Positions 1 through 64,000 of a DNA stretch of 64,000 bases are shown in pieces. The stretch comes from Prevotella sp. (GTDB lineage Bacteria > Bacteroidota > Bacteroidia > Bacteroidales > Bacteroidaceae). The first letter of the stretch is position 1, and every line of letters begins with the position of its first letter. Made by a program: the position numbers and the translations under genes. Under the pieces are notes generated by a model, which was given only the letters and a program-made list of their open reading frames with translations, was not told the origin of the DNA and ran no database searches. The DNA is taken from NCBI GenBank assembly GCA_017554105.1, contig JAFZIY010000026.1, positions 62,001 to 126,000 on the forward strand, in the 5' to 3' direction.

Positions 1-1665
1 TTTCTTGCCTTTTTCTTCCTTGTCCTTAATGGCTTGTTTGGCCTTATTCAGTTTATCTGTCTTGATGGCAATGTCTTCTGCCAAATCTTTCTCAATCTCA
101 GAAACTTCATATTCAAGGTCTATCTGGATTTGGCTGTTCAGTTGTAGTTTTCTTTCAGCTATCCATACTTTTGCTTTCTCTATATCTCCCCAACTTTCCA
201 GCATTGTGGAGATACGAAGTACATCCTGAGGTTCCAGCACGCTCATATTGGCATCTTCACGATACCAGCCCTTCTTGGCTGCATAGACCATCAGCACCTT
301 GTTCTTTCGTTCTGCAGGCTTGTTTTTGTCGAAGAAGATGATAGCACCTGGGATAGTCGTACCATAGAACAGGTTGCTGGGCAGCACGACAATAGCATCG
401 ATGATATTGATGTGTTGTTTAAAGCCTATACCCTGTAAGAATCCACGACGAATCAGATATTCCACATCAGCCTTGCGATTCTGGCCATCTTCTTCCTCGG
501 TCTTCTCTGGTTGCCCCCTGAATAAAACACCTTGCGGACATACTACACCAGCCTTGCCTTTATCATCCAATGAGGCAATGATATGCTGTAAGAAAGCAAA
601 GTCTCCATTGCTATAGGGAGGAATGCCATAGATAAGACGATTGTAAGAGTCTGTAAACTCCTTTTTATATTCCAATTGAGGTGTTCCGTCTTTCTTATTG
701 ATAGCCTTCCCTTTCTTGTCTTTCTTAGGTTCGCCATTCTGCGCCCAATTCTCTAATGAGAATGGGAAATTGGCCATCACCTTATCAAATGTGCGAAGTT
801 CCAAAACATTATCTTCATCCTTGAACTTTGGATCGCGAATGGTATCGCCTTGCTCTATACGGGCATCCAAGCCATGCAGAATCATGTTGATATTACAGAT
901 AGCCCATGTGTTCCATACCAATTCCTGTCCGAAAAGACGCACACTTTTTTGGTCGTGATAGTTCATCTTTGCATACTTAGCAGCATTGAGCAGGAAACCG
1001 CCAGAGCCACAAGTCGGGTCATAGATAGTCTCGCCCTCTTGGGGTTTCAAATAGCGGACAATGATATCAACAACCTCTTGAGGTGTGTAGAACTGGCCAG
1101 CCATCGTGCCCCCCTTATTTTCATCGGCAAAACGCTTGATCAGATATTCATAGGCATCACCCAACACATCTACGGTCACATTGTTGTTACTTAAGTCAAC
1201 GGCTCCCAAATAACTGATCAGGTTTGAAAGAACCTCTGGATCGAGTTTCTTTCCCCCGGATCCATCAGGGGCAGGCTCGTTCCAACGTACCGTATTAATA
1301 ATACCTTTTAATATATACTTTCCGTTTTTATCAATATTCTGGTCAGCAATGGCTCCAACAGCCTTGTCAAGCGTCTCATTCTTCTTGTCAATAGGAGCCT
1401 TTCGCACATCTTCCCAAAAACACCCTTTAGGGATAATAAAGTCGTGCATCTTCTTGGTTATCACATCAAGTTCTCTTGCTGAAGGCTCACGACAGAATTC
1501 GCCCATGAATTGTTCCTTTCCATGTTCTATTTCCCACTGGTAATTATCAGAGAGTCGTTTGAAGAATAAAAGTGAGAGGATGTAGGACTTATAGTCCTCC
1601 ACCTTATCGCGAAGTATATCTGCCATTCCAAAAAGCAGACTTCCTAATGCTTGCTTCGTTATCAT
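1..1665 (-). CDS. hsdM: Type I restriction-modification system, N6-adenine methyltransferase subunit HsdM (C-terminal part cut off by window edge)
   Basis: Modification subunit of a type I restriction system; with a specificity subunit it methylates adenine using S-adenosylmethionine. The reading frame is open from the ATG at 1665 to the window edge, giving 555 residues. The N-terminus matches the HsdM_N helical domain (start MITKQALGSLLFGMADILRD). The SAM-binding motif I is DPTCGSGGF near residue 215. The catalytic motif IV reads NFPF near residue 297, a variant of the commoner NPPF. The C-terminal 60 residues are a Lys/Glu-rich coiled-coil-like stretch. hsdS and hsdR are expected beyond position 1 but cannot be seen. 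A TATATTTG box lies 31 bp upstream of the start. The family call is firm; the specificity is unknown. Confidence 0.95.
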   Translation of the reverse strand, partial: MITKQALGSLLFGMADILRDKVEDYKSYILSLLFFKRLSDNYQWEIEHGKEQFMGEFCREPSARELDVITKKMHDFIIPKGCFWEDVRKAPIDKKNETLDKAVGAIADQNIDKNGKYILKGIINTVRWNEPAPDGSGGKKLDPEVLSNLISYLGAVDLSNNNVTVDVLGDAYEYLIKRFADENKGGTMAGQFYTPQEVVDIIVRYLKPQEGETIYDPTCGSGGFLLNAAKYAKMNYHDQKSVRLFGQELVWNTWAICNINMILHGLDARIEQGDTIRDPKFKDEDNVLELRTFDKVMANFPFSLENWAQNGEPKKDKKGKAINKKDGTPQLEYKKEFTDSYNRLIYGIPPYSNGDFAFLQHIIASLDDKGKAGVVCPQGVLFRGQPEKTEEEDGQNRKADVEYLIRRGFLQGIGFKQHINIIDAIVVLPSNLFYGTTIPGAIIFFDKNKPAERKNKVLMVYAAKKGWYREDANMSVLEPQDVLRISTMLESWGDIEKAKVWIAERKLQLNSQIQIDLEYEVSEIEKDLAEDIAIKTDKLNKAKQAIKDKEEKGKK

Positions 1666-1695
1666 CTATGAATGTATTAATCCAGTATTTGAGCG

Positions 1696-1703
1696 CAAAT
1701 ATA
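1696..1703 (-). promoter_or_regulatory. Candidate -7 box for hsdM
   Basis: TATATTTG on the minus strand fits the Bacteroidota -7 consensus TAnnTTTG. No clear TTTG -33 element is seen at 19-21 bp. Confidence 0.45.
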
Positions 1704-2083
1704 CACAAAATTTCTAATTCCACCTAATTAAATGAAGACTATCAACAGATATATATTGTTGTTTCCTTATTATCTCTAATTTTGCCTCCACTAATTCTAA
1801 AAAGGAAGTGTAAAAGACTTATTATGAGAGACGCTTTTGCCCCTGTATGACGTTTACTAATACTGTTATTTTACCCAGGGCGATAATTCTCACAGGTCAA
1901 ATTATATATATCCCAAAGTTTTTGGGTGATTTGTTAGGTTATTCAGGATTTATATTTATCTTTGCAGGGATTTTGAATAAGTGGAATACCAACGCCACGA
2001 TAATGCTGGCAGAGGGGACGACTTATCATTAAATGACTTACCAAATAAAAACAAATTAATAACCATTTTATCAGTAAAAAGAC
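1704..2083 (+). promoter_or_regulatory. Non-coding gap with candidate promoter for the YARHG gene
   Basis: AT-rich intergenic DNA between divergent genes. A perfect -7 box TATCTTTG lies at 1957-1964, about 120 bp before the downstream start, with TTAG at 1934-1937 in the -33 position (19-bp spacer). A second TAATTTTG is at 1777-1784. The 61-codon open frame at 1847-2032 overlaps the promoter box and looks like chance. Confidence 0.45.
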
Positions 2084-2743
2084 ATGAAAAGAGTATTATC
2101 TATCATTGCACTGTGCGTGTGCGCAGTATGCAGTATGCAGGCACAGACCATTAAGCAGGGTGACAAGTTTTTCGACGGTTCATCCCTATGGACAGTAAAG
2201 GAAATAAGGATGGGCAAGATTGTTTATATGACCAACAGCCACGATGGTGAGATAACGCTTGAGAAGGTGGCAAAGAAGGCTGGCGAATACAAACTGATAC
2301 CGAGCCGACAGGCAGATGAGCCTCTATTCAGAGGTGTCAAATGGGGTTGCCGCGTGCAGTATGTGCGTCAGGAAGGTATGTATTTCCTTGCCTTCCGCAA
2401 GGCTAACGGTGATGCCATAGACATCATGTATCTCACTCCTGACTCCGAAGAGTATTGCTTAGAGCAACAGGAAGAGATTACAAACAAACTATCAGAAGGG
2501 ATTACATCTCAATCCTTAATTAATAGGACAATTCTTTTCGATATGCCGAAAGACAAACTGCGTATCTTGCGCAACGAGATTATGGCACGCCACGGCTATC
2601 GTTTCCAGGCAAAGGACTTGCAGGAATACTTCGGAAAACAAAGTTGGTATCATCCAGGCAAGAACAACAAGGCCATCAAACTGAGCGTGATAGAGCAGAT
2701 TAACATGCAAATCATTAAAAGCGAAGAGGCTGACCGCGAATAA
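2084..2743 (+). CDS. Exported YARHG-domain protein
   Basis: The 219-residue protein begins with a signal peptide (MKRVLSIIALCVCAVCSMQA, cut after AQ). The middle is a beta-rich region with no recognised fold. Residues about 160-200 carry a YARHG domain: LRNEIMARHGYRF followed by YFGKQSWY, the family's signature Arg-His-Gly and Trp-Tyr pairs. YARHG domains are found in cell-envelope proteins and their function is unknown. The gene stands alone between hsdM and the sigma-factor cassette and ends before a hairpin at 2797-2820. It is likely periplasmic or surface-exposed; no enzyme role is visible. Confidence 0.8.
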   Translation: MKRVLSIIALCVCAVCSMQAQTIKQGDKFFDGSSLWTVKEIRMGKIVYMTNSHDGEITLEKVAKKAGEYKLIPSRQADEPLFRGVKWGCRVQYVRQEGMYFLAFRKANGDAIDIMYLTPDSEEYCLEQQEEITNKLSEGITSQSLINRTILFDMPKDKLRILRNEIMARHGYRFQAKDLQEYFGKQSWYHPGKNNKAIKLSVIEQINMQIIKSEEADRE

Positions 2744-2796
2744 AAGACATTGACTTCCCTTTTAATAGTCATGGCACAAGCCACATACAAATCATG

Positions 2797-2826
2797 GAAA
2801 GCATCTGTAGAGATGCTTTCTGTGTT
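2797..2826 (+). terminator. Terminator-like hairpin after the YARHG gene
   Basis: Perfect 10-bp stem (GAAAGCATCT / AGATGCTTTC) with a 4-nt GTAG loop, followed by a weak T-rich tract (TGTGTTT). Confidence 0.5.
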
Positions 2827-2923
2827 TATCGAATAGATAACTCTCTGTTTGTTTTACAGGAAAAAAGAAGAAAAAATGGTTTTTCAACTTAACTTTTCAT
2901 ATTGACATACGCTTATAAGGCAG

Positions 2924-3439
2924 ATGACGCAAGAAGAGTTTGAACATATCGCCCCAAGACTCCGTGAGTTGATGCTCTCGGTCGGTCGCAGTTTCTTCGG
3001 TAATGATGACGATGCCGAGGATGTAGCACAGGAGGGATTGGTGGCTCTTCTAAGGTTCATCGACAGGATGGAGTCTGGCGCTCGGCATGATGCCCTTGCC
3101 ATCAGGGTGGCGAAGCATTGTTGCATGGATATCGTGAGGAAAAGGAAGTCACGCCTTTTTATATCGGGCAAGATGAATGAGGAGACAGCACCGCCAGGCA
3201 GGGATGTGGGTGCTTCGCCCCACGAGGATTTGGAAGCGAAGGAACTGCATGAGGCCGTGAACAAGGCAGTGCAGCATCTGAAACCGAGTGAGCGGCGCCT
3301 GTTTGAGATGAGGCAGATAGAAGGTCTTGAACTTGATGACATCGCCGAGCAGACCAACATAGCAAAGCCTTCCATAAAGAGTATTGTTTCTACTGCGAGA
3401 AAGAAAGTGTTTGAAGAGATTAAAAAGTTAAGGACATGA
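2924..3439 (+). CDS. RNA polymerase sigma factor, sigma-70/ECF type (first cassette)
   Basis: A 171-residue sigma factor with region 2 (residues about 10-75; acidic GNDDDAEDVAQEGLVALLRF is the core-binding helix) and region 4 (about 110-165; the helix-turn-helix LDDIAEQTNIAKPSIKSIVS contacts the -35 element). It directs RNA polymerase to a small regulon. The stop overlaps the next start (ATGA at 3436-3439), so it is translationally coupled to the putative anti-sigma gene. No TAnnTTTG box is seen directly upstream, so it may be transcribed by itself or by another sigma factor. The family is clear; its signal is unknown. Confidence 0.9.
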   Translation: MTQEEFEHIAPRLRELMLSVGRSFFGNDDDAEDVAQEGLVALLRFIDRMESGARHDALAIRVAKHCCMDIVRKRKSRLFISGKMNEETAPPGRDVGASPHEDLEAKELHEAVNKAVQHLKPSERRLFEMRQIEGLELDDIAEQTNIAKPSIKSIVSTARKKVFEEIKKLRT

Positions 3440-4155
3440 CACGTAACGACACCGAAACATTGATTCAGAAATACCTCAACGGCGAGACGACTGCCGAGGA
3501 GGAGAGGTTGCTGGCTCTTGAGGTTTCCCGTGAGGATGCTCCTGAGGACTGGAAGATTATCGCCGAGATGCTCGGTGAACTGACAGTTGACGAGGCACTC
3601 TTCGATAAGGAAATGGCTGAGCGCAAACAGAAGCCTCGCATCTTGAAGTTATGGCCTTGGGTGGCTGCTGCCTGTGTCGCCGCCTTGCTTATCGTCTTCC
3701 TCGCTCCTCCAAGAGATGGAAACTGGTCGTTTAGGAATCCGGAGATTAGTCGTTTAGAAAACCAAACAACCAAACAACCAAACAACCAAACAACCAAACA
3801 GCCGAACAACCAAACAACCAAACGACCAAACGACCAAACGACCAATCCCCAGACCATGGTGGCAGAGGTAAAGAAGACTAATCATCGGGCAAGTGTCTCT
3901 AAAGGAATGAAAACTGGTCATTCAGGAAACCAAACAACCAAACAACCAAACAACCAAACAACCAAACAACCAGACGACCAGACGACCAAACATACACTCA
4001 CGAAAGTAGAGGAAAGCGACATTGTTCCATTCGATGACCCGATGATACAATTTGCCGAACAGGCGAGAGCGCTTCGTGAAAGAGGTAACCGCGTGATTCA
4101 GCGCGTTTCAATGAATACCCTACCACCGAATAACAACCCATTAAGCAATATATAA
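3436..4155 (+). CDS. Putative membrane-anchored anti-sigma factor with Asn-Gln-Thr-Lys-Pro octapeptide repeats
   Basis: A 239-residue protein coupled to the sigma gene by a 4-bp overlap. Residues 1-60 are an acidic cytosolic domain (LIQKYLNGETTAEEERLLAL) like anti-sigma N-termini in this phylum. One membrane helix spans about 74-92 (WPWVAAACVAALLIVFLA). The periplasmic part holds two arrays of the octapeptide NQTTKQPN, each encoded by an 8-bp DNA repeat read through all three frames. The extreme C-terminus (DPMIQFAEQARALRERGNRV) is conserved-looking and helical. The function is inferred from position and topology, not from a recognised zinc-binding motif. Repeat copy number could shift the frame (see findings). 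Confidence 0.65.
   Translation: MTRNDTETLIQKYLNGETTAEEERLLALEVSREDAPEDWKIIAEMLGELTVDEALFDKEMAERKQKPRILKLWPWVAAACVAALLIVFLAPPRDGNWSFRNPEISRLENQTTKQPNNQTTKQPNNQTTKRPNDQTTNPQTMVAEVKKTNHRASVSKGMKTGHSGNQTTKQPNNQTTKQPDDQTTKHTLTKVEESDIVPFDDPMIQFAEQARALRERGNRVIQRVSMNTLPPNNNPLSNI
3760..3847 (+). repeat. 8-bp tandem repeat array AACCAAAC, 11 units
   Basis: Consecutive octamers, mostly AACCAAAC, with variants AGCCGAAC and GACCAAAC, and a last diverged unit GACCAATC. It lies inside the anti-sigma coding sequence and encodes about 30 residues of the octapeptide NQTTKQPN. Eight is not a multiple of three, so gain or loss of one unit would change the frame. Confidence 0.95.
3928..3991 (+). repeat. 8-bp tandem repeat array AACCAAAC, 8 units
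   Basis: Second array of the same octamer, 168 bp (21 x 8) downstream of the first and therefore in the same register. The last units drift to AACCAGAC and GACCAAAC. Both arrays are preceded by similar sequence (ACTGGTCGTTTAGGAA and ACTGGTCATTCAGGAA). Confidence 0.95.
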
Positions 4156-4159
4156 GAAT

Positions 4160-5287
4160 ATGAAAAGAATAATCATAATAGCATTATCAGCAATACTGAC
4201 AACAACGGTTTCAGCACAGGACAGGACACCCATGGACAAGATATGGGAAGAAATAGAAAAGATTATGTCTGTACGTCAAGACAGCAAAATGAAGATCAAC
4301 CACGGTGACGGCCAACTGCTATACGTCCACAACGGTATAGTCGGAAAGGATTTCCTTTGTTCAACCGACTGCGAAGGCGTTACATCTTCTTTTGAAAATA
4401 TGACGCCTGAAGAAATCGAAGCGGCCAACGAAAGAAACCGTAAAGTCTTCGACGGCATCTTCGGTGCCATCAGACATAACCTCGACTCATTGATGGAAAT
4501 ATCAGAAGAGAGTTATCACTTCGAGTCGCACAGTCACGATGCCGACACCATCACCTATTCGCTTTGCCTGAAGAACGGAGAATATTCTGTTGCGAAAATC
4601 AAGGCAAACGACGGCACCATGTTTTATCCCGGAGCACTCGAAATCGTGTTTTTCAACTATACAGCAAGTCCGAAGCCATGCGGTAAGCACATCAGAGGTT
4701 TCGGTACGTTAGGATATAACAAGAGACTTCCCCTGCCGGGCGGAAAGAGTTACTACTTTGACAAGGAGCCGTATTTGGAAACTATCACACCACTACTCAA
4801 GCAGAAAGGCATCAAGTCATGGAATTTCAAGTGGGCGCAAAGCGATGACTATGACATAGATGCCCATCACGACAAGGAGTTTGATTCTGCGGAAAGACCC
4901 CATCTGCCTAAAAATGCAGGACAAGCTATAGGAACGATGTACTTCATACCACGAGAACAGAAAGAGTTGGCGGAAGCGCTCTTCACTGCTATCGACAGCA
5001 CCACACTCCGTTACACGGAGATTCACCCGGAACAGATGTTCAGGTATTCTTATAATGTAAAAGAACAGGTGATGCAATATACTGAAAGTAACAATATTAC
5101 CGGTTTTTTTGAAGGACATACAGGCAAAGGCAATGTCTCTACACGCGTTCTCTTTGGCATCACCCCCAAGGGTTACTATGTCGCGATAGCCGATGTGGAG
5201 AATAACTTCTGCATTCCCAAGGAATGGTATAAGCTCAAGAGTTTTATCGATGGCAAGAAGGAATATATAAAGGATGCGAAGAAATAA
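4160..5287 (+). CDS. Exported protein of unknown function, third gene of the sigma cassette
   Basis: A 375-residue protein with a signal peptide (MKRIIIIALSAILTTTVSAQ). It starts 4 bp after the putative anti-sigma gene, so it is almost surely in the same operon. I recognise no catalytic motif. The C-terminal half has alternating beta-like segments ending in VLFGITPKGYYVAIADVENN, which resembles a folded periplasmic domain. Sigma operons in Bacteroidota often carry exported targets or sensors, and it may be one of these. A strong terminator follows at 5328-5365. Coding is certain; the function is unknown. Confidence 0.75.
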   Translation: MKRIIIIALSAILTTTVSAQDRTPMDKIWEEIEKIMSVRQDSKMKINHGDGQLLYVHNGIVGKDFLCSTDCEGVTSSFENMTPEEIEAANERNRKVFDGIFGAIRHNLDSLMEISEESYHFESHSHDADTITYSLCLKNGEYSVAKIKANDGTMFYPGALEIVFFNYTASPKPCGKHIRGFGTLGYNKRLPLPGGKSYYFDKEPYLETITPLLKQKGIKSWNFKWAQSDDYDIDAHHDKEFDSAERPHLPKNAGQAIGTMYFIPREQKELAEALFTAIDSTTLRYTEIHPEQMFRYSYNVKEQVMQYTESNNITGFFEGHTGKGNVSTRVLFGITPKGYYVAIADVENNFCIPKEWYKLKSFIDGKKEYIKDAKK

Positions 5288-5327
5288 ATGCACCTGATTT
5301 GAGAATGATTTCCCTTAAGACTCTCAC

Positions 5328-5365
5328 CCTCGGCAAACTTTTCAGAGTTTCGCCGAGGATTTTTT
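5328..5365 (+). terminator. Rho-independent terminator of the first sigma operon
   Basis: Stem CCTCGGC-AAACT paired with AGTTT-CGCCGAGG (one bulge), followed by T6. Confidence 0.85.
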
Positions 5366-5410
5366 GTAGATTATTGTAATTGCGCTGTCGAAAAAAACTT
5401 ATTCTCATTT

Positions 5411-5440
5411 GTAACAAAAGGAATAAAAGTCTCGTTAGTA
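5411..5440 (+). promoter_or_regulatory. Possible ECF-type promoter for the DUF4252-sigma cassette
   Basis: GTAAC at 5411-5415 and CGTTAGTA at 5433-5440, 17 bp apart, resemble ECF -35/-10 pairs. No TAnnTTTG box is present here. This is a weak inference from position. Confidence 0.25.
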
Positions 5441-5507
5441 CAAATAGAAGGACCCATCGATGAACTTCCTAAAAGTAATAATAGTCAAACGTAAAATTAG
5501 AATTGTT

Positions 5508-6005
5508 ATGAAGCATATATTATTAAAGGTGGCGCTCTGTGCTGCTATCATGTTTATCTCAACTGGAGCAAATGCATTGGGCAAAGACTTCAAGAAGTTG
5601 GCTAAGATTGAGGGTGTGGAACATGTCCACGTTGGCAAGTTCCTGCTTAACCTCGCTGCAAAGAACGGGGGAAACGTCGACTTCGGCGAAAATATGTCCT
5701 TCGTCGCCAAGTCTGGTGACATACTCGATAAGATAGACTCGATAGATGTCTTTACCAGTGAAGACAAAAATTCTATAGAACAACTGAGCCAGCAAGCACG
5801 GAAAATACTGAACGGTAACGGATGGGAACCGCTTATCGATGCGACAGACGAGGACGGCCAGAAGTCGAAAATCTATCAGAAACAACATGGCAAGCACACC
5901 ACCATTGTCATCTTTGCAGAAGAGGAAGACGAGGCTTCGTTAGTAGTCATTGACGGCAAACTCGATATGGCCAAAATGATGGAGCAAATGAGTAATGAAA
6001 ACTAA
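5508..6005 (+). CDS. Exported DUF4252-family protein (first copy)
   Basis: The start at ATG 5508 gives 165 residues with a clear signal peptide (MKHILLKVALCAAIMFISTG, cut near ANA). The upstream in-frame ATG at 5460 would add a 16-residue basic leader and is less likely. The mature part follows the DUF4252 pattern: KKLAKIEGVEHVHVGKFLL, then DSIDVFTSEDKN, and a C-terminal VVIDGKLDMAKMM. DUF4252 genes commonly sit beside ECF sigma/anti-sigma genes in Bacteroidota, and their role is unknown. The next gene is a sigma factor 32 bp downstream. It is a paralogue of the protein at 7072-7539. Confidence 0.8.
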   Translation: MKHILLKVALCAAIMFISTGANALGKDFKKLAKIEGVEHVHVGKFLLNLAAKNGGNVDFGENMSFVAKSGDILDKIDSIDVFTSEDKNSIEQLSQQARKILNGNGWEPLIDATDEDGQKSKIYQKQHGKHTTIVIFAEEEDEASLVVIDGKLDMAKMMEQMSNEN

Positions 6006-6037
6006 TCGTCTCGCATAAGCAAACGTAATCAGGACTG

Positions 6038-6562
6038 ATGGACGCACGGGAGTTCAAGCAACGATTCATGCCTCATTATAAGTTGCTCTACAGGGTAGCT
6101 TATCATTTTACGGGCAATGCGCAAGATGCCGAAGACCTGCTTCAGGATATGTATCTGAAGTTGTGGCAGAAGCGCGACGACCTGCCCGATGAGGCGATGA
6201 GGGATGCTTACCTCGTGACTATGATGCGACGCTTGCTCCTTGATCAGCGACGATTAAAACACGTTGATACGTCAATAGAACTGAAAGAAGAGTTCTCACC
6301 ACCCGACGAACAGAGCCTGGACCGCCAGATAGACACCAAAGACGAGGCTATACAAATGGAAGGACTCATCAGGCAACTATCTGAAAGAGACGCGAAGATT
6401 ATCCAGATGCACCTGATGGAAGACCGCTCCTACGAAGAGATAGAACAGGACACAGGACTCTCGCAAGGCAATATCCGCATCATCGTTATGCGAACGAAAC
6501 AGAAACTGAAACAACAATTTAGGAGATTGGGAGATTTGTCGTTTAGGAAGCCTAACGACTAG
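6038..6562 (+). CDS. RNA polymerase ECF sigma factor (second cassette)
   Basis: A 174-residue ECF sigma factor. Region 2 is at about residues 10-75 (YHFTGNAQDAEDLLQDMYLK, then a DAYLVTMMRRLLLDQRR helix). Region 4 is at about 110-165 (RDAKIIQMHLMEDRSYEEIE and SQGNIRIIVMRTKQKLKQQF). It is probably regulated by the membrane protein encoded 46 bp downstream. The last codons (SFRKPND) lie in a near-palindrome followed by the AACCAAAC-type repeat, so the 3' end of the gene may have been altered by repeat insertion. Confidence 0.93.
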   Translation: MDAREFKQRFMPHYKLLYRVAYHFTGNAQDAEDLLQDMYLKLWQKRDDLPDEAMRDAYLVTMMRRLLLDQRRLKHVDTSIELKEEFSPPDEQSLDRQIDTKDEAIQMEGLIRQLSERDAKIIQMHLMEDRSYEEIEQDTGLSQGNIRIIVMRTKQKLKQQFRRLGDLSFRKPND

Positions 6563-6597
6563 ACAACCAAACGACTAGACAACCAAACGACCAAATA
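6538..6597 (+). repeat. AACCAAAC-type repeat at the end of the second sigma gene
   Basis: Near-palindrome GTCGTTTAGG...CCTAACGAC (6538-6559) followed by two copies of a 16-bp unit (ACGACTAGACAACCAA) and a partial third (ACGACCAA). The unit shares the octamer AACCAAAC with the arrays at 3760 and 3928. Confidence 0.8.
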
Positions 6598-6608
6598 TAA
6601 ACGAAGAC

Positions 6609-7070
6609 ATGGACGAACTGACGAACGAGCGAGAGCAGAGCCAAGCTTGCTTGAGCAATGCCGAGCGAGAAGGAAGAAGACGAAGTCAACTGAATCTTGA
6701 AACATTGGAACGCATTCCTATTCCCGACGGACTGGAAGAACGACTTTCAGCGAAGATTGACGAATGGGAGGCCCACCCCCAACCCCTCCCGAAGGGAAGG
6801 GGGGCGCGGATCCTGCGCTATGCGGCTGTCGCTGCCTGCATCGCCCTTGTCTTCGGTGTAGGATATCACTACCTGAAACATGAAGAGCCGGTGGTCCTCG
6901 CTGAACAGGACACCTATCAAGACCCTGTGCTGGCACAACAGGAGGCTGAGCGCGCCCTAAGCCTGCTGGCCGCTAACCTGAACAAGGGCATGGGGCATCT
7001 GGAAAAGGCAAAAGCCCTGAGCGACAAAGCCGAGAATACATTAAACAAACAATTAAATGCATTGAAATAA
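6609..7070 (+). CDS. Putative membrane-anchored anti-sigma factor (second cassette)
   Basis: A 153-residue single-pass protein. The cytosolic part holds LNLETLERIPIPDGLEERLS, the short amphipathic segment usual in these Bacteroidota anti-sigma-like proteins. The membrane helix is at about residues 73-90 (YAAVAACIALVFGVGYHYL). The C-terminal periplasmic region is a helical stretch (AEQDTYQDPVLAQQEAERAL). Between them lies HPQPLPKGRG, encoded by a GC-rich palindromic element (6783-6803) that looks like an insertion. It sits between the sigma gene and the second DUF4252 gene (1-bp gap). The role is inferred from context. Confidence 0.65.
   Translation: MDELTNEREQSQACLSNAEREGRRRSQLNLETLERIPIPDGLEERLSAKIDEWEAHPQPLPKGRGARILRYAAVAACIALVFGVGYHYLKHEEPVVLAEQDTYQDPVLAQQEAERALSLLAANLNKGMGHLEKAKALSDKAENTLNKQLNALK
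6783..6803. repeat. GC-rich palindrome inside the anti-sigma gene
   Basis: CCCCTCCC-GAA-GGGAAGGGG inverted repeat, much more GC-rich than its surroundings. It resembles palindromic intergenic repeats common in Bacteroidota, but here it is read in frame as part of HPQPLPKGRG. Confidence 0.65.
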
Positions 7071-7071
7071 G

Positions 7072-7539
7072 ATGAAACAGACAATAATAAGAACACTGTT
7101 ATGTGCAGTCGTGGCAATGGCAAGCCTCACCGTCAGCGCCCAGGTTAAGGCGTTCGAGAAATATGCCGACATGAAGAATGTGTCGTACGTATACATTTCC
7201 AAGTACATGTTAGGAATGGCAAGCAAATCAGCCATGCCATCAGTACCTGGCGTGGACATGAAAAGCATGATCAGCAAACTGACAGGCATACAGATTATCA
7301 GTTCTGAAGAAAAGGCGGCACGCACGAAACTAAAGAATGAAGTCAAGGGAATCCTTGCACGAGACAAGTACGAGGTGCTGATGCAGATAAGAGAAGACGA
7401 CAGCAAAGTGGATATCTACCACTGCATAGGCAAGCAGCAGTCTGTTGTCGTCATGTTAACGGATGAGGACGACAGTACGACGGTGATGGTATTCTCTGGT
7501 CATTTCACGATGGACGATGTCATGAAAATGACGAAATAA
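7072..7539 (+). CDS. Exported DUF4252-family protein (second copy)
   Basis: A 155-residue protein with a signal peptide (MKQTIIRTLLCAVVAMASLT, cut after SAQ). The mature part has the DUF4252 layout: FEKYADMKNVSYVYISKYML, IQIISSEEKAARTKLKNEV, and the C-terminal VMVFSGHFTMDDVMKM. It starts 1 bp after the putative anti-sigma stop, so it is co-transcribed with the second cassette. With the copy at 5508-6005 it brackets the second sigma gene. The function is unknown; an envelope role under sigma control is inferred from the operon. Confidence 0.85.
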   Translation: MKQTIIRTLLCAVVAMASLTVSAQVKAFEKYADMKNVSYVYISKYMLGMASKSAMPSVPGVDMKSMISKLTGIQIISSEEKAARTKLKNEVKGILARDKYEVLMQIREDDSKVDIYHCIGKQQSVVVMLTDEDDSTTVMVFSGHFTMDDVMKMTK

Positions 7540-7607
7540 ACTGACAGAGGACATGGCCTTTTTCTTGACTTCGCCGAGAATCATGTCATCGGTCCTCTAC
7601 CCTTCTG

Positions 7608-8465
7608 TTAGTAGGAATAAACCAGACCGTACTTCTCGTGCAGTAGCCGGAGGGAACCGTCAGACTTCATCCTACGAATCACGTCATTTACCAACTCCAT
7701 CAAGTCTTCCTGTCCTTTCCGCATCAACACGCCAATCTCACCATGATTGAAAGGCTCGTTCAGCAATGGTGCGGCAAGTCGTGTATCGGTCTGTACATAA
7801 TATGGTGCCTCTGTTATTTCAGTTATCATCACATCAGCCTCACCTTCAGCCACGAGGGTTGGTATTTCCTCATTCTTCTGGTGAACAATGATTGTGGCAT
7901 GAGTGAGGTTTTCGTTTGCAAACTTCTCGTTCAAGCCTCCCGGATTAACCATAACACGCACTTCCGGCTTGTCAATGTCCTCCAATGACTGATATCGTTC
8001 ACTGTCTTCCGCACGGCATAATATTGTCTTTCCATTGGCAAGATATCCCTCACTCATCTGCATCGTCTCACATCTGGTGTCGGTAATTGTTATGCCACCA
8101 ATGGCAAAGTCGAACATCTGAGGCTCGGCAAGCACATCAGCCGTCAACGTAGGCCATGAAGTCCTGACATAACCCACTCCGACGCCCAGTCTCTTTGCTA
8201 TCTCCTCTGCCATTTCTATTCCGAAGCCCCAATACCTGCCCGTCTCCGGCTCATAGAAAGAAAGCGGACGATAGTCGCCTGTAGTGCCTATGAGCACTGT
8301 GCCACGCTCCACGATTTCCGCGACTTTCCCGCCGGTGGGTGTTATGCTACCCTCCTCAATATTATCGTTACATGCGGATGCCACCATCATACCGCAGAAG
8401 GTCAGTATGACATATAACACACCCCTCATTGTGAAACGACTTGAATCTTTCTTGTCTATCAACAT
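7608..8465 (-). CDS. Solute-binding lipoprotein of family 3, cyclohexadienyl-dehydratase (PheC)-like
   Basis: The ATG at 8465, preceded by AGGA, is preferred to the TTG at 8483. The protein of about 285 residues has a lipoprotein signal ending MMVASAC-N. The body is a periplasmic binding fold of family 3: GTTGDYRPLSF, GFGIEMAEEIAKRLGV, TSWPTLTADV, FDFAIGGITITDTR, VMVNPGGLNEKFA and ADVMITEITEAPYY. The TSWPTL and VNPGG.NE.FA motifs are those of cyclohexadienyl/arogenate dehydratase-like members, so it may be an enzyme or a binding protein. No ABC permease is nearby. It converges with the DUF4252 gene. Confidence 0.8.
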   Translation of the reverse strand: MLIDKKDSSRFTMRGVLYVILTFCGMMVASACNDNIEEGSITPTGGKVAEIVERGTVLIGTTGDYRPLSFYEPETGRYWGFGIEMAEEIAKRLGVGVGYVRTSWPTLTADVLAEPQMFDFAIGGITITDTRCETMQMSEGYLANGKTILCRAEDSERYQSLEDIDKPEVRVMVNPGGLNEKFANENLTHATIIVHQKNEEIPTLVAEGEADVMITEITEAPYYVQTDTRLAAPLLNEPFNHGEIGVLMRKGQEDLMELVNDVIRRMKSDGSLRLLHEKYGLVYSY

Positions 8466-8517
8466 AATAATAATCCTAATCAATGCTTATTTTGCGAATG
8501 CAAATGTTTTCGGGAGG

Positions 8518-8525
8518 CAAAGGTA
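8518..8525 (-). promoter_or_regulatory. Candidate -7 box for the PheC-like gene
   Basis: TACCTTTG on the minus strand, about 50 bp upstream of the chosen ATG. Confidence 0.5.
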
Positions 8526-8558
8526 TATATTTTTACCGTATTATTAAGTATTTTTCAT

Positions 8559-8566
8559 TATCTTTG
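8559..8566 (+). promoter_or_regulatory. Candidate -7 box for the C1 peptidase gene
   Basis: TATCTTTG, 83 bp upstream of the start at 8649; no clear -33 element. Confidence 0.5.
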
Positions 8567-8648
8567 CACCAGAGATTCTACTTTTGTTGACTCACGTCAC
8601 GAATCCACGAATTACAATAACCTAAAAAATGACTAACAAGACAAAAAT

Positions 8649-9728
8649 ATGATGAGAATAGTAGCACTGATAACAGCCATCATCCTAGCGATGCCCATGG
8701 TGGGACAGCAGCACAAGACATTTACCGTGAAGAAGCAGATTCCGATAACGTCTGTCAAAAACCAATATCGCAGTGGCACCTGCTGGGCATACGCTACGCT
8801 GGGATTCTTCGAGAGCGAGATACTTCGCAAGACAGGCAGGACATACGACCTATGTGAGATGTTCGTGGTCAACAAGGACTACATGGACTGTGCCACGCAC
8901 TATGTGAGGATGCACGGCTACAGTCAAATCTCGGAAGGCGGCTCGTGTGACGATGTATTGGAGGTAATCCGTCAGCACGGCATCTGCCCGGAGTATGCCA
9001 TGCCTGCACCGGGGTCTCTTACAGGTGACTCGTTGGCTAATTTCAAGGTGTTCTTCCCTGAACTGGAACGTACCGTACGCAGTATTGTAAAAGAAGAAGC
9101 GAAGGAACCTTTGGCACATTGGAAGGATAGTGTGCAGGCAGTCATCGAGAAATACGTTGGCAGATGCCCTGAGTCGTTTGTCTATGAGGGGAAGACCTAT
9201 ACCCCACTATCGTTTGCGGAGAGTCTGGGACTGTTTAGCGACGACTATGTCAGCATTACGAGTTTTACCCACCACCCTTTCAATAAATGGTTTATCATCG
9301 AGGCTCCTTACAAGTGGCGACTGAAACCAAGTTACAACATACCGATAGAACAGTTGATGGAAGTGATTGACCTTGCCTTGGATGCCGGTTATACCGTGGC
9401 ATGGGGCGGCGACGTCTCCGGCGATTTCACCCGAACGGGACTTGCGATGCTGCCCGAAGGAACAGTGCCCACACAGCAGATGCGACAAGAGCAGTTCGAT
9501 GACTGGCGGTTTACCTACGACCACGTGATGCTCATCTATGGCAAGGCCGTTGACGAACAAGGCAAACCATACTACATGGTTAAGAATTCTTGGGGTGAGA
9601 GTGGTCAGTATAAAGGAACATGGTATATGTCACGCGACTACATGCTTCTGAACACCACATACATCTTCCTCAATAGCAACGCGCTACCAAAGAAGTTACG
9701 TAAAGCAATGAGAAGTCACGCTTACTAA
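8649..9728 (+). CDS. Exported C1-family (papain/bleomycin-hydrolase-like) cysteine peptidase
   Basis: A 359-residue protein with a signal peptide (MMRIVALITAIILAMPMVGQ). The papain-fold active site is complete: the oxyanion Gln and catalytic Cys in NQYRSGTCWAYAT (about residues 38-50), the catalytic His in YDHVMLIYG (about 293-301), and the Asn in VKNSWGE (about 315-321). The long insert between Cys and His and the WG..SG...G ending resemble the C1B aminopeptidase C group. It is likely a periplasmic or secreted peptidase. It is transcribed alone and converges with the LytTR operon. Confidence 0.88.
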   Translation: MMRIVALITAIILAMPMVGQQHKTFTVKKQIPITSVKNQYRSGTCWAYATLGFFESEILRKTGRTYDLCEMFVVNKDYMDCATHYVRMHGYSQISEGGSCDDVLEVIRQHGICPEYAMPAPGSLTGDSLANFKVFFPELERTVRSIVKEEAKEPLAHWKDSVQAVIEKYVGRCPESFVYEGKTYTPLSFAESLGLFSDDYVSITSFTHHPFNKWFIIEAPYKWRLKPSYNIPIEQLMEVIDLALDAGYTVAWGGDVSGDFTRTGLAMLPEGTVPTQQMRQEQFDDWRFTYDHVMLIYGKAVDEQGKPYYMVKNSWGESGQYKGTWYMSRDYMLLNTTYIFLNSNALPKKLRKAMRSHAY

Positions 9729-9746
9729 GAATAAAACGGGAAAAGC

Positions 9747-10460
9747 CTATAGCATGTTTTTCTGAAGGTAGGCGTCAAAAGGAGGACGGTATGAGTCGGT
9801 AACGTGGATAATCTCCTTGCCGATATATACGCAGTTGTTGCGGTCAACGCTACGTATCTTCTTAAGTGCCACGATGTATGAGCGATGGATGCGCAAGAAG
9901 TCGGATGCCGGCAGCATGTCCTCGACAGCCTTCATGGTAATGTGCGTGATGAGTTTCGAGCCGTCGTCAAGGTAGAACACCACATAGTCTTTCATTCCGC
10001 TGACATACATTATGTCGGACATATTGAGTTGACGCAACTCTCCGTCAACACGGATGAATATGTTGTCGCGCCCTGCGGGTGCTGTTGTCGCTGCCGTCTC
10101 TGTCTCTCTCGAGAACCACCGTTGTGCTTTCTCCACAGCAGCGATGAACTTATTGTATCTTATCGGCTTGAGAAGGAAGTCGAGTGCACTCACCTCATAA
10201 CTCTCGAAGGCATACTCCTTGAATGCGGTAGTGAAAATAACACGCGTCTTTTCTGGTATAAGACGTGCCAGTTCCATGCCGTTGATGTCTGGCATCTGAA
10301 TGTCGAGGAAGAGGAGATCGACAGCCAGACTCTTTATTGCAGTCATCGCCTCCACGGAGTCGGTATACGACCCCATGAGCTGCAGTTCGGGTGTCCTTGC
10401 AACATACGACTCTAGCAGTTTTACTGCCAATGGTTCATCATCAACTATTATGCAGGTCAT
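9747..10460 (-). CDS. LytTR-type response regulator
   Basis: The start at ATG 10460 (MTCIIVDDEPLAVKLLESY) gives 237 residues; the longer frame to 10550 would run back into the kinase gene. The receiver domain (1-120) has the acidic pair DDE, the phospho-acceptor in FLDIQMPDI (Asp about 55) and the conserved Lys in LKPIRY. The LytTR DNA-binding domain (about 140-237) has the typical IFIRVDGELRQLNMSDIMYV, FLRIHRSYIVAL and a VTDSYR ending. It is the partner of the kinase ending 27 bp upstream. The likely target is the outer-membrane barrel gene, which has a 14-bp direct repeat upstream. Confidence 0.93.
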   Translation of the reverse strand: MTCIIVDDEPLAVKLLESYVARTPELQLMGSYTDSVEAMTAIKSLAVDLLFLDIQMPDINGMELARLIPEKTRVIFTTAFKEYAFESYEVSALDFLLKPIRYNKFIAAVEKAQRWFSRETETAATTAPAGRDNIFIRVDGELRQLNMSDIMYVSGMKDYVVFYLDDGSKLITHITMKAVEDMLPASDFLRIHRSYIVALKKIRSVDRNNCVYIGKEIIHVTDSYRPPFDAYLQKNML

Positions 10461-10497
10461 TGGATTTAGGAGTTTGGAGTTAGAAGTTAGGAGTTCT
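10461..10497. repeat. TTAGGAGTT-type short repeat at the kinase/regulator junction
   Basis: On the plus strand ATTTAGGAGTT, TGGAGTTAGAAG, TTAGGAGTTC. On the coding strand it supplies the kinase's last codons and stop (AACTCCTAA) and fills the gap up to the regulator ATG. The same repeat type is at 17364-17434. Confidence 0.75.
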
Positions 10498-11548
10498 TGC
10501 CTATCTGCACTTTCACATGATAAATATTGTCTTCGAGCGACTGTTCCCATTCGTATCTTCCAGCATATAGGAGTTCGAGGCGGCGTCGAGTGTTCTCGAG
10601 TCCGATGCCACTACCGCTACGGTCGCTGTCGCTCTTCGGATAGTTGGTGTTGTCGCAAGTGAATGTTATTGTCCCGTCACTCTCTGTCAAACTGATTTCT
10701 ATCTGTGAAGGCTTGCTGCTGCTTACTCCGTGTTTGAAAGCGTTCTCGACAAGTGAGATGAACAGCAGTGGTGCCACCTGCGTGTCGGGATTGGCAACAG
10801 CAAACTCAGTAGATACCGTAGTGCGCTCGTTGCAGCGCAGCCTCATCAGTTCGATATAGTTACGCATGAACTCCACCTCTCCGCTCACAGGGACAAACGG
10901 TTTGTTTGTCTCGTACATGGCATAGCGCAACAGGTCGCTCAGTTGTGCTATGGAATCCTGGGCCTTGTCGGCATCTATCTGTGTGAGACTCGAAATGTTG
11001 TTCAGTGTATTGAAGAGGAAATGAGGGTTTATCTGGTTCTTCAGCCACTCGAGTTCTGCCTCGGTGCGTTTCTGCTGTTCCTCTTTCAACTGTCTATTGA
11101 TTACCATCGAACGCCGTACATGGTGTACCAATAAGGCTATGCCTGCGAGGAAAGCGCTCATGAATATCGCCAAAAATGCTGAGGCATAGAAACTGCTGAG
11201 AGCATACTGGCGGTAGCGTTCGTTGGGTATATTTTCTGCGAATGAGTCCGGGTTGAAGTTATAGAAGAAACCGTAAACCAATGCTGCAAGGATGATGGCA
11301 TTACCCAGCCAGAACATCCATCGGCGATTGCGATAGTATCCCCAAGGTACGAGTATGAGGGCGTTTACGAAATAGATGGCAGCCGATGTCCAGTGGACTC
11401 TCGCGTTAAAGTTGAAAGCCGACATGGCACCTGACCAACTATGTGTGGCGATGAAAGCAGAGATGGCCGGCACCATCAGGAATGCCAGCCATGCTGCTAC
11501 TTGCAGCCCGTAGAACGTAATGTCTTGTCGAGTGATATTTACTTTCAT
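10487..11548 (-). CDS. LytS-type sensor histidine kinase
   Basis: The ATG at 11548 gives 353 residues. There are four hydrophobic helices in residues 1-150 (GLQVAAWLAFLMVPAISAF, AAIYFVNALILVPWGYY, WLGNAIILAALVYGFFY, AFLAIFMSAFLAGIALLV), then a coiled linker and the His_kinase domain with phospho-acceptor His in QINPHFLFNTLNNI. An HATPase segment follows (VENAFKHGV, then GSGIGLENTRRRLELLY). It phosphorylates the adjacent LytTR regulator. The promoter box abuts the start codon, so its mRNA may be leaderless. Confidence 0.93.
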   Translation of the reverse strand: MKVNITRQDITFYGLQVAAWLAFLMVPAISAFIATHSWSGAMSAFNFNARVHWTSAAIYFVNALILVPWGYYRNRRWMFWLGNAIILAALVYGFFYNFNPDSFAENIPNERYRQYALSSFYASAFLAIFMSAFLAGIALLVHHVRRSMVINRQLKEEQQKRTEAELEWLKNQINPHFLFNTLNNISSLTQIDADKAQDSIAQLSDLLRYAMYETNKPFVPVSGEVEFMRNYIELMRLRCNERTTVSTEFAVANPDTQVAPLLFISLVENAFKHGVSSSKPSQIEISLTESDGTITFTCDNTNYPKSDSDRSGSGIGLENTRRRLELLYAGRYEWEQSLEDNIYHVKVQIGKNS

Positions 11549-11552
11549 ACTG

Positions 11553-11585
11553 CAAAGATATACATATTTTTTTGAAACAACCAAA
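11553..11585 (-). promoter_or_regulatory. Promoter of the LytS-LytTR pair
   Basis: On the minus strand, TTTG (11582-11585), a 21-bp spacer, then TATCTTTG (11553-11560). Expected start of transcription is about 11546-11548, at the ATG itself. Confidence 0.65.
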
Positions 11586-11595
11586 TAATTACTGT

Positions 11596-14100
11596 TTATT
11601 GTGGCATGACACCACTGGGGGATTCGTTCATGTTGCTGCCACCTGCGTTGCCAGAACCTACGTTGTTGAGCATTTCACCCTGTGACTGCTGTTCGATGAA
11701 GTCGTTGGTTACACGGTTCACGTGCTGCTTGTTCATCATCTTCGAGTTGCCGAAGGTGTAGCTTACGGTGAAGGTCACGCCAGCGATAGGCACCTTGATA
11801 TTTGTGGCGCTGGTGAAGTCCTTGCCGCGGCTCTCGCTCTCGATGAAGAGTTTTCCACCCTTGTTGAGTCCCATCGTAGCCGAGAGGCTCAGGTTGAGTT
11901 TCTTATCGAAGAGTGACTTCGAAAGGCTGGTGGTCAACAGGTTGAAACCGCCGCTCCATCCCTGAAGGGTATAACTCTTTGTTGAGGTGATGGCAAATGC
12001 GCTGATATTCATGTCCCAAGGAAGTTTCTGCTGCAGACCGGCCATGATGTTGGCGGTCCATCCGCTATTGCTCTGTCCGAGGACATCGCTGCGCAAATCG
12101 GTATAGTTGAGACCTCCGTTGAAGAAGAGTCGGGTGTTAGGTGTGACAAGCCAGTTCACGTATCCACTCACTCCCGTCTGATGACGCTTCACCACGTTGC
12201 CGTAGGTGGTGTTCAATATGTTGTCACTGTCGTAGAAGCTATACTGCGAGATACCGTTGTCCACGAAGTTGTGGTGAATGTTGATGTTGCACATCAGCTT
12301 GTTGGTGAACATATTATAGACAAGTGAGATGTTGTGGGCTTTCTCCACGTCGAGGTCTGGATTACCATAGCTCCGTGCGATAGGGTTGGTCTTGTCAACG
12401 TAGGGATTCAGGTAAGAGATACCCGGACGGCTGATACGCATGTTATAAGAGAGTCCAAGGTTACTGCCCGGCGAAAGAGTGTACTGGAAACTGGCCGTTG
12501 GTACCAGACTACCGTAACTGGTGCTGAAGTCGTTTCCACCGCCCAGGTGGTATTTCACGTCCTGCCAGGTGTACTCGTAGCGTAGTCCGGCCTTCACTCC
12601 GAACTTGTTGAAGTTACCGGCATATTCGCCGTAACCTGCCAGGATGGAGTTCTTGTACTCATATTCGGAGCTTGAGGTTGGATCGTATGTACCCTGCAGA
12701 TAGTACTTTGAATCGGAAGTAGCATCGTGCAACTGCAACTTGCTACCCAGACTGAGTGTCTGTCCGACGGCCAGCGGCATGGTGTAGTCCACCTGGAAGA
12801 TGTGGTTGGTGGTCTTGTCTTTGTTCTCCGAATAGCGGTCGGTCAGGTCGATGAGCGATGAGGCCAGGCCAAAGTTGTTTGTCATCTCGGTGTTGGCAGG
12901 GCTGTAGCTCAGTTGATAGGTCAGAGCCAGCGACTGGGTGCGTTCCTTGTTGAAGAATCGCTGGTAGTCAATGCTACCGCTGAACGATGTGCGCGAGTTC
13001 TTCATGTCGGTCGTACTGCTGTAGCTGAATCCGTCGCCGAATCCGTTGCCGCCCATGAGTGTGGACGATGTTCCTTTGCTCTTCATGCTCATGCTGTTGA
13101 TAGATGCTGTGGCATTGATGGTGCTCATGGGGTCGAGTTGATAGCCCAGCGACAGGCTTCCCATGGTGAATGGCGTCTTCACGTCGTTCTCCGAAGTCAT
13201 TATCTGCTTCATTCCGTTGTCCTGAAGTTGTTCCATTTCGGTGGTGGTGTTGCCCGGCTTGTTGTAACTGGTCATCACGTTGGCACTATAGGAGAGTTTG
13301 CCCTGCTGGCCACTAACGAATGCACTGGCACCCAACTGCTTGGTGCCAACCGATGCGCGTACCGTTCCATTGTAGCCGTTCAGACTCTGCGGAGCCATCA
13401 TGCTCTGCTGGTTCATCACGATGTTCAGTATGCCCGTGGAGCCCTCGGCATCGTATTTCGCACCAGGATTGGTCATCACCTCAATACTTTTCACAGCCGT
13501 GGCCGGCATACTCTTGAATATCATCGAGGGGTTCGACTGGAACATCACGTTGGGCATTCCGTCTACATAAACCTTGAACGACGAGGAGCCGTTTACGGAG
13601 ATGTTGTCCTGACCGTCAACCGTTACCATAGGGACCTTGCGGAGCATGTCGAGCACTGTGTTCGACTTCGAGTCCTCGTCTTCGGCCACGTTGTAGCTCA
13701 TCTTGTCAACCTCCATCTTTACGAGAGGTTTCTGTGCGATGATCTCGACTCCCTGAAGACTGGTAGAACTCTCCTTGATAAGTACTGTGCCAAGGTCGAT
13801 GGTGGATTGCGAACCCAACTGAACCTTGACGCTCTTGTCTTCCTTGCCCACACTGCTGAAAACGATGTTAAACAAACCCTTACCAGCGATGGCCTGACTG
13901 AACGAACCGTCGTCCTTGGTCAGGAACATCGCTGTAGGTTTTGTTTTGTTACCCTGAGAATAAACTCTTACCGTGGCGTATGGCTCAGGCTCGTTCAGAG
14001 TAGAGTCCTTAAGTACGCCCTTCACTGTCGTTGTCTGTCCGCTGACAGTCAACATGAAAACAGATAATACTGCTAAAACCAATAATCTAATACCTTTCAT
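11596..14100 (-). CDS. Outer-membrane beta-barrel protein, TonB-receptor-like (OMP_b-brl_3 family)
   Basis: An 834-residue protein with a signal peptide (MKGIRLLVLAVLSVFMLTVS). Residues about 25-110 form a carboxypeptidase-regulatory-like beta-sandwich (VKGVLKDSTLNEPEPYATVR). A plug-like region follows (about 120-230; NTVLDMLRKVPMVTVDGQD, GSSSFKVYVDGMPN). The rest is a long barrel with an aromatic-rich, OMP_b-brl_3-type pattern. The C-terminal tail is Asn/Gly-rich (NNVGSGNAGGSNMNESPSG). It lies upstream of a LytS/LytTR pair, a frequent arrangement in this phylum, and is the probable regulated target. The substrate is unknown. Confidence 0.88.
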   Translation of the reverse strand: MKGIRLLVLAVLSVFMLTVSGQTTTVKGVLKDSTLNEPEPYATVRVYSQGNKTKPTAMFLTKDDGSFSQAIAGKGLFNIVFSSVGKEDKSVKVQLGSQSTIDLGTVLIKESSTSLQGVEIIAQKPLVKMEVDKMSYNVAEDEDSKSNTVLDMLRKVPMVTVDGQDNISVNGSSSFKVYVDGMPNVMFQSNPSMIFKSMPATAVKSIEVMTNPGAKYDAEGSTGILNIVMNQQSMMAPQSLNGYNGTVRASVGTKQLGASAFVSGQQGKLSYSANVMTSYNKPGNTTTEMEQLQDNGMKQIMTSENDVKTPFTMGSLSLGYQLDPMSTINATASINSMSMKSKGTSSTLMGGNGFGDGFSYSSTTDMKNSRTSFSGSIDYQRFFNKERTQSLALTYQLSYSPANTEMTNNFGLASSLIDLTDRYSENKDKTTNHIFQVDYTMPLAVGQTLSLGSKLQLHDATSDSKYYLQGTYDPTSSSEYEYKNSILAGYGEYAGNFNKFGVKAGLRYEYTWQDVKYHLGGGNDFSTSYGSLVPTASFQYTLSPGSNLGLSYNMRISRPGISYLNPYVDKTNPIARSYGNPDLDVEKAHNISLVYNMFTNKLMCNINIHHNFVDNGISQYSFYDSDNILNTTYGNVVKRHQTGVSGYVNWLVTPNTRLFFNGGLNYTDLRSDVLGQSNSGWTANIMAGLQQKLPWDMNISAFAITSTKSYTLQGWSGGFNLLTTSLSKSLFDKKLNLSLSATMGLNKGGKLFIESESRGKDFTSATNIKVPIAGVTFTVSYTFGNSKMMNKQHVNRVTNDFIEQQSQGEMLNNVGSGNAGGSNMNESPSGVMPQ

Positions 14101-14135
14101 AGAAATATTCTTTTATAATTAATTTTTTACTGCTG

Positions 14136-14143
14136 CAAAGATA
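14136..14143 (-). promoter_or_regulatory. -7 box of the outer-membrane barrel gene
   Basis: TATCTTTG on the minus strand, 36 bp before the ATG. No good TTTG -33 element is present, which suits an activator-dependent promoter. Confidence 0.6.
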
Positions 14144-14170
14144 TGGCAAAAATCATCTGGTGAAAAACAA

Positions 14171-14206
14171 CTTTCGACCAATTCCCGTATTTCTTTCGAC
14201 CAATTC
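14171..14206. promoter_or_regulatory. Candidate LytTR-regulator binding site: 14-bp direct repeat, 22-bp period
   Basis: CTTTCGACCAATTC occurs at 14171-14184 and identically at 14193-14206. LytTR regulators are known to bind paired direct repeats about two helical turns apart. The pair sits roughly 35-60 bp upstream of the -7 box. The assignment to the adjacent regulator is inference. Confidence 0.6.
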
Positions 14207-14259
14207 GCCAAAAAACACCAAATTGGCAATAAAAAAGACAATAATCACATCCCCATTAG

Positions 14260-14402
14260 CCATCAATTAGAGACCAACTCATATCAACTGGTCGAACAAA
14301 GTTAATAACATTGTTCAACAAAGTTATTAAGATTGTTCAACAAAGTTATTAACATTGTTAGGCGGTTTGCTACCTATTGAAAACCAGATAGATACAAAAC
14401 GC
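14260..14402 (+). repeat. Dispersed intergenic repeat with three 22-bp iterons (copy 1)
   Basis: Three tandem 22-bp units at 14291-14312, 14313-14334 and 14335-14356 (core AACAAAGTTATTAA). Successive units form imperfect palindromes (AACAA-n-GTTA-n-TAAC-n-TTGTT). Both the iterons and their flanks (ACCAACTCATATCAA before; GAAAACCAG..AG.TACAAAA after) recur at 41225-41367. It lies between the barrel gene and the reductase gene; no open frame is seen. Confidence 0.85.
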
Positions 14403-14497
14403 ATTTTCAAAGGGCAAAAAATGGGTTACACCTTATTAATATATAACGCGCGAGAAGACATTTCTTTGTCATCATGTTTCATCTTTTTTGCATGTCG

Positions 14498-14529
14498 TTT
14501 GGAGTTTAAAGAAAAAAGAATTATATTTG
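14498..14529 (+). promoter_or_regulatory. Promoter of the aldo/keto reductase gene
   Basis: TTTG (14498-14501), a 20-bp spacer, then TATATTTG (14522-14529), an excellent match to the Bacteroidota promoter. Predicted leader is about 12 nt. Confidence 0.8.
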
Positions 14530-14547
14530 CAGAAAAATCAGAGGACT

Positions 14548-15390
14548 ATGGAAAAGAGCATTAAACTGAATAACGGCGTATTGATACCACAGCCTGGTTT
14601 CGGCACTTTCATGACAAAAGACGGGGAAGAAGCGATACAGGCAGTGAGATGGGCCGTGGAAACAGGTTACAGACACATTGACACCGCTGCCATTTACAAT
14701 AACGAGAAGGGTGTCGGCGAGGGCATCAGGCAGTGCGGTGTGAGTCGTGAGGAACTATTCGTGACGAGCAAGGTATGGAACAGCGAGCGCGGATACGACA
14801 AGACTCTGAAAGCATTCGACAAGACGATGAACGACCTCGGACTCGACTATCTCGACCTCTATCTCATCCACTGGCCCGCAAACGAAAGGCAGTTTGGAAA
14901 GAAGGCAAGCAAGTTGAACCAGGAAACATGGCGCGCAATGGAGAAACTCTACGAGGAAGGACGCATCAAAGCCATCGGAGTAAGCAACTTCATGCCGCAC
15001 CATATCGAACGACTGATAGAGAAGGCAACGGTAAAGCCCGCGGTGAACCAGATTGAGTTCCACCCAGGACTGCTGCAAAAGGAGTGCGTGGAGTTCTGCA
15101 AAGAACAGGAAATAACGGTGGAGGCATGGAGTCCGTTGGGACGTGGCGAACTGATCTTCGACGAACTGCTGATGGGTTTAGCAGAGAAGTATGGCAGCAC
15201 CGTGGCACAACTCATAATACGCTGGGTGATGCAGCATGACATCGTTCCTCTGGTTAAATCGACAAAGCAGACACGCATTGAGGAGAATTTCCAGGTCTTC
15301 GACTTCGAAATAAGTAGCGAAGATATGCAAAGAATTGACGAAATGAAGCCCGTTCGCATGGGACCAGACCCTGATGATGCGGATTTCTAA
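14548..15390 (+). CDS. Aldo/keto reductase
   Basis: The ATG at 14548 (MEKSIKLNNGVLIPQPGFGT) gives 280 residues; the frame upstream to 14488 overlaps the promoter. It is an NADPH-dependent oxidoreductase with the complete AKR tetrad: Asp and Tyr in HIDTAAIYNNE, Lys in VTSKVWN and His in DLYLIHWP. The nucleotide-binding end has VPLVKSTKQTRIEEN. The short length and motif spacing resemble the AKR5 (2,5-diketogluconate reductase-like) group, but the substrate cannot be told. It is monocistronic, with its own promoter and terminator. Confidence 0.95.
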   Translation: MEKSIKLNNGVLIPQPGFGTFMTKDGEEAIQAVRWAVETGYRHIDTAAIYNNEKGVGEGIRQCGVSREELFVTSKVWNSERGYDKTLKAFDKTMNDLGLDYLDLYLIHWPANERQFGKKASKLNQETWRAMEKLYEEGRIKAIGVSNFMPHHIERLIEKATVKPAVNQIEFHPGLLQKECVEFCKEQEITVEAWSPLGRGELIFDELLMGLAEKYGSTVAQLIIRWVMQHDIVPLVKSTKQTRIEENFQVFDFEISSEDMQRIDEMKPVRMGPDPDDADF

Positions 15391-15413
15391 GGCTTTGACA
15401 GAAAGACATGTTT

Positions 15414-15483
15414 TTAGACAGAAAGACATAAAAGGATTATGCTTAATAACCGTCCTTTTTGTCTTTCTGTCTAAGTTTTTTAT
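15414..15483 (+). terminator. Strong terminator after the aldo/keto reductase gene
   Basis: Arms 15414-15436 (TTAGACAGAAAGACATAAAA...) and 15453-15474 pair over about 22 bp with one bulge, followed by GTTTTTTATG. A direct repeat GACAGAAAGACAT precedes it. Confidence 0.85.
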
Positions 15484-15578
15484 GTCTTTTTGTCAACCCA
15501 AATCTTGACCTGTGACAAATAAGAAGCGTTTTTTTTGATTTTTTCCGGCATTTATATGGTGAAGTTATGATTTTTTCG

Positions 15579-15586
15579 TAATTTTG
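15579..15586 (+). promoter_or_regulatory. Candidate -7 box for the purH-mre operon
   Basis: TAATTTTG, 30 bp upstream of the purH ATG; the -33 element is weak. Confidence 0.55.
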
Positions 15587-15616
15587 CAAACTCAATTTAT
15601 AAATAAGAACGAACGA

Positions 15617-16216
15617 ATGGCTGGAACAAAACAAATTAAAACGGCATTGGTATCAGTTTTCCATAAGGATGGACTTGACGAACTGCTTGCCAAACTGAAT
15701 GCAGAAGGAGTGAAGTTTTTATCGACTGGTGGAACACAGAAGTTCATCGAGTCGCTGGGTTATGAATGTCAGACGGTGGAAAGCGTCACATCCTATCCAT
15801 CAATTCTCGGCGGTAGAGTGAAGACTCTGCACCCGAAAATATTCGGCGGAATACTGGCACGCCGCGACAACGAGGGCGACAAGGAACAGATGAAGAAATA
15901 TGAGATTCCTGAGATTGACCTCGTCATCGTTGACCTTTATCCATTCGAGCAGACTGTTGCAGATGCTTCAAGCAGCGAGCAGGACATCATCGAGAAGATC
16001 GACATCGGTGGTATCTCGCTGATTCGTGCTGCCGCAAAGAATTTCGCAGATGTCGTTATCGTACCAAGCAAGGCTCAGTATGGCGAACTTCTCGACATTC
16101 TCAACAAGCAGGGAGCAGAGACAACGCGCGTGCAGCGCCGCGACTTCGCCTGCAAGGCATTCGGTGTGAGCAGCCACTACGACACGGCTATCAACGCATG
16201 GTTTGCCAAGAGCTAA
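15617..16216 (+). CDS. purH: Stand-alone IMP cyclohydrolase (N-terminal PurH domain only)
   Basis: The ATG at 15617 gives 199 residues. It closes the ring of FAICAR to make IMP, the last step of purine synthesis. The MGS-like fold is intact: ALVSVFHKDGLDELL, FLSTGGTQKFIESLGY, the ILGGRVKTLHPKIFGGILAR signature, DLYPFEQTV and GGISLIRAAAKNFADV. It stops at the normal domain junction (FGVSSHYDTAINAWFAKS), so the AICAR transformylase half of the usual roughly 510-residue PurH is absent. That step must be encoded elsewhere. It leads into mreB. Confidence 0.92.
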   Translation: MAGTKQIKTALVSVFHKDGLDELLAKLNAEGVKFLSTGGTQKFIESLGYECQTVESVTSYPSILGGRVKTLHPKIFGGILARRDNEGDKEQMKKYEIPEIDLVIVDLYPFEQTVADASSSEQDIIEKIDIGGISLIRAAAKNFADVVIVPSKAQYGELLDILNKQGAETTRVQRRDFACKAFGVSSHYDTAINAWFAKS

Positions 16217-16229
16217 ACGCTCTGGAAGC

Positions 16230-16280
16230 CTAGAGAAATCTAGATTATCTAGAAACTCTAGACCATCTAGGACAATCTAG
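16230..16280. repeat. Six phased CTAG motifs between purH and mreB
   Basis: CTAG at 16230, 16240, 16249, 16258, 16267 and 16277, intervals 10, 9, 9, 9, 10 bp, with units such as AAATCTAGAT and ACCATCTAGG. A degenerate 9-10-bp tandem repeat. Confidence 0.85.
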
Positions 16281-16333
16281 CAAAGAAAAGAAATCAAAGA
16301 GAAATAGTTTCGATTTAAAATTTTTATAAAGAT

Positions 16334-17359
16334 ATGGGATTTTTTTCATTCATCCAGGAAATAGCAATGGACCTTGGTACCGCCAACACCATCATTATCA
16401 GTGATGATAAGATCGTGGTTGACGAGCCATCAGTGGTTGCATTGGACCGCCGCACCGACAAGATGATTGCGGTGGGCGAGAGAGCAAAGATGATGTACGA
16501 GAAGACGCACGAGAACATCCGCACCATACGTCCGCTTCGCGACGGTGTGATTGCCGACTTCTCTGCCTGCGAGCAGATGATGCGCGGACTGATCAAGATG
16601 GTTCACTCGGGACGTCGTTTCTTCGGTTCACCATCGCTGCGCATGGTAATCGGTGTGCCTTCAGGCTCTACCGAAGTTGAACTGCGCGCCGTACGCGACT
16701 CTGCAGAGCATGCAGACGGTCGTGACGTTTACCTTATCTTCGAGCCTATGGCTGCTGCCATAGGTATTGGCATCGACGTCGAGGCTCCCGAAGGAAACAT
16801 GATTGTTGACATCGGTGGTGGTAGCACCGAGATTGCAGTCATCTCACTGGGCGGTATCGTGAGCAACAACTCTATCCGCGTGGCAGGTGACGAACTGACA
16901 AGCGACATCCAGGAATACATGAGTCGCCAGCATAACGTGAAGGTCAGCGAGCGTATGGCCGAGCGTATCAAGATAAACGTTGGCTCTGCCCTCACCGACC
17001 TTGGCGACGAGGCACCTGAGGACTATGTTGTTCACGGTCCTAACCGTATTACCGCACTGCCAATGGAGGTACCTGTATGCTATCAGGAGATTGCACACTG
17101 CATTGACAAGACAATCGCAAAGATTGAGAATGCAGTGCTGTCAGCACTCGAGGCAACACCACCAGAGCTTTATGCCGACATCGTGAAGAACGGTATCTAC
17201 CTCACTGGTGGCGGTGCTTTGCTGCGCGGTCTCGACAAGCGTCTCACCGACAAGATCAACATTCAGTTCCATATCGCAGAGGACCCATTGCACAGTGTGG
17301 CAAAGGGTGCTGGCATCGCACTGAAGAACGTTGACCGCTTCTCATTCCTGATGAGATAA
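16334..17359 (+). CDS. mreB: Rod shape-determining protein MreB
   Basis: A 341-residue bacterial actin that polymerises under the inner membrane and positions the elongation machinery. Actin-fold signatures: phosphate-1 loop MDLGTANTIII (about residues 12-22), IRPLRDGVIADF, the EPMAAAIGIGIDV segment, phosphate-2 loop VDIGGGSTEIAVIS (about 157-170) and the adenosine motif YLTGGGALLRGLD (about 288-300). The N-terminus MGFFSFIQE is a likely membrane-binding amphipathic helix. It is the first shape gene in a five-gene run, with mreC 75 bp downstream across a TTAGGAGTT-type repeat. Confidence 0.98.
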   Translation: MGFFSFIQEIAMDLGTANTIIISDDKIVVDEPSVVALDRRTDKMIAVGERAKMMYEKTHENIRTIRPLRDGVIADFSACEQMMRGLIKMVHSGRRFFGSPSLRMVIGVPSGSTEVELRAVRDSAEHADGRDVYLIFEPMAAAIGIGIDVEAPEGNMIVDIGGGSTEIAVISLGGIVSNNSIRVAGDELTSDIQEYMSRQHNVKVSERMAERIKINVGSALTDLGDEAPEDYVVHGPNRITALPMEVPVCYQEIAHCIDKTIAKIENAVLSALEATPPELYADIVKNGIYLTGGGALLRGLDKRLTDKINIQFHIAEDPLHSVAKGAGIALKNVDRFSFLMR

Positions 17360-17363
17360 CCCT

Positions 17364-17434
17364 AAGTTAGGAGTTGGAAATTAGGAGTTAGAAGTTAAAA
17401 TCTAGGAGTGAGGAGTTAGAAGTTAGGAGTTTAG
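17364..17434. repeat. TTAGGAGTT-type tandem repeat between mreB and mreC
   Basis: About eight degenerate 8-9-bp units (TTAGGAGT, TAGAAGTT, CTAGGAGTG, AGGAGTTAG) fill the whole gap up to the mreC ATG. The AGGAG cores could also act as ribosome-binding-like sequences. Confidence 0.85.
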
Positions 17435-18301
17435 ATGAATAACCTGTGGGCTTTTCTGGTTAAGTATAACCATTGGCTACTATTTGTTGTGCTGGAAGTG
17501 GTGAGCTTTGTGCTCCTCTTCCAGTTCAACAGCTATCATGGTAGCGTTTGGTTTACGTCAGCAAATGTCGTGACAGGCAAACTCAACGAGGCGAATGCCT
17601 CAGTGGAGTCGTTCCTCAGCATGGGTAAGATGAACGAGCAGCTGACACTGCGCAACGTCTATCTGGAACGTCAGGTGCAGCAACTCTCTGAGATGCTGAC
17701 ACGCGAGAAAGACGACTCTGCCCTGCTGCAAAGCACTCAGGTGCAACTGCTCGACCAGTATCGGCTCATCCCTGCAAAGGTGGTAAGCAACTCCGTGAAC
17801 AAAAGAGACAACCTGATTACCATCGACAAGGGCAGCGTCGACGGCATTCATCCCGACATGGGAGTGGTGAGCGGTACGGGAGTCGTGGGTGTGGTATATC
17901 TTGTATCACCGCACTACAGCGTAATCATTCCCGTACTCAATGTTCATTCCAACATCAGCGTGATGATTGCCGAACGCGGGTATTTCGGTGTATTGCGCTG
18001 GGAAGGCGGAAATAGCAAGATGGCCTTTGTTGACGACATCCCACGTCATGCCCGCTTCAATGGCGGCGATGACATCGTAACGAGTGGTTACTCGGCACTG
18101 TTCCCTCCTGGAGTACATGTGGGAAAGATACACCGCACATACAACTCCCCTGACGGAATGTCGTATCGACTGAGCATTAATCTCGCCACAGACTTCGGCA
18201 ATCTGCGTGATGTGTGCGTGATAAACGATGCCAAACTGCAAGAGCGAGTGAATCTGATGCGAAGCGCACAAGATTCTATCCATACCGTGACCAGGAATTA
18301 A
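17435..18301 (+). CDS. mreC: Rod shape-determining protein MreC
   Basis: A 288-residue periplasmic scaffold linking MreB and PBP2. One N-terminal membrane helix (about residues 13-30, WLLFVVLEVVSFVLLF), a coiled coil (about 60-95, NEQLTLRNVYLERQVQQLSE), then the beta-barrel MreC core: IPAKVVSNSVNKRDNLITID, KGSVDGIHPDMGVVSGTGVV and GYSALFPPGVHVGKI. The gene order mreB-mreC-mreD-mrdA-rodA confirms the call. Confidence 0.97.
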   Translation: MNNLWAFLVKYNHWLLFVVLEVVSFVLLFQFNSYHGSVWFTSANVVTGKLNEANASVESFLSMGKMNEQLTLRNVYLERQVQQLSEMLTREKDDSALLQSTQVQLLDQYRLIPAKVVSNSVNKRDNLITIDKGSVDGIHPDMGVVSGTGVVGVVYLVSPHYSVIIPVLNVHSNISVMIAERGYFGVLRWEGGNSKMAFVDDIPRHARFNGGDDIVTSGYSALFPPGVHVGKIHRTYNSPDGMSYRLSINLATDFGNLRDVCVINDAKLQERVNLMRSAQDSIHTVTRN

Positions 18302-18310
18302 CGCAAGGTA

Positions 18311-18808
18311 ATGGCAACAGATACTCTAAGAAGAATCATACTGTTCATAGTGCTGTGTCTGGTTCAGGGACTGGTACTCAACCACATAAACCTGTTTGGT
18401 TATGCCACTCCCCTGCTCTACGTCTATATGGCACTGACATTCCCCCGCGGTTATCCGCGATGGGCCATTCTGCTTTGGTGTTTCTTCCTTGGCCTGAGTG
18501 TTGACACGTTCACGAACACTCCCGGCGTAGCGGCTGCATCGATGACACTTGTGGGACTGCTCCAGCCTTTTGTTCTTGAGCTCTTCATGCAGCGCGACAG
18601 CGAGGAGAACTTCAAGCCTACACTTATGAACCTGGGCTATGTGTCGTATATCTACTATATGCTCCTGCTATTGTCAATATATTGCATCGCCTACTATTCC
18701 ATTGAGATGTTCACGTTCTTCAACTGGCTACAGTGGGTTGAATGCGTGGTAGGTAGCCTGCTCATTACTTCTGTTTTGGTGTTCGTCATCGAGCACATGA
18801 GACGCTAA
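18311..18808 (+). CDS. mreD: Rod shape-determining protein MreD
   Basis: A 165-residue integral membrane protein, about five helices (IILFIVLCLVQGLVLNHINL, ILLWCFFLGLSVDTFT, YIYYMLLLLSIYCIAYY, LLITSVLVFVIEHM). The motif LGLSVDTFTNTPG, with a conserved Asp in a membrane segment, is typical for MreD. It starts 9 bp after mreC. It acts with MreC in the elongasome; its exact activity is unknown. Confidence 0.92.
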   Translation: MATDTLRRIILFIVLCLVQGLVLNHINLFGYATPLLYVYMALTFPRGYPRWAILLWCFFLGLSVDTFTNTPGVAAASMTLVGLLQPFVLELFMQRDSEENFKPTLMNLGYVSYIYYMLLLLSIYCIAYYSIEMFTFFNWLQWVECVVGSLLITSVLVFVIEHMRR

Positions 18809-18866
18809 AGGTTTATGTTTTTCTATGGTGCCAGGACAATAAACGGCACACGTGACTGTCATTAGG

Positions 18867-20717
18867 ATGAAAGATTTCGGACTGGAATACCGCAAATACG
18901 TTATCGGCGGGGTGGCAATTCTCATTGTTGTCATCTATATCATACGTCTGTTTTCTCTCCAGATAATGAGTGACGACTACAAGAAGAACGCCGACAGTAA
19001 TGCATTCCTGAAGAAAATAGACTATCCAGCACGTGGCAGCATAACCGACCGTACGGGTAAACTGCTCGTATACAACCAGCCCGCCTACGACATAATGGTG
19101 ATTATGAACGAGGAAGCGGGAAGGGTTGACACCGCCGACTTCTGCAATGCCCTGGGTATAACCGAGGAGTATTACGCCAAGAGGATGGCGGAGATAAAAG
19201 ACCGCAACAAGAATCCTGGCTACAGCAGGTTCACGCAGCAGATATTCATGTCGCAGCTCTCGGAGGAGGAGTTCAGCATCTTCCGTGAGAAACTGTATCG
19301 ATTCCCCGGCTTCTACATCCAAAAGAGAAGCATCAGACAATACCAGTATCCTTACGCCGCACATGTTCTCGGCGATGTGGCAGAGGTATCACCGAGTGAC
19401 ATTGAGGAAGACGACTACTACCAGAGTGGCGACTACATCGGCAAACTGGGTGTGGAACGCTCATACGAGAAGGAGTTGCGCGGCGAGAAGGGAGTGCAGA
19501 TATTGCTGCGCGATGCACACGGAAGGATAAAAGGACGCTATCAGGACGGTAAGTTCGACCGGAAACCCGTAGCAGGAAAAGACGTCACACTGAGCATCGA
19601 TGTCGAACTGCAAGCACTGGGTGAGCGACTGATGGAGGGCAAGATAGGAAGTATCGTGGCTATAGAGCCCAGCACGGGAGAGATTCTGTGCATGGTATCG
19701 TCACCGACATACGACCCACGACTAATGGTTGGACGACAGCGCGGTAAGATGCACCAGGCAATGCAGCGCGACCCATGGAAGCCATTGCTCAACCGTGCCA
19801 TAATGGGACAGTATCCTCCGGGATCCACATTCAAGACCTCGCAGGGACTGACATTCCTCACCGAAGGCATCATTACGCCAGAGACAACGTACCCATGTCA
19901 TCGTGGATTCCTATACAAAGGACTGCGTGTGGGATGTCACGGACATGGTTCGCCATTGCCCCTGATACCTGCCATAAGTACCTCATGCAACGGTTATTTC
20001 TGTTGGGGACTCTACCACATGCTGTCAAACCGCACTAAATACAAGTCGGTGCAGGAAGCCATGAACACATGGCGCGACTACATGGTGAGCATGGGATTCG
20101 GATATAAACTGGGCGTTGACCTTCCCGGTGAGAAGCGCGGACTGATACCTAATGCCGACTTCTACGACAACGCTTACAAGAAAGACTGGAGCGGACTGAC
20201 GATTATCAGTATTGCCATCGGACAGGGAGAGGTGAACCTCACGCCGCTTCAGATTGCCAACCTCGGAGCAACGATAGCCAACCGTGGTTATTACATCACG
20301 CCACATGTGGTGAAAGCGGTGAAGGGACAGCCTCTTGACAAGAAATACAAAGAGAAACACGTCACCAAGGCTGCACCCTCTGCCTACGACTATATTGTGA
20401 GAGGTATGCGCAGTTCGGTAATGGGAGGAACGTGCCACTCGGCAAACCGCAGCGACTATGAGGTATGCGGAAAGACCGGAACGGCACAGAACCGCGGTCA
20501 CGACCACTCGGTGTTCATGGGCTTTGCTCCAATGAACAACCCCAAGATAGCCATCGCCGTGTATGTGGAGAACGGCGGTTTCGGTGCCACATTCGGCGTT
20601 CCTATCGGTGCGCTGATGATGGAGAAATATATTAACGGGAAACTTTCAGACGGCTCTGAGGCAAGGGCAAGGGCAATGCAGAGCAGACATGTAGCTTATG
20701 GTTCGACAGACAGATAA
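18867..20717 (+). CDS. mrdA: Penicillin-binding protein 2 (elongation transpeptidase)
   Basis: Class B PBP that cross-links side-wall peptidoglycan. The ATG at 18867 (MKDFGLEYRKY) gives 616 residues; a GTG 15 bp earlier is also possible. Domains: membrane helix at about residues 14-33, dimerisation domain beginning ARGSITDRTGKLLVYN, and transpeptidase domain from about 230. Active-site motifs: SxxK in PPGSTFKTSQ, SxN as STSCNGYF and KTG in CGKTGTAQN. Its 3' end overlaps rodA by 20 bp, so the glycosyltransferase partner is coupled to it. Confidence 0.97.
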   Translation: MKDFGLEYRKYVIGGVAILIVVIYIIRLFSLQIMSDDYKKNADSNAFLKKIDYPARGSITDRTGKLLVYNQPAYDIMVIMNEEAGRVDTADFCNALGITEEYYAKRMAEIKDRNKNPGYSRFTQQIFMSQLSEEEFSIFREKLYRFPGFYIQKRSIRQYQYPYAAHVLGDVAEVSPSDIEEDDYYQSGDYIGKLGVERSYEKELRGEKGVQILLRDAHGRIKGRYQDGKFDRKPVAGKDVTLSIDVELQALGERLMEGKIGSIVAIEPSTGEILCMVSSPTYDPRLMVGRQRGKMHQAMQRDPWKPLLNRAIMGQYPPGSTFKTSQGLTFLTEGIITPETTYPCHRGFLYKGLRVGCHGHGSPLPLIPAISTSCNGYFCWGLYHMLSNRTKYKSVQEAMNTWRDYMVSMGFGYKLGVDLPGEKRGLIPNADFYDNAYKKDWSGLTIISIAIGQGEVNLTPLQIANLGATIANRGYYITPHVVKAVKGQPLDKKYKEKHVTKAAPSAYDYIVRGMRSSVMGGTCHSANRSDYEVCGKTGTAQNRGHDHSVFMGFAPMNNPKIAIAVYVENGGFGATFGVPIGALMMEKYINGKLSDGSEARARAMQSRHVAYGSTDR

Positions 20718-22167
20718 TCAGCCGGGCGTACTTCGCTCGATAGACTGGATAACGATTGTTATCTATCTGGCACTCCTCGTTTTCGGATGGGTGAGTGTCT
20801 GCGGTGCGAGCTATACCTACGGCGACACGGATATCTTCAACCTCAGTTCACGCTCTGGTATGCAGATTATCTGGATTGGCACATCAATATTCATTGGACT
20901 GGTGTTGCTGCTGCTCGACGACCGCTTCTACGACACGTTCTCCTATGTCATCTATGCGGCACTCCTGCTGTTGCTTTTCGCCACGATATTCAATCCCCAC
21001 GAGATAAAAGGTTCGCGCTCGTGGCTCGTTCTGGGACCACTGCGACTGCAACCTGCCGAGTTCGCGAAGTTTGCCACCGCGCTTGCGGTGGCGAAACTGA
21101 TGTCCACCTACGGTTACGACATACACAAATGGAAACACTTCGCGGCGGCATGCGTCATCATCTTCACCCCGATGCTCTTCATCGTGGCACAGAAAGAGAC
21201 TGGTTCAGCACTGGTATATCTCGCCTTTTTCCTGATGTTCTATCGCGAAGGAATGCCGGGAAGTATACTCTTCACCGCCGTGGCTTTGGTGCTATACTTT
21301 GTCATTGGCATAAAGTTTGAGGACGTGTTGCTATGGGAAGGACACACCTCGGTGGGTAAGTTTGTGGTATTGCTTGCCGTTCAGATATTCACATCGTTGA
21401 TGATTTACTCAAACACCGGCAACGTGCAACAGATGAAGACGGCACTCTACTACTGCCTTGGAGGCACTGTTCTAGCACTTCTGTTCTCCACTTTCGTCAT
21501 TCCTTTCGATGTCGTATGGGTTCAGTTAGTGCTTTGCGGACTCCTCATCGGCTATGTTCTCTTCCTATGGATGAGCAGCCGTATGCTGACGTATGGGTAT
21601 ATTCTTGCCTTTGCCATCGGTTCGATAGTGTTTTTCTATTCTGCCGACTACGTTCTCGGCAATGTGCTTCAGGAACACCAGCGAACACGTATTGAGGTGC
21701 TTCTCGGACTGAAAGAAGACCTTGCTGGTGCAGGATATAATGTTCATCAGAGTGAGATTGCCATCGGCTCGGGCGGCTTGCAGGGCAAGGGATTCCTCAA
21801 TGGCACACAGACAAAACTGAAATATGTGCCTGAACAAGACACCGACTTCATTTTCTGTACCGTAGGAGAGGAAGAGGGATTCATCGGTTCGGCTACCGTA
21901 CTACTGCTGTTCCTTGCGTTGATTCTGCGACTTATAAAACTTGCTGAGCGACAACCGTTCCGCTTTGGACGAGTCTATGGCTATTGCGTATTGAGTATTT
22001 TCCTATTCCATGTATTCATTAATGTAGGAATGGTGCTGGGACTGACACCGGTTATCGGTATCCCACTACCCTTCTTCAGTTACGGTGGTTCGTCGCTATG
22101 GGGTTTCACCTTCCTTTTGTTTATCTTCCTCAGGATTGACGCGGGCCGTAACTTGATAAGAGAATAG
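20698..22167 (+). CDS. rodA: Peptidoglycan glycosyltransferase RodA (SEDS family)
   Basis: A 489-residue polytopic membrane enzyme that polymerises lipid II with PBP2. About ten or more helices. SEDS signatures: SRSWLVLGPLRLQPAEFAKF (about residues 107-126), QKETGSALVYLAFF, and the C-terminal GLTPVIGIPLPFFSYGGSS. A larger than usual loop and extra helices in the middle (about 220-320) make it longer than the roughly 370-430 residues of proteobacterial RodA. It is last in the shape operon and converges on gldH with a 9-bp gap. Confidence 0.97.
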   Translation: MVRQTDNQPGVLRSIDWITIVIYLALLVFGWVSVCGASYTYGDTDIFNLSSRSGMQIIWIGTSIFIGLVLLLLDDRFYDTFSYVIYAALLLLLFATIFNPHEIKGSRSWLVLGPLRLQPAEFAKFATALAVAKLMSTYGYDIHKWKHFAAACVIIFTPMLFIVAQKETGSALVYLAFFLMFYREGMPGSILFTAVALVLYFVIGIKFEDVLLWEGHTSVGKFVVLLAVQIFTSLMIYSNTGNVQQMKTALYYCLGGTVLALLFSTFVIPFDVVWVQLVLCGLLIGYVLFLWMSSRMLTYGYILAFAIGSIVFFYSADYVLGNVLQEHQRTRIEVLLGLKEDLAGAGYNVHQSEIAIGSGGLQGKGFLNGTQTKLKYVPEQDTDFIFCTVGEEEGFIGSATVLLLFLALILRLIKLAERQPFRFGRVYGYCVLSIFLFHVFINVGMVLGLTPVIGIPLPFFSYGGSSLWGFTFLLFIFLRIDAGRNLIRE

Positions 22168-22176
22168 GACGTTTCG

Positions 22177-22641
22177 TTAGTTTCGAGTCACTTTAATTCC
22201 GATGTCGGCAATGCCCGGAAGAATCTCACGCTTCATGTTATGACGCACGTTGATTTGCAATGAGTCGCCGGCATTAAGCCTGAGGTGTGTCAAGGGAAAA
22301 TCGTATTCATAGAAACCTATGCCACGACCTTTCACATTACCCTCCATATCCACGACACTACAGTTTAAAGTGTCGCTGACATGTCGTCTGCCAGGAAAAA
22401 CCGTCTGGTCAACAATAAGGGTGAGTCCTGTGAAAGGGTACTCGCTATTGAGACGCATGCTGACATCCTCACGATAGCCACCTGCTGACGTCAGGGCAGG
22501 CACAGAGAACTTCAGCGTATCATTCCGCTCCCAACCCGAAATCGGAGTGGGTTCGAAATGATGATACACCGTTGACGTGTCACAGGCGACGAACACCAGT
22601 GACAACAAGGCTATCAAGAACAATGAGATGTTTCTCTGCAT
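22177..22641 (-). CDS. gldH: Gliding-motility-associated lipoprotein GldH
   Basis: A 154-residue lipoprotein with signal MQRNISLFLIALLSLVFVAC and lipobox ending VAC-D. The GldH pattern is seen in STVYHHFEPTPISGWERNDT, LRLNSEYPFTGLTLIVDQTV and the ending LPGIADIGIKVTRN. In gliding Flavobacteria GldH is needed for motility, but homologues are common in non-gliding Bacteroidales, where the role is unclear. It is last in the metF-holB-ricT-gldH string. Confidence 0.9.
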   Translation of the reverse strand: MQRNISLFLIALLSLVFVACDTSTVYHHFEPTPISGWERNDTLKFSVPALTSAGGYREDVSMRLNSEYPFTGLTLIVDQTVFPGRRHVSDTLNCSVVDMEGNVKGRGIGFYEYDFPLTHLRLNAGDSLQINVRHNMKREILPGIADIGIKVTRN

Positions 22642-22658
22642 GCCGTTATAGAAAGACT

Positions 22659-23897
22659 TTACGATTCTTGCTTTGGTCTCTGTTCCGCATTGGGACGCTG
22701 CTGTGAATGCTGGTAATGGCGATGGTCTCTGTCATCCCTTGGTCTCGAGCCCTTCCGCGCGTTCTGCTGACGCTGTTGCTGACCTGCACCCTGCTGTCGC
22801 TGTCCCTTGTTCTTTTTCTTCTTGCGGGTTTTATCGAAGCGTGTGACGTCGCCCTCAAACATATCTACAGGCTTGCCATTGTCCTGCTGGTCGCCATCCT
22901 CAGAGAGTGTGAGAGGTTTCTCTCCACGTTTGTTCATCTCCACTATCTGCAGGGCACGCTGACCGGATATCGTCTCAAGATTGGCAGCAAGGCGCTTGTC
23001 GGTAGAATAAGTGACCATACCGGCAAGGATATCGCTCTTGAAGAAATAATAGTCGGCATCCTGAGTCTGGAGAATCATCTCCCTGCTTGGCAACTTACGG
23101 CTTGCCTCAATGTAATCGTCAACCTCATAGTTAAGACAACACTTCAGTTTGGCACACATTCCCGCCAGTTTCTGCGGATTGAGCGAGATGTCCTGGAATC
23201 GTGCCACATTGGTACTGACGCTGCTGAAGTTCTTCATCCATGTAGCACAACAGAGTTCACGGCCACAAGGACCAGTGCCACCGATGCGGCCGGCCTCCTG
23301 TCGGGCACCTATTTGCTTCATCTCTATCCTCACATGAAACGTTGCGGCAAGGTCCTTTATGAGTTGGCGGAAGTCCACGCGTTCATCAGCGATATAGAAG
23401 AATATTGCCTTGTTTCCATCACCCTGATACTCCACGTCGCCAATCTTCATGTCGAGTCCAAGATTCTTTGCTATCTGACGACTCTGTATCATCGTGTCGT
23501 GCTCACGACTCTTTGCCTCACGATACTTCTCCATATCCACCTGCTTTGCAAGACGGTAGATGCGCTTTATATCGTCGGCTGACTTCAGGCTGGCCTTCTT
23601 CACCTGCATCTTAACGAGTCGTCCTGTAAGCGTCACCACTCCGATGTCGTGCCCGGGACTCGCCTCCACTGCCACGATGTCGCCCTTCTTCAGGTCGAGA
23701 TGATAAATGTTGTGGTAATATCCCTTGCGGGTATTCTTGAACTGCACCTCCACGAGGTCGGTATCTTCGTCAATGCCAGGCACGTCGGCAAGCCAGTCGT
23801 AGGTATTCAACTGATGGTCTTGCCGCCCGCATCCCTTTCTGCAGAGTCCGCGGTCGGTGTCGGTGGATATCTTGAATTGCATGTTCTTAAAGTCCAT
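22659..23897 (-). CDS. ricT: PSP1-domain regulatory protein RicT/YaaT-like
   Basis: A 412-residue protein. The PSP1 domain spans about residues 20-290: DTDLVEVQFKNTRKGYYHN, GDIVAVEASPGHDIGVVTLT, then RQEAGRIGGTGPCGRELCCA and the Cys-rich KLAGMCAKLKCCLNYEVDDY. Two Cys clusters fit the Fe-S binding reported for Bacillus RicT; an N-terminal CRKGCGR adds more Cys. The last 60 residues are a basic, Gln/Arg-rich disordered tail, an extension not needed by the domain. In Bacteroidota the gene is routinely beside holB and gldH. Its role here is unknown; in Bacillus it affects RNA processing. Confidence 0.92.
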   Translation of the reverse strand: MDFKNMQFKISTDTDRGLCRKGCGRQDHQLNTYDWLADVPGIDEDTDLVEVQFKNTRKGYYHNIYHLDLKKGDIVAVEASPGHDIGVVTLTGRLVKMQVKKASLKSADDIKRIYRLAKQVDMEKYREAKSREHDTMIQSRQIAKNLGLDMKIGDVEYQGDGNKAIFFYIADERVDFRQLIKDLAATFHVRIEMKQIGARQEAGRIGGTGPCGRELCCATWMKNFSSVSTNVARFQDISLNPQKLAGMCAKLKCCLNYEVDDYIEASRKLPSREMILQTQDADYYFFKSDILAGMVTYSTDKRLAANLETISGQRALQIVEMNKRGEKPLTLSEDGDQQDNGKPVDMFEGDVTRFDKTRKKKKNKGQRQQGAGQQQRQQNARKGSRPRDDRDHRHYQHSQQRPNAEQRPKQES

Positions 23898-23944
23898 ATC
23901 TTTATTGTCTGTTTATTTAGTAGTTATAGATTAGGAATCGGACG

Positions 23945-25087
23945 TCAACCACGAGGGCTTATTGCCACTATCGTCTTTATCGCCAAGTCATAGAACACCA
24001 TCTTGGGGTTACCATTCTGTCCGATGTCACGTATCGCCGTTCCGAAAATATCGTTTATCTCTATCACGTTAGCCTCATTAATGAAGCGTGCGAAGTTCCT
24101 TGCAAAGGCCTCTTCTGCTGTAGTCATGTAAGTGAGTTCTGGATTGTGGAAGTTATACATGAAATTCTCACGCACCAGATGCTGGAAATAGACGAGCATC
24201 CTCTTCTGCCGCTCACGTCCAAGTGCCGCGACATTCTCGCTCCACGACCTCAGTTCCTTCACATTACGCATATATGCCTGACGCATCAGCAATATGAAGA
24301 GGTCAAGAAACTGGTGGTTCTCGTTGCTGGCATCCAGTTCCTCAAGAGCCTTTAGCCAGTCGCCGTTGGCAACCCTCGCAATTCTATGTGCCATGTCACT
24401 GTCTATGGCACGACGATCCACGAGGGCTTTCTCTATCGATGACGTGTCTATCCTCTTTATGTCGATGCGCTGCACACGGCTGCGTATTGTCTCCAACAGA
24501 CGCTCCGGCTCCTCGCAAACCATGATAAAGACCGTCTGCTGTGGCGGTTCCTCAATTATCTTGAGCATCTTGTTGGCACAGTCCTCTCGCATTCGCTCAG
24601 GCAGCCAGATGATATTTACCTTGTATCCGCCCTGACTCGACTTGATGCTGAGTTTTCGGATGAGCACCTCGCTCTCGGCAACATATATCAGTGCCTGCTG
24701 ATTACCGGCATTCATCTTCTCGAGCCACTGATCCATGTTGAAGTACGGTCCCTCTGAAAGTAACTCGCGCCACTCACGGGCATAGTCATCACTTACTGTC
24801 TTATGGTCAGAACTCGATCCCGGTGGTTTTATCACAGGATAAGTGAAAAGCAAGTCAGGATGAGACCACGAACGAAGCATGGCACACTGTGGACAACTGC
24901 CACAAGAGTCGTCACTCTCCCTGCTGTTTTTACATAGAAGATAGGACGCAAAGGCAAGAGCGAGAGCCATCTTACCACTGCCCATCGGACCGCATAGCAT
25001 CATGGCATGGGGCACACGCCCCTCTCTCACCATCTGTATCAGACGCTGCTGCGCCTCTTCTTGTCCTATTACTTCTTTGAATTTCAA
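23945..25087 (-). CDS. holB: DNA polymerase III delta' subunit
   Basis: A 380-residue clamp-loader subunit. AAA+ features: the P-loop-like GPMGSGKMALALAFA (about residues 33-47), a four-Cys zinc module CKNSRESDDSCGSCPQC (about 53-69), and sensor/arginine-finger surroundings ANKMLKIIEEPP and ETIRSRVQRIDIKRI. The N-terminus KEVIGQEEAQQRLIQMVREG is typical. The gene starts 4 bp after metF and is followed by ricT 47 bp on. Confidence 0.95.
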   Translation of the reverse strand: MKFKEVIGQEEAQQRLIQMVREGRVPHAMMLCGPMGSGKMALALAFASYLLCKNSRESDDSCGSCPQCAMLRSWSHPDLLFTYPVIKPPGSSSDHKTVSDDYAREWRELLSEGPYFNMDQWLEKMNAGNQQALIYVAESEVLIRKLSIKSSQGGYKVNIIWLPERMREDCANKMLKIIEEPPQQTVFIMVCEEPERLLETIRSRVQRIDIKRIDTSSIEKALVDRRAIDSDMAHRIARVANGDWLKALEELDASNENHQFLDLFILLMRQAYMRNVKELRSWSENVAALGRERQKRMLVYFQHLVRENFMYNFHNPELTYMTTAEEAFARNFARFINEANVIEINDIFGTAIRDIGQNGNPKMVFYDLAIKTIVAISPRG

Positions 25088-25091
25088 TTTC

Positions 25092-26045
25092 TTATACTTT
25101 TTCCAGTACCTCCTTCACCGAGTCAACAGCCGACATAGTGTAGAAGTGTATGTTGTTCACTCCATGCGCATAGAGGTCGCGACACTGGTTCAGTGTCCAC
25201 TCAATGCCCAGTTGCTTGGCATCCTCGTCACTCTTACATTTCAACGCCTCCTGAGCCAGTTCGTTGGGAATGTCACAGTGGAACGAACGGGGTACCACAG
25301 TCAATTGCGACAATTTGGCCATCGGTTTCAGTCCAGGAATTATAGGTATCGTGACACCTATCTTACGCGCACGTTCCACAAAGTCGTAATACTTCTGATT
25401 ATCGTAGAACAACTGGGTAACGGCATATGAGGCACCTAACTGTTGCTTGATAAGCAGATACTGCATATCCACGTCTATGTTCGGAGCTTCCTCATGTTTT
25501 TCCGGATAACATGCCACACCATATGTAAACTTCACTCCCGGCTTAGTAATGGGACTTCCATCGGCAAAGAAGCCTTCGTTGAAACGATTCACCTGCTGAA
25601 TCAGTTCTGTGGTATGTGTGTGTCCTCCCTGAGTGGGTGTGAATACACGGTCGTCCTTAGCCTTATCGCCTCGTAGCAGCAAAATATTGCTGATGCCAAG
25701 GAACTGAAGGTCGATAAGCTCGTATTCTATATCCTCTATGGTGGCACCACTACATATAACGTGAGGCACCACGGGAAGGTCGTATTTCTGCTGTATAGCC
25801 GCAGCGATTGCTATAGTACCCGGACGCCGACGCAGCCTGAGACGCTCGAACTGCCCGTTGGGCAATTCACGATAGACATATTCAGAATGATGGGTCGTGA
25901 TGTTTATGAACATCGGGTCGAAGCATTTCAGCTTGTCAATAGTACGGAACAGGCCCTCAGTACCACTACCTTTAAGGGGCGGCAACACCTCAAACGAGAA
26001 ATGTCTGCCACCATCATTTATCTTGTTAAAGTCTACTCTATTCAT
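25092..26045 (-). CDS. metF: 5,10-methylenetetrahydrofolate reductase
   Basis: The ATG at 26045 (MNRVDFNKINDGGRHFSFEV) gives 317 residues; the longer frame to 26096 runs through the promoter. A FAD enzyme that makes 5-methyl-THF for methionine synthesis. Signatures: FSFEVLPPLKGSG, FINITTHHSEY, PVVPHVICSGATIEDIEY, LLRGDK, and GVACYPEKHEEAPNID for the folate/FAD site. First gene of an operon with holB, ricT and gldH. A TTTG-19-TAATTTTG promoter lies just upstream. Confidence 0.97.
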   Translation of the reverse strand: MNRVDFNKINDGGRHFSFEVLPPLKGSGTEGLFRTIDKLKCFDPMFINITTHHSEYVYRELPNGQFERLRLRRRPGTIAIAAAIQQKYDLPVVPHVICSGATIEDIEYELIDLQFLGISNILLLRGDKAKDDRVFTPTQGGHTHTTELIQQVNRFNEGFFADGSPITKPGVKFTYGVACYPEKHEEAPNIDVDMQYLLIKQQLGASYAVTQLFYDNQKYYDFVERARKIGVTIPIIPGLKPMAKLSQLTVVPRSFHCDIPNELAQEALKCKSDEDAKQLGIEWTLNQCRDLYAHGVNNIHFYTMSAVDSVKEVLEKV

Positions 26046-26066
26046 CCTAAAATGTCCATTTGCGTG

Positions 26067-26097
26067 CAAAATTACGAAAAAACGAGCGCAAAACAAA
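26067..26097 (-). promoter_or_regulatory. Promoter of the metF-holB-ricT-gldH operon
   Basis: Minus strand TTTG (26094-26097), a 19-bp spacer, TAATTTTG (26067-26074). Predicted leader is about 15 nt. Confidence 0.75.
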
Positions 26098-26121
26098 GAA
26101 TTCTAATTCTTTTTATGCAAA

Positions 26122-26168
26122 AATATAGTCCTGTCAGGATTAACATACAAACCTGACAGGACTATATT
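26122..26168. terminator. Terminator between the small Gly-rich gene and metF
   Basis: Perfect 17-bp inverted repeat AATATAGTCCTGTCAGG / CCTGACAGGACTATATT with a 13-nt loop. It would end the minus-strand gene at 26200. Confidence 0.8.
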
Positions 26169-26199
26169 CTTAAAACAATAAAATAGTAAGACTAATCAA

Positions 26200-26460
26200 T
26201 TAGTCTTCCCATGCCTTATATAGCTTGGACTGGCGGACATGTTCTGAAATATTAACCATAGAGTTGACTTCAACATCCTCCATCTCGTCATCCTCATCAC
26301 ATAAATCACCAGCCTGTGGTGCATGGGCGGGACCACTGCCTCCACCACCATAACCAATGCCACCATTTCCGCCTACGTTTGTAACCGTACCGGTAAGGAT
26401 TTCAATCATATCCGCTTGTTCAACGCTGACACATGGTTCCAAATATGCTTTCTTTTTCAT
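26200..26460 (-). CDS. Small Gly-rich protein of the MKKxYxxP type, unknown function
   Basis: An 86-residue protein with no signal peptide or membrane helix. The N-terminal block MKKKAYLEPCVSVEQADMIE resembles the start shared by many very short Prevotella/Bacteroides proteins. It is followed by a Gly-rich run (GGNGGIGYGGGGSG), an acidic stretch (DLCDEDDEMEDVEV) and a C-terminus SKLYKAWED. Promoter and terminator are both its own. The leader-plus-core layout recalls a modified-peptide precursor, but no maturation enzyme is encoded nearby, so that is speculation. Coding is likely because the signals and length fit. Confidence 0.65.
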   Translation of the reverse strand: MKKKAYLEPCVSVEQADMIEILTGTVTNVGGNGGIGYGGGGSGPAHAPQAGDLCDEDDEMEDVEVNSMVNISEHVRQSKLYKAWED

Positions 26461-26529
26461 TGTCTCGAATATTTATTCTCTTTTCCAGAATTAAAAAACA
26501 CCACAACAAATGCTTTGTGAATGCGGGTG

Positions 26530-26537
26530 CAAAATTA
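26530..26537 (-). promoter_or_regulatory. Candidate -7 box for the small Gly-rich gene
   Basis: TAATTTTG on the minus strand, about 70 bp upstream of the ATG, with CTTG at about 18 bp as a weak -33. Confidence 0.5.
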
Positions 26538-26651
26538 GCAAAAAAAAATAATCTACAAGCATCTTTTATGTATTTTTTTATCATATACACTAACTACCTG
26601 AGTTATTTCAAGAATGTTACACGTGCTTTTTACCTCATGTAATTGAAATAA

Positions 26652-26683
26652 TATAGGCACGCCTCACAGAAGACGTGCCTATA
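26652..26683. terminator. Terminator-like hairpin after the susCD operon
   Basis: TATAGGCACG / CGTGCCTATA, a perfect 10-bp stem with a 12-nt loop, 26 bp past the last gene. Confidence 0.65.
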
Positions 26684-26708
26684 ATTATACGAGATATGAC
26701 TTCTAGGA

Positions 26709-28343
26709 TTACTTAATCCAGCGTGGGTCACCTGCATTACCTGACTTAACAGGAGAGTTGGCATCAATGGTGAAGTCTGCCTCTTCTGCCTGCGGGCATG
26801 GATTGTCTGCAAGGTTAGTACCATCTGTGTCGAACCACCTTACAGTCTGAGTGTTACCTTCTGCAAGACTGATGAGGTTTACGGTATGGTAATAGTAGTT
26901 GTTCTGCAGTTCAGGAGTCGGGTCACAAGACGACTGGTTGGTGAAGCCACGTGTGTTATTGAACTCCATCACAAGGTTGTTCTTGAATATAACCTCATTA
27001 CCTGCGAAACGTACATATATAAGCTGACGGTTGCTGTTTCCATTACCCACCTTATACAATGTACACTTGTTGACAGTAACAATAGGACCTGGCTGACCGG
27101 AGAAGTTTGAAGAAGCGTCGTCGATACGGATGAAGTCACGGGTAGCACAACTGTTGTATACAGTGCTATTGGTCAGGTTGAATGCCTTTGGCAGACCTGC
27201 ACGGCTATCAAACATATCGCCTCCAGAACATGGAATGTCGTGGATTATACAGTTGTTGAATGTAACACTCTCCACCACAGAAGCAACATTGAGATAGAAC
27301 ACACCCTTGGTGTAGTTCTTAATCTCACAGTTGTCAATGAGAAGTGCGCCATAAGTAACACCTGCTGTCTTGTAGTTGAATGCCTGGTCGCCGCTTGTGC
27401 CTTCACCATCGTAGATAATAAGGCTTGTGGTCAGTGCCGCGCCATCGTTGATTTCCAGACGACCATTCACTATAGGACGGTTTGCTGCATCAACACCCTT
27501 CAGTGTGATACTCTTAGTAATCTTCAGAGAACCAGCGGTGATGTTCTCATCATCGCCAGAATATGGGATTACATACTTGGGACCGATAAGGGCAATGGCG
27601 TCACCATCCTGAGCAGCCTCAACAGCAGCTACAAGTTCATCTGCATTGGAAACAGGGATAGATCCCTCGAGGTCAGCAAGTGTGGTGAACGTGCGGTTAC
27701 CACGTTGCTTGCCATTGTTGAGCAGATAAACGGTGTAAACAGTCTGTGGCTCAAGACCTGTGACTGTTGCCTTGCCGGCAGCCTTCTCCTCCTCAGTAAT
27801 CTGATGGGTAACATTGCCAACAACAATAGTGGTCACCTCCTCGCCCTCTGGCCATGAGACGGTCACGCTGCGGTCGGTGTAGTCTCCCTGCTTGATACTA
27901 TTGAGAATCTGCTGTGCACTGGTTCTGAAATAAACACCATGCCATTTTGAGATGCGGCTTGCATCATTAGAAGTAATGGCACGCACACGAACGGTGTACT
28001 TGGTGTCGTAAACAAGATCCTCGACAAGTAACGGAAGGTCATCAGCAGTAACACCACTGATGGTCTTGGCAGGTGTCACTGCGTCGGTCTGAGAATCGTA
28101 TGTGCCTCCGTAAGAGAGACTGTCGTCTTGGAAGAACTGCACCTCATAGACGTCGGCACCGCTGGAAAGATCCCATGTAATCGTAGCGCTCGTCTCCTGC
28201 ACATCCTTAGCCTGGATGTTGATTGGTGAGAGGTTACGGTTCAGAATGATGCTCTCGATAGCGTCTGAAGCATCACTGCACGATGTCAAGGCTGCGACTG
28301 CAAGTCCAAACACACATGCTGAAAATATTCTATTCACTTTCAT
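26709..28343 (-). CDS. DUF4957/DUF5123-type surface lipoprotein of a pectin utilisation locus
   Basis: A 544-residue lipoprotein with signal MKVNRIFSACVFGLAVAALT and lipobox LTSC-S. Two fibronectin-III-like domains (about 35-220): INIQAKDVQETSATITWDLS and YTDRSVTVSWPEGEE. A right-handed beta-helix region follows (about 240-545), with the DUF4957 pattern (SLKITKSITLKGVDAANRPI) and then a DUF5123-like part (VTVNKCTLYKVGNGNSNRQL, LQNNYYYHTVNLI). Such proteins accompany susCD in pectin and rhamnogalacturonan loci and probably bind the polysaccharide. Third gene after susC and susD. Confidence 0.82.
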   Translation of the reverse strand: MKVNRIFSACVFGLAVAALTSCSDASDAIESIILNRNLSPINIQAKDVQETSATITWDLSSGADVYEVQFFQDDSLSYGGTYDSQTDAVTPAKTISGVTADDLPLLVEDLVYDTKYTVRVRAITSNDASRISKWHGVYFRTSAQQILNSIKQGDYTDRSVTVSWPEGEEVTTIVVGNVTHQITEEEKAAGKATVTGLEPQTVYTVYLLNNGKQRGNRTFTTLADLEGSIPVSNADELVAAVEAAQDGDAIALIGPKYVIPYSGDDENITAGSLKITKSITLKGVDAANRPIVNGRLEINDGAALTTSLIIYDGEGTSGDQAFNYKTAGVTYGALLIDNCEIKNYTKGVFYLNVASVVESVTFNNCIIHDIPCSGGDMFDSRAGLPKAFNLTNSTVYNSCATRDFIRIDDASSNFSGQPGPIVTVNKCTLYKVGNGNSNRQLIYVRFAGNEVIFKNNLVMEFNNTRGFTNQSSCDPTPELQNNYYYHTVNLISLAEGNTQTVRWFDTDGTNLADNPCPQAEEADFTIDANSPVKSGNAGDPRWIK

Positions 28344-28365
28344 AATTGTTTCTCTTGTTTAAAGA

Positions 28366-30255
28366 TTAATCAGATAACTGTCCATAAATGCCGTCGTTGT
28401 TAATCATGCCGTTGCTGTTGTCAACAAAGTATTGCCAGATAGGCCATAGGCAGTTAAGGCTTGGTTTGTCAACAATGTAGAGTCCGTTTATGACGTTGTC
28501 AGTGATGCGTGGCTCACCATTGCTCAGGAACCAGCTCTTGCTGGTGTATCCATCATCCTTCATCGAAGCACCGATATCGTCGGTGTCGCCATGGTTCAGA
28601 CCATAGATGTCGATGATGATGCCTTCATGCTGGTTCTCGTCAGGCAGCATCTTGATGTAAAGTTTCTCTGGAAGGTCAGCATATTCGCCACTACGCACTG
28701 CAAGACGCTGCAACTTAGCCTTTGCCTCTGCCATCTTCTCGTCGATATTTCCCCAACGGATGAGGTCGGCCTTGCGAAGAGCCTCGCCCGCAAACTCGAA
28801 TGCACGCTGGTCATAGATACCCTCGCGGAATGCCTGCTTGCTTGCACAATACTTAGACTGCAGTTCTGAAACCTTGTCTGCAGGCAACGCACGGTCGAGC
28901 ACAGGTTTCATGTATGTCCATGCAGTGCTGGTGTTGCCAAGTTCGTTTTCTGCCTCAGCTGCCATAAGATAAACATCGGCGAGGCGCATGTACTGCCAGT
29001 TGACACCGTCGTCATTGCTTGATGTGACAAAGCGGTTCATCCACTCATAGCGCAGTTTTCCGAAATACATCGCTGTCGGGTTGCTAAGTTCCTGACTCGC
29101 ATATACGAGGTCCTTAATCTCCGTACCATTGACATTCTTGGTAAAAGCATCGCCTTCTGCACTCCAGCGATATGGGAGCACTGTGATGTCGCGACGGATA
29201 TCCTTAACGTCATAGTCGTACCACAACGTAGGCAGAGGACCATTCACACCACCATGATTTGCTGAAGCGGCATCAGAACCATTGCACTGGAACTGGTCAC
29301 CATGCTGATGCTTTCCACCCCATGTATAGAGCACGCGTCCACGTCCTTCTGAGAATGGGATTTCCCAAAGACTCTCCTTGCCTGCTGTAACATCATCCTT
29401 ACAGAGTCTCTTGAAGTTGTCCTCGAATTCTCCAAGAGTGTTGCAGCCCTGAGCGATGATGCTTTCGCACTCATCCTTTGCAATCTGGTACATCTTCTCA
29501 GGTGCGAGGTCAGGATCCTTGCTGAGACGATAGCCATCACCACGAAGTCCATAGCCACCTGCATAGAGTGCGAGACGTGCACGCAGACCCTTCACGAATG
29601 CCTTGCTCACACGCTCTGTAGTAGCCGTGATGCTGTTCTCGTTTGGCCAATAGCAATAGTTTTCAGCCTCAAGGAGGTCGGCAAGCAACTGCTTGTAGAT
29701 AACGTCGCGGTTCTCACGAGCCTTATAGATGTTGTCAGCGTTGTTCGGCTCGAAGCGTGCCGGAACGTCACCCCATGCCTTAATAAGGTCGTTATAAATC
29801 ACTGCGCGAAGGGTGAGTGCCTCACCGAGCAGATGTGCCATGTTGGGATTGTTCTCAATGTTGCCATATTTGCGGATACCTGCAATAGCAAGGTTTGCGC
29901 GCTCAATTCCCTCATAGAACTTTGCATATGCATTGTTATCACCGTTCATCTGAGAGTTAGTAGGCAACGTGTTGAAGTTGGCAAGCTGCTGCTTGGCATC
30001 AGTGTTCTTGCTGTAATCAGGAGTGATAATCCATTCCACATCAGTATTGATGCCATAGTATGGAAGGAAACGTCCACGATAAGAGTTCGTCTCACCGAAA
30101 GACACGTGGATAGACATAATCTCTGCCTCAGCAAGAGAGTATGTTGAGAATACCGACTGCTCGTCGAGTGCAGAAATAGAAGGTGCGTCCATGTCGCATG
30201 ATGCCAAACCGAGGATCGAGAGCGACAGTATTGATAATTTGATATAATTTTTCAT
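28366..30255 (-). CDS. SusD/RagB family glycan-binding lipoprotein
   Basis: A 629-residue outer-membrane lipoprotein with signal ILSLSILGLASC-D. The TPR-like SusD core is seen in ANLAIAGIRKYGNI, ALTLRAVIYNDLIKAWGDVP, SKAFVKGLRARLALYAGGY and the C-terminal YMRLADVYLMAAEAENELGN, then FRDGIYDQRAFEF-like QAFREGIYDQRAFEFAGEAL. It caps the SusC barrel and delivers oligosaccharide. It starts 21 bp after susC. Its ligand, probably pectic, is inferred from the neighbouring pectinesterase. Confidence 0.95.
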   Translation of the reverse strand: MKNYIKLSILSLSILGLASCDMDAPSISALDEQSVFSTYSLAEAEIMSIHVSFGETNSYRGRFLPYYGINTDVEWIITPDYSKNTDAKQQLANFNTLPTNSQMNGDNNAYAKFYEGIERANLAIAGIRKYGNIENNPNMAHLLGEALTLRAVIYNDLIKAWGDVPARFEPNNADNIYKARENRDVIYKQLLADLLEAENYCYWPNENSITATTERVSKAFVKGLRARLALYAGGYGLRGDGYRLSKDPDLAPEKMYQIAKDECESIIAQGCNTLGEFEDNFKRLCKDDVTAGKESLWEIPFSEGRGRVLYTWGGKHQHGDQFQCNGSDAASANHGGVNGPLPTLWYDYDVKDIRRDITVLPYRWSAEGDAFTKNVNGTEIKDLVYASQELSNPTAMYFGKLRYEWMNRFVTSSNDDGVNWQYMRLADVYLMAAEAENELGNTSTAWTYMKPVLDRALPADKVSELQSKYCASKQAFREGIYDQRAFEFAGEALRKADLIRWGNIDEKMAEAKAKLQRLAVRSGEYADLPEKLYIKMLPDENQHEGIIIDIYGLNHGDTDDIGASMKDDGYTSKSWFLSNGEPRITDNVINGLYIVDKPSLNCLWPIWQYFVDNSNGMINNDGIYGQLSD

Positions 30256-30276
30256 TGTTATTTTTCCTCCTATATT

Positions 30277-33200
30277 TTAGAAATTCAGGTTCAGACCAAA
30301 TACGAACTGGCGACTACGTGGATAACCAGAGTAGTCAACACCTGGTGTGAGGTTGCTCTTGCGGATACAATCGGACTCAGGATCTGAGCCAGAATAACCT
30401 GTGATTGTGAACACGTTGTAAGCCGTCACATAGAAGCGGAGGCTCGTGATGCCGGCGCGCATTGTGATTGCTTTTGGAAGGGTGTAACCCAGAGTCAGTG
30501 TGTTCAGACGCAGGAACGAAGCATCTTCAACAGCCCAGTCAGTGAGAATGAAGTTGTTCATGTAAGGGCTCCACATTGTGGTATTGGCATTCATTGCTGC
30601 CAGTTGAGCCAGGTCGGTAACAAACTGACCGTTGTCATCAATGTATGTCCAACGCTTGCCACTTCCCATATCGGTGCTCAGGTTACGATACTGAGCATAC
30701 TTGGTGCGTGTGGCAGAAGTGAACTCAATCTTGTTGGCATTGTAAACCTGGTTGCCAATGCTGAAGTTGAAGTTCGCAGCGAAGTCGAAGCCGTATGCAC
30801 GTGCGTTGATTCCGAAACCACCGGTGAGGTCTGGGTTAACGTTACCGATAGTGGTGATATCGTCTGCAGTAACCTTACCGTCATCTGTAATGTCCTTCAG
30901 TTTGATGCTACCTGGACGGAGCGAACCGATAACTGCGCTACCGTCAACGACACCTTCCTTAAGAGTATATGTTCCAGTGGCTGCGTTATAGCTTGCGAAG
31001 TCGGAAGCCTCATAACGTCCGTCGAGTTGGTAACCGATGATCTCACCCACACTGCCGCCTACGGCTACACGGTAGTCATTACCGATTTCGGTAGAACCCC
31101 AGTTAGTATTAGTGGTGAAGTCGTTAATACCAAGTTCTTTGATTTCGTTATGGTTGTAGCCGATGTTACCATTGATATCGATACCCCAGTCCTTCTTGTT
31201 AACAGCGTGGTAGGTGAATGAGAATTCAACACCGCTGTTCTGTGTCTTGCCCAAGTTGCGATACTGGTTGTCATAACCTGTTCCTGATGTTGGGAATGCG
31301 ATGAGAAGGTCCTTTGTGGTATTGATATAACCTTCGAGAGATCCGTTGAGTTTGCCACCGAGAACGGTGAAATCAAGTCCAACGTTACGTGTGATGGTAG
31401 TCTCCCACTTCAGGTCACTGTTATACATAGTCTTTGATGGTGCCCAATATGTCGGGAATCCATTCACCCATGATGTGGTCTTGTTCTCGTACATCTGAAC
31501 AATCTGACCTGTAGGAATGTTGTTGTTACCTGAAGTACCATAGCTGAAGCGCAGTTTCAAGTCGTCGAGCCATGAGCGTGTGCTCTCCATGAAAGGCTCA
31601 GAAGAGATACGCCATGCGATGGCTGCTGATGGGAAGTATCCCCAGCGGTTCTCCTTTGCGAACTTTGAAGAAGCGTCTGCACGGAAAGTGGCACTGACCA
31701 GATACTTGTCCTGATAGTTATAGTTGAGACGTCCGAAGAGCGACAACAGTTTGTCGTCCGCACTGTAGTAGTCCTCTATTGTGTAAGGAGTTCCCTGTGT
31801 GGGAAGCTTCCATGCTGTCTCTGCATCATAGTCTGTAGGGAATCCGTGTACCTCGTTGGTGATGGCATGCTTCTTTGTGATTACATACTCATGACCGAGC
31901 AACACGTTCAGCGAGTGATCTTCGTTATTGATAATATTCTTGAAGTCATAGCTTACCGTATTAGTATTGCGGAAGCGATGACGCTTGGTGTCAACATTAC
32001 GGGTTCCCGGATGTCCCTGGTTTGCAGCTGCCGGAACATTGTTGATATAATATGCTGACAAACCCCAGAAACGCTGATCGTACTCATCGTAAGTATCAAG
32101 ACCCCACTCTGTCTTTGCCTTGAAGTTCTTGAATATCTCCCATCCGAAAGCAGCCGACATGTTCAGGTTGCGGCGCTCACGCTTACGGTCGTTGTCGAGA
32201 GTTGCGGTTATTGGGTCAACGAAACTTGACTGGTCTGCCTCATCCACGATACCCACTCCAGTGAGAGGAATAGGAGAATAGAGCACTGCGTACTTCAGAC
32301 GGCGGTCGGTGTCGTAAGCACCTGATGCCTCGTTAGAACCACCACCGCGGATGTCAGTGTCGCTATAACGTGCCTGGAAATCGAGAGTTGTGCGCTTCGT
32401 TGGCTTGGTTTTCAACTTGAGGCTGAAGTTGTCACGTTTGAAATTCGAGCCGTACATGATAGCCTTGTCGTTGATGTGGGCATAGCTGAAGGTGTACTGG
32501 ATGCTCTCGGAACCACCAGAGATGTTAAGGTTTTGGTTGAAGGTGTGTCCTGTACGTCCGAAAGCGATGTCCTGCCAGTCGTTGCCTGCAAAGTTCTGAT
32601 ATACGTCCATGTCCTCCCAGTTGCCGAACTTGCTTGTGTAATGACCTATCTTCGTTGCATCGCCGTTGTTGTAAAGCATTGCATACTCATACTGCCACTT
32701 CGCATATTCGTATGGGTCGAGCACGTCAACCTTCTTTGCTATGTTCTTGATGCTATAGAAGGCGTTGTAGCTTACCTTCGTCTTACCTGCCTGACCGCTC
32801 TTCGTGGTAACGAGGATTACACCGTTGGCACCACGAGAACCGTATATGGCGGTAGAAGAAGCGTCCTTCAGCACTGTAATGTCCTCGATGTCGCTTGCTG
32901 GGATGTCGCTGATTGACTCAACGGGGAATCCGTCAACGATATAAAGCGGGTCGTTGCTCTGTGTGATAGAACCACCACCACGCACGCGAATCTTCACCTC
33001 TGCGTCAGGAGAGCCTTCGGTTGTTGTTACCTGCACACCGGCCATCTTACCGGTAAGTGCCTCTGAAGCGTTGGCAACAGGAACAGCCTGCAATGCCTCG
33101 CTGTTTACGGTAGCCACAGAACCGGTAAGGTCTTTCTTGCGAACAGAACCGTAACCGATAACCACCACATCCTCAAGAGTGGTGTTGTCGTCCTGCAGTA

Positions 33201-33486
33201 CTACGTTTACGTTACTCTTACCAGAAACATCGATGGTCTGAGTCTTCATTCCCACGTAGGAAATGTTGATCTGATGCTTGTTTCCCGTAAGTTTCAATGT
33301 GAAGTTGCCTTCGTAGTCGGTCACGGTACCATTGCTGGTGCCAGCCTCCATAACTGTAGCACCGATGACGTCTTCACCAGCGCCGTCCTTCACATTTCCT
33401 GAGATTGTCTGCGCCTGCAATGTGCCCACAAACATGGTAAGCATCATCAGAAGCGCAAATCGAAAAGTCTTCAATTTACCAGACAT
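30277..33486 (-). CDS. SusC/RagA family TonB-dependent outer-membrane transporter
   Basis: The ATG at 33486 (MSGKLKTFRFALLMMLTMFV) gives 1069 residues; the frame open to 33591 lies in the mRNA leader. Signal peptide cut after LQAQ, then a CarboxypepD_reg-like domain (ISGNVKDGAGEDVIGATVME), then a TonB box region (LEDVVVIGYGSVRKKDLTGS), plug (VTTTEGSPDAEVKIRVRGGG, GSRGANGVILVTTK) and a C-terminal barrel ending SGYPRSRQFVFGLNLNF. It imports glycans using the TonB/ExbBD energy supplied elsewhere in this window. First gene of the susCD-DUF5123 operon. Confidence 0.96.
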   Translation of the reverse strand: MSGKLKTFRFALLMMLTMFVGTLQAQTISGNVKDGAGEDVIGATVMEAGTSNGTVTDYEGNFTLKLTGNKHQINISYVGMKTQTIDVSGKSNVNVVLQDDNTTLEDVVVIGYGSVRKKDLTGSVATVNSEALQAVPVANASEALTGKMAGVQVTTTEGSPDAEVKIRVRGGGSITQSNDPLYIVDGFPVESISDIPASDIEDITVLKDASSTAIYGSRGANGVILVTTKSGQAGKTKVSYNAFYSIKNIAKKVDVLDPYEYAKWQYEYAMLYNNGDATKIGHYTSKFGNWEDMDVYQNFAGNDWQDIAFGRTGHTFNQNLNISGGSESIQYTFSYAHINDKAIMYGSNFKRDNFSLKLKTKPTKRTTLDFQARYSDTDIRGGGSNEASGAYDTDRRLKYAVLYSPIPLTGVGIVDEADQSSFVDPITATLDNDRKRERRNLNMSAAFGWEIFKNFKAKTEWGLDTYDEYDQRFWGLSAYYINNVPAAANQGHPGTRNVDTKRHRFRNTNTVSYDFKNIINNEDHSLNVLLGHEYVITKKHAITNEVHGFPTDYDAETAWKLPTQGTPYTIEDYYSADDKLLSLFGRLNYNYQDKYLVSATFRADASSKFAKENRWGYFPSAAIAWRISSEPFMESTRSWLDDLKLRFSYGTSGNNNIPTGQIVQMYENKTTSWVNGFPTYWAPSKTMYNSDLKWETTITRNVGLDFTVLGGKLNGSLEGYINTTKDLLIAFPTSGTGYDNQYRNLGKTQNSGVEFSFTYHAVNKKDWGIDINGNIGYNHNEIKELGINDFTTNTNWGSTEIGNDYRVAVGGSVGEIIGYQLDGRYEASDFASYNAATGTYTLKEGVVDGSAVIGSLRPGSIKLKDITDDGKVTADDITTIGNVNPDLTGGFGINARAYGFDFAANFNFSIGNQVYNANKIEFTSATRTKYAQYRNLSTDMGSGKRWTYIDDNGQFVTDLAQLAAMNANTTMWSPYMNNFILTDWAVEDASFLRLNTLTLGYTLPKAITMRAGITSLRFYVTAYNVFTITGYSGSDPESDCIRKSNLTPGVDYSGYPRSRQFVFGLNLNF

Positions 33487-33660
33487 AGTTACTATATTAA
33501 AAATTAAACAATTGTTTTTACTGATTTGTCTTAGTGGAGCGTTCGTTTGTTTTGTTTTAGAAATACGTCTTGTTATAATTAGTCTTTCCATAGATTGGCG
33601 AAGCAGTTATGAAATTACCTATTCATGTTTGTATCCGCCAGTTTTCTCCGTAGTTTGGTG

Positions 33661-33692
33661 CAAATATAAGAAATTATATCAAATCTCACAAA
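33661..33692 (-). promoter_or_regulatory. Promoter of the susC operon
   Basis: Minus strand TTTG (33689-33692), a 20-bp spacer, TATATTTG (33661-33668). Predicted untranslated leader is about 165 nt, long enough for RNA-level control of susC. Confidence 0.8.
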
Positions 33693-33717
33693 CTTTTATT
33701 AAAAAAAGTTTAATTAA

Positions 33718-33753
33718 GGATGCCCGTCTGCTGTTATTAACAGACAGGCATCC
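33718..33753 (-). terminator. Terminator after the pectinesterase gene
   Basis: GGATGCCTGTCTG / CAGACGGGCATCC on the minus strand (one mismatch), followed by a T-rich tract that runs into the susC -33 region. Confidence 0.8.
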
Positions 33754-33766
33754 TTTAATGTTATTA

Positions 33767-36700
33767 TCACCTTACAACCTTAGTTGTTACGGTCTTTCCG
33801 TTCTCCAGTTTCTCAACCTTGAGCAGCACGCCCTTTGCAGAGTCGCTTACGCGTGCGCCCGCTACGTTATAATAGGTAGTGGAAACCACTTTGCCCTTCT
33901 CGGTGCTTACGCTTTCGATACCTGTAGCGACTTCAATGGTCTTTGCCTCACCGAAGCCACCACGAAGGTTGGCTGCACGGATAGTATAGACATCGTCGCC
34001 CTCAGCCTTACGCGGAGCCGAATGTGCCTCGCTGTCAGTATTGGTATCGAACGAAGTTTCAGTGGTAATACCCAACAGTTCATCGTTTATGAACAACGCA
34101 TATGCGATTGCATCATCAACAGGACTCCATGTGATAGTACCATCAGACATCTCTGCATCAGGAGCATCCATCTGTACTGTAAGCTCTGCAGGAGCCCAAT
34201 CAGCGAATACCTTATCGAGAGTGAAGTTAGCAGCCTGTGCGTCGGTAAGGATTGTCTCCATCGTAACGCCACCGGCATTTGTGAATGTTACAACATTGCT
34301 CTCTGGTGAGATAACGCTACCCGACTCGTCAACACTCTTGTACTCAACGAACTCAACTGGGTTGTTGTTGTTCATACCAGCCACTCTCCAGCGTGTGCTG
34401 ATGAGCTTGTCGTTGATAATAGTGGTGTTGAGATAAGCGGCACGCGGCTTGTTGTTCCATGCACGTCCCAAGTTGAAGCTTTCAGCCTCGTTCTCGATGG
34501 TACAGTTGTTGAATACATATCCGTACTGCTTGCCGTCCTTGGTAGAAGGAGCGGTGATGGTGCACTCGCCCGTACCGTTGGCATTGCGCTTCTCAACGAA
34601 GAGTTTCGACTTCTCCATGAAGAGAGTACCCTCACCGCAGATGAAGTCAACGGTTCCATGAATCTCGGAATCCTCCCAGTAGAAATTACCCTCGGCATTG
34701 TTGGTGTAGTATGTATCCTGATAAGAGAGCATACGCACGTTCTTGCAAACGGTGTTGTTACCCTTATCCTGCAAGCATACACCGCGACCGTCGCCGGCGA
34801 TGCCGTAGTAATCCCAGTTGTTCTTCAACGTCAGGTCTTGCATATAGAGATTGTTGCTGGTGTTAAGCAGCGTTGCCGTTACGGAGATGCCCTCAGCCTT
34901 TGGACTGTTCTCTATGATAGTACCCTCTGTGCTCTGTCCTATGATTGAGATGTTATTGCGTCCAATCTGTGTCAGACATGTCTGACCGAGGTTATAAGTA
35001 CCATTAGGCAGGAAGATGTAAACGCGTTCATCACCAGACATTCCGTTAGCAGCATCGATTGCATCGATGAAACTGCTTACGTCACCAGCCTTCACGGTGA
35101 TCCACTGTCCATCCTGCGCATAATTTGTTGTCGTAGTATTGACTATCTTCACGTTATGGATGTACATTTCGCCAGAAGCGACAAACTTCAGCGAAACCTT
35201 TCCTGCTGCACCCTCGTATGCGTATGTCTGCAACTCGCCATCGGTTGCCGATTTACCGTCAAGAGTACCAAGTGTATTGCCTTCTGCATCGAGCACGAGA
35301 ATATTTGTGCCGCTGCCATACTGACAAAGCGTAACATATATGGTAGCCTTTGGACCAACAAGCAGGTCAACCTGATCGTCATTGTAGAACGACCATCCGT
35401 GAGTTGTGTCGTGGAACTTGCACTTGCTGCCCTCCGTCGGGGTGAATGCCTCGTGGTCTTCTGCATAGAAGAACGGATCGGCAAGGTTGAAGGTGTACTT
35501 GCGGCTGTCGCTCGGACCTTCAATCTCGGTCTCTATAGCATACAGATTCACATCGGAGGTGATTACATCTGTGGTCTGGAACTTCTCGCCCACATAGTTG
35601 TTCTTGAACCATCCGCGTGCCTTGTAGCCTTCCTGTGCTCCCTCAACAGTTGCGATATCAACTGCAAACTCACCGATTGTCGCGTCTTCTTCCACTGTCT
35701 GAGTGTCTATCGCCGTTCCGTCAAGACCAATATAAGTCAAGGTGTAGTCAGGCTTCTGGGTAACACTCAGTATGTAGTTGATGCTCTCCTCGCCAGCAGT
35801 AACAGGTATCGTAACGGTGCAAGCCGTCTCACTGCCCTCGTATGTCACGGTTCCTACCTCACCACTTGCAGCAGTGATTTCGGTCAGAGGATTCTCTGCG
35901 CTTACCATTGCCTCTGTCTTCGACAGTTTAATGCTTCCTACATAGTCGGTACCGTCAATCTCGAACACGTCGTCAGCAGCATACTCCGTACCGTTCAGTT
36001 TGAACGATGCCAGGATAGGCATATCCTTTTCTGTTCCGCTGAGCGTTCCGTTGATGATAATGTCAGAGAAACCTATCTGTTTGTTGTTTGCAAGACCGTA
36101 AAGGTTAACCTGCAATCCGCACTGTCCTTCGGCCACCGTTGCACCACTGATTTCGTATGTGAAAGTGGAGAACTTGGCATCTGTATCAGTTTCATGTTTC
36201 TTCGATCCATCATTACGGTTCGGGCGCTGACCTGTTGCCAGAGTAACGGTCGTGTTATCCGGATTGATCCATGCAAAGTCGAGCAATCCGTCGTTTGTTC
36301 CGAAACGCGTTGCCGTAATACTTACGCTTGTCGGAGTGAAACTGAATCCCGGCTTCGGAATGATGATGAACTTGATTGCATTAGCCTCGGTTGCCGAGGT
36401 AATCTTCTCTGTCGGCTGGAACAATGTCTCAACCGGACTTTCCAGATCGTTCGGAGTCCTCTTTCCTGTGATTGTCAGGGCGTCGCCGTGAGTCACCTTG
36501 CTTGAGAGGAAGTAGGCTGCATCGTCGCCGAACTCTGCGGTCTGCTTCTCTGTTCCCTCATGGAATGGGAAGGTTGCAGTAACAGGCTCGTTGTCGAGTG
36601 TCACTGGTTCCTTCGGTGCCTTCAAGTCAACAGAGATGGAATAATAGTAGTTGTTATCGCTCATTGAAGTGATTGCAACATATCCCTGCTCAACATCGGC

Positions 36701-39700
36701 TAACTTTGCCTTATATGTATTCACGTCGTTTAGTACCGTCGTGTTGTTGCCGATGGCATAGAAAGAATAGTTAGGATATCCGTTTACCGTAACAACATCA
36801 TCAGTGCTCTGAACAGGAACTTTGAACACGGCACCCGTCCGCACCTGAATGTTGGTTCCATTATTATTACGGAATGTCGCACCGTTTGCCTCAACAGTCA
36901 TCTTGATGCCATCCTTGGCAACATCGTCAACCTTACCAGGGGTGGATGTTCCCGATAATGCCATGGTTGCTGCCATCACGTCACTATCACTGAAATCCCA
37001 TGTGGCAGTAACGTCTTCTGTCAGTGGGAATGGATCTGGGTCTTCCCCGCTAACTACTGGCAGAATGATGGTCAGGCTGTTCCAGTAGTTGCTGCTCACC
37101 TGTTCAATCTCGCAGGTTGCATCCTCAGCGGTAGCGGTATAGGTGATAACATTATTGCCTGTTCCCTGCTCACCGTTGAAGGTCATCGATGTACCCGTCC
37201 CGTCGTTATATGTGCTCACGGAGATGGTTGCATCCTTAGCAGAAGGAACAGTAACCTTGGTGCCAGTATTCACCTGGTGCCATCCTGTACCGTTAGCAGC
37301 GAACTTGCCTGATGTAGCATCAACATTTGCTGCAACGTCAATAGACTTTCCGTTTACTGTTGCCTGTGTCACCATGACACCTGTTATGCCCTCGAACTTG
37401 TACTGAGGATTGTCATTATATCCATTGAGAACGAAGTTAATTGTAACAGCAGCCTCACGGTCAGCAAGTCCCACCTCGTTGGCAGTATATACTGCGGTCA
37501 GTGTCATGTCAGCCTCTGGAGTGATTTCGTCTCCAACGTTATAGGTCGTCGTGCCGTCGTTCCAGCCTGTCAGCGTGTAACCTTCTTTATAGAGATAATA
37601 GTTCACTGGAGCCTTCACCGTGCTGCCTGCCTCCACCTCGACAGCAGCAGGAGCAGTGCCTGTTGCGCCATCACCAGCTGCGAATGTCACGTTATACTTC
37701 GTAACCTCTGCAGGGATGTCAGCGGGATCAATTGCCTCAACAGCGAAGTATGGGTTGTAGTTGGCATTGCTGAAGTGCAGTGTCGTTGGTTCGTTCACAC
37801 GGTAGTATGTTGAAACCACGTTGTCATGGTTGCTCATCCACTTGTCACCAACAGTGTTAAGTGTTGCAACTGTCTCGCCCTCTGCATTGGTAACCGTGAT
37901 GTCGTTACCGTAGTCGTGTGTGGCGTATGTAATCTTCACTGTGCCCTCAACGGGAACGCTTGCGGTGAAGTTTGAACTGCCGTAACTGCTGTGAACCTTA
38001 CCCTTGACAGTGGCTGCTGCTTCGTCAGCATTGTCGGTTGTACCAATGGTACCGTCTTCCGCCACGGTGATATACACATTACTTTGTGTCAGCACCTCAG
38101 GATGCTCCATTAGATTAAGTTTGATGTCGCGGAAACCTACAGGCTGCGGTTCTTCCACTTCCTCGGGAACAACAGTAGGAGCAATCTCACTATATATTAC
38201 ATTGTTTTTCTTGTAAGTGACGATTATTCCCGTAACATTATATTTCTTTGTTGCATCAAGAGAATACTCAAGACTAAACTTATTATAAATCTGTAATGTC
38301 TTGGTATCATCGGTATAGAAATTCGAGCCGTCGGCAACAGGAGTGACATCTTTTATAGTCACAAGTTGGCAGTAAGCACTAGCCTCTGATGCCTCTGCTG
38401 TGGTCATTACCACTGGCGTTGCCTCGCCTTCAGAAACCGTTACATTATCAAGGTTTGTAACACCTGATATCGGCTTAATCTCATAGATGCCGTTATAAGG
38501 AGAATTCGATGCAATAATCGTTCCGTTCAGAATCTGGCCTGCTGTAAAGGTAAGCCCAGACTTGAAGAAGTCCATAGCACCTGTAGCATCCTTGATATAA
38601 ACATCGTTCGTGCCATTGACATAAAGTACCTGCGCATCAGAAAGAGTAAGAGCTACATCAGTTCCGCTTGCAACATCAGCAAGACCAGCAATATTTGCCA
38701 CTGCTGTCGGGAAAGTATATGTGGCAGATGCTACTTCACTCGTTTCTTCACCACTTACGGCAATAGCCTTTACTGTAGTGGTTTCACTGATGGTTATAGC
38801 CGATGTATAAGCATTAGATGCAGAAGTCGGGTCTGTTCCATCAAGAGTATAATAAATATTTGCACCACTTGTAGTGCATGAAAGCGAAAGTTCAAATGGC
38901 TCATAGTATTTACCGCCACTTACAGAGAATGTCGGACTGGCAACTGTGATAGTTTCACCGCCACCGCCGCCACCTTCATCGGCCTTTATAACAATATCGT
39001 CAACATAAACACGTGGAGAACCTGAGAGTTTCAGTTGGGTATCTGTTGTCGCACCAGTTATATTCACCGTGTATTCAGCAAAATCAGCACCTAGGTCTGT
39101 AATACTAACATCTCCTGTTATTTCTCCGCCTCCAATAATCTCGACATTAATAGTTGTAGTAGATGCATTATAGCGTTTTGCCTTGTATGTAAGCACAGCA
39201 TTCGACGTAAAATCATCAGATTTCGGTGTAGTAATGCTACCATTAGCACTTGAACTACCTAATTTCACGAATCCTACTTCAGGAGACATCTTCTCTCCTA
39301 CCCACGTTCCATATTCATTTTCGTAATTGAACGAAGAACTGCTTTGTGTGGTAAGGTCATCAAAATCGGCTGCAACAATAACTCCTGACATGTCTTTCTT
39401 CGTTATTGTTGCTGTAACAGTTGAACTGTTATCCATTCCATCCTTCGTAGCATAAGCCGCGATGGTGGTGGTTTCAGTGATATCAAATGGTGCCGTATAG
39501 GTCTGCTCAGCACCGCCGTTCAATGTATAGATGATAGCCGCACCTTCAGTTTCTGTAGATATGGAAACTTCTTGGCTCTCAGTAGTAAACACGCTGCCAT
39601 TAGCAGGGGTGATGACAGGTGTCTTCACCTGCTCTAATCCACTTGTGGAATAAGCCACCTCAAGTTTCTTTACGTAAAAAGCCCCTTTCGTACTGCCAGT

Positions 39701-40183
39701 GTGTTCGTATTCAATAACGATGCTACCACTTCCAGAGCCAGTAAACTCATACTCTGTTGCACTTGATGCGATTTCCACGAACTCAGCACCGCCACAAGTA
39801 AACTTAGTGCCACCTACCGTTACCGTGAGGTGTGGTAAGGCTTTAGATCTTGCCTTTGCCGTAACCTTAACAGACGTGATTGTTCCAGGAATACCGTCAG
39901 CATCGGAAGTGAGCGTCATGCTCTCAGGAGCTTTACTATTGGAACCGATTTTCATTCCGTCTGCCGAATCTTTGTTGTAGTCAGAGTCACTTGTACCCCA
40001 ATCTACAGCCAAAGTCCAATCTACTCCGCTAAGATTTACCGTACCATCCTCGGTAAACGTCTTTTCTGTAGTTGAGAAAACGTGCACCCACGGATTAGTC
40101 AAATCATCTGCGAAGCCACTTGTGCTAAAGGCGAAAAGAGCCAATAAGCAAAGCGAAACGTACTTCAATAGTTGTTTTGCCAT
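33767..40183 (-). CDS. Giant exported multidomain pectinesterase (CE8)
   Basis: A 2138-residue protein with a signal peptide (LLKYVSLCLLALFAFSTSGF). The C-terminal catalytic domain (about 1690-1998) is pectin methylesterase: YQDTYYT (about 1823), GTVDFICGEG (about 1844, catalytic Asp) and GRAW (about 1905, Arg). In front are at least two chitobiase-like C-terminal-type domains (about 188 and 418), two InlB-type beta-grasp modules (about 826 and 1481) and several carbohydrate-binding-like beta-sandwiches. The end, YYNVAGARVSDSAKGVLLKV, resembles a secretion/anchoring tail. Typical CE8 enzymes have 300-450 residues. It sits beside susCD and would de-esterify homogalacturonan at the cell surface. 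Confidence 0.9.
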   Translation of the reverse strand: MAKQLLKYVSLCLLALFAFSTSGFADDLTNPWVHVFSTTEKTFTEDGTVNLSGVDWTLAVDWGTSDSDYNKDSADGMKIGSNSKAPESMTLTSDADGIPGTITSVKVTAKARSKALPHLTVTVGGTKFTCGGAEFVEIASSATEYEFTGSGSGSIVIEYEHTGSTKGAFYVKKLEVAYSTSGLEQVKTPVITPANGSVFTTESQEVSISTETEGAAIIYTLNGGAEQTYTAPFDITETTTIAAYATKDGMDNSSTVTATITKKDMSGVIVAADFDDLTTQSSSSFNYENEYGTWVGEKMSPEVGFVKLGSSSANGSITTPKSDDFTSNAVLTYKAKRYNASTTTINVEIIGGGEITGDVSITDLGADFAEYTVNITGATTDTQLKLSGSPRVYVDDIVIKADEGGGGGGETITVASPTFSVSGGKYYEPFELSLSCTTSGANIYYTLDGTDPTSASNAYTSAITISETTTVKAIAVSGEETSEVASATYTFPTAVANIAGLADVASGTDVALTLSDAQVLYVNGTNDVYIKDATGAMDFFKSGLTFTAGQILNGTIIASNSPYNGIYEIKPISGVTNLDNVTVSEGEATPVVMTTAEASEASAYCQLVTIKDVTPVADGSNFYTDDTKTLQIYNKFSLEYSLDATKKYNVTGIIVTYKKNNVIYSEIAPTVVPEEVEEPQPVGFRDIKLNLMEHPEVLTQSNVYITVAEDGTIGTTDNADEAAATVKGKVHSSYGSSNFTASVPVEGTVKITYATHDYGNDITVTNAEGETVATLNTVGDKWMSNHDNVVSTYYRVNEPTTLHFSNANYNPYFAVEAIDPADIPAEVTKYNVTFAAGDGATGTAPAAVEVEAGSTVKAPVNYYLYKEGYTLTGWNDGTTTYNVGDEITPEADMTLTAVYTANEVGLADREAAVTINFVLNGYNDNPQYKFEGITGVMVTQATVNGKSIDVAANVDATSGKFAANGTGWHQVNTGTKVTVPSAKDATISVSTYNDGTGTSMTFNGEQGTGNNVITYTATAEDATCEIEQVSSNYWNSLTIILPVVSGEDPDPFPLTEDVTATWDFSDSDVMAATMALSGTSTPGKVDDVAKDGIKMTVEANGATFRNNNGTNIQVRTGAVFKVPVQSTDDVVTVNGYPNYSFYAIGNNTTVLNDVNTYKAKLADVEQGYVAITSMSDNNYYYSISVDLKAPKEPVTLDNEPVTATFPFHEGTEKQTAEFGDDAAYFLSSKVTHGDALTITGKRTPNDLESPVETLFQPTEKITSATEANAIKFIIIPKPGFSFTPTSVSITATRFGTNDGLLDFAWINPDNTTVTLATGQRPNRNDGSKKHETDTDAKFSTFTYEISGATVAEGQCGLQVNLYGLANNKQIGFSDIIINGTLSGTEKDMPILASFKLNGTEYAADDVFEIDGTDYVGSIKLSKTEAMVSAENPLTEITAASGEVGTVTYEGSETACTVTIPVTAGEESINYILSVTQKPDYTLTYIGLDGTAIDTQTVEEDATIGEFAVDIATVEGAQEGYKARGWFKNNYVGEKFQTTDVITSDVNLYAIETEIEGPSDSRKYTFNLADPFFYAEDHEAFTPTEGSKCKFHDTTHGWSFYNDDQVDLLVGPKATIYVTLCQYGSGTNILVLDAEGNTLGTLDGKSATDGELQTYAYEGAAGKVSLKFVASGEMYIHNVKIVNTTTTNYAQDGQWITVKAGDVSSFIDAIDAANGMSGDERVYIFLPNGTYNLGQTCLTQIGRNNISIIGQSTEGTIIENSPKAEGISVTATLLNTSNNLYMQDLTLKNNWDYYGIAGDGRGVCLQDKGNNTVCKNVRMLSYQDTYYTNNAEGNFYWEDSEIHGTVDFICGEGTLFMEKSKLFVEKRNANGTGECTITAPSTKDGKQYGYVFNNCTIENEAESFNLGRAWNNKPRAAYLNTTIINDKLISTRWRVAGMNNNNPVEFVEYKSVDESGSVISPESNVVTFTNAGGVTMETILTDAQAANFTLDKVFADWAPAELTVQMDAPDAEMSDGTITWSPVDDAIAYALFINDELLGITTETSFDTNTDSEAHSAPRKAEGDDVYTIRAANLRGGFGEAKTIEVATGIESVSTEKGKVVSTTYYNVAGARVSDSAKGVLLKVEKLENGKTVTTKVVR

Positions 40184-40265
40184 AAAAGTTTGTTTTTAAG
40201 TTTTTAGTTATATTCTTTATGTTCTAGTAGTCTCGAGTATCCGCGAAAAGGTAATATTACGGATG

Positions 40266-40273
40266 CAAAAGTA
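40266..40273 (-). promoter_or_regulatory. Candidate -7 box for the pectinesterase gene
   Basis: TACTTTTG on the minus strand, 82 bp upstream of the ATG; no good -33 element. Confidence 0.5.
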
Positions 40274-40394
40274 GTAAAAAAAACGTAACAGTTTGGATTA
40301 TAAACATAAAAAGTGCCGCATTTCAACGAAAACGTTTGCGGATTAAATTTCACTTTTTTTCAATTAAAAACAATTACATTAGAATTATTATTTG

Positions 40395-40402
40395 TATATT
40401 TG
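40395..40402 (+). promoter_or_regulatory. Candidate -7 box for the small secreted protein gene
   Basis: TATATTTG, 48 bp upstream of the ATG at 40451. Confidence 0.55.
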
Positions 40403-40450
40403 CATCATTAAAAACTAAAGGCAATTATTATTAATCTAAAACAAACGAAT

Positions 40451-41119
40451 ATGAAGAAACTTTTTACTCTTATCGCCATCGCAATGATGGCAGTTGGTGC
40501 ACAGGCACAGACAATTACTTTTACAGAAACCGCAAGTGCTGGTAGCCTTGATGGCGTGGAGATTGGCTCTGATGGTTTTACAATCAAGGTTACCGACCCA
40601 GACAAAAAGGTTGTGATAGATGAAAACTCACAGTATTTTGGAACAGCAACAGAATACACTAATTACGGTTTACGTATCAACACTAAAGGAAAATCAACAT
40701 CTACAAAGAACTTTATAACTGTAAAAGTGCCTTCTGCAGGAAAATTGACTATTGCTGCACGCTCAGGAAAGAAAGGGGACACCACACGTACCCTTACTGT
40801 GAAGAAAGGAGACACCACATTGCTTGATGCTTTTGTTCTTGATGACAGCGATGCTGTTACAGTTAAAATCGGCGAAGAAGACAAGAGCGTTTTTCCTTAC
40901 GTTGACATTAACGTTACAGAAGCAGGCGAATACACTGTTTCATACGGAGCAGCCATTTACATCTATGCATTCATCTTTGAGGGCAGTACAACAGGCATCG
41001 AGTCTATAACGGCTGTTGAAAACGAGAACGCTCCGATGTACAACGTGGCAGGTCAGTTGGTTGACGATAACTACAAGGGTGTCGTAGTAAAGAACGGCAA
41101 GAAGTTCATTAATAAGTAA
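40451..41119 (+). CDS. Small exported beta-sandwich protein with Prevotella-type C-terminal tail
   Basis: A 222-residue protein: signal peptide MKKLFTLIAIAMMAVGAQAQ, one carbohydrate-binding-like beta-sandwich (about 22-175; NTKGKSTSTKNFITVKVPSA, LTIAARSGKKGD) and a linker to the tail MYNVAGQLVDDNYKGVVVKN ending GKKFINK. The domain resembles the accessory sandwiches in the divergent pectinesterase, and the tail resembles that enzyme's end. No catalytic residues are evident. It may bind pectin at the surface. It is divergent from the pectinesterase and possibly co-regulated. Confidence 0.75.
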   Translation: MKKLFTLIAIAMMAVGAQAQTITFTETASAGSLDGVEIGSDGFTIKVTDPDKKVVIDENSQYFGTATEYTNYGLRINTKGKSTSTKNFITVKVPSAGKLTIAARSGKKGDTTRTLTVKKGDTTLLDAFVLDDSDAVTVKIGEEDKSVFPYVDINVTEAGEYTVSYGAAIYIYAFIFEGSTTGIESITAVENENAPMYNVAGQLVDDNYKGVVVKNGKKFINK

Positions 41120-41178
41120 CACACAAAAGCTTAAGACAAATAGTAAAAAACAGATGCCTTATTATTAAGGTTAAAGAG

Positions 41179-41213
41179 AGACCCATTGGCGTGATGCCAA
41201 TGGGTCTTATTTT
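41179..41213 (+). terminator. Terminator after the small secreted protein gene
   Basis: AGACCCATTGGC / GCCAATGGGTCT perfect 12-bp stem with 4-nt loop, followed by TATTTTT. Confidence 0.85.
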
Positions 41214-41224
41214 TACTCGAATAA

Positions 41225-41367
41225 CCATCAATGAGACACCAACTCATATCAAACATCGGAACAAAGTTAATAACATAGTCGAACAAAGTTATTAAGATTG
41301 TTCAACTATGTTATTAACTTTGTTAAGCCACTTGGTACTTCTTGGAAACCAGTTAGTTACAAAAGGC
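41225..41367 (+). repeat. Dispersed intergenic repeat with three 22-bp iterons (copy 2)
   Basis: Iterons at 41256-41277, 41278-41299 and 41300-41321. They and the flanks match copy 1 at 14260-14402 in the same order and orientation. It starts 11 bp after a terminator and ends 7 bp before the phosphatase stop codon. Confidence 0.85.
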
Positions 41368-41374
41368 TATTTTT

Positions 41375-42661
41375 TCAGTCAGAACCACCCTCTGAAGAAG
41401 CCGCTGGCTGAGGTGCTGGAGCTGCCGGCTGAGCCGGTTCGTTAGTTGCTGCTGGCTTCGGTGCCGGTGCTTCAGACTTTGTCTCTGTTTGCTCTGCTGG
41501 CTTCGGAGTGGTTGTAGCACTTCCGCTGTTGTCATATAGCCAACTCGATGCGCTCTGCTCTTCCCTACTTCTCGTCGTGGGCTTCACCGGCTTAACCGCC
41601 TGTGGATTAGCCGTTTCAGGTTTCGCAATGGTGTCTTCCTTCTGAGCGGCTTCGGCAGTTGTTATCTGCGATGAAGTATTCACTGTGGAATCGGGAACTA
41701 CAGCCTCTTCCTTTGGTGTAGGATTGCTCGGACGGTTGGCGAAATAGTCATAGCCTAAGTATATCACAGCAAGTGCGAGTAGTGTGGCAATAAGATAGCT
41801 CAGCACCTTCCCGTAGTTGCGTTTCTTCTTCTCGGTGCCATAAGGTCCGTATGATATAGTGTCGCCAATGTCGCTTGACGAATAGTCATCGTCGCCGGCC
41901 TCAGCCATGACATTCTCCACATGCAGTACGTATGCTGAGTGGTTCTCGTTGTTGTCGATGGTAGCGGCAATGAGTTGCTTGCGCTTTTTCTCGTCGCTTC
42001 CCTTCTCAGAGAGCAGTTGTACCAGGTCCTCATCAGCAAGGTTCTCGAGCATTCCGCGCGTACATATAACGAAATAGTCGCCCTGACGCACATCACCGAT
42101 ATGCTGCACGCTGACACGTGGCTTCGTGGTTGAGTTGGCAAAGATAAGCCTTGACGAAGTAGTCTTCTGCCCTTCTGCCCCTTCCGCATCAGTCGATACG
42201 CCGCCAGAGACATCGCGCGAAACAAACTGAATAGCCTTGTTCGCCGTGCCATTGGCCGCTGTTGCGGAGTTGGGACGGATATGATAGATACGGCTGTCAC
42301 CAAGATATGCCGCCGTCACTCCACCGCGATGGAAATACAGGAAGGCAAATGAAGTGCCCTGACCTTCTGCCGCACCACCTTTCTTATTCAGTTCCTGACA
42401 GGCGTGGTCGAGTGCGTCACCCAACATGGATGAGGGGAAAGACTTATCGTACGATGTGTTGCGCCTGAGGTACGAGGCAACGCTGTTGCTGATGGTCTTG
42501 CTCGCAATGTTACCATTTGACTCAGACCCTGCACCGTCGCATACTATAAATAGACGGTCGTCGGCAGAGGCCGTACCGTAAGCTGGATAGAGACTGTCTT
42601 CCTGATTATTGCGCCTGCCTGTCTCGAAGATGGCCTGCGGCGAATACATTCTGTATTTCAT
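41375..42661 (-). CDS. PP2C-family (PPM) protein phosphatase-like protein with C-terminal membrane helix
   Basis: A 428-residue protein. PP2C core (about 1-260): the Glu-Asp pair in RRNNQEDS, FIVCDGAGSESNG, TSFAFLYFHRGGVTAAYLGD and SRIYHIR, and the final Asp-Asn in TIDNNENHSAYVL. The motif normally reading SDG is ICTRGMLENL, so one metal-coordinating Asp is replaced by Arg. A membrane helix (YLIATLLALAVIYLGYDYF) follows at about 287-305, then a Pro/Ala/Glu-rich tail. It probably acts on or senses phospho-Ser/Thr proteins, or is a non-catalytic relative. No kinase gene is adjacent. Confidence 0.85.
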   Translation of the reverse strand: MKYRMYSPQAIFETGRRNNQEDSLYPAYGTASADDRLFIVCDGAGSESNGNIASKTISNSVASYLRRNTSYDKSFPSSMLGDALDHACQELNKKGGAAEGQGTSFAFLYFHRGGVTAAYLGDSRIYHIRPNSATAANGTANKAIQFVSRDVSGGVSTDAEGAEGQKTTSSRLIFANSTTKPRVSVQHIGDVRQGDYFVICTRGMLENLADEDLVQLLSEKGSDEKKRKQLIAATIDNNENHSAYVLHVENVMAEAGDDDYSSSDIGDTISYGPYGTEKKKRNYGKVLSYLIATLLALAVIYLGYDYFANRPSNPTPKEEAVVPDSTVNTSSQITTAEAAQKEDTIAKPETANPQAVKPVKPTTRSREEQSASSWLYDNSGSATTTPKPAEQTETKSEAPAPKPAATNEPAQPAAPAPQPAASSEGGSD

Positions 42662-42735
42662 TATTCAGTAGTTTATTATGATTCCGAGTTTAAATGTCTG
42701 GAAGCATTTTACGCTTCCTTTCTCTTTTGTTGTTG

Positions 42736-42743
42736 CAAAGTTA
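42736..42743 (-). promoter_or_regulatory. Candidate -7 box for the PP2C-like gene
   Basis: TAACTTTG on the minus strand, 74 bp upstream of the ATG. Confidence 0.5.
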
Positions 42744-42779
42744 GTAAAAAATATAATATAAAAAACTTTTTATATAAAA

Positions 42780-42811
42780 AATTCTTCCTCTACGTATGCA
42801 GAGGAAGAATT
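42780..42811 (-). terminator. Terminator after the LRR/MBG protein gene
   Basis: AATTCTTCCTCT / AGAGGAAGAATT stem with 8-nt loop, followed on the minus strand by a T-rich run. Confidence 0.8.
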
Positions 42812-42847
42812 GTCATGATTCAAATAGATAGAAAAAGTGCTCAACTA

Positions 42848-45292
42848 TCAGTATGCTAGTTTCACAGTTTTCCCACTTACTTTTACAATATAAACGTCGC
42901 TTTTGGACAATGGGACTTCCATAGGCTGAGCATCCACCTTTACGGTTTTTTGCAACAAACCGTCCTTGGTGTAAACACGGATGAAATCCCCCGTATTAGC
43001 CCCAACAACTCTTACGCCATTTGAAGTGGCAGAAATCTTCACATCTGATACCATTGCAGCATCAACAGAACTGCTACCTTGCTCATAAACAACAGACAAT
43101 GTGGAGTTACTGTTTATGGCTGGAGTTGTGAATTTTCCATCATTACCTAATTGACTGGTTACATCAGAATTATTAAATGTTACAGAATGGACTCTCCAAC
43201 CATTGCTTGGTGTAATGGTGAAAGTGTAAACACTGCCCTTTGATACCCTCACGCTTACAGAACCATTGTCTGCCTGCTTAATAGTTAACAATGGGTCACT
43301 TTCAGGATAGTTTCCCACTATTGAGACAGTATTGCTAATCCTTGTCGAAGAATAATAGTTATTGTTACCATTTTGAATTGCACGGATAGAGAACTGGCCA
43401 CCAGCAATGCAATCAAGATACGTCTTAGTTCCAGCAGTATAGATTTCCGCTGCGCCATTGTCATCCATCGTATAGGTTATAGGCAAACCCGATGAGGCTT
43501 CTGCTTTCAGTTCCACCTGATCACCCACGTTAAGACCTGTCAAATCCTGTTCCCATGATATTGTCTGTTCTGCCTTGTTAATGGTAAGCGTACCTGATGT
43601 ATATGTGAAACTATAGTTGTCAGCATTACCTCCAGTCACATTAATTGGGTATGTTCCTACATTCGACGTTTTGGTAGCTGGAGTGCTTGCCGTTGCCCGC
43701 GAATTCAGCACGTTCACATTCTCATTCCCGACAAAACCATCATATATCACTTCAAATGTAGGATTATCCTCATTATATAATCTCTCATAGTTACCGACAG
43801 ATGCCGTCAAGGTTCTTGGAGTAATCGTTAAAGTGCCATTTATGTACGAGATGGAATAGTTGGGATTGTTAGCGTTTGTAGCCTTAATCTCATAGGTTCC
43901 TACGTTACTTGTCAAGTTTGCCGTTGTTGTGATTGTTGGGGCTGGAGATAAGGTACTACTGTTATCGCCATTTACGAAACCACTGCATGTATAGATGAAC
44001 GTAGGATTTTCACTGTAATATTGCCTTGTATTATCACTGGCCTTAATTGTCAGCGGAGCAGGCGTAATGGTTAAAGTACCTGGAGTGATTTCTCCTAATT
44101 CGTAGTTGATGGGGACACCATTTATAGCTTCCACTGTATATTGACCAACCCCACTGCTTTGCTTTGCACTTGTTTGGAACGAGGGACTTCTAGACCACGT
44201 TGGAACAGTTTCGTTATTTTTCAAACCAGAATACTCTATAGCAAAAGAAGGGTTCTTTGTTCCATAAACTTTTGTTCCGTCTTTCACCTTTGCTGATAAA
44301 GGTGCTTTCGTAACAGTCAGAACACCTGGCTCATACTCTAATTCATAATTTGCAGCTTCGCCTCCACTAATTGTGATAGGATATTCACCCACTTTGCTTG
44401 TTTTTATAGCTGTTGAACTGACAGTAGGCTGAGTTGTTATCATACTTTCGTTTTCCCCATTAACAAAGCCCGTATATGTGATATTGAATTGTGGATTCTC
44501 TTCTCCATACTCTCTACTTACATTATTTACCTTGGCAGTTAAATGTACGGGCTTGATGGTATATCGATATACCACTTTGGCGGTAAAAGATACATCTCCT
44601 TTAGTGAAAGTAACAGGAATCCACATTTCATAATCACCCGCTTCACTGCTAAGTGCTGGCATTGTTAATGAGGCTACATATCCCTCTACATTATTTGTCC
44701 ATGTTGTTGTAGGCGCCTGCCCCGTATAAGTGAATTCATTATCAGCGAAAGAAATCATCTCTATTACATGAGCGTCATTCATGGAATATTTGGGCGATGA
44801 GTATGACAGTAAGTCAGGAACATATGTTTTACTGGTAGCCGTCCAATTCTGGGGGGCTATAGTAGGCAGGTATATAATTTCACGAAAAAGAGAACATTGA
44901 ATGAAAATAGAACGACCATAATCATCAAAAAATTTTTCCACAGATTCTGGTATTATCAAAGAAGTAAGATTTCTACAACTATAAAAGGCATCAGTCCCAA
45001 TGCTTTTAATAGTATTTGGCATATAAACTGTTTTTAAACTGGTGCAATTTTTGAAAGCATAATCTCCTATTGCATTTACTGTGTAATTATAATCATTGTA
45101 GGAAATACTTGATGGGATGGTATATGTTTCCTCGATATAATAAGAATTCGAAGAGGAAGGAGCAACAGAAGCAGAAATTCCTGAAATCCAATAATACAAG
45201 TTCCCTACTTGTACTTGTATTCTTTCTTGTGCCAAACAGTTATGAGCAAGTGTAAAAGCTAATAACAAAAGAATAATCTTAAAGTGTTTCAT
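42848..45292 (-). CDS. Secreted BspA-type LRR protein with four MBG repeats
   Basis: An 814-residue protein with a signal peptide (MKHFKIILLLLAFTLAHNCL). Residues about 60-130 are BspA-type leucine-rich repeats (IGDYAFKNCTSLKTVYMPNT, IGTDAFYSCRNLTSLIIPES). Four MBG-type beta-sandwich repeats of about 82 residues start near 246, 330, 414 and 494 (LTAKVNNVSREYGEENPQF, LTIKASDNTRQYYSENPTF). Two further Ig-like regions lead to a C-terminal tail SDVYIVKVSGKTVKLAY, a likely sorting signal. Probably a surface adhesin. It starts 12 bp after the small gene at 45305, so it may share the transcript of the upstream AbiC-like gene. Confidence 0.88.
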   Translation of the reverse strand: MKHFKIILLLLAFTLAHNCLAQERIQVQVGNLYYWISGISASVAPSSSNSYYIEETYTIPSSISYNDYNYTVNAIGDYAFKNCTSLKTVYMPNTIKSIGTDAFYSCRNLTSLIIPESVEKFFDDYGRSIFIQCSLFREIIYLPTIAPQNWTATSKTYVPDLLSYSSPKYSMNDAHVIEMISFADNEFTYTGQAPTTTWTNNVEGYVASLTMPALSSEAGDYEMWIPVTFTKGDVSFTAKVVYRYTIKPVHLTAKVNNVSREYGEENPQFNITYTGFVNGENESMITTQPTVSSTAIKTSKVGEYPITISGGEAANYELEYEPGVLTVTKAPLSAKVKDGTKVYGTKNPSFAIEYSGLKNNETVPTWSRSPSFQTSAKQSSGVGQYTVEAINGVPINYELGEITPGTLTITPAPLTIKASDNTRQYYSENPTFIYTCSGFVNGDNSSTLSPAPTITTTANLTSNVGTYEIKATNANNPNYSISYINGTLTITPRTLTASVGNYERLYNEDNPTFEVIYDGFVGNENVNVLNSRATASTPATKTSNVGTYPINVTGGNADNYSFTYTSGTLTINKAEQTISWEQDLTGLNVGDQVELKAEASSGLPITYTMDDNGAAEIYTAGTKTYLDCIAGGQFSIRAIQNGNNNYYSSTRISNTVSIVGNYPESDPLLTIKQADNGSVSVRVSKGSVYTFTITPSNGWRVHSVTFNNSDVTSQLGNDGKFTTPAINSNSTLSVVYEQGSSSVDAAMVSDVKISATSNGVRVVGANTGDFIRVYTKDGLLQKTVKVDAQPMEVPLSKSDVYIVKVSGKTVKLAY

Positions 45293-45304
45293 AATAATTA
45301 ATAA

Positions 45305-45532
45305 TTATAGTTCAACATGATTTATATCTTGAAGATAAATACTATGATTGTCTGCTGTCAAGAAACCGACAAACAGATGAGGAGGGTTGGCTGCAGCCAA
45401 GAGATTCTGAAAACATACATCTTTGTATTCTCCATTATTGAGGACAATTCTAACCAATCGTCCTTTCGTTAATTCCGCAATTTGCTCATTTGGCAAATTC
45501 CACAATTCACTTTTAGAAATAATCTTGTCCAT
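45305..45532 (-). CDS. Small protein of unknown function (75 residues)
   Basis: A 75-residue soluble protein starting MDKIISKSELWNLPNEQIAE, with KGRLVRIVLNNGEYKDVCFQ suggesting a small beta-barrel. No known domain is recognised. It starts 5 bp after the next-upstream small gene and is followed by the LRR/MBG gene after 12 bp. The tight packing and AT-rich composition shared with its neighbours support a real gene. Confidence 0.6.
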   Translation of the reverse strand: MDKIISKSELWNLPNEQIAELTKGRLVRIVLNNGEYKDVCFQNLLAAANPPHLFVGFLTADNHSIYLQDINHVEL

Positions 45533-45537
45533 AGGCT

Positions 45538-45795
45538 TTATTTGTTGAATTTAAGTAAATTATTAATTTTTTCAACCACATCGTTAGAACAGTCTTCTTT
45601 ACACTTTGATATTATCATTTCCTTTTCAGAATCAGAAATATCTGAAGGCAAGACGTACTCTTCTATGTCTAACTTCTTCATAGTACGGTCATAGTGATGG
45701 AGGATTGTTCCATCTTCAAAGAAGTAATAATCATTGTCATAGATTCCTTTCCTCATTGAATGACAAACCCAAATCTGTCTTTTCTCTTTGTCCAT
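45538..45795 (-). CDS. Small protein of unknown function (85 residues)
   Basis: An 85-residue soluble protein. The segment DNDYYFFEDGTILHHYDRTM followed by LPSDISDSEKEMIISKC suggests a small beta-hairpin plus helix domain, not assigned to a family. Its start overlaps the 3' end of the AbiC-like gene by 59 bp in another frame, a translational-coupling arrangement. If the AbiC-like protein is a toxin-like effector, this could be a partner, but nothing in the sequence proves it. A later in-frame Met (MRKGIYDND) is an alternative start. Confidence 0.65.
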   Translation of the reverse strand: MDKEKRQIWVCHSMRKGIYDNDYYFFEDGTILHHYDRTMKKLDIEEYVLPSDISDSEKEMIISKCKEDCSNDVVEKINNLLKFNK

Positions 45796-46633
45796 AGCTT
45801 ATATCTGTTATAATATCAAATTCACTGAAGCATTTCAGAAATTCAAGTTCTTCCTTGCCAATTAGACATGAAACATGTTGGTAATACTCCTTCCTGTCTG
45901 TTTCTTTTTCTATTGCGCTTATAATATGCAGTATAAAACGCAGTGATTGTATGTATTTGCTAAAAGCAGTAGACTGATGATCTATAAGTGTAGCAAGCAA
46001 GAAGGACTCTCTTTCTATGCTATTCATTTGCTGATACTTCATTTTATCATCTTTAGTAATACCCCATTTGTCAACAAGATATAGTATTTGATTTGACCTT
46101 ATGTATTCCCGTCGCTCCTTTTCCGTTTTATCTAAGTCATCAGGACAAGGGTAGTTTTCATATAAAGCGTCTAATATATCAGAGTAATTATGAAGAACAT
46201 ACTCAAATTCATCCCTGTCGAACTCTGTGAAGGATTTATCTCCGAGACATTTATTTAGACCATTAATCATATTTCTGGCTGCAACAAAAGCTCTTTCTCC
46301 TTTATAGGATACAGTTGTTCCTATTCCCTTGGGAGAAAGACAATCACCATTGATATCAATATCTGTAGCATCTGTGCGAAAACTAGACAAAATAGGATAA
46401 AAACGAGAGTCAAATCGTTCAACCTCATTCTTGTGTTTTTCCTCGTTAAGTGATATTCGCTGCATTTCTAGAGTTGAGAACACCAAAATCGCTCCTGCCA
46501 AAGTTCCGAAAGCAGAAGCTATCCCGATATAGTTAAATGTACATGGAATACAACCTAAGACTCCTGCCATAATGGATGCTACAGCAACTATAATAAATAG
46601 AAATGCAATAACTTTGACACTTATCAGTCGCAT
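45737..46633 (-). CDS. AbiC-like phage abortive-infection candidate, two-helix membrane protein
   Basis: A 298-residue protein. Two N-terminal membrane helices (about residues 7-28, VIAFLFIIVAVASIMAGVLG, and 36-55, IASAFGTLAGAILVFSTLEM), a basic/acidic linker, then a helical cytosolic domain. The layout FDSRFYPILSSFRTDA, an intervening YSDILDALYENY, YIQSLRFILHIISAIEKET and LIGKEELEFLKCFSEFD follows the pattern of putative AbiC-family phage abortive-infection proteins (two helices, short FxxxFxxLL block, late YxxxLRxxL block). The assignment is by pattern, so moderate. DNA is more AT-rich than neighbours. An apparently structured RNA lies upstream on the same strand. Confidence 0.6.
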   Translation of the reverse strand: MRLISVKVIAFLFIIVAVASIMAGVLGCIPCTFNYIGIASAFGTLAGAILVFSTLEMQRISLNEEKHKNEVERFDSRFYPILSSFRTDATDIDINGDCLSPKGIGTTVSYKGERAFVAARNMINGLNKCLGDKSFTEFDRDEFEYVLHNYSDILDALYENYPCPDDLDKTEKERREYIRSNQILYLVDKWGITKDDKMKYQQMNSIERESFLLATLIDHQSTAFSKYIQSLRFILHIISAIEKETDRKEYYQHVSCLIGKEELEFLKCFSEFDIITDISYGQREKTDLGLSFNEERNL

Positions 46634-46721
46634 TTAGTTAAACCATTATTTCCTATGAGGAATTACGACCCTATGACACCCAAGTTAAGTCGGTTAATAT
46701 TCATTGACCCTAACCACACAA

Positions 46722-47050
46722 CAAAAAACGTGGGTATCCACCTTCTGCCCATCTGCTATCTGAGGCTAACCACAGCCCTGCAAGTTGACGAACAGAGTGA
46801 TACCCACGCAAAGAATTGCTGTTACGCCCGTAAGTGTGCGTTGAAGGCATGATTAGCCCTCACGCACACGACGGGATACGTTTTCAGCATACCCGTGACA
46901 TCAAACTCCGCATTGTCTTTGACTTGCAACTGATTGTGGTTATTTCAGATAGCCAATCGACAAAGCATCGTGTGACGCTTTTCCATTATGTAGTGTCCAT
47001 CCACATAGCTCTGCCCATCTCAATGGGCATCATAGTTACATGGTTGTTGA
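46722..47050 (-). ncRNA. Candidate structured non-coding RNA or long structured leader (about 330 nt)
   Basis: A minus-strand TATATTTG box at 47057-47064 predicts a 5' end near 47050. The 3' end is a 10-bp stem (46799-46808 with 46729-46738, CGTGGGTATC) followed by T6. In between: hairpin GCCCAT-CTCA-ATGGGC (47013-47028); long-range pairing of 46921-46953 with 46755-46789 in three collinear blocks of 9, 8 and 7 bp; and a two-part hairpin GTGTGCGT...ACGCACAC (46834-46869). I do not recognise tmRNA, RNase P, SRP or 6S features. The AbiC-like ATG is 89 bp past the T-tract, so it could be an attenuating leader. Confidence 0.6.
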
Positions 47051-47056
47051 CAGGTG

Positions 47057-47064
47057 CAAATATA
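47057..47064 (-). promoter_or_regulatory. -7 box for the candidate structured RNA
   Basis: Perfect TATATTTG on the minus strand. The nearest TTTG is only 12 bp upstream, so the -33 element is not canonical. Confidence 0.55.
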
Positions 47065-47425
47065 CAAAATTGTTTTCAAATTACGCATGCTTTTGAGAGG
47101 TTTTTTCAAAAAAAAGTTGTATTCACGAAACAGCACTATTCTGACACCTAACACCTGCTACCGATAATTATTTGAAATATAGACAACATTCAGTAGAGGG
47201 AGCTACAACTAGACTCATTGTTGATTAGGACATGAAAGGAATCCTGCCAGGATTGCTGAGTAAATTCGCCGAAATTACAATACCAAATGATATCACTCAT
47301 TGTGAAATGATATAACAAATGTACATAAAAGAAGAGGTAAACAGGGGCAAAAGAATCTCCCACCCTCCCCAGCAATTATGAGGAGGATGATACGGTATGA
47401 TTAATATAGGTATAAAGGCGGTTAA
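47065..47425. other. AT-rich gap upstream of the candidate RNA
   Basis: No gene is supported. It contains A/T tracts near 47100-47116 and no convincing hairpin. The 3' end of the gene at 47426 marks its border. Confidence 0.5.
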
Positions 47426-47896
47426 CTATTTCTTTTTCGTTCTCATCAACAGCACAATAGAGCCGACGATGATTAACAGACCGATGGCAATGGGGAAGAT
47501 TTTGCTGAACGCATCATAATAAATGTTTTTCAGATATAACATTGCGAAGTTGAAAGCGAAGAGCACTAAGCCACCGGCAAAAGCTATTCCCAATGACTTC
47601 CACATAGCGGGATTGTCGGTCTCCCAACGGCGTTCTTTTACGATTTTTGAGCCGATAACCGCAACAGGTATCAGTCCTACAAGAGCGGAAATGCCAAGGA
47701 TGAACATCATCGTGGTGTTTTTCTCCTTTTCCGCCTCTTCTTGCCGCTGGTTTATCTGATCTACCTGCTCCTGCATGGAACGGTATTTTCCTTCCTTGTC
47801 ATAATCGCCGTACATTTCCTCAGGCGAGTACGACACGTTCTTCTGTGGCGAGCCCAATGCCAGCAACGCCACCATTATTGTCAGTATCGTTTTCAT
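47426..47896 (-). CDS. Small membrane protein of unknown function
   Basis: A 156-residue protein with an N-terminal signal-like segment (MKTILTIMVALLALGSPQKN), a short soluble coiled coil (MQEQVDQINQRQEEAEKEK) and three membrane helices at about 65-85, 100-121 and 132-151 (IFPIAIGLLIIVGSIVLLM), ending in Lys/Arg. No family is recognised. It lies 12 bp after the Ser-rich exported protein gene and is probably co-transcribed with it. Confidence 0.7.
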   Translation of the reverse strand: MKTILTIMVALLALGSPQKNVSYSPEEMYGDYDKEGKYRSMQEQVDQINQRQEEAEKEKNTTMMFILGISALVGLIPVAVIGSKIVKERRWETDNPAMWKSLGIAFAGGLVLFAFNFAMLYLKNIYYDAFSKIFPIAIGLLIIVGSIVLLMRTKKK

Positions 47897-47908
47897 AATG
47901 TATTATGT

Positions 47909-49360
47909 TTATGGATGATAGTCGCGCCATGCACGGTGAGCCTCTTCCTCAGTGTCGTACCAGCCGCCATAGCGAATAAAGCCTCGACCTATGATGGCGT
48001 AACCCTTATTCCAGTCTTTCAGGATATAGTAGGAACCTTGATTGTTAAAGGCCTTGATGTCCTCAAACGTGTTGATGTTGCCAATTTCCAGCAGATTGCC
48101 TTTCCAATTGGAGAGATAGCAATCGTTGCCATTCTTCACGATGATTGCGTCGTCATATTGCTCGATGTTACCACCATCAGCTATCACTTCCCCGTCTTCG
48201 TCGAAAATCAGGTTCACCAAGGTATCCTCGTCTTTACCCACATAAAGAAGTCTTTTGCCGTCAACCATACTACCAAGCACTTTGATGTTGTAACCATCTC
48301 GGAAAAGCTTTCCGTTTTTATCGTACACCTGCCTGTATCCGCTGGTATATTCAGCGATGATGAACGTACCTTGTCCTTCAAAATGCACATCACGCAGTTC
48401 TCCAACGTTCTGAGAGCCGTAAAAGAAGTCCCCTTTCAATTCTTCTTGAGAAATAAGCGTACGGCTTCCGTCGGGTTGTGGGCACAGAATGGTCCAATGA
48501 TACCTTCCGTTGTCCATGTGGGTGCCGAGAATGACGGTTCCTTTGTCGTGGTTGTAGCGTTCTATATCGAATTCTCTTGGAATTTCTTCGCCCATCAGCG
48601 ATTCAAATGCTGAAAGCGATTCCTCACTAATCTCACCCCACTCGTGTTTACCAATGATGCTCACAGGCTTCTCGTGGCGGATGTTCGTTTCGTTGATGCT
48701 GGAAAACAGTGGTGCCGGCTGGCGTACAGGCATCTCCATCAGCGGTTCCGATACCACGGGGCGTTCTGGAGCAGGCGTGTAGTCCTTCAGATGGGTAGAA
48801 GACTTTTGCTGGGTTGATTGATCCTTTCGCTCAGCTTCTTCTCGCTCACTATTAAATTTGGCCATCCAATAATCAAAGGAATTGAGCAAGTTATCTTCAC
48901 AAACATGAAAATAAATAACCGCCTTTCTTCGTCCTTCGTATGAGGTTTCGGCGATTGCTTTGGACTTTGCTTCAATGGCAGCCTTCTGCGTCAAGGCAAA
49001 TACACACCAGCGTTCATGCGACACGCTGCCGCAAGCAGGGCAGGTAATCATGTGATCTCCATCACCAGTATTATACATTAAGTGATATTTACTGGACGAT
49101 ACATTCAACCGGCTTTTAACTTCGGGAAGCGGTTTGTAGTCACGTAAATGTGTAGAACTTGAACTCGACGACGAACTGCTTGACGACGATGACTCGCTTG
49201 ACGGTTCTTCATAATAGGGGCAGCCGCGCTTGTGAGGTTGATTAGACTTCAAATCGACTTCACAGTAGGCGCAAACCGGATCGCCCGGATCAGGTATCTG
49301 TGCTTGTACCGAGACAACAATAGCAAATGCTATCGCAAACAATAAAGCTATTCGTTTCAT
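47909..49360 (-). CDS. Exported Ser-linker protein with Cys pairs, unknown function
   Basis: The ATG at 49360 (MKRIALLFAIAFAIVVSVQA) gives 483 residues and a clear signal peptide; the frame open to 49516 runs into the tRNA region. Two Cys clusters (CAYCEVDLKSNQPHKRGC and CPACGSVSHERWC) look like small metal-binding or disulphide modules. A serine run of about 13 links to THLRDYKPLPE, a motif repeated later as THLKDYTPAPE. The C-terminal 230 residues are beta-rich with repeating VKNGNDCYLSNWKGNLLEIG-like strands, suggesting WG-type or propeller repeats. Function unknown. Confidence 0.75.
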   Translation of the reverse strand: MKRIALLFAIAFAIVVSVQAQIPDPGDPVCAYCEVDLKSNQPHKRGCPYYEEPSSESSSSSSSSSSSSSTHLRDYKPLPEVKSRLNVSSSKYHLMYNTGDGDHMITCPACGSVSHERWCVFALTQKAAIEAKSKAIAETSYEGRRKAVIYFHVCEDNLLNSFDYWMAKFNSEREEAERKDQSTQQKSSTHLKDYTPAPERPVVSEPLMEMPVRQPAPLFSSINETNIRHEKPVSIIGKHEWGEISEESLSAFESLMGEEIPREFDIERYNHDKGTVILGTHMDNGRYHWTILCPQPDGSRTLISQEELKGDFFYGSQNVGELRDVHFEGQGTFIIAEYTSGYRQVYDKNGKLFRDGYNIKVLGSMVDGKRLLYVGKDEDTLVNLIFDEDGEVIADGGNIEQYDDAIIVKNGNDCYLSNWKGNLLEIGNINTFEDIKAFNNQGSYYILKDWNKGYAIIGRGFIRYGGWYDTEEEAHRAWRDYHP

Positions 49361-49461
49361 AAGGCAAAGTGTTATATTGTTGGGGGCTAAGTTACAAATA
49401 ATAATTGAATTACGGAAACATAGAATGTAAAAAAACGCGAAACCCATGTAAAAAATAAAAA

Positions 49462-49487
49462 AAGAGTCACAACAAATTGTGACTCTT
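49462..49487 (-). terminator. Terminator of the tRNA(CAU) gene
   Basis: AAGAGTCACAA / TTGTGACTCTT perfect 11-bp stem with 4-nt loop, followed on the minus strand by a run of T. Confidence 0.9.
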
Positions 49488-49499
49488 GCGCTTTGAAAG

Positions 49500-49573
49500 T
49501 AGCGAGAGTGGGTCACGATCCCACGACCTCCGGATTATGAATCCGACGCTCTAACCAGCTGAGCTATCTCGCC
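49500..49573 (-). tRNA. tRNA with CAU anticodon (Met, or Ile2 if lysidine-modified)
   Basis: 74 nt on the minus strand with a complete cloverleaf. Acceptor GGCGAGA/TCTCGCT (G1-U72 wobble), D arm GCTC/GAGC, anticodon arm TCGGA-TTCATAA-TCCGG and T arm GTGGG-ATCGTGA-CCCAC. No initiator features (C1-A72, three G-C pairs in the anticodon stem), so an elongator or Ile2 tRNA. CCA is not encoded. The T loop reads ATCGTGA, not the usual TTCnAnn. Confidence 0.93.
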
Positions 49574-49640
49574 ATCTCCTTAAATGCGGGTGCAAAGGTA
49601 ACATAAAAAATCAAATACGCAAAATTATTTCTAATTTTAT

Positions 49641-49671
49641 TTTGTTTCTCATCTTTTTTTTATTATATTTG
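49641..49671 (+). promoter_or_regulatory. Promoter of the START-like gene
   Basis: TTTG (49641-49644), a 19-bp spacer, TATATTTG (49664-49671). Confidence 0.8.
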
Positions 49672-49711
49672 CAACGTGATTCATTACAAATAAGACTAAA
49701 CTATTGACCGT

Positions 49712-50104
49712 ATGGATAAGAAGAAGGTGATTTTCGAACGTGAACTCCACTCTCGATCTGCCAAGATAATATGGCCATTGATAAGTAAGCCGGAAGGACT
49801 GGCTAAGTGGATTGCAGACGATGTGGACAGAAATGATGACGTGCTGGAATTCACATGGGGAGTACCTTGGCGGCATCATGAAAAGAGAACTGCTAAGATT
49901 GTTGACGAGATGCCCATGAGTCATTTCAGGTGGGCATGGGAGGACGACAGCGAGTATTATGTGGAACTGAGGATGGAACGCAGTGACATCACGAACGACT
50001 ACATCCTGACCATAACCGACTTCACGGACACCGATGACGAGGAATGGCTCAATGCCGTATGGGACTCCAACTTCGAGCGTCTACACCACTCCACTGGACT
50101 ATAG
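49712..50104 (+). CDS. START/AHSA1-like (SRPBCC) domain protein
   Basis: A 130-residue soluble protein of the helix-grip fold: FERELHSRSAKIIWPLISKP, then GLAKWIADDVDRNDDVLEFT, HFRWAWEDD and the C-terminal helix EEWLNAVWDSNFERLHHSTG. It matches the START-like/AHSA1 group that is conserved next to the LptF/G permease in Bacteroidota. The hydrophobic ligand or partner is unknown. It has its own promoter and terminator. Confidence 0.82.
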   Translation: MDKKKVIFERELHSRSAKIIWPLISKPEGLAKWIADDVDRNDDVLEFTWGVPWRHHEKRTAKIVDEMPMSHFRWAWEDDSEYYVELRMERSDITNDYILTITDFTDTDDEEWLNAVWDSNFERLHHSTGL

Positions 50105-50132
50105 TCAAGGAAAACGAAAACGAACTTAATAA

Positions 50133-50179
50133 GGAAGAGATTAGAATAATCATTCATCCAAATATTCTAATCTCTTTCC
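50133..50179 (+). terminator. Terminator after the START-like gene
   Basis: GGAAGAGATTAGAATA pairs with TATTCTAATCTCTTTCC (16-17 bp, one bulge) across a 14-nt loop. Confidence 0.75.
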
Positions 50180-50272
50180 CCAAACGCCCCCAAAATCTTT
50201 CCTTTTATTATCCTTTTTCTTCTATTTACCTTCACTTGTTTATTTTAAAGAAACGTAAATCGCCGAAAATGT

Positions 50273-50303
50273 TTTGTATTTCGCACGATTTGCACTACCT
50301 TTG
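50273..50303 (+). promoter_or_regulatory. Promoter of the lptF/G-like gene
   Basis: TTTG (50273-50276), a 19-bp spacer, TACCTTTG (50296-50303). The expected transcript start (50309-50311) is next to the ATG at 50312. Confidence 0.75.
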
Positions 50304-50311
50304 CAAACGAA

Positions 50312-52246
50312 ATGCTAAGGATTAAGAAACTTGACATATTTATAGCCCGACAATTCCTGTTGCTTTTTGTCGGGACATTTTTCATTTGTCAGTTTGTGCT
50401 GATGATGCAGTTCCTGTGGAGGTATGTCGACGACCTCATCGGTAAGGGACTGACAATGGATGTGTTGGCACAGTTCTTCTGGTATATGAGTCTCATGCTT
50501 GTGCCACAGGCTCTTCCCTTGGCTATCCTCCTTTCATCGCTCATCACCTTCGGAAACCTCGGCGAAAGTTCTGAGCTAACCGCTATCAAGGCTGCGGGAA
50601 TATCGCTGCTGCAGTCGATGCGCTCGCTCATCGTAATAGTGATAATGATTGCCATGGTGTCGTTCTACTTCCAGAACGTGGTGGCACCACATTCGAACAT
50701 GGCATTTGCCCAACTGCTGCTGTCGATGAGACAGAAGAGTCCCGAACTGGAGATTCCCGAGGGAGTGTTCTACGACGGAATACCGGGGAGCAACCTCTAC
50801 GTGCAGAAGAAAAACGTGGAGACGGGAAAACTCTACGGCATAATGATATACAGGATGACCAACAGTTTCGAGGACGCAGCGATAATACTCGCCGACTCGG
50901 GAATGCTGCAATCGACAGCCGACAAGAAACACCTGCTGCTCAACCTGTGGAGCGGCGAGTGGTTCGAGAACATGAAGAACTCCGAACTGTCAGGCAATGC
51001 GTCGGTGCCCTATCGTCGAGAGACATTCACAAGGAAAACCATTGTCCTCGACTTCGATGCCGACTTCAACCTTGCCGATGCCAGTATACTGGCAAACAAC
51101 GCAAGGGGAAAGAGCCTCAGACAGATAAAGCATGACCTCGACTCGCTAAACCATACTTACGACAGCATCGGAAGGTCGTACTACAACTCCTCGATAGTGG
51201 CAATCGGTTCGCCCGTAAACAACAAGAGGATAGAAACTGCCGAGATGAAGAGGGCCGAGGAGATGGCACGCACCAAGTCGTTCAACATCGACACTGTGTT
51301 CTCCAGAATGTCAACAGAAAACAAACTGAGTTCGGTAAACAACGCCATGATGCAGGTACAGTCGGCTATTTCCGAGGTAGGATTCCGTGCGATGGTGACA
51401 TCCGACGGCGACACGATAATAAGGATGCACCAGATGGAGGCTATCAACAAGTTCACGCAGGCCTTGTCGTGCCTCATATTCTTCTTCATCGGTGCACCTC
51501 TGGGTGCCATCATCCGCAAGGGAGGACTGGGAGTGCCCGTTATCATTTCGGTAATAGTGTTCATCATCTACTACATTTTCGATAACACCGGATACAGGAT
51601 GGCGCGCGGTGGTATGTGGGCAGTATGGTTCGGAAAGAGCATTGCACCGGCAATACTTACGCCGCTTGCCGTATTCTTCACATATAAGGCAAACAACGAC
51701 TCGGTGGTATTCAACTTCGATGCTTACCGCGAATTGTTCATGCGTCTCTTTGGAATGCGCATAAAGCGCAACATCGTAAGGAAAGAGGTGATTATCAACG
51801 ACCCGAAGTATCAGGAGGACAGCAACTCGCTGGCTGCCATCAGCGACGAGATAACGACTTACGCCCACGAGCATCACCTGATGAGACTGCCAGACCCTAT
51901 AAAAGTGTTCTTCAAATACCAGCCTGACCATGCCATAGAAAACATCGGCGAGCGTCTCGAGGCAACGATAGAAGACCTCTCGAACACAAGAGACAAGGTG
52001 ATTCTCACGGAACTGAACAACTACCCCATAATGTCACTCACGGCGCACACACGACCTTTCGAGCGCAAATGGCTGAACATCCTGGCGGCTATACTGCTGC
52101 CGCTCGGCATAGTGCTTTACATAAGGATGTGGCGCTTCCGCCTCCGTCTGTATAGAGACCTGCGAGTGATAAAGCGCACTAATGAGAATATCATCAAGCG
52201 AATAGAAGAAATGACTGCACAAGTTCCGCAACAGGACAACAAATAA
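50312..52246 (+). CDS. LptF/LptG family lipopolysaccharide export permease
   Basis: A 644-residue inner-membrane protein of the YjgP/YjgQ family, which extracts LPS with the LptB ATPase. N-terminal helices are [20 protein letters not shown] and [20 protein letters not shown], the latter holding the conserved coupling segment [15 protein letters not shown] periplasmic beta-jellyroll domain follows (about 130-330), then C-terminal helices ([40 protein letters not shown]). An extra cytosolic region and final helix after about 480 make it longer than the roughly 360 residues of E. coli proteins, as is usual in Bacteroidota. The mRNA may be leaderless. Confidence 0.93.
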
Positions 52247-52287
52247 CTTGGCACTTAACATAAACCATATATAATATAATAAGGTAT

Positions 52288-53496
52288 ATGCAAGACTTCA
52301 AACTGAGCAGCATTGACGATGCTGTGAAAGACTTCAAAGAAGGGAAATTCATAATCGTCGTCGACGATGAAGACCGCGAAAACGAAGGTGACCTTATCTG
52401 CGCGGCGGAAAAGATAACGCCGGAGATGGTCAACTTCATGCTGAAAAATGCTCGCGGCGTACTCTGCGTACCGATAACAAAGTCGAGATGCCAGGAACTG
52501 GACCTGCCGCATCAAGTGACAGACAATACCTCGGTGCTCGGGACACCATTCACCGTAACCGTCGATAAACTGGAGGGATGCACCACGGGAGTGTCCATCC
52601 ACGACCGCTGTGCCACCATAAGGGCTCTTGCCGACCCGACAAGTACTCCTCAGACATTCGGCAGACCAGGACATATCAACCCGCTCTACGCACAAGACAA
52701 CGGAGTGCTGAAACGTAGCGGACATACCGAGGCGGCAATAGACCTCTGCCGACTGGCAGGACTCTACCCCGCTGGCGCGCTGATAGAGATAATGAACGAA
52801 GACGGCACAATGGCAAGAATGCCGCAACTGATAGAGTTCGCAAAGAAGCATCAGTTGAAAATCATTACCATAAAGGACATGATAGCCTACCGCCTGAAAA
52901 AGGACTCGCTCGTAGAGATGGGAGAAATGGTTGACATGCCAACACAATACGGACACTTCAAAATGGTGCCGTTCAGACAGTTAAGCAACGGACTGGAACA
53001 CTTCGCACTCATAAAAGGAGAATGGAAAGACGGCGAACCCGTGATGGTACGCGTCCACTCATCGTGCGCTACAGGCGACATTCTTGGCAGCATGCGGTGC
53101 GACTGCGGCGAACAGCTGCATAAGTCAATGGAGATGATTGAAAAGGAAGGCAAGGGCGTCGTGGTGTATATGCAGCAGGAAGGACGTGGCATCGGACTGA
53201 TGAACAAGATTGCGGCATACAAACTTCAAGAGGAAGGACTCGACACGGTGGACGCCAACGTGCATCTCGGATTCAAGCCCGACGAGCGCGACTACGGGTG
53301 CGGCGCACAGATACTGCGCAAACTGGGCATTCAGAAGATGCGACTGCTTACCAACAACCCTGTGAAACGTGTCGGACTGGAGGCCTACGGGTTGCAAATC
53401 GTTGAGAATGTCTCCATCGAGGTGACACCCAACAGATACAATATAAGATACCTTCAGACGAAAAGATACCGCATGGGGCACAACCTGAATGTGTGA
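52288..53496 (+). CDS. ribBA: Bifunctional 3,4-dihydroxy-2-butanone-4-phosphate synthase / GTP cyclohydrolase II
   Basis: A 402-residue riboflavin-synthesis enzyme. The N-terminal RibB domain (1-205) has [16 protein letters not shown] and [16 protein letters not shown]. The C-terminal RibA domain (210-402) has [20 protein letters not shown] with the zinc-binding Cys residues, [20 protein letters not shown] and a LLTNNP motif. Both activities look intact. It lies 41 bp after the lptF/G-like gene with no separate promoter box, so it is probably co-transcribed. Confidence 0.97.
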
Positions 53497-53533
53497 TTAT
53501 TTTGATGACAACAATGAAATAATAACCGTTTTA

Positions 53534-53565
53534 TTTCGTTTTAAAGAATAAAATGAGTACTTTTG
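53534..53565 (+). promoter_or_regulatory. Promoter of the aminotransferase gene
   Basis: TTTC (53534-53537), a 20-bp spacer, TACTTTTG (53558-53565). Confidence 0.55.
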
Positions 53566-53590
53566 CAAGCAACTAAAACCCTAAAGCATT

Positions 53591-54784
53591 ATGGCAAAGC
53601 TATCAGAACGCCTTAACAGGCTCGCACCCTCTGCTACACTGGCAATGTCGCAGAAGAGCAGCGAAATGAAAGCGCAAGGAATAGACGTTATCAACCTGAG
53701 CGTCGGAGAGCCCGACTTCAACACTCCAGACCATATCAAGGAGGCTGGAAAGAAAGCTATAGAGCAGAACTTCTCCAAATACTCGCCAGTGCCTGGTTAT
53801 CCCGACCTGCGCACCGCCATCGTGAACAAGTTGGAGAACGAGAACGGCCTCCACTATACCGCCTCTGAGATACTTGTCAGCAATGGTGCAAAGCAATGCG
53901 TGTGCAATGCTATTCTGGCTTTGGTTGACGATGGCGAGGAAGTTATTATTCCCGCGCCATACTGGGTTAGTTATCCGCAAATGGTGAAACTCGCAGGAGG
54001 TGAGCCGGTATTCATTGAGGCAGGATTCGAACAGGAGTTCAAGATTACGCCAGAGCAGTTGGAGGCCGCCATCACGCCAAAGACGAAGATGCTCATCCTG
54101 TGCTCTCCAAGCAACCCTACGGGTAGCGTTTACAACAAGGAAGAACTGGCCGCACTTGCAGAAGTAATAAAGAGACACGACGACCTGTATGTCCTTGCCG
54201 ACGAGATATACGAGCATATCAACTATGTCGGAAAGCATGAGAGCATCGCACAGTTCCCAGGAATGAAGGAACGCTCGATTATAATTAACGGAGTGTCCAA
54301 GGCCTATGCCATGACTGGATGGCGCATAGGATTCATGGCGGCTCCCGAGTGGATAACAAAGGGATGCAACAAACTGCAGGGACAGTACACCAGCGGTCCG
54401 TCGTCGATAAGCCAAAAGGCGGCCCTCGAGGCATACGTGGCATCGCAGGATTGTGTCGAGGTGATGCGTCAGGCGTTCGAGAAGCGCCGCGACCTCATCG
54501 TTTCACTCGCAAGGGAAATTCCCGGACTTGAGGTTAACGTGCCACAAGGTGCTTTCTACCTGTTCCCGAAATGCAGCAGTTTCTACGGCAAGAGCGATGG
54601 TGAGCGCACGATAAACAGTTCCACCGACCTCGCAATGTATCTGCTTGAGAAAGGCCATGTGGCCACGGTTGGCGGCGACGCTTTCGGCGATCCCGACTGC
54701 TTCCGCATGAGTTACGCCACCAGTGATGACAATATACGCGAAGCAATGAAACGTATAAAGGAAGCACTCGCAAAACTCAAGTAA
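53591..54784 (+). CDS. Class I pyridoxal-phosphate aminotransferase (aspartate aminotransferase type)
   Basis: A 397-residue PLP enzyme. Key features: INLSVGEPDFNTPDHIKEAG, PGYPDLRTAIVNKLENENGL, NGAKQCVCNAI for phosphate contacts, LCSPSNPTGSVYNKEELAAL, ADEIYEHINY with the Asp and Tyr that hold PLP, and the Schiff-base Lys in NGVSKAYAMTGWRIGF. The C-terminus has FRMSYATSDDNIREAMKRI with the substrate-binding Arg. The length and motifs fit the I-gamma aspartate/prephenate aminotransferase group; the amino-acid preference is not certain. Confidence 0.94.
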   Translation: MAKLSERLNRLAPSATLAMSQKSSEMKAQGIDVINLSVGEPDFNTPDHIKEAGKKAIEQNFSKYSPVPGYPDLRTAIVNKLENENGLHYTASEILVSNGAKQCVCNAILALVDDGEEVIIPAPYWVSYPQMVKLAGGEPVFIEAGFEQEFKITPEQLEAAITPKTKMLILCSPSNPTGSVYNKEELAALAEVIKRHDDLYVLADEIYEHINYVGKHESIAQFPGMKERSIIINGVSKAYAMTGWRIGFMAAPEWITKGCNKLQGQYTSGPSSISQKAALEAYVASQDCVEVMRQAFEKRRDLIVSLAREIPGLEVNVPQGAFYLFPKCSSFYGKSDGERTINSSTDLAMYLLEKGHVATVGGDAFGDPDCFRMSYATSDDNIREAMKRIKEALAKLK

Positions 54785-54889
54785 CATAAAAATGTCGTAT
54801 TAATACACAAAATCCTCCGTATTGCTATAAAAATGGGGGTATTTGTTGTTAAAACTTATTAAAAAACGCGGTATTTTTCCATTATTTGC

Positions 54890-54897
54890 TATCTTTG
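54890..54897 (+). promoter_or_regulatory. Candidate -7 box for the exbB-tonB operon
   Basis: TATCTTTG with a leader of about 105 nt before the exbB ATG; no clear -33 element. Confidence 0.6.
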
Positions 54898-55011
54898 CGG
54901 AGATAAAACGGGGCATACACTATCGTTTGCTCAAGATGATGGCTTTATTATTATAACCGAAATTTACTCACAACTTAAATTTATTTATAACTAAAATTAA
55001 ACATTTAAATT

Positions 55012-55842
55012 ATGGCAACTACACAAAAGACCGCAAGCCCTAAGAAATCTCAGGGCTTCACAGGAGTAAGAGGCGCATTCTGGATTATCGTCGTTTGCGC
55101 TATCATCGCTTTCACATTGTTCTTCACATGGTTTGGTCACGGAAGTCACTTCCAGGACGGCGACTCTGCTAACCATCCTCTGGACATTTGGGGAACAATC
55201 TTTAAGGGTGGTATTATCGTGCCTGTAATCCACACACTGTTGCTCACTGTGATCGCTATGTCTATCGAGCGCTGGCTCGCTTTGAAGACCGCATTCGGCA
55301 AGGGCGCTCTGCCTAAGTTCGTTGCAAACATCAAGGCTGCCCTCAACGCTAACGACTTCGCAAAGGCTCAGCAGCTCTGCGACGCTCAGAAGGGTTCTGT
55401 AGCTAACGTTGTTGGTGCTTCTCTCCGCGCATACAAGGAGATGGAGACAACACCAGGCTTGAAGAAAGCACAGAAGATTGCTAAGATTCAGCAGGCTCAC
55501 GAGGAAGCAACTCAGCTGGAGATGCCTACACTGACAATGAACCTCCCAATCATCGCAACCATCGTTACACTGGGTACACTTACCGGACTTCTCGGTACTG
55601 TGGTCGGTATGATCCGTTCATTCTCCGCTCTGTCTGCTGGAGGTGGTGCTGACTCTGCCGCTCTGTCACAAGGTATCTCTGAGGCTCTTATCAATACCGC
55701 ATTCGGTATCGCTACCTCTTGGTTCGCCGTTGTATCTTACAACTACTTCACAAACAAGGTTGACAAGCTGACATTTGCACTCGACGAGGTTGGTTACTCT
55801 ATCGCTCAGACATACGAAGCAAATCATACAGAAGAGGCTTAA
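55012..55842 (+). CDS. exbB: ExbB/TolQ/MotA-type proton channel
   Basis: A 276-residue membrane protein that, with ExbD, uses proton motive force to drive TonB. Three main hydrophobic regions: AFWIIVVCAIIAFTLFFTWF (about 24-43), IIVPVIHTLLLTVIAMSIER (about 65-84) and the paired C-terminal helices MPTLTMNLPIIATIVTLGTL and LINTAFGIATSWFAVVSYNY. The motif LGTLTGLLGTVVGMIRSFSA is diagnostic for the family. First gene of the energising operon. Confidence 0.96.
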   Translation: MATTQKTASPKKSQGFTGVRGAFWIIVVCAIIAFTLFFTWFGHGSHFQDGDSANHPLDIWGTIFKGGIIVPVIHTLLLTVIAMSIERWLALKTAFGKGALPKFVANIKAALNANDFAKAQQLCDAQKGSVANVVGASLRAYKEMETTPGLKKAQKIAKIQQAHEEATQLEMPTLTMNLPIIATIVTLGTLTGLLGTVVGMIRSFSALSAGGGADSAALSQGISEALINTAFGIATSWFAVVSYNYFTNKVDKLTFALDEVGYSIAQTYEANHTEEA

Positions 55843-55873
55843 TTTTTGCTAACCCTTTAAACATTTTATCGCT

Positions 55874-56548
55874 ATGGGTAAAGTAAAAGTTAAGAAAAGT
55901 GACGTCTGGATAGACATGACACCTATGTCCGACGTTATGACCCTGTTGCTCACCTTCTTCATGCTGACATCAACGTTCGTAAAGAGCGAGCCAGTGAAGG
56001 TGATGACTCCAGGATCAATCTCGGAAATCAAGGTGCCCGAAAACGGCGTCCTTACTATTCTCGTAAGTCCTGAAAAGGACGCAACTGGCAAGCTTACAGG
56101 CGAAGGCCAGGTGTTTATGAGTATCGACAACACTGAACAACTCGGAAACACTCTTACTGACATGGCTGGAAGATTCAACATCCAGTTGACTCCAAAGCAG
56201 ATAGAGACATTCAAGACCGAGGCAATGTTCGGAGTTCCGATGCAGAAATTGAGCGCATATCTGCAGCAGCCAAGCTCAAACCGCAACAGCATGATTGTGA
56301 CGGAGGGTATTCCTCTCGACTCCATCGACGGCGGTATGAGCGAGTTCCAGAACTGGGTTGATGCAGCACGTACTGTAAATGAAGAAGTCAAGATTGCCCT
56401 GAAGGCTGACGCGAAGACACCTTACAAGACTATCAAGAAGGTGATGAACGAACTTCAGGACATGGACGAGAGTCACTACTACATGATTTCTCAGCTCGAC
56501 GCAGCAAAGTCGGCAGAGGCTAACACTTACGTAAGGGGAGGCAACTAA
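55874..56548 (+). CDS. exbD: ExbD-type transport energiser (first copy)
   Basis: A 224-residue protein. One N-terminal membrane helix with the proton-carrying Asp in WIDMTPMSDVMTLLLTFFML (about 15-34), then a periplasmic domain ending with NELQDMDESHYYMISQLDAA. It is longer than the roughly 140 residues of E. coli ExbD because of a larger periplasmic part. It starts 31 bp after exbB and ends 1 bp before the second exbD. Confidence 0.94.
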   Translation: MGKVKVKKSDVWIDMTPMSDVMTLLLTFFMLTSTFVKSEPVKVMTPGSISEIKVPENGVLTILVSPEKDATGKLTGEGQVFMSIDNTEQLGNTLTDMAGRFNIQLTPKQIETFKTEAMFGVPMQKLSAYLQQPSSNRNSMIVTEGIPLDSIDGGMSEFQNWVDAARTVNEEVKIALKADAKTPYKTIKKVMNELQDMDESHYYMISQLDAAKSAEANTYVRGGN

Positions 56549-56549
56549 T

Positions 56550-57197
56550 ATGGCAAAGAAAAAAGAAAGCAAACAGAAGAAGATGAATGTCCGCGTGGAC
56601 TTCACTCCTATGGTGGATATGCTTATGCTTCTCATCACGTTCTTCATGCTTTGTACAACACTTAGCAAGCCGAGCACTATGGAGCTCATGATGCCAAGTA
56701 ACGATGAGAACACTCAGGAAGAGCAGAAGAACGAGGCCAAGGCATCCCAGACCGTTACCGTTTATCTCGCTGCTAACGACAAGATTTACTACACCGAGTA
56801 TGACGACGACGGAACGCCAAAAGGCCTTCAAGAGACCACATGGAGCAACAAGGGTATTCGCGACGTTCTCCGCTACCACGCCATCGGCGATGGAACGAAG
56901 CCAACAAACCGAATCATCCTCGCTGTGGAGGAACTGAAGCAGAAACGCCATCAGAACCCCAAGGAATGGCCAGACAGTGTCTATCAGAAAGAACTCAGCA
57001 AAATCAAGAGAGGTGAGTTGGGCAACGAGAAGATACCTACCATGACCGTTGTGATCAAGCCTACTGACAACTCTACGTTTGACAACATGATTGACGCTCT
57101 CGATGAGATGCAGATCCTTAGCATCGGTACCTACGTTATTGACAAACTCAATGACAAAGATCTCGAAATGCTTAAGGAAAAGAATGTTGAATTGTAA
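56550..57197 (+). CDS. ExbD-type transport energiser (second copy)
   Basis: A 215-residue paralogue of the previous gene. Basic N-terminus, then the membrane helix VDFTPMVDMLMLLITFFMLC with the conserved Asp, and a periplasmic domain with MTVVIKPTDNSTFDNMIDAL and DEMQILSIGTYVIDKL. It carries inserted acidic loops (NDEKNTQEEQ-like) and LVEDL-type ends differing from copy 1, so the pair may form a hetero-oligomer. The double exbD arrangement is usual in this phylum. Confidence 0.94.
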   Translation: MAKKKESKQKKMNVRVDFTPMVDMLMLLITFFMLCTTLSKPSTMELMMPSNDENTQEEQKNEAKASQTVTVYLAANDKIYYTEYDDDGTPKGLQETTWSNKGIRDVLRYHAIGDGTKPTNRIILAVEELKQKRHQNPKEWPDSVYQKELSKIKRGELGNEKIPTMTVVIKPTDNSTFDNMIDALDEMQILSIGTYVIDKLNDKDLEMLKEKNVEL

Positions 57198-57222
57198 CGA
57201 TAATCAATAAAACAAGAACAAA

Positions 57223-58068
57223 ATGGCAAAAATTGATCTTTACGATCCGAAATGGATCGATATGGTGTTCGCCGACAAGAACAAGGAATACGGTGCATAC
57301 GTGCTTCGTAAGGGAACTTCTGGTCGTAACATCAAAGCCCTTGTGATACTAATTGTCGTTGCAGCATTAGTTGGTGGTGGACTGGCATACAAGATTCACC
57401 AGAACAAAGTTGACGCAGAACGCCAAGCCTACCTTGAGCAACTCGAATTGCAGAAGATGCAAGAGGCTGCCAAGAAGGAAAAGAAGGAAGAAATCAAAGT
57501 TCAGCCTAAGGTTGAGCAGAAGAAGGAAATTCCTGAAGTTCGCGAGTCACAGAAGTTCACCGCACCTGTCATCAAGAAGGATGACCTCGTAAAAGAGGAG
57601 AACCAGGTGAAGGCTATGGATGATCTTGAGAAGAACGTGGCAGTCAGCAACGTTGACCAGGAAGGTACCAAGGACCGTACTGTAGAAGCAATCCGTAATG
57701 ACATTAAGGTAGATCCGGAACCAAAGGAAGAAGTGAAGCAAGAAGTCGCAACCAAGGTGTTCGATGTTGTGGAGCAGATGCCTTCGTTCCCTGGCGGTCA
57801 GGCAGCACTTATGAATTACCTTGCAAGCAACATCAAGTACCCAGTTGTAGCTGAGGAGAACGGTGTGCAGGGTCGTGTAATCGTGCAGTTCGTCGTTGGA
57901 AAAGACGGTTCTATCTCTCAAGTTAAGGTTGTGAAGTCAGTTGACCCATCACTCGACAAGGAGGCTGCCCGCGTGGTTAGCAGCATGCCGAAGTGGGTTC
58001 CTGGCAAGCAGAACGGTCAGGCAGTGAACGTTAAGTACACCGTACCTGTAACATTCAAACTTCAGTAA
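57223..58068 (+). CDS. tonB: TonB energy transducer
   Basis: A 281-residue protein: short cytosolic N-terminus, membrane helix at about 32-50 (ALVILIVVAALVGGGLAY), a Lys/Glu/Pro-rich periplasmic stalk (about 65-165) and the C-terminal TonB domain (about 180-281; VFDVVEQMPSFPGGQAALMN, GRVIVQFVVGKDGSISQVKV, MPKWVPGKQNGQ, VPVTFKLQ). It would energise SusC and other barrels. Paralogous to the soluble domain at 62784-63188. Confidence 0.96.
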   Translation: MAKIDLYDPKWIDMVFADKNKEYGAYVLRKGTSGRNIKALVILIVVAALVGGGLAYKIHQNKVDAERQAYLEQLELQKMQEAAKKEKKEEIKVQPKVEQKKEIPEVRESQKFTAPVIKKDDLVKEENQVKAMDDLEKNVAVSNVDQEGTKDRTVEAIRNDIKVDPEPKEEVKQEVATKVFDVVEQMPSFPGGQAALMNYLASNIKYPVVAEENGVQGRVIVQFVVGKDGSISQVKVVKSVDPSLDKEAARVVSSMPKWVPGKQNGQAVNVKYTVPVTFKLQ

Positions 58069-58074
58069 TCACAA

Positions 58075-59040
58075 ATGAAAAAATCCAAATTCTACGTTAT
58101 AGTAGGATTAATCTTACCCTCATTGTTCTTTTTCTCGTCTTGCGGCGAGAAGAAGGACAAGAGCGGGAGGACAGACACACTTTCATCGGGGACAATATCT
58201 TTTGTCGCCGATGAAAGTTTTAGTCCTATTATAGAAGAACTGAGGGAACAGTTCGAATTCAAATTCCCAAAAGCCAAACTCAACGCTGAGTACACCAATG
58301 AGGTGGAAGGAATGAAGCAGATAACCGACATGAAGTCGAACCTGCTCTTCACCTCACGAGCACTGAAGCCCAACGAGGTGGCATATATAAAGAAAAACAG
58401 CCGCATACCGGAAGTATTCCCTATTGGTTACGACGGACTCTCGTTCATCGTAAACCGTGCTAACAACGACACCTGCATTACGGTGAAGGACCTTAAGAGA
58501 ATACTCCTCGGAGAGGTTACCGACTGGAGCCAGATATACGAAGGTTCCAAGCGCGGGAAAATAGAGGTAGTGTTTGACAACAAAGAGTCGGCAACGGTGA
58601 GATATGTCGTTGACTCCATTCTTGACGGCAAGACCATTGAAGGTGAGAACATATATGCTGCCAAGAACAGTAAGGAGGTTATCGACTATGTTGACAAGAC
58701 ACCTAACTCCATCGGTGTTATCGGGTCTAACTGGCTTAACGACCGCCGCGACTCCACTAACACCACATTCAAGAAGAATATTCACGTAATGTCGATATCG
58801 GTTCAGGACAAAGCAACTCCAATGAACAGTTGGAAACCGTATCAGGCATACTTGCTGGACGGACGCTATCCGTTCGTAAGAACAATATATGCCATCGTGG
58901 TTGACCCACGCAAGGCACTTCCCTGGAGTTTCGCCAACTACATCACAGGTCCTCAGGGACAGCTCATCGTCTTCAAGTCCGGTTTACTGCCGTATAGAGG
59001 CGATATAGTGATAAAAACTGTTAACGTGAAAAGGAACTAA
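58075..59040 (+). CDS. PstS-like substrate-binding lipoprotein
   Basis: A 321-residue lipoprotein (signal ILPSLFFFSSC-G). The fold is the PBP_like_2/PstS type: FVADESFSPIIEELREQF, NLLFTSRALKPNEVAYIKKN, PIGYDGLSFIVNR, RILLGEVTDWSQI and a C-terminal GPQGQLIVFKSGLLPYRGDI. It starts 6 bp after tonB. No phosphate ABC genes are nearby; in this cluster the protein is conserved but its ligand is not known. Probable periplasmic partner of the TonB system. Confidence 0.9.
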   Translation: MKKSKFYVIVGLILPSLFFFSSCGEKKDKSGRTDTLSSGTISFVADESFSPIIEELREQFEFKFPKAKLNAEYTNEVEGMKQITDMKSNLLFTSRALKPNEVAYIKKNSRIPEVFPIGYDGLSFIVNRANNDTCITVKDLKRILLGEVTDWSQIYEGSKRGKIEVVFDNKESATVRYVVDSILDGKTIEGENIYAAKNSKEVIDYVDKTPNSIGVIGSNWLNDRRDSTNTTFKKNIHVMSISVQDKATPMNSWKPYQAYLLDGRYPFVRTIYAIVVDPRKALPWSFANYITGPQGQLIVFKSGLLPYRGDIVIKTVNVKRN

Positions 59041-59141
59041 ATAAACCTTTCACAACAGAATAAGTCACACAAATACGAAACAAGCAGTCCAAGGGATTTT
59101 GGAACAGAGATCATTAACAGGAAGTTGAATTATCTAAAATT

Positions 59142-60599
59142 ATGAATATGAAAGCAATTAAATATCTCGTAAGCGGCGTACTCATGCTCAGCATGTCAGT
59201 GGCTGCAAATGCTCAGGGAACAGACTACAACACCCTCCTTGAGCCCATTATGAAGGAGTTGAAGGCTAATCCTACAGACAAGAATGCCGCAAAGGACCTT
59301 CTGAAGAACTACAACAAGGTGTTCAAGAAGGATCCTGAGGCACTCACAGCACTTGGAAACGCCTATCTTACAGTGAAGAACTACGACATGGCAAACCAAT
59401 ATGCCGACCTTGCCATCGCTCGCAACAAGAACTATGGAAACGCCTATATCCTTAAAGGCGACATCCAGGCCATGCAGGACGATGGTGGTGGCGCAGCAAT
59501 GTGGTATCGCCAGTCGGTAGAACTTGACCCGAAGAATCCTCAGGGTTACATGAGCTATGCCAACGTATATCGTAAGATTGACCCAGCAGAGTCAGAGCGC
59601 ATGCTTAACGAACTGAAGAAGAATATACCTGACTTCCCTATCGAGGCAGAGGCAGCACACGCTTTCTATGCAACGGGCAACTACGAGAAGGCAATGGAGT
59701 ATTTCCTCAAGTCTGACATCTCTAAACTCGAGGAAAATCACCTTGCTGAGTATTCGTTGACCGCAACATCTGTAGGCAACCGCGAGAAGGCTCTTGAGGT
59801 GGCTAAGGCAGGTATTCGCAAGAACCCAAATAGCAACGCATTCATCCGTCTTGCCCTCGTAAACACCATCGGACTCGAGAAGTACAACGAGGCACTGACT
59901 TATGCCGAGAAACTGATTGGCAGTGAAGGTGAGAACAACTCTGGCGACCTCTGCTACTATGGTCAGGCACTTGCTGGCAACCAGCGCTTTGCCGAGGCTA
60001 TCAGCAAGTACGAGAAGGCCATGAGCGTTGATGCTACCAACATCATGCCTTACAAGTACATCGCTGATGCATACAACGGCATGGGACAGGAGGACAAGGC
60101 TCTGGAATACAGCGCAATGTATCTTGACAAGAATCAGAATGCCAAGCTTTCTGACTATCGTGACATTGCAGACATCTATGCAAACAAGATAAAGAAGGCT
60201 AAGGAAGCAGGCAATACTGCTGAGGTGGATGCTAACTTCGCAAAGGTGGTAGGTATCTACGATCAGGTTATCGCCAAGTATCCGCAGGCAAAGGTATGGG
60301 GTACATACCAGAAGGCAAACACCGCTTTCTCTGCTGAGCTTGACGAGAAGGCCACTCCTTACTTCAAGGAGGTTGTAAGTCTGCTTGAGAACAATAGCGA
60401 TCGCTCTGAGAACGATAACTACTATCTCGGTCGTTCTTACAGTCTCATTGGCTACTACTACTGGACAAAGGACGATCTGGACACTGCCGGTCAGTACTTC
60501 GACAAGTGCATACAGGTAACTCCAAACGACAACATCGCCAAGACCTGGTTCCAGAAGAAGGCTGAGATGGGAACATCCTCAGAGGAAGTTACCGAATAA
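59142..60599 (+). CDS. Exported tetratricopeptide-repeat protein
   Basis: A 485-residue protein with a signal peptide (YLVSGVLMLSMSVAANAQG). The mature part is nearly all TPR helices: DPEALTALGNAYLTVKNYDM, AYILKGDIQAMQDD, LCYYGQALAGNQRFAEAISK, YIADAYNGMGQEDKALEYSA and YLGRSYSLIGYYYWTKDDLD. It ends the exbB-exbD-exbD-tonB-pstS-like operon, a conserved Bacteroidota set, and is probably a periplasmic scaffold. It is followed by a large hairpin element. Confidence 0.92.
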   Translation: MNMKAIKYLVSGVLMLSMSVAANAQGTDYNTLLEPIMKELKANPTDKNAAKDLLKNYNKVFKKDPEALTALGNAYLTVKNYDMANQYADLAIARNKNYGNAYILKGDIQAMQDDGGGAAMWYRQSVELDPKNPQGYMSYANVYRKIDPAESERMLNELKKNIPDFPIEAEAAHAFYATGNYEKAMEYFLKSDISKLEENHLAEYSLTATSVGNREKALEVAKAGIRKNPNSNAFIRLALVNTIGLEKYNEALTYAEKLIGSEGENNSGDLCYYGQALAGNQRFAEAISKYEKAMSVDATNIMPYKYIADAYNGMGQEDKALEYSAMYLDKNQNAKLSDYRDIADIYANKIKKAKEAGNTAEVDANFAKVVGIYDQVIAKYPQAKVWGTYQKANTAFSAELDEKATPYFKEVVSLLENNSDRSENDNYYLGRSYSLIGYYYWTKDDLDTAGQYFDKCIQVTPNDNIAKTWFQKKAEMGTSSEEVTE

Positions 60600-60642
60600 T
60601 ACGTTGAATATAATTAAAGTATAAGGGCGTATAAAACTGCCG

Positions 60643-60727
60643 ACTACGAATTTCACGAATTTCACGAATTTTCAATATGGTCAATTTGAAATAATTCGTA
60701 TGATTCGTGAAATTCGTAGTTTTTTTA
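60643..60727 (+). terminator. Long inverted repeat, terminator of the exbB-tonB operon
   Basis: Arms 60643-60670 and 60693-60720 pair at 25 of 28 positions (ACTACGAATTTCACGAAT...), followed by T7. The left arm holds short TTCACGAAT direct repeats. Its 3' end is only 13 bp from the helicase ATG. Confidence 0.8.
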
Positions 60728-60739
60728 TAGTGTTTTGAG

Positions 60740-62674
60740 ATGTACAATAACACCCCGATACAGAGTCTGCAACAGCAGCGCCTGTTGTTACAGATGGAAT
60801 ACAACGAGGAACGCCAGTCGTTTCAGAAGCAGGCAGAGGCCGCAGGCTTAGGCCGCAGGCTGAAGCGTGGCGACGCGTGGTATCCGTTGCGTATCGGGAA
60901 GTCTTATTACAACAGTCTGAACCAGCGGTGCGTCGAGGTGTTCCGCACTGCCGACCAAGATGTGGAGCACAACTTTGAGCCCGGTCGTCCCGTGGTTTTC
61001 TTCTCACTCATCGAGGAGGAGGGAAAGAAAAAGAAACAGCATCTCAAGTTTTTCGGATTTACCGGTAACGTGAGTTACATCGACGGCGACCGCATGGTGG
61101 TCAGCATCCCCGACAACGCACACCTCGCAGACGTTGAGGGAACAGCAAATGTTGGTATCCAGATGTCATTCGACGAGACGAGTTATCGCACGATGTTCGA
61201 TGCCCTCGAACGCACCATCAAGGCAAAAGGCAACCGACTGGCTTACCTGCGCGACCTGTTCTACACTCCACAGATAAAGACCGAGCGTTTCTCCTTTGCC
61301 TCCATGCGTTTCCCCTATCTCAACAGCACTCAGGAGGAAGCAGTCAACGAGGTGCTGCGCTCCAAGGATGTGATGATAGTTCACGGACCACCGGGAACAG
61401 GCAAGACAACGACACTCGTTGAAGCCATCTACGAGACACTGATGCGCGAGAGTCAGGTGCTTGTTTGCGCACAGAGCAACATGGCAGTTGACTGGATTTC
61501 GGAGAAACTCGTTGACCGTGGAGTCAATGTTCTGCGCATCGGCAACCCGACGAGAGTCAATGATAAGATGCTGTCGTTCACCTACGAGCGTCGCTTCGAG
61601 GCACATCCCGACTATCCCGACCTATGGCAGTTGCGCAAGACGATACGTGAGATACGCAACCGTCGACATCGCGGTGACGACAACCATCATCAGAAAATAG
61701 AACGGTTGAAGAGCCGCGCCGCCGAGATAGAGATACGCATTAATGCCGAACTCTTCGGCGAGGCACGCGTCATAGCATCGACCCTTGTGGGCAGTGCCAA
61801 CCGCCTGCTCCAAGGCATGCGCTTCACCACCCTCTTCATCGACGAGGCGGCACAGGCACTCGAGGCGGCATGCTGGATTCCCATGCGCCGTGTCTCACGG
61901 GTAATCTTCGCAGGTGACCACTGCCAGTTGCCACCCACTATAAAGAGTCTTGCAGCCATGCACGGCGGACTTGACAAGACACTGATGCAGCGCATTGCCG
62001 AAAATCACCCCGAGGTAGTTACGCTCCTGCAAGTGCAATACCGCATGAACGACCAGATAATGCGTTTCTCTTCCGACTGGTTCTACGGTGGTAAGGTAGA
62101 GAGCGCACCGTCGGTACGCTACCGTGGCATCCTTGACTACGACAATCCCATAGTATGGATTGACTCAAAGGACGTCATCCCCTCCCCCACCGACGACACC
62201 GATGAAACGGAAACCACCGTCAGTCGTTACCATGAGGAGTTCGTGGGTGAGACATTCGGGCGCATCAACAAGCCAGAGGCAGAACTGACTCTCGCCACTC
62301 TGCAGGAACTTTTCGAGAAGATTGGGCGGACGCGCATACTCGAGGAACGCATCGACGTGGGCATCATCTCACCATATCGCGCACAGGTGCAGTACCTCAG
62401 ACAACTCATCCGCCGCCGTGAGTTCTACAAGCCATACCGCAGCCTCATCTCGGTGAATACCGTCGATGGCTTCCAGGGACAGGAGCGCGACATCATCATC
62501 ATCTCTTTGGTCCGCTCCAACGAACAAGGACAGATAGGATTCCTTCGCGACCTGCGGCGCATGAACGTCGCCATCACCCGTGCCCGCATGAAACTCATCA
62601 TCATCGGCGATGTGGAAACGCTCACCAAGCACAAGTTCTACAAGCGTCTGCACGAATATATTGAGGAAATATAG
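60740..62674 (+). CDS. UPF1/IGHMBP2-like superfamily 1 helicase
   Basis: A 644-residue SF1B-type DNA/RNA helicase. The N-terminal about 190 residues include a beta-barrel domain. Helicase motifs in order: motif I HGPPGTGKTTTLVEAIYETL (about 212-231), motif Ic/II region LFIDEAAQALEAACW (about 367-381; Asp-Glu), motif III VIFAGDHCQLPPTIKSL, motif IV VQYRMNDQIMRF, motif V VDGFQGQERDIIIISLVRSN and motif VI MNVAITRARMKLIIIGD. Such proteins occur singly in Bacteroidota; the cellular role is unknown. A terminator immediately upstream means its own promoter is not obvious. Confidence 0.94.
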   Translation: MYNNTPIQSLQQQRLLLQMEYNEERQSFQKQAEAAGLGRRLKRGDAWYPLRIGKSYYNSLNQRCVEVFRTADQDVEHNFEPGRPVVFFSLIEEEGKKKKQHLKFFGFTGNVSYIDGDRMVVSIPDNAHLADVEGTANVGIQMSFDETSYRTMFDALERTIKAKGNRLAYLRDLFYTPQIKTERFSFASMRFPYLNSTQEEAVNEVLRSKDVMIVHGPPGTGKTTTLVEAIYETLMRESQVLVCAQSNMAVDWISEKLVDRGVNVLRIGNPTRVNDKMLSFTYERRFEAHPDYPDLWQLRKTIREIRNRRHRGDDNHHQKIERLKSRAAEIEIRINAELFGEARVIASTLVGSANRLLQGMRFTTLFIDEAAQALEAACWIPMRRVSRVIFAGDHCQLPPTIKSLAAMHGGLDKTLMQRIAENHPEVVTLLQVQYRMNDQIMRFSSDWFYGGKVESAPSVRYRGILDYDNPIVWIDSKDVIPSPTDDTDETETTVSRYHEEFVGETFGRINKPEAELTLATLQELFEKIGRTRILEERIDVGIISPYRAQVQYLRQLIRRREFYKPYRSLISVNTVDGFQGQERDIIIISLVRSNEQGQIGFLRDLRRMNVAITRARMKLIIIGDVETLTKHKFYKRLHEYIEEI

Positions 62675-62726
62675 GCAGTGTGTAATAATGTGTAATGGTT
62701 TTCTTGTGCCAAGTTTGTTTTTTATC

Positions 62727-62734
62727 TACTTTTG
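62727..62734 (+). promoter_or_regulatory. Candidate -7 box for the soluble TonB-domain gene
   Basis: TACTTTTG, with CTTG 20 bp upstream as a weak -33 element. Confidence 0.5.
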
Positions 62735-62783
62735 CAGCGTCCGGACAGACAAACACAAGTTTAACCTCTAAAGAATTATTAGA

Positions 62784-63188
62784 ATGAAGAAATTGTTTTT
62801 AATGTCACTGATGGCAGTATTCTGCCTCACTACAGTAAACGCACAGAAGACCATTGTGTCACAGAAAAACCAGGAGGTATTCGATGTGGTGGAACAGATG
62901 CCCGAATATCCTGGCGGCATGCAGGCATTGTTCCAGTACATGGCCGACAACCTGAAGTATCCGAAAGACGCCATGAAACAGCAGGTGGAAGGACGGGTTC
63001 TGGTGCAATTCATTGTAGAGACCGACGGAAGCATCAGCAATGCAGAAGTAATCAAGCGCGTGTTCCCTTCATTAGATGAAGAGGCAACACGAGTGATAAG
63101 TGGAATGCCCAAATGGGCTCCGGGAAAACAAAACGGCAAAGTTGTTAGAGTTAAGTTCACAGTACCAGTGAGTTTCCGTCTTAAATGA
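62784..63188 (+). CDS. Soluble periplasmic TonB C-terminal-domain protein
   Basis: A 134-residue protein: cleavable signal peptide (MKKLFLMSLMAVFCLTTVNA) directly joined to a TonB C-terminal domain (VFDVVEQMPEYPGGMQALFQ, GRVLVQFIVETDGSISNAEV, MPKWAPGKQNGK, VPVSFRLK). It lacks the membrane anchor and Pro-rich stalk of TonB and is closely similar to the domain of the tonB at 57223. It might bind TonB boxes or peptidoglycan without transmitting energy. Its stop overlaps the following lipoprotein start by 4 bp (ATGA). Confidence 0.88.
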   Translation: MKKLFLMSLMAVFCLTTVNAQKTIVSQKNQEVFDVVEQMPEYPGGMQALFQYMADNLKYPKDAMKQQVEGRVLVQFIVETDGSISNAEVIKRVFPSLDEEATRVISGMPKWAPGKQNGKVVRVKFTVPVSFRLK

Positions 63189-64000
63189 GAATTGTTATAA
63201 TCATAGCACTCTCTCTGTTCATTGCGGGCTGTTCACAACAGCCACGCAATGAAACACTTGCACAGGCAGAGCAACTCATCTACGAGAATCCCGATTCTGT
63301 AGTGAGAATGCTAAGCCCGTGCTGGGCCGACTCCACTATGAGCGAACCCGATAAAGCGTTGTTTGGACTACTCTACACCGAGTCGCTACATCGCAGCGGA
63401 CTACTCACAGAAGCCGACTCGCTCATCATATTAAGCGAAAACTATTATGAGGCAAAAGGCGACAAGGAACATCTCGCAAGGGCGTTGCTCCACCATGCCA
63501 TAATACTCTATAAACAGCAGAACACCCATGAGGCGGTGCTTACCATGAAACGCGCGGAGAGCATGGCCGAGGACCTCGACTCACATGGTTTCAAATGGTA
63601 CCTGTATCTTGTGCTTGGCGACATCAACGACAACGTGGGCAACTACACCCAGACTCTGCGCTACTACAAACAGGCACTAAAGGAAGCCAGACAATACGAC
63701 AACAAGGGGTGGATAGTAAGGTCGCTGAACAATATCGCCATGACGTTCGACATGCTGGGCGAACGCGACAGCCTGAGATACTACACAGAACAGGCTATGC
63801 CATACGCGGAGAACACCGAAGGTGACATTCGCGCCACCTATCTCGTAAACCTCGCAAACTGCCGACTGGCAGAGGGAAAGCACCAGGAAGGCAAGGATTA
63901 TCTATTGAAGTCGATGAGTTACGCTCCCACTGACTATGGAATGCAACTGCTGGCAAACATATACATGGAGGAGGGTGACACCATAGCAGCAAAAGAAATG
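63185..64000 (+). CDS. TPR lipoprotein (5' part, runs off the window)
   Basis: An open frame of 272 codons to the window edge. The lipoprotein signal is MRIVIIIALSLFIAGC-S. TPR-like helices follow (LLHHAIILYKQQNTHEAVLT, YLVLGDINDNVGNYTQTLRY, SLNNIAMTFDMLGERDSLRY). Similar lipoproteins in Bacteroidota continue into a membrane helix and a LuxR-type DNA-binding domain, but that part, if present, lies outside the window. Translationally coupled to the TonB-domain gene. Confidence 0.85.
   Translation, partial: MRIVIIIALSLFIAGCSQQPRNETLAQAEQLIYENPDSVVRMLSPCWADSTMSEPDKALFGLLYTESLHRSGLLTEADSLIILSENYYEAKGDKEHLARALLHHAIILYKQQNTHEAVLTMKRAESMAEDLDSHGFKWYLYLVLGDINDNVGNYTQTLRYYKQALKEARQYDNKGWIVRSLNNIAMTFDMLGERDSLRYYTEQAMPYAENTEGDIRATYLVNLANCRLAEGKHQEGKDYLLKSMSYAPTDYGMQLLANIYMEEGDTIAAKEM

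Follow-up and report, generated by a model that had tools for sequence, protein, structure and literature searches.

The minus strand of the window, the 64-kb stretch of DNA analysed here, carries a predicted RNA of about 330 nt (RNA-A) that belongs to an apparently undescribed family common in gut bacteria. By comparison of homologous sequences, we find a set of conserved core helices, a T-run, two competing partners for one strand and a position in front of a gene, as in a leader. What is new is that the 3' strand of the terminal stem, PT, has a second covarying partner, which lies beyond the T-run towards the gene. From this arrangement we infer termination at the T-run, read-through, a switch between the two pairings, its sign and a signal that sets it. 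The RNA probably helps to turn the downstream genes on or off; the more specific reading, to which we give about equal weight for and against, is that it acts in cis as a riboswitch-like 5' leader of the downstream gene and belongs to a new Bacteroidales family of large switch RNAs with a pseudoknot.

Fold and conservation of RNA-A

The features of the locus are given below in the order in which they would be transcribed.

47057-47064, minus strand: promoter -7 box TATATTTG, of the TAnnTTTG type and kept before homologous copies
46723-47052, minus strand: predicted RNA of about 330 nt, based on its fold and its homologues, with the 5' end placed from the -7 box
47001-47043, minus strand: P0, a sequence-variable 5' hairpin, recognised by the match of its halves within and between copies
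within 47013-47031, minus strand: the hairpin GCCCAT-TGAG-ATGGGC
46963-46980, minus strand: hairpin P1 (92.1% of cells paired)
46945-46953, minus strand: 5' strand of P2, 9 bp with 46755-46763 (double-sided changes at 8 of 9 pairs)
46935-46942, minus strand: 5' strand of P3, 8 bp with 46767-46774 in the P5 loop (double-sided changes at 7 of 8 pairs)
46922-46928, minus strand: 5' strand of P4, 7 bp with 46779-46785 (double-sided changes at 7 of 7 pairs)
46834-46869, minus strand: hairpin P7 with GTGTGCG (GTGTGCGTGAGGGC...), helices 5 and 6 (double-sided changes at 12 of 13 pairs)
46787-46808, minus strand: 5' strand of PT, outer part 46799-46808 and inner part 46787-46796, helices 7 and 8 (87.9% and 94.7% of cells paired)
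46764-46777, minus strand: hairpin P5, GGC-loop-GCC (98.4% of cells paired, just 3 pairs), whose loop pairs with the P3 5' strand
46729-46753, minus strand: 3' strand of PT, inner part 46744-46753 and outer part GATACCCACG at 46729-46738, the latter being the proposed switching strand
46799-46808 with 46729-46738, minus strand: closing 10-bp stem (outer PT)
46723-46728, minus strand: T-run of six T after PT
46667-46691, minus strand: hairpin PD beyond the T-run, with loop core TGGGTGTC (46675-46682) complementary to GATACCCA (46731-46738)
45737-46633, minus strand: first downstream gene, 298 aa, with a hydrophobic N-terminus
45538-45795: 85-aa ORF between the 298-aa gene and the genes that follow
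42848-45532, minus strand: further genes of the probable operon, encoding 75 aa and an 814-aa BspA-type LRR/MBG protein

The minus strand of the RNA region folds at -132.7 kcal/mol against -95.1 kcal/mol for shuffled sequences (z -7.6), an energy that 0 of 100 shuffles equalled. With a z of -6.2 the plus strand is well folded too, and we therefore assign the orientation from other features: the promoter, the T-run, the downstream gene and the second partner of the terminal stem. The -7 promoter box of Bacteroidota has the form TAnnTTTG, and we take TATATTTG to be a box of this type. In 112 of 130 copies such a motif lies 40-100 nt upstream of the core, compared with 3 of 53 control stretches, and at least five T within 8 nt follow PT in 127 of the 130. 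A sigma-70/terminator scan, limited to loops of 3-8 and with Bacteroidota promoters outside its range, returned no minus-strand site.

The helices were evaluated in 42 diverse copies, which remained after six awkward copies had been set aside, the rest clustered to 52, and 10 distant, hard-to-align copies dropped (alignment A3). Across this alignment, 67 pairs in nine helices have 86.5% of cells paired, 51 of the pairs show double-sided changes and the covariation score is 0.416. Shuffled controls gave 74.1% paired, 36.6 double-changed pairs and a score of 0.213, and controls slid by 1-3 columns gave 36-44%, 26-33 pairs and 0.079-0.129; relatedness among copies is kept by the slid controls and lost in shuffles and permutations. 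A smaller set (A1) comprises 31 copies, and 130 of 151 distinct copies, those with full model coverage, were used for the energy, PD and promoter/T-run statistics.

In P3, a single strand pairs with the P5 hairpin loop. PT crosses P2-P4, with its 5' strand placed before their 3' strands and its 3' strand after them, so that it forms a pseudoknot with the three blocks. The linkers are rigid: PT and P4 are separated by 1 nt in 42 of 42 copies, and P2 and PT by 0-2 nt. P2 and P4 may lie side by side between PT and P5, which would let all helices coexist. P7 is partly absent from distant copies, and the halves of P0 match better within copies than between them (-15.1 for own and -14.0 for permuted halves, sd 0.25, 130 copies).

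The original prediction, made from the window alone, described a structured RNA with a promoter and a terminator-like end, and this part of it holds. The features it listed are all present on the minus strand (the TATATTTG box, the hairpin at the 5' end, the 9-, 8- and 7-bp blocks, the nested hairpin, the closing 10-bp stem and T6); folding of this strand and a comparison of homologues, both proposed as checks, bore it out, with the three blocks covarying strongly and the helices kept through changes on both sides. Its alternative fold through a repeated block, TCTGCCCATCT (46744-46754 and 47010-47020), is not conserved: complementarity of the 5' region to the block is -9.91 in own and -10.00 in permuted combinations (sd 0.17, 130 copies). 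It missed that the unit extends beyond the T-run as far as a covarying partner hairpin and the downstream gene, that a whole family exists, and that PT forms a pseudoknot with the blocks.

No tandem array occurs between 46560 and 47200, where the only direct repeats are a pair of 14-nt and a pair of 11-nt copies, and the window copy has no terminal inverted repeats. The 14-nt repeat (86%; 46705-46718 and 46761-46774) places the P5 loop sequence again just beyond the T-run. Pairing of P3 with the similar TGTGGTTA there (repeat D1) was considered and rejected, as the P3 5' strand against the downstream stretch gave z -0.6 and no covariation.

Identity, distribution and downstream genes

In Rfam 15, the only match in the whole 64-kb window is a tRNA at 49500-49573. 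The region 46600-47420, scanned up to E 5, gave just two weak matches, both to human lncRNA models, and six homologous loci scanned up to E 1 gave none. The expectation that the RNA is neither tmRNA, RNase P RNA, SRP RNA nor 6S RNA was thus confirmed by the absence of a covariance-model match, and ARAGORN found no tmRNA; together the scans rule out a known housekeeping RNA and leave a structured RNA without an Rfam assignment. A protein-coding gene on either strand is likewise ruled out, with at most 2 of 31 homologues stop-free in each of the six frames. We found no description of the family in the searched literature, including the accessible parts of PMC8040213, PMC2864571 and PMC11109978, as well as PMC8632094, which lacks relevant terms; supplementary tables and subscription journals lay outside this search, so a motif buried in a table is possible.

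By BLAST, the window RNA has matches in 67 of 398 genomes of the same genus, and the sequence model R1 has matches in 253 of the 398. In the order, R1 matched 29 of 344 genomes and 22 of 194 genera, own genome included; in the phylum it matched 1 of 296 genomes, which is the own genome, although R1 uses sequence only with strict filters and may miss distant members. The own genome holds four clear copies and two further marginal matches (E 0.07 and 0.09). A narrow pattern found 31 named contigs, mostly metagenome-assembled genomes titled Prevotella, Prevotellaceae, Bacteroidaceae or Bacteroidales, many of them from ruminants. Close copies also occur in contigs titled Erysipelothrix and Lachnospiraceae (L210, L213), possibly misbinned. 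The phage and plasmid collections gave 0 BLAST matches and viral contigs gave 0 matches to the narrow pattern, so a phage or plasmid origin is unsupported by these records.

In two pairs of loci from different species (L119/L120 and L121/L122), the RNA is followed by one and the same gene, with the similarity confined to this unit and the flanks differing; RNA and gene may travel together as a cassette. In another set of copies (L021/L113, L028 and L032), the RNA body is intact and the T-run is replaced by a common sequence, TTTGAGCC..., which in L113 and L032 is followed by genes on the opposite strand.

As downstream gene we took, at each locus, the longest ORF (90 aa or more) with its start no more than 460 nt from the RNA end; this yielded 124 genes, from loci picked among the best-scoring matches rather than at random. 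Pfam assigned 33 of them to C5-methylases and seven each to the D12, N6_N4 and N6 methylases. By phmmer from seeds, DNA methyltransferases make up 59 of the 124; they account for 56 of the 95 genes from the genus and for 3 of the 29 from elsewhere. The remainder include BspA-type LRR proteins, lipoproteins, glycosyltransferases and SGNH hydrolases. In the own genome, the window copy precedes the 298-aa protein, which has no match in Pfam, NCBIfam or PADLOC, followed by small ORFs and the BspA-type protein; another precedes 96-aa and 461-aa proteins, with no Pfam match for the former or for the first 420 aa of the latter; another an N6_N4 methylase with a ResIII helicase; and another small ORFs with a 665-aa protein. 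At a further locus (L108:1374-2099), the downstream gene matches the defence candidate PDC-S31 and, weakly, DUF2971, and the next gene looks BspA-type.

Between the T-run and the gene, the TAnnTTTG motif is found in 0 of 73 short gaps (3.6 expected) and in 2 of all 123 gaps (10.0 expected). Because this gap lacks a -7 box, the gene is probably transcribed through the RNA, and for the same reason a leader of the downstream gene is more likely than a free-standing RNA.

A second partner for the terminal stem

The outer PT 3' strand (GATACCCA in the window copy), referred to here as the guide strand, is complementary to its partner strand within PT and also to the loop of PD, which starts a median of 36 nt past the T-run. 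Among 130 copies, the guide-PD duplex has a mean energy of -14.0 with the own downstream stretch and of -11.0 with permuted ones (z -13), whereas three control segments tested against identical downstream stretches gave z of 1.4, 0.2 and -0.6. The 42-copy alignment contains eight guide-PD pairs with a score of 0.392, against 0.232 in shuffled and 0.054-0.113 in slid controls. The match is not exclusive, with a mean of 23% of the other copies' downstream stretches out-pairing a guide's own. Within 12 multi-copy genomes, own pairs average -14.1 (35 pairs) and cross pairs of the same genome -11.4 (76 pairs); in the own genome cross pairs often equal own pairs, the guides of L106 and L103 matching the L103 and L109 stretches to a similar degree. 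Support for the PD stem is only modest: it averages 4.56 bp in own and 3.85 bp in permuted stretches and reaches at least 5 bp in 59 of 122.

PT and the guide-PD duplex have nearly equal mean energies (-13.9 and -14.0 kcal/mol, with an sd of 4.0 for the difference), and these energies are uncorrelated across copies (0.08). In the mechanism that we propose, a compact core would form around highly conserved sequence, with P2 and P4 alongside each other, the P5 loop-P3 pairing as a cap and PT at the base. The PT 3' strand could then pair with its own 5' strand, giving a terminator-like stem followed by the T-run, or, in read-through transcripts, with the PD loop before the gene. The choice of partner, presumably set by a signal sensed by the core, would decide gene expression. 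PD is separated from the switching strand by the T-run, so it cannot prevent termination and its role must come later; it could act only in read-through transcripts, for example on the translation of closely following genes. Counting against a leader switch is the set of copies described above that lack the T-run.

A second RNA of about 190 nt, RNA-B, follows PD in 22 long-gap loci. One example lies at L141:667-857, with similar stretches at other C5-methyltransferase loci, and it is not in Rfam. The helix plan of RNA-B is that of RNA-A: in 35 of 39 copies, those in alignment A4, 44 pairs have 85.0% of cells paired and a score of 0.305, compared with 0.143 in shuffled and 0.057-0.124 in slid controls. 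The 5' arm of a terminator-like hairpin, which carries a T-run and in most of these loci directly precedes the methyltransferase ATG, overlaps with the final strand of the RNA-B PT. This hairpin has 90.8% of cells paired against 44-65% in slid controls, and is nearly devoid of double changes (1 pair, compared with 1.7 in shuffles). At 3 of 9 loci (L239, L240 and L242), RNA-B occurs without a detectable RNA-A nearby. Folding of PT suggests termination in RNA-A and anti-termination, by blocking of the terminator, in RNA-B, and the two RNAs together suggest, short of proof, that one core may drive differing output modules.

Competing explanations and relation to known systems

A free-standing small RNA that ends at T6 and whose PT 3' strand base-pairs to the loop of the hairpin preceding the adjacent gene, either in trans or on nascent mRNA, is a possible but rather unlikely alternative. 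It would account for the conserved promoter and T-run, the terminator-like 3' end and the guide-like strand matched to PD, which in distant copies such as L196 reaches into an apparent internal loop of PT and exceeds the PT-paired part. However, no mRNA promoter motif occurs between the T-run and the gene, the guide strand is sequestered in PT, the elaborate 330-nt core exceeds the needs of antisense pairing, and each copy is accompanied by its own gene. Much less probable is a reading in which the RNA works together with the encoded protein, as its antitoxin, guide or cofactor. The order of RNA, terminator-like end and gene is typical of type III toxin-antitoxin pairs and RNA-guided enzymes, and many of the downstream genes are restriction-modification or defence-like; nevertheless, the downstream proteins are far too diverse for such a partnership, spanning several methyltransferase classes, BspA-type proteins, lipoproteins, glycosyltransferases and SGNH hydrolases, and the tandem repeats of type III systems are absent from 46560-47200.

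We give an equally low probability to a ribozyme that recognises PD as a substrate hairpin through the loop-strand contact and processes the leader; the compact pseudoknotted core, the invariant unpaired residues and the docked downstream hairpin would suit such an activity, but the PD stem is only weakly conserved. Least probable, by a small step, is a mobile cassette or other DNA-level element whose end is transcribed by chance. While the recurrence of the same RNA and gene as a unit at different places and a genome with four copies speak for mobility, conservation follows the pattern of RNA helices and starts at the promoter, no transposase is a constant neighbour among the first genes listed, the window copy lacks terminal inverted repeats, and the phage, plasmid and narrow-pattern viral searches were empty. 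An IS110 bridge RNA or another guide RNA of a mobile element would call for a constant recombinase or nuclease gene nearby; the first genes listed vary.

The leader switch that we favour can be set against several known systems. Bacteroidales-1 RNA (RF01693) and the other Bacteroidetes motifs of Weinberg 2010 in the accessible part of PMC2864571 are, like RNA-A, Bacteroidales structured RNAs without an assigned function, but the RF01693 model, included in our Rfam scans, matched neither the window region nor the six other loci. The AbiF-type ncRNA, located upstream of an abortive-infection gene, is also a structured RNA preceding a defence gene; in the accessible part of PMC12373285, it accompanies one protein family, whereas RNA-A accompanies many unrelated proteins. 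Riboswitches and leader attenuators, as a class of mechanism, share with RNA-A a conserved core fold; they also have the 5' leader position that is probable for RNA-A and a 3' strand with two mutually exclusive partners, as proposed here for the two covarying pairings of PT. One mark of a riboswitch, a conserved aptamer-like structured core, is found by covariation in both RNA-A and RNA-B. RNA-A differs in that its second partner lies beyond the T-run and its core matches no Rfam class. In the rep leaders of IncI-type plasmids, translation is controlled by pseudoknots in which a hairpin immediately upstream of the start codon is paired with a loop some distance away. RNA-A has a comparable long-range contact with a hairpin before a gene, but the IncI RNAs are much smaller, belong to plasmid replication genes and have no terminator separating the partners.

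More speculatively, and in our view rather improbably, RNA-A and RNA-B could belong, as separate branches, to a single undescribed superfamily of RNAs that sense signals. Bacteroidales would use these RNAs as a plug-in control of genes exchanged horizontally, restriction-modification genes in particular. Each would combine a pseudoknotted core with an output module that can be exchanged, a loop partner in RNA-A and a terminator in RNA-B, and might act as an RNA-based immunity switch that times the expression of methyltransferase and nuclease.

It is unusual for a structured RNA of this size, with covariation support this strong and found in over half of the genomes sampled from a dominant gut genus, to be absent from Rfam 15 and the searched literature. 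If RNA-A is a leader switch, it would represent a new class of regulator associated with restriction-modification and surface-protein genes, and the control of newly acquired defence genes in gut Bacteroidales would become directly testable.
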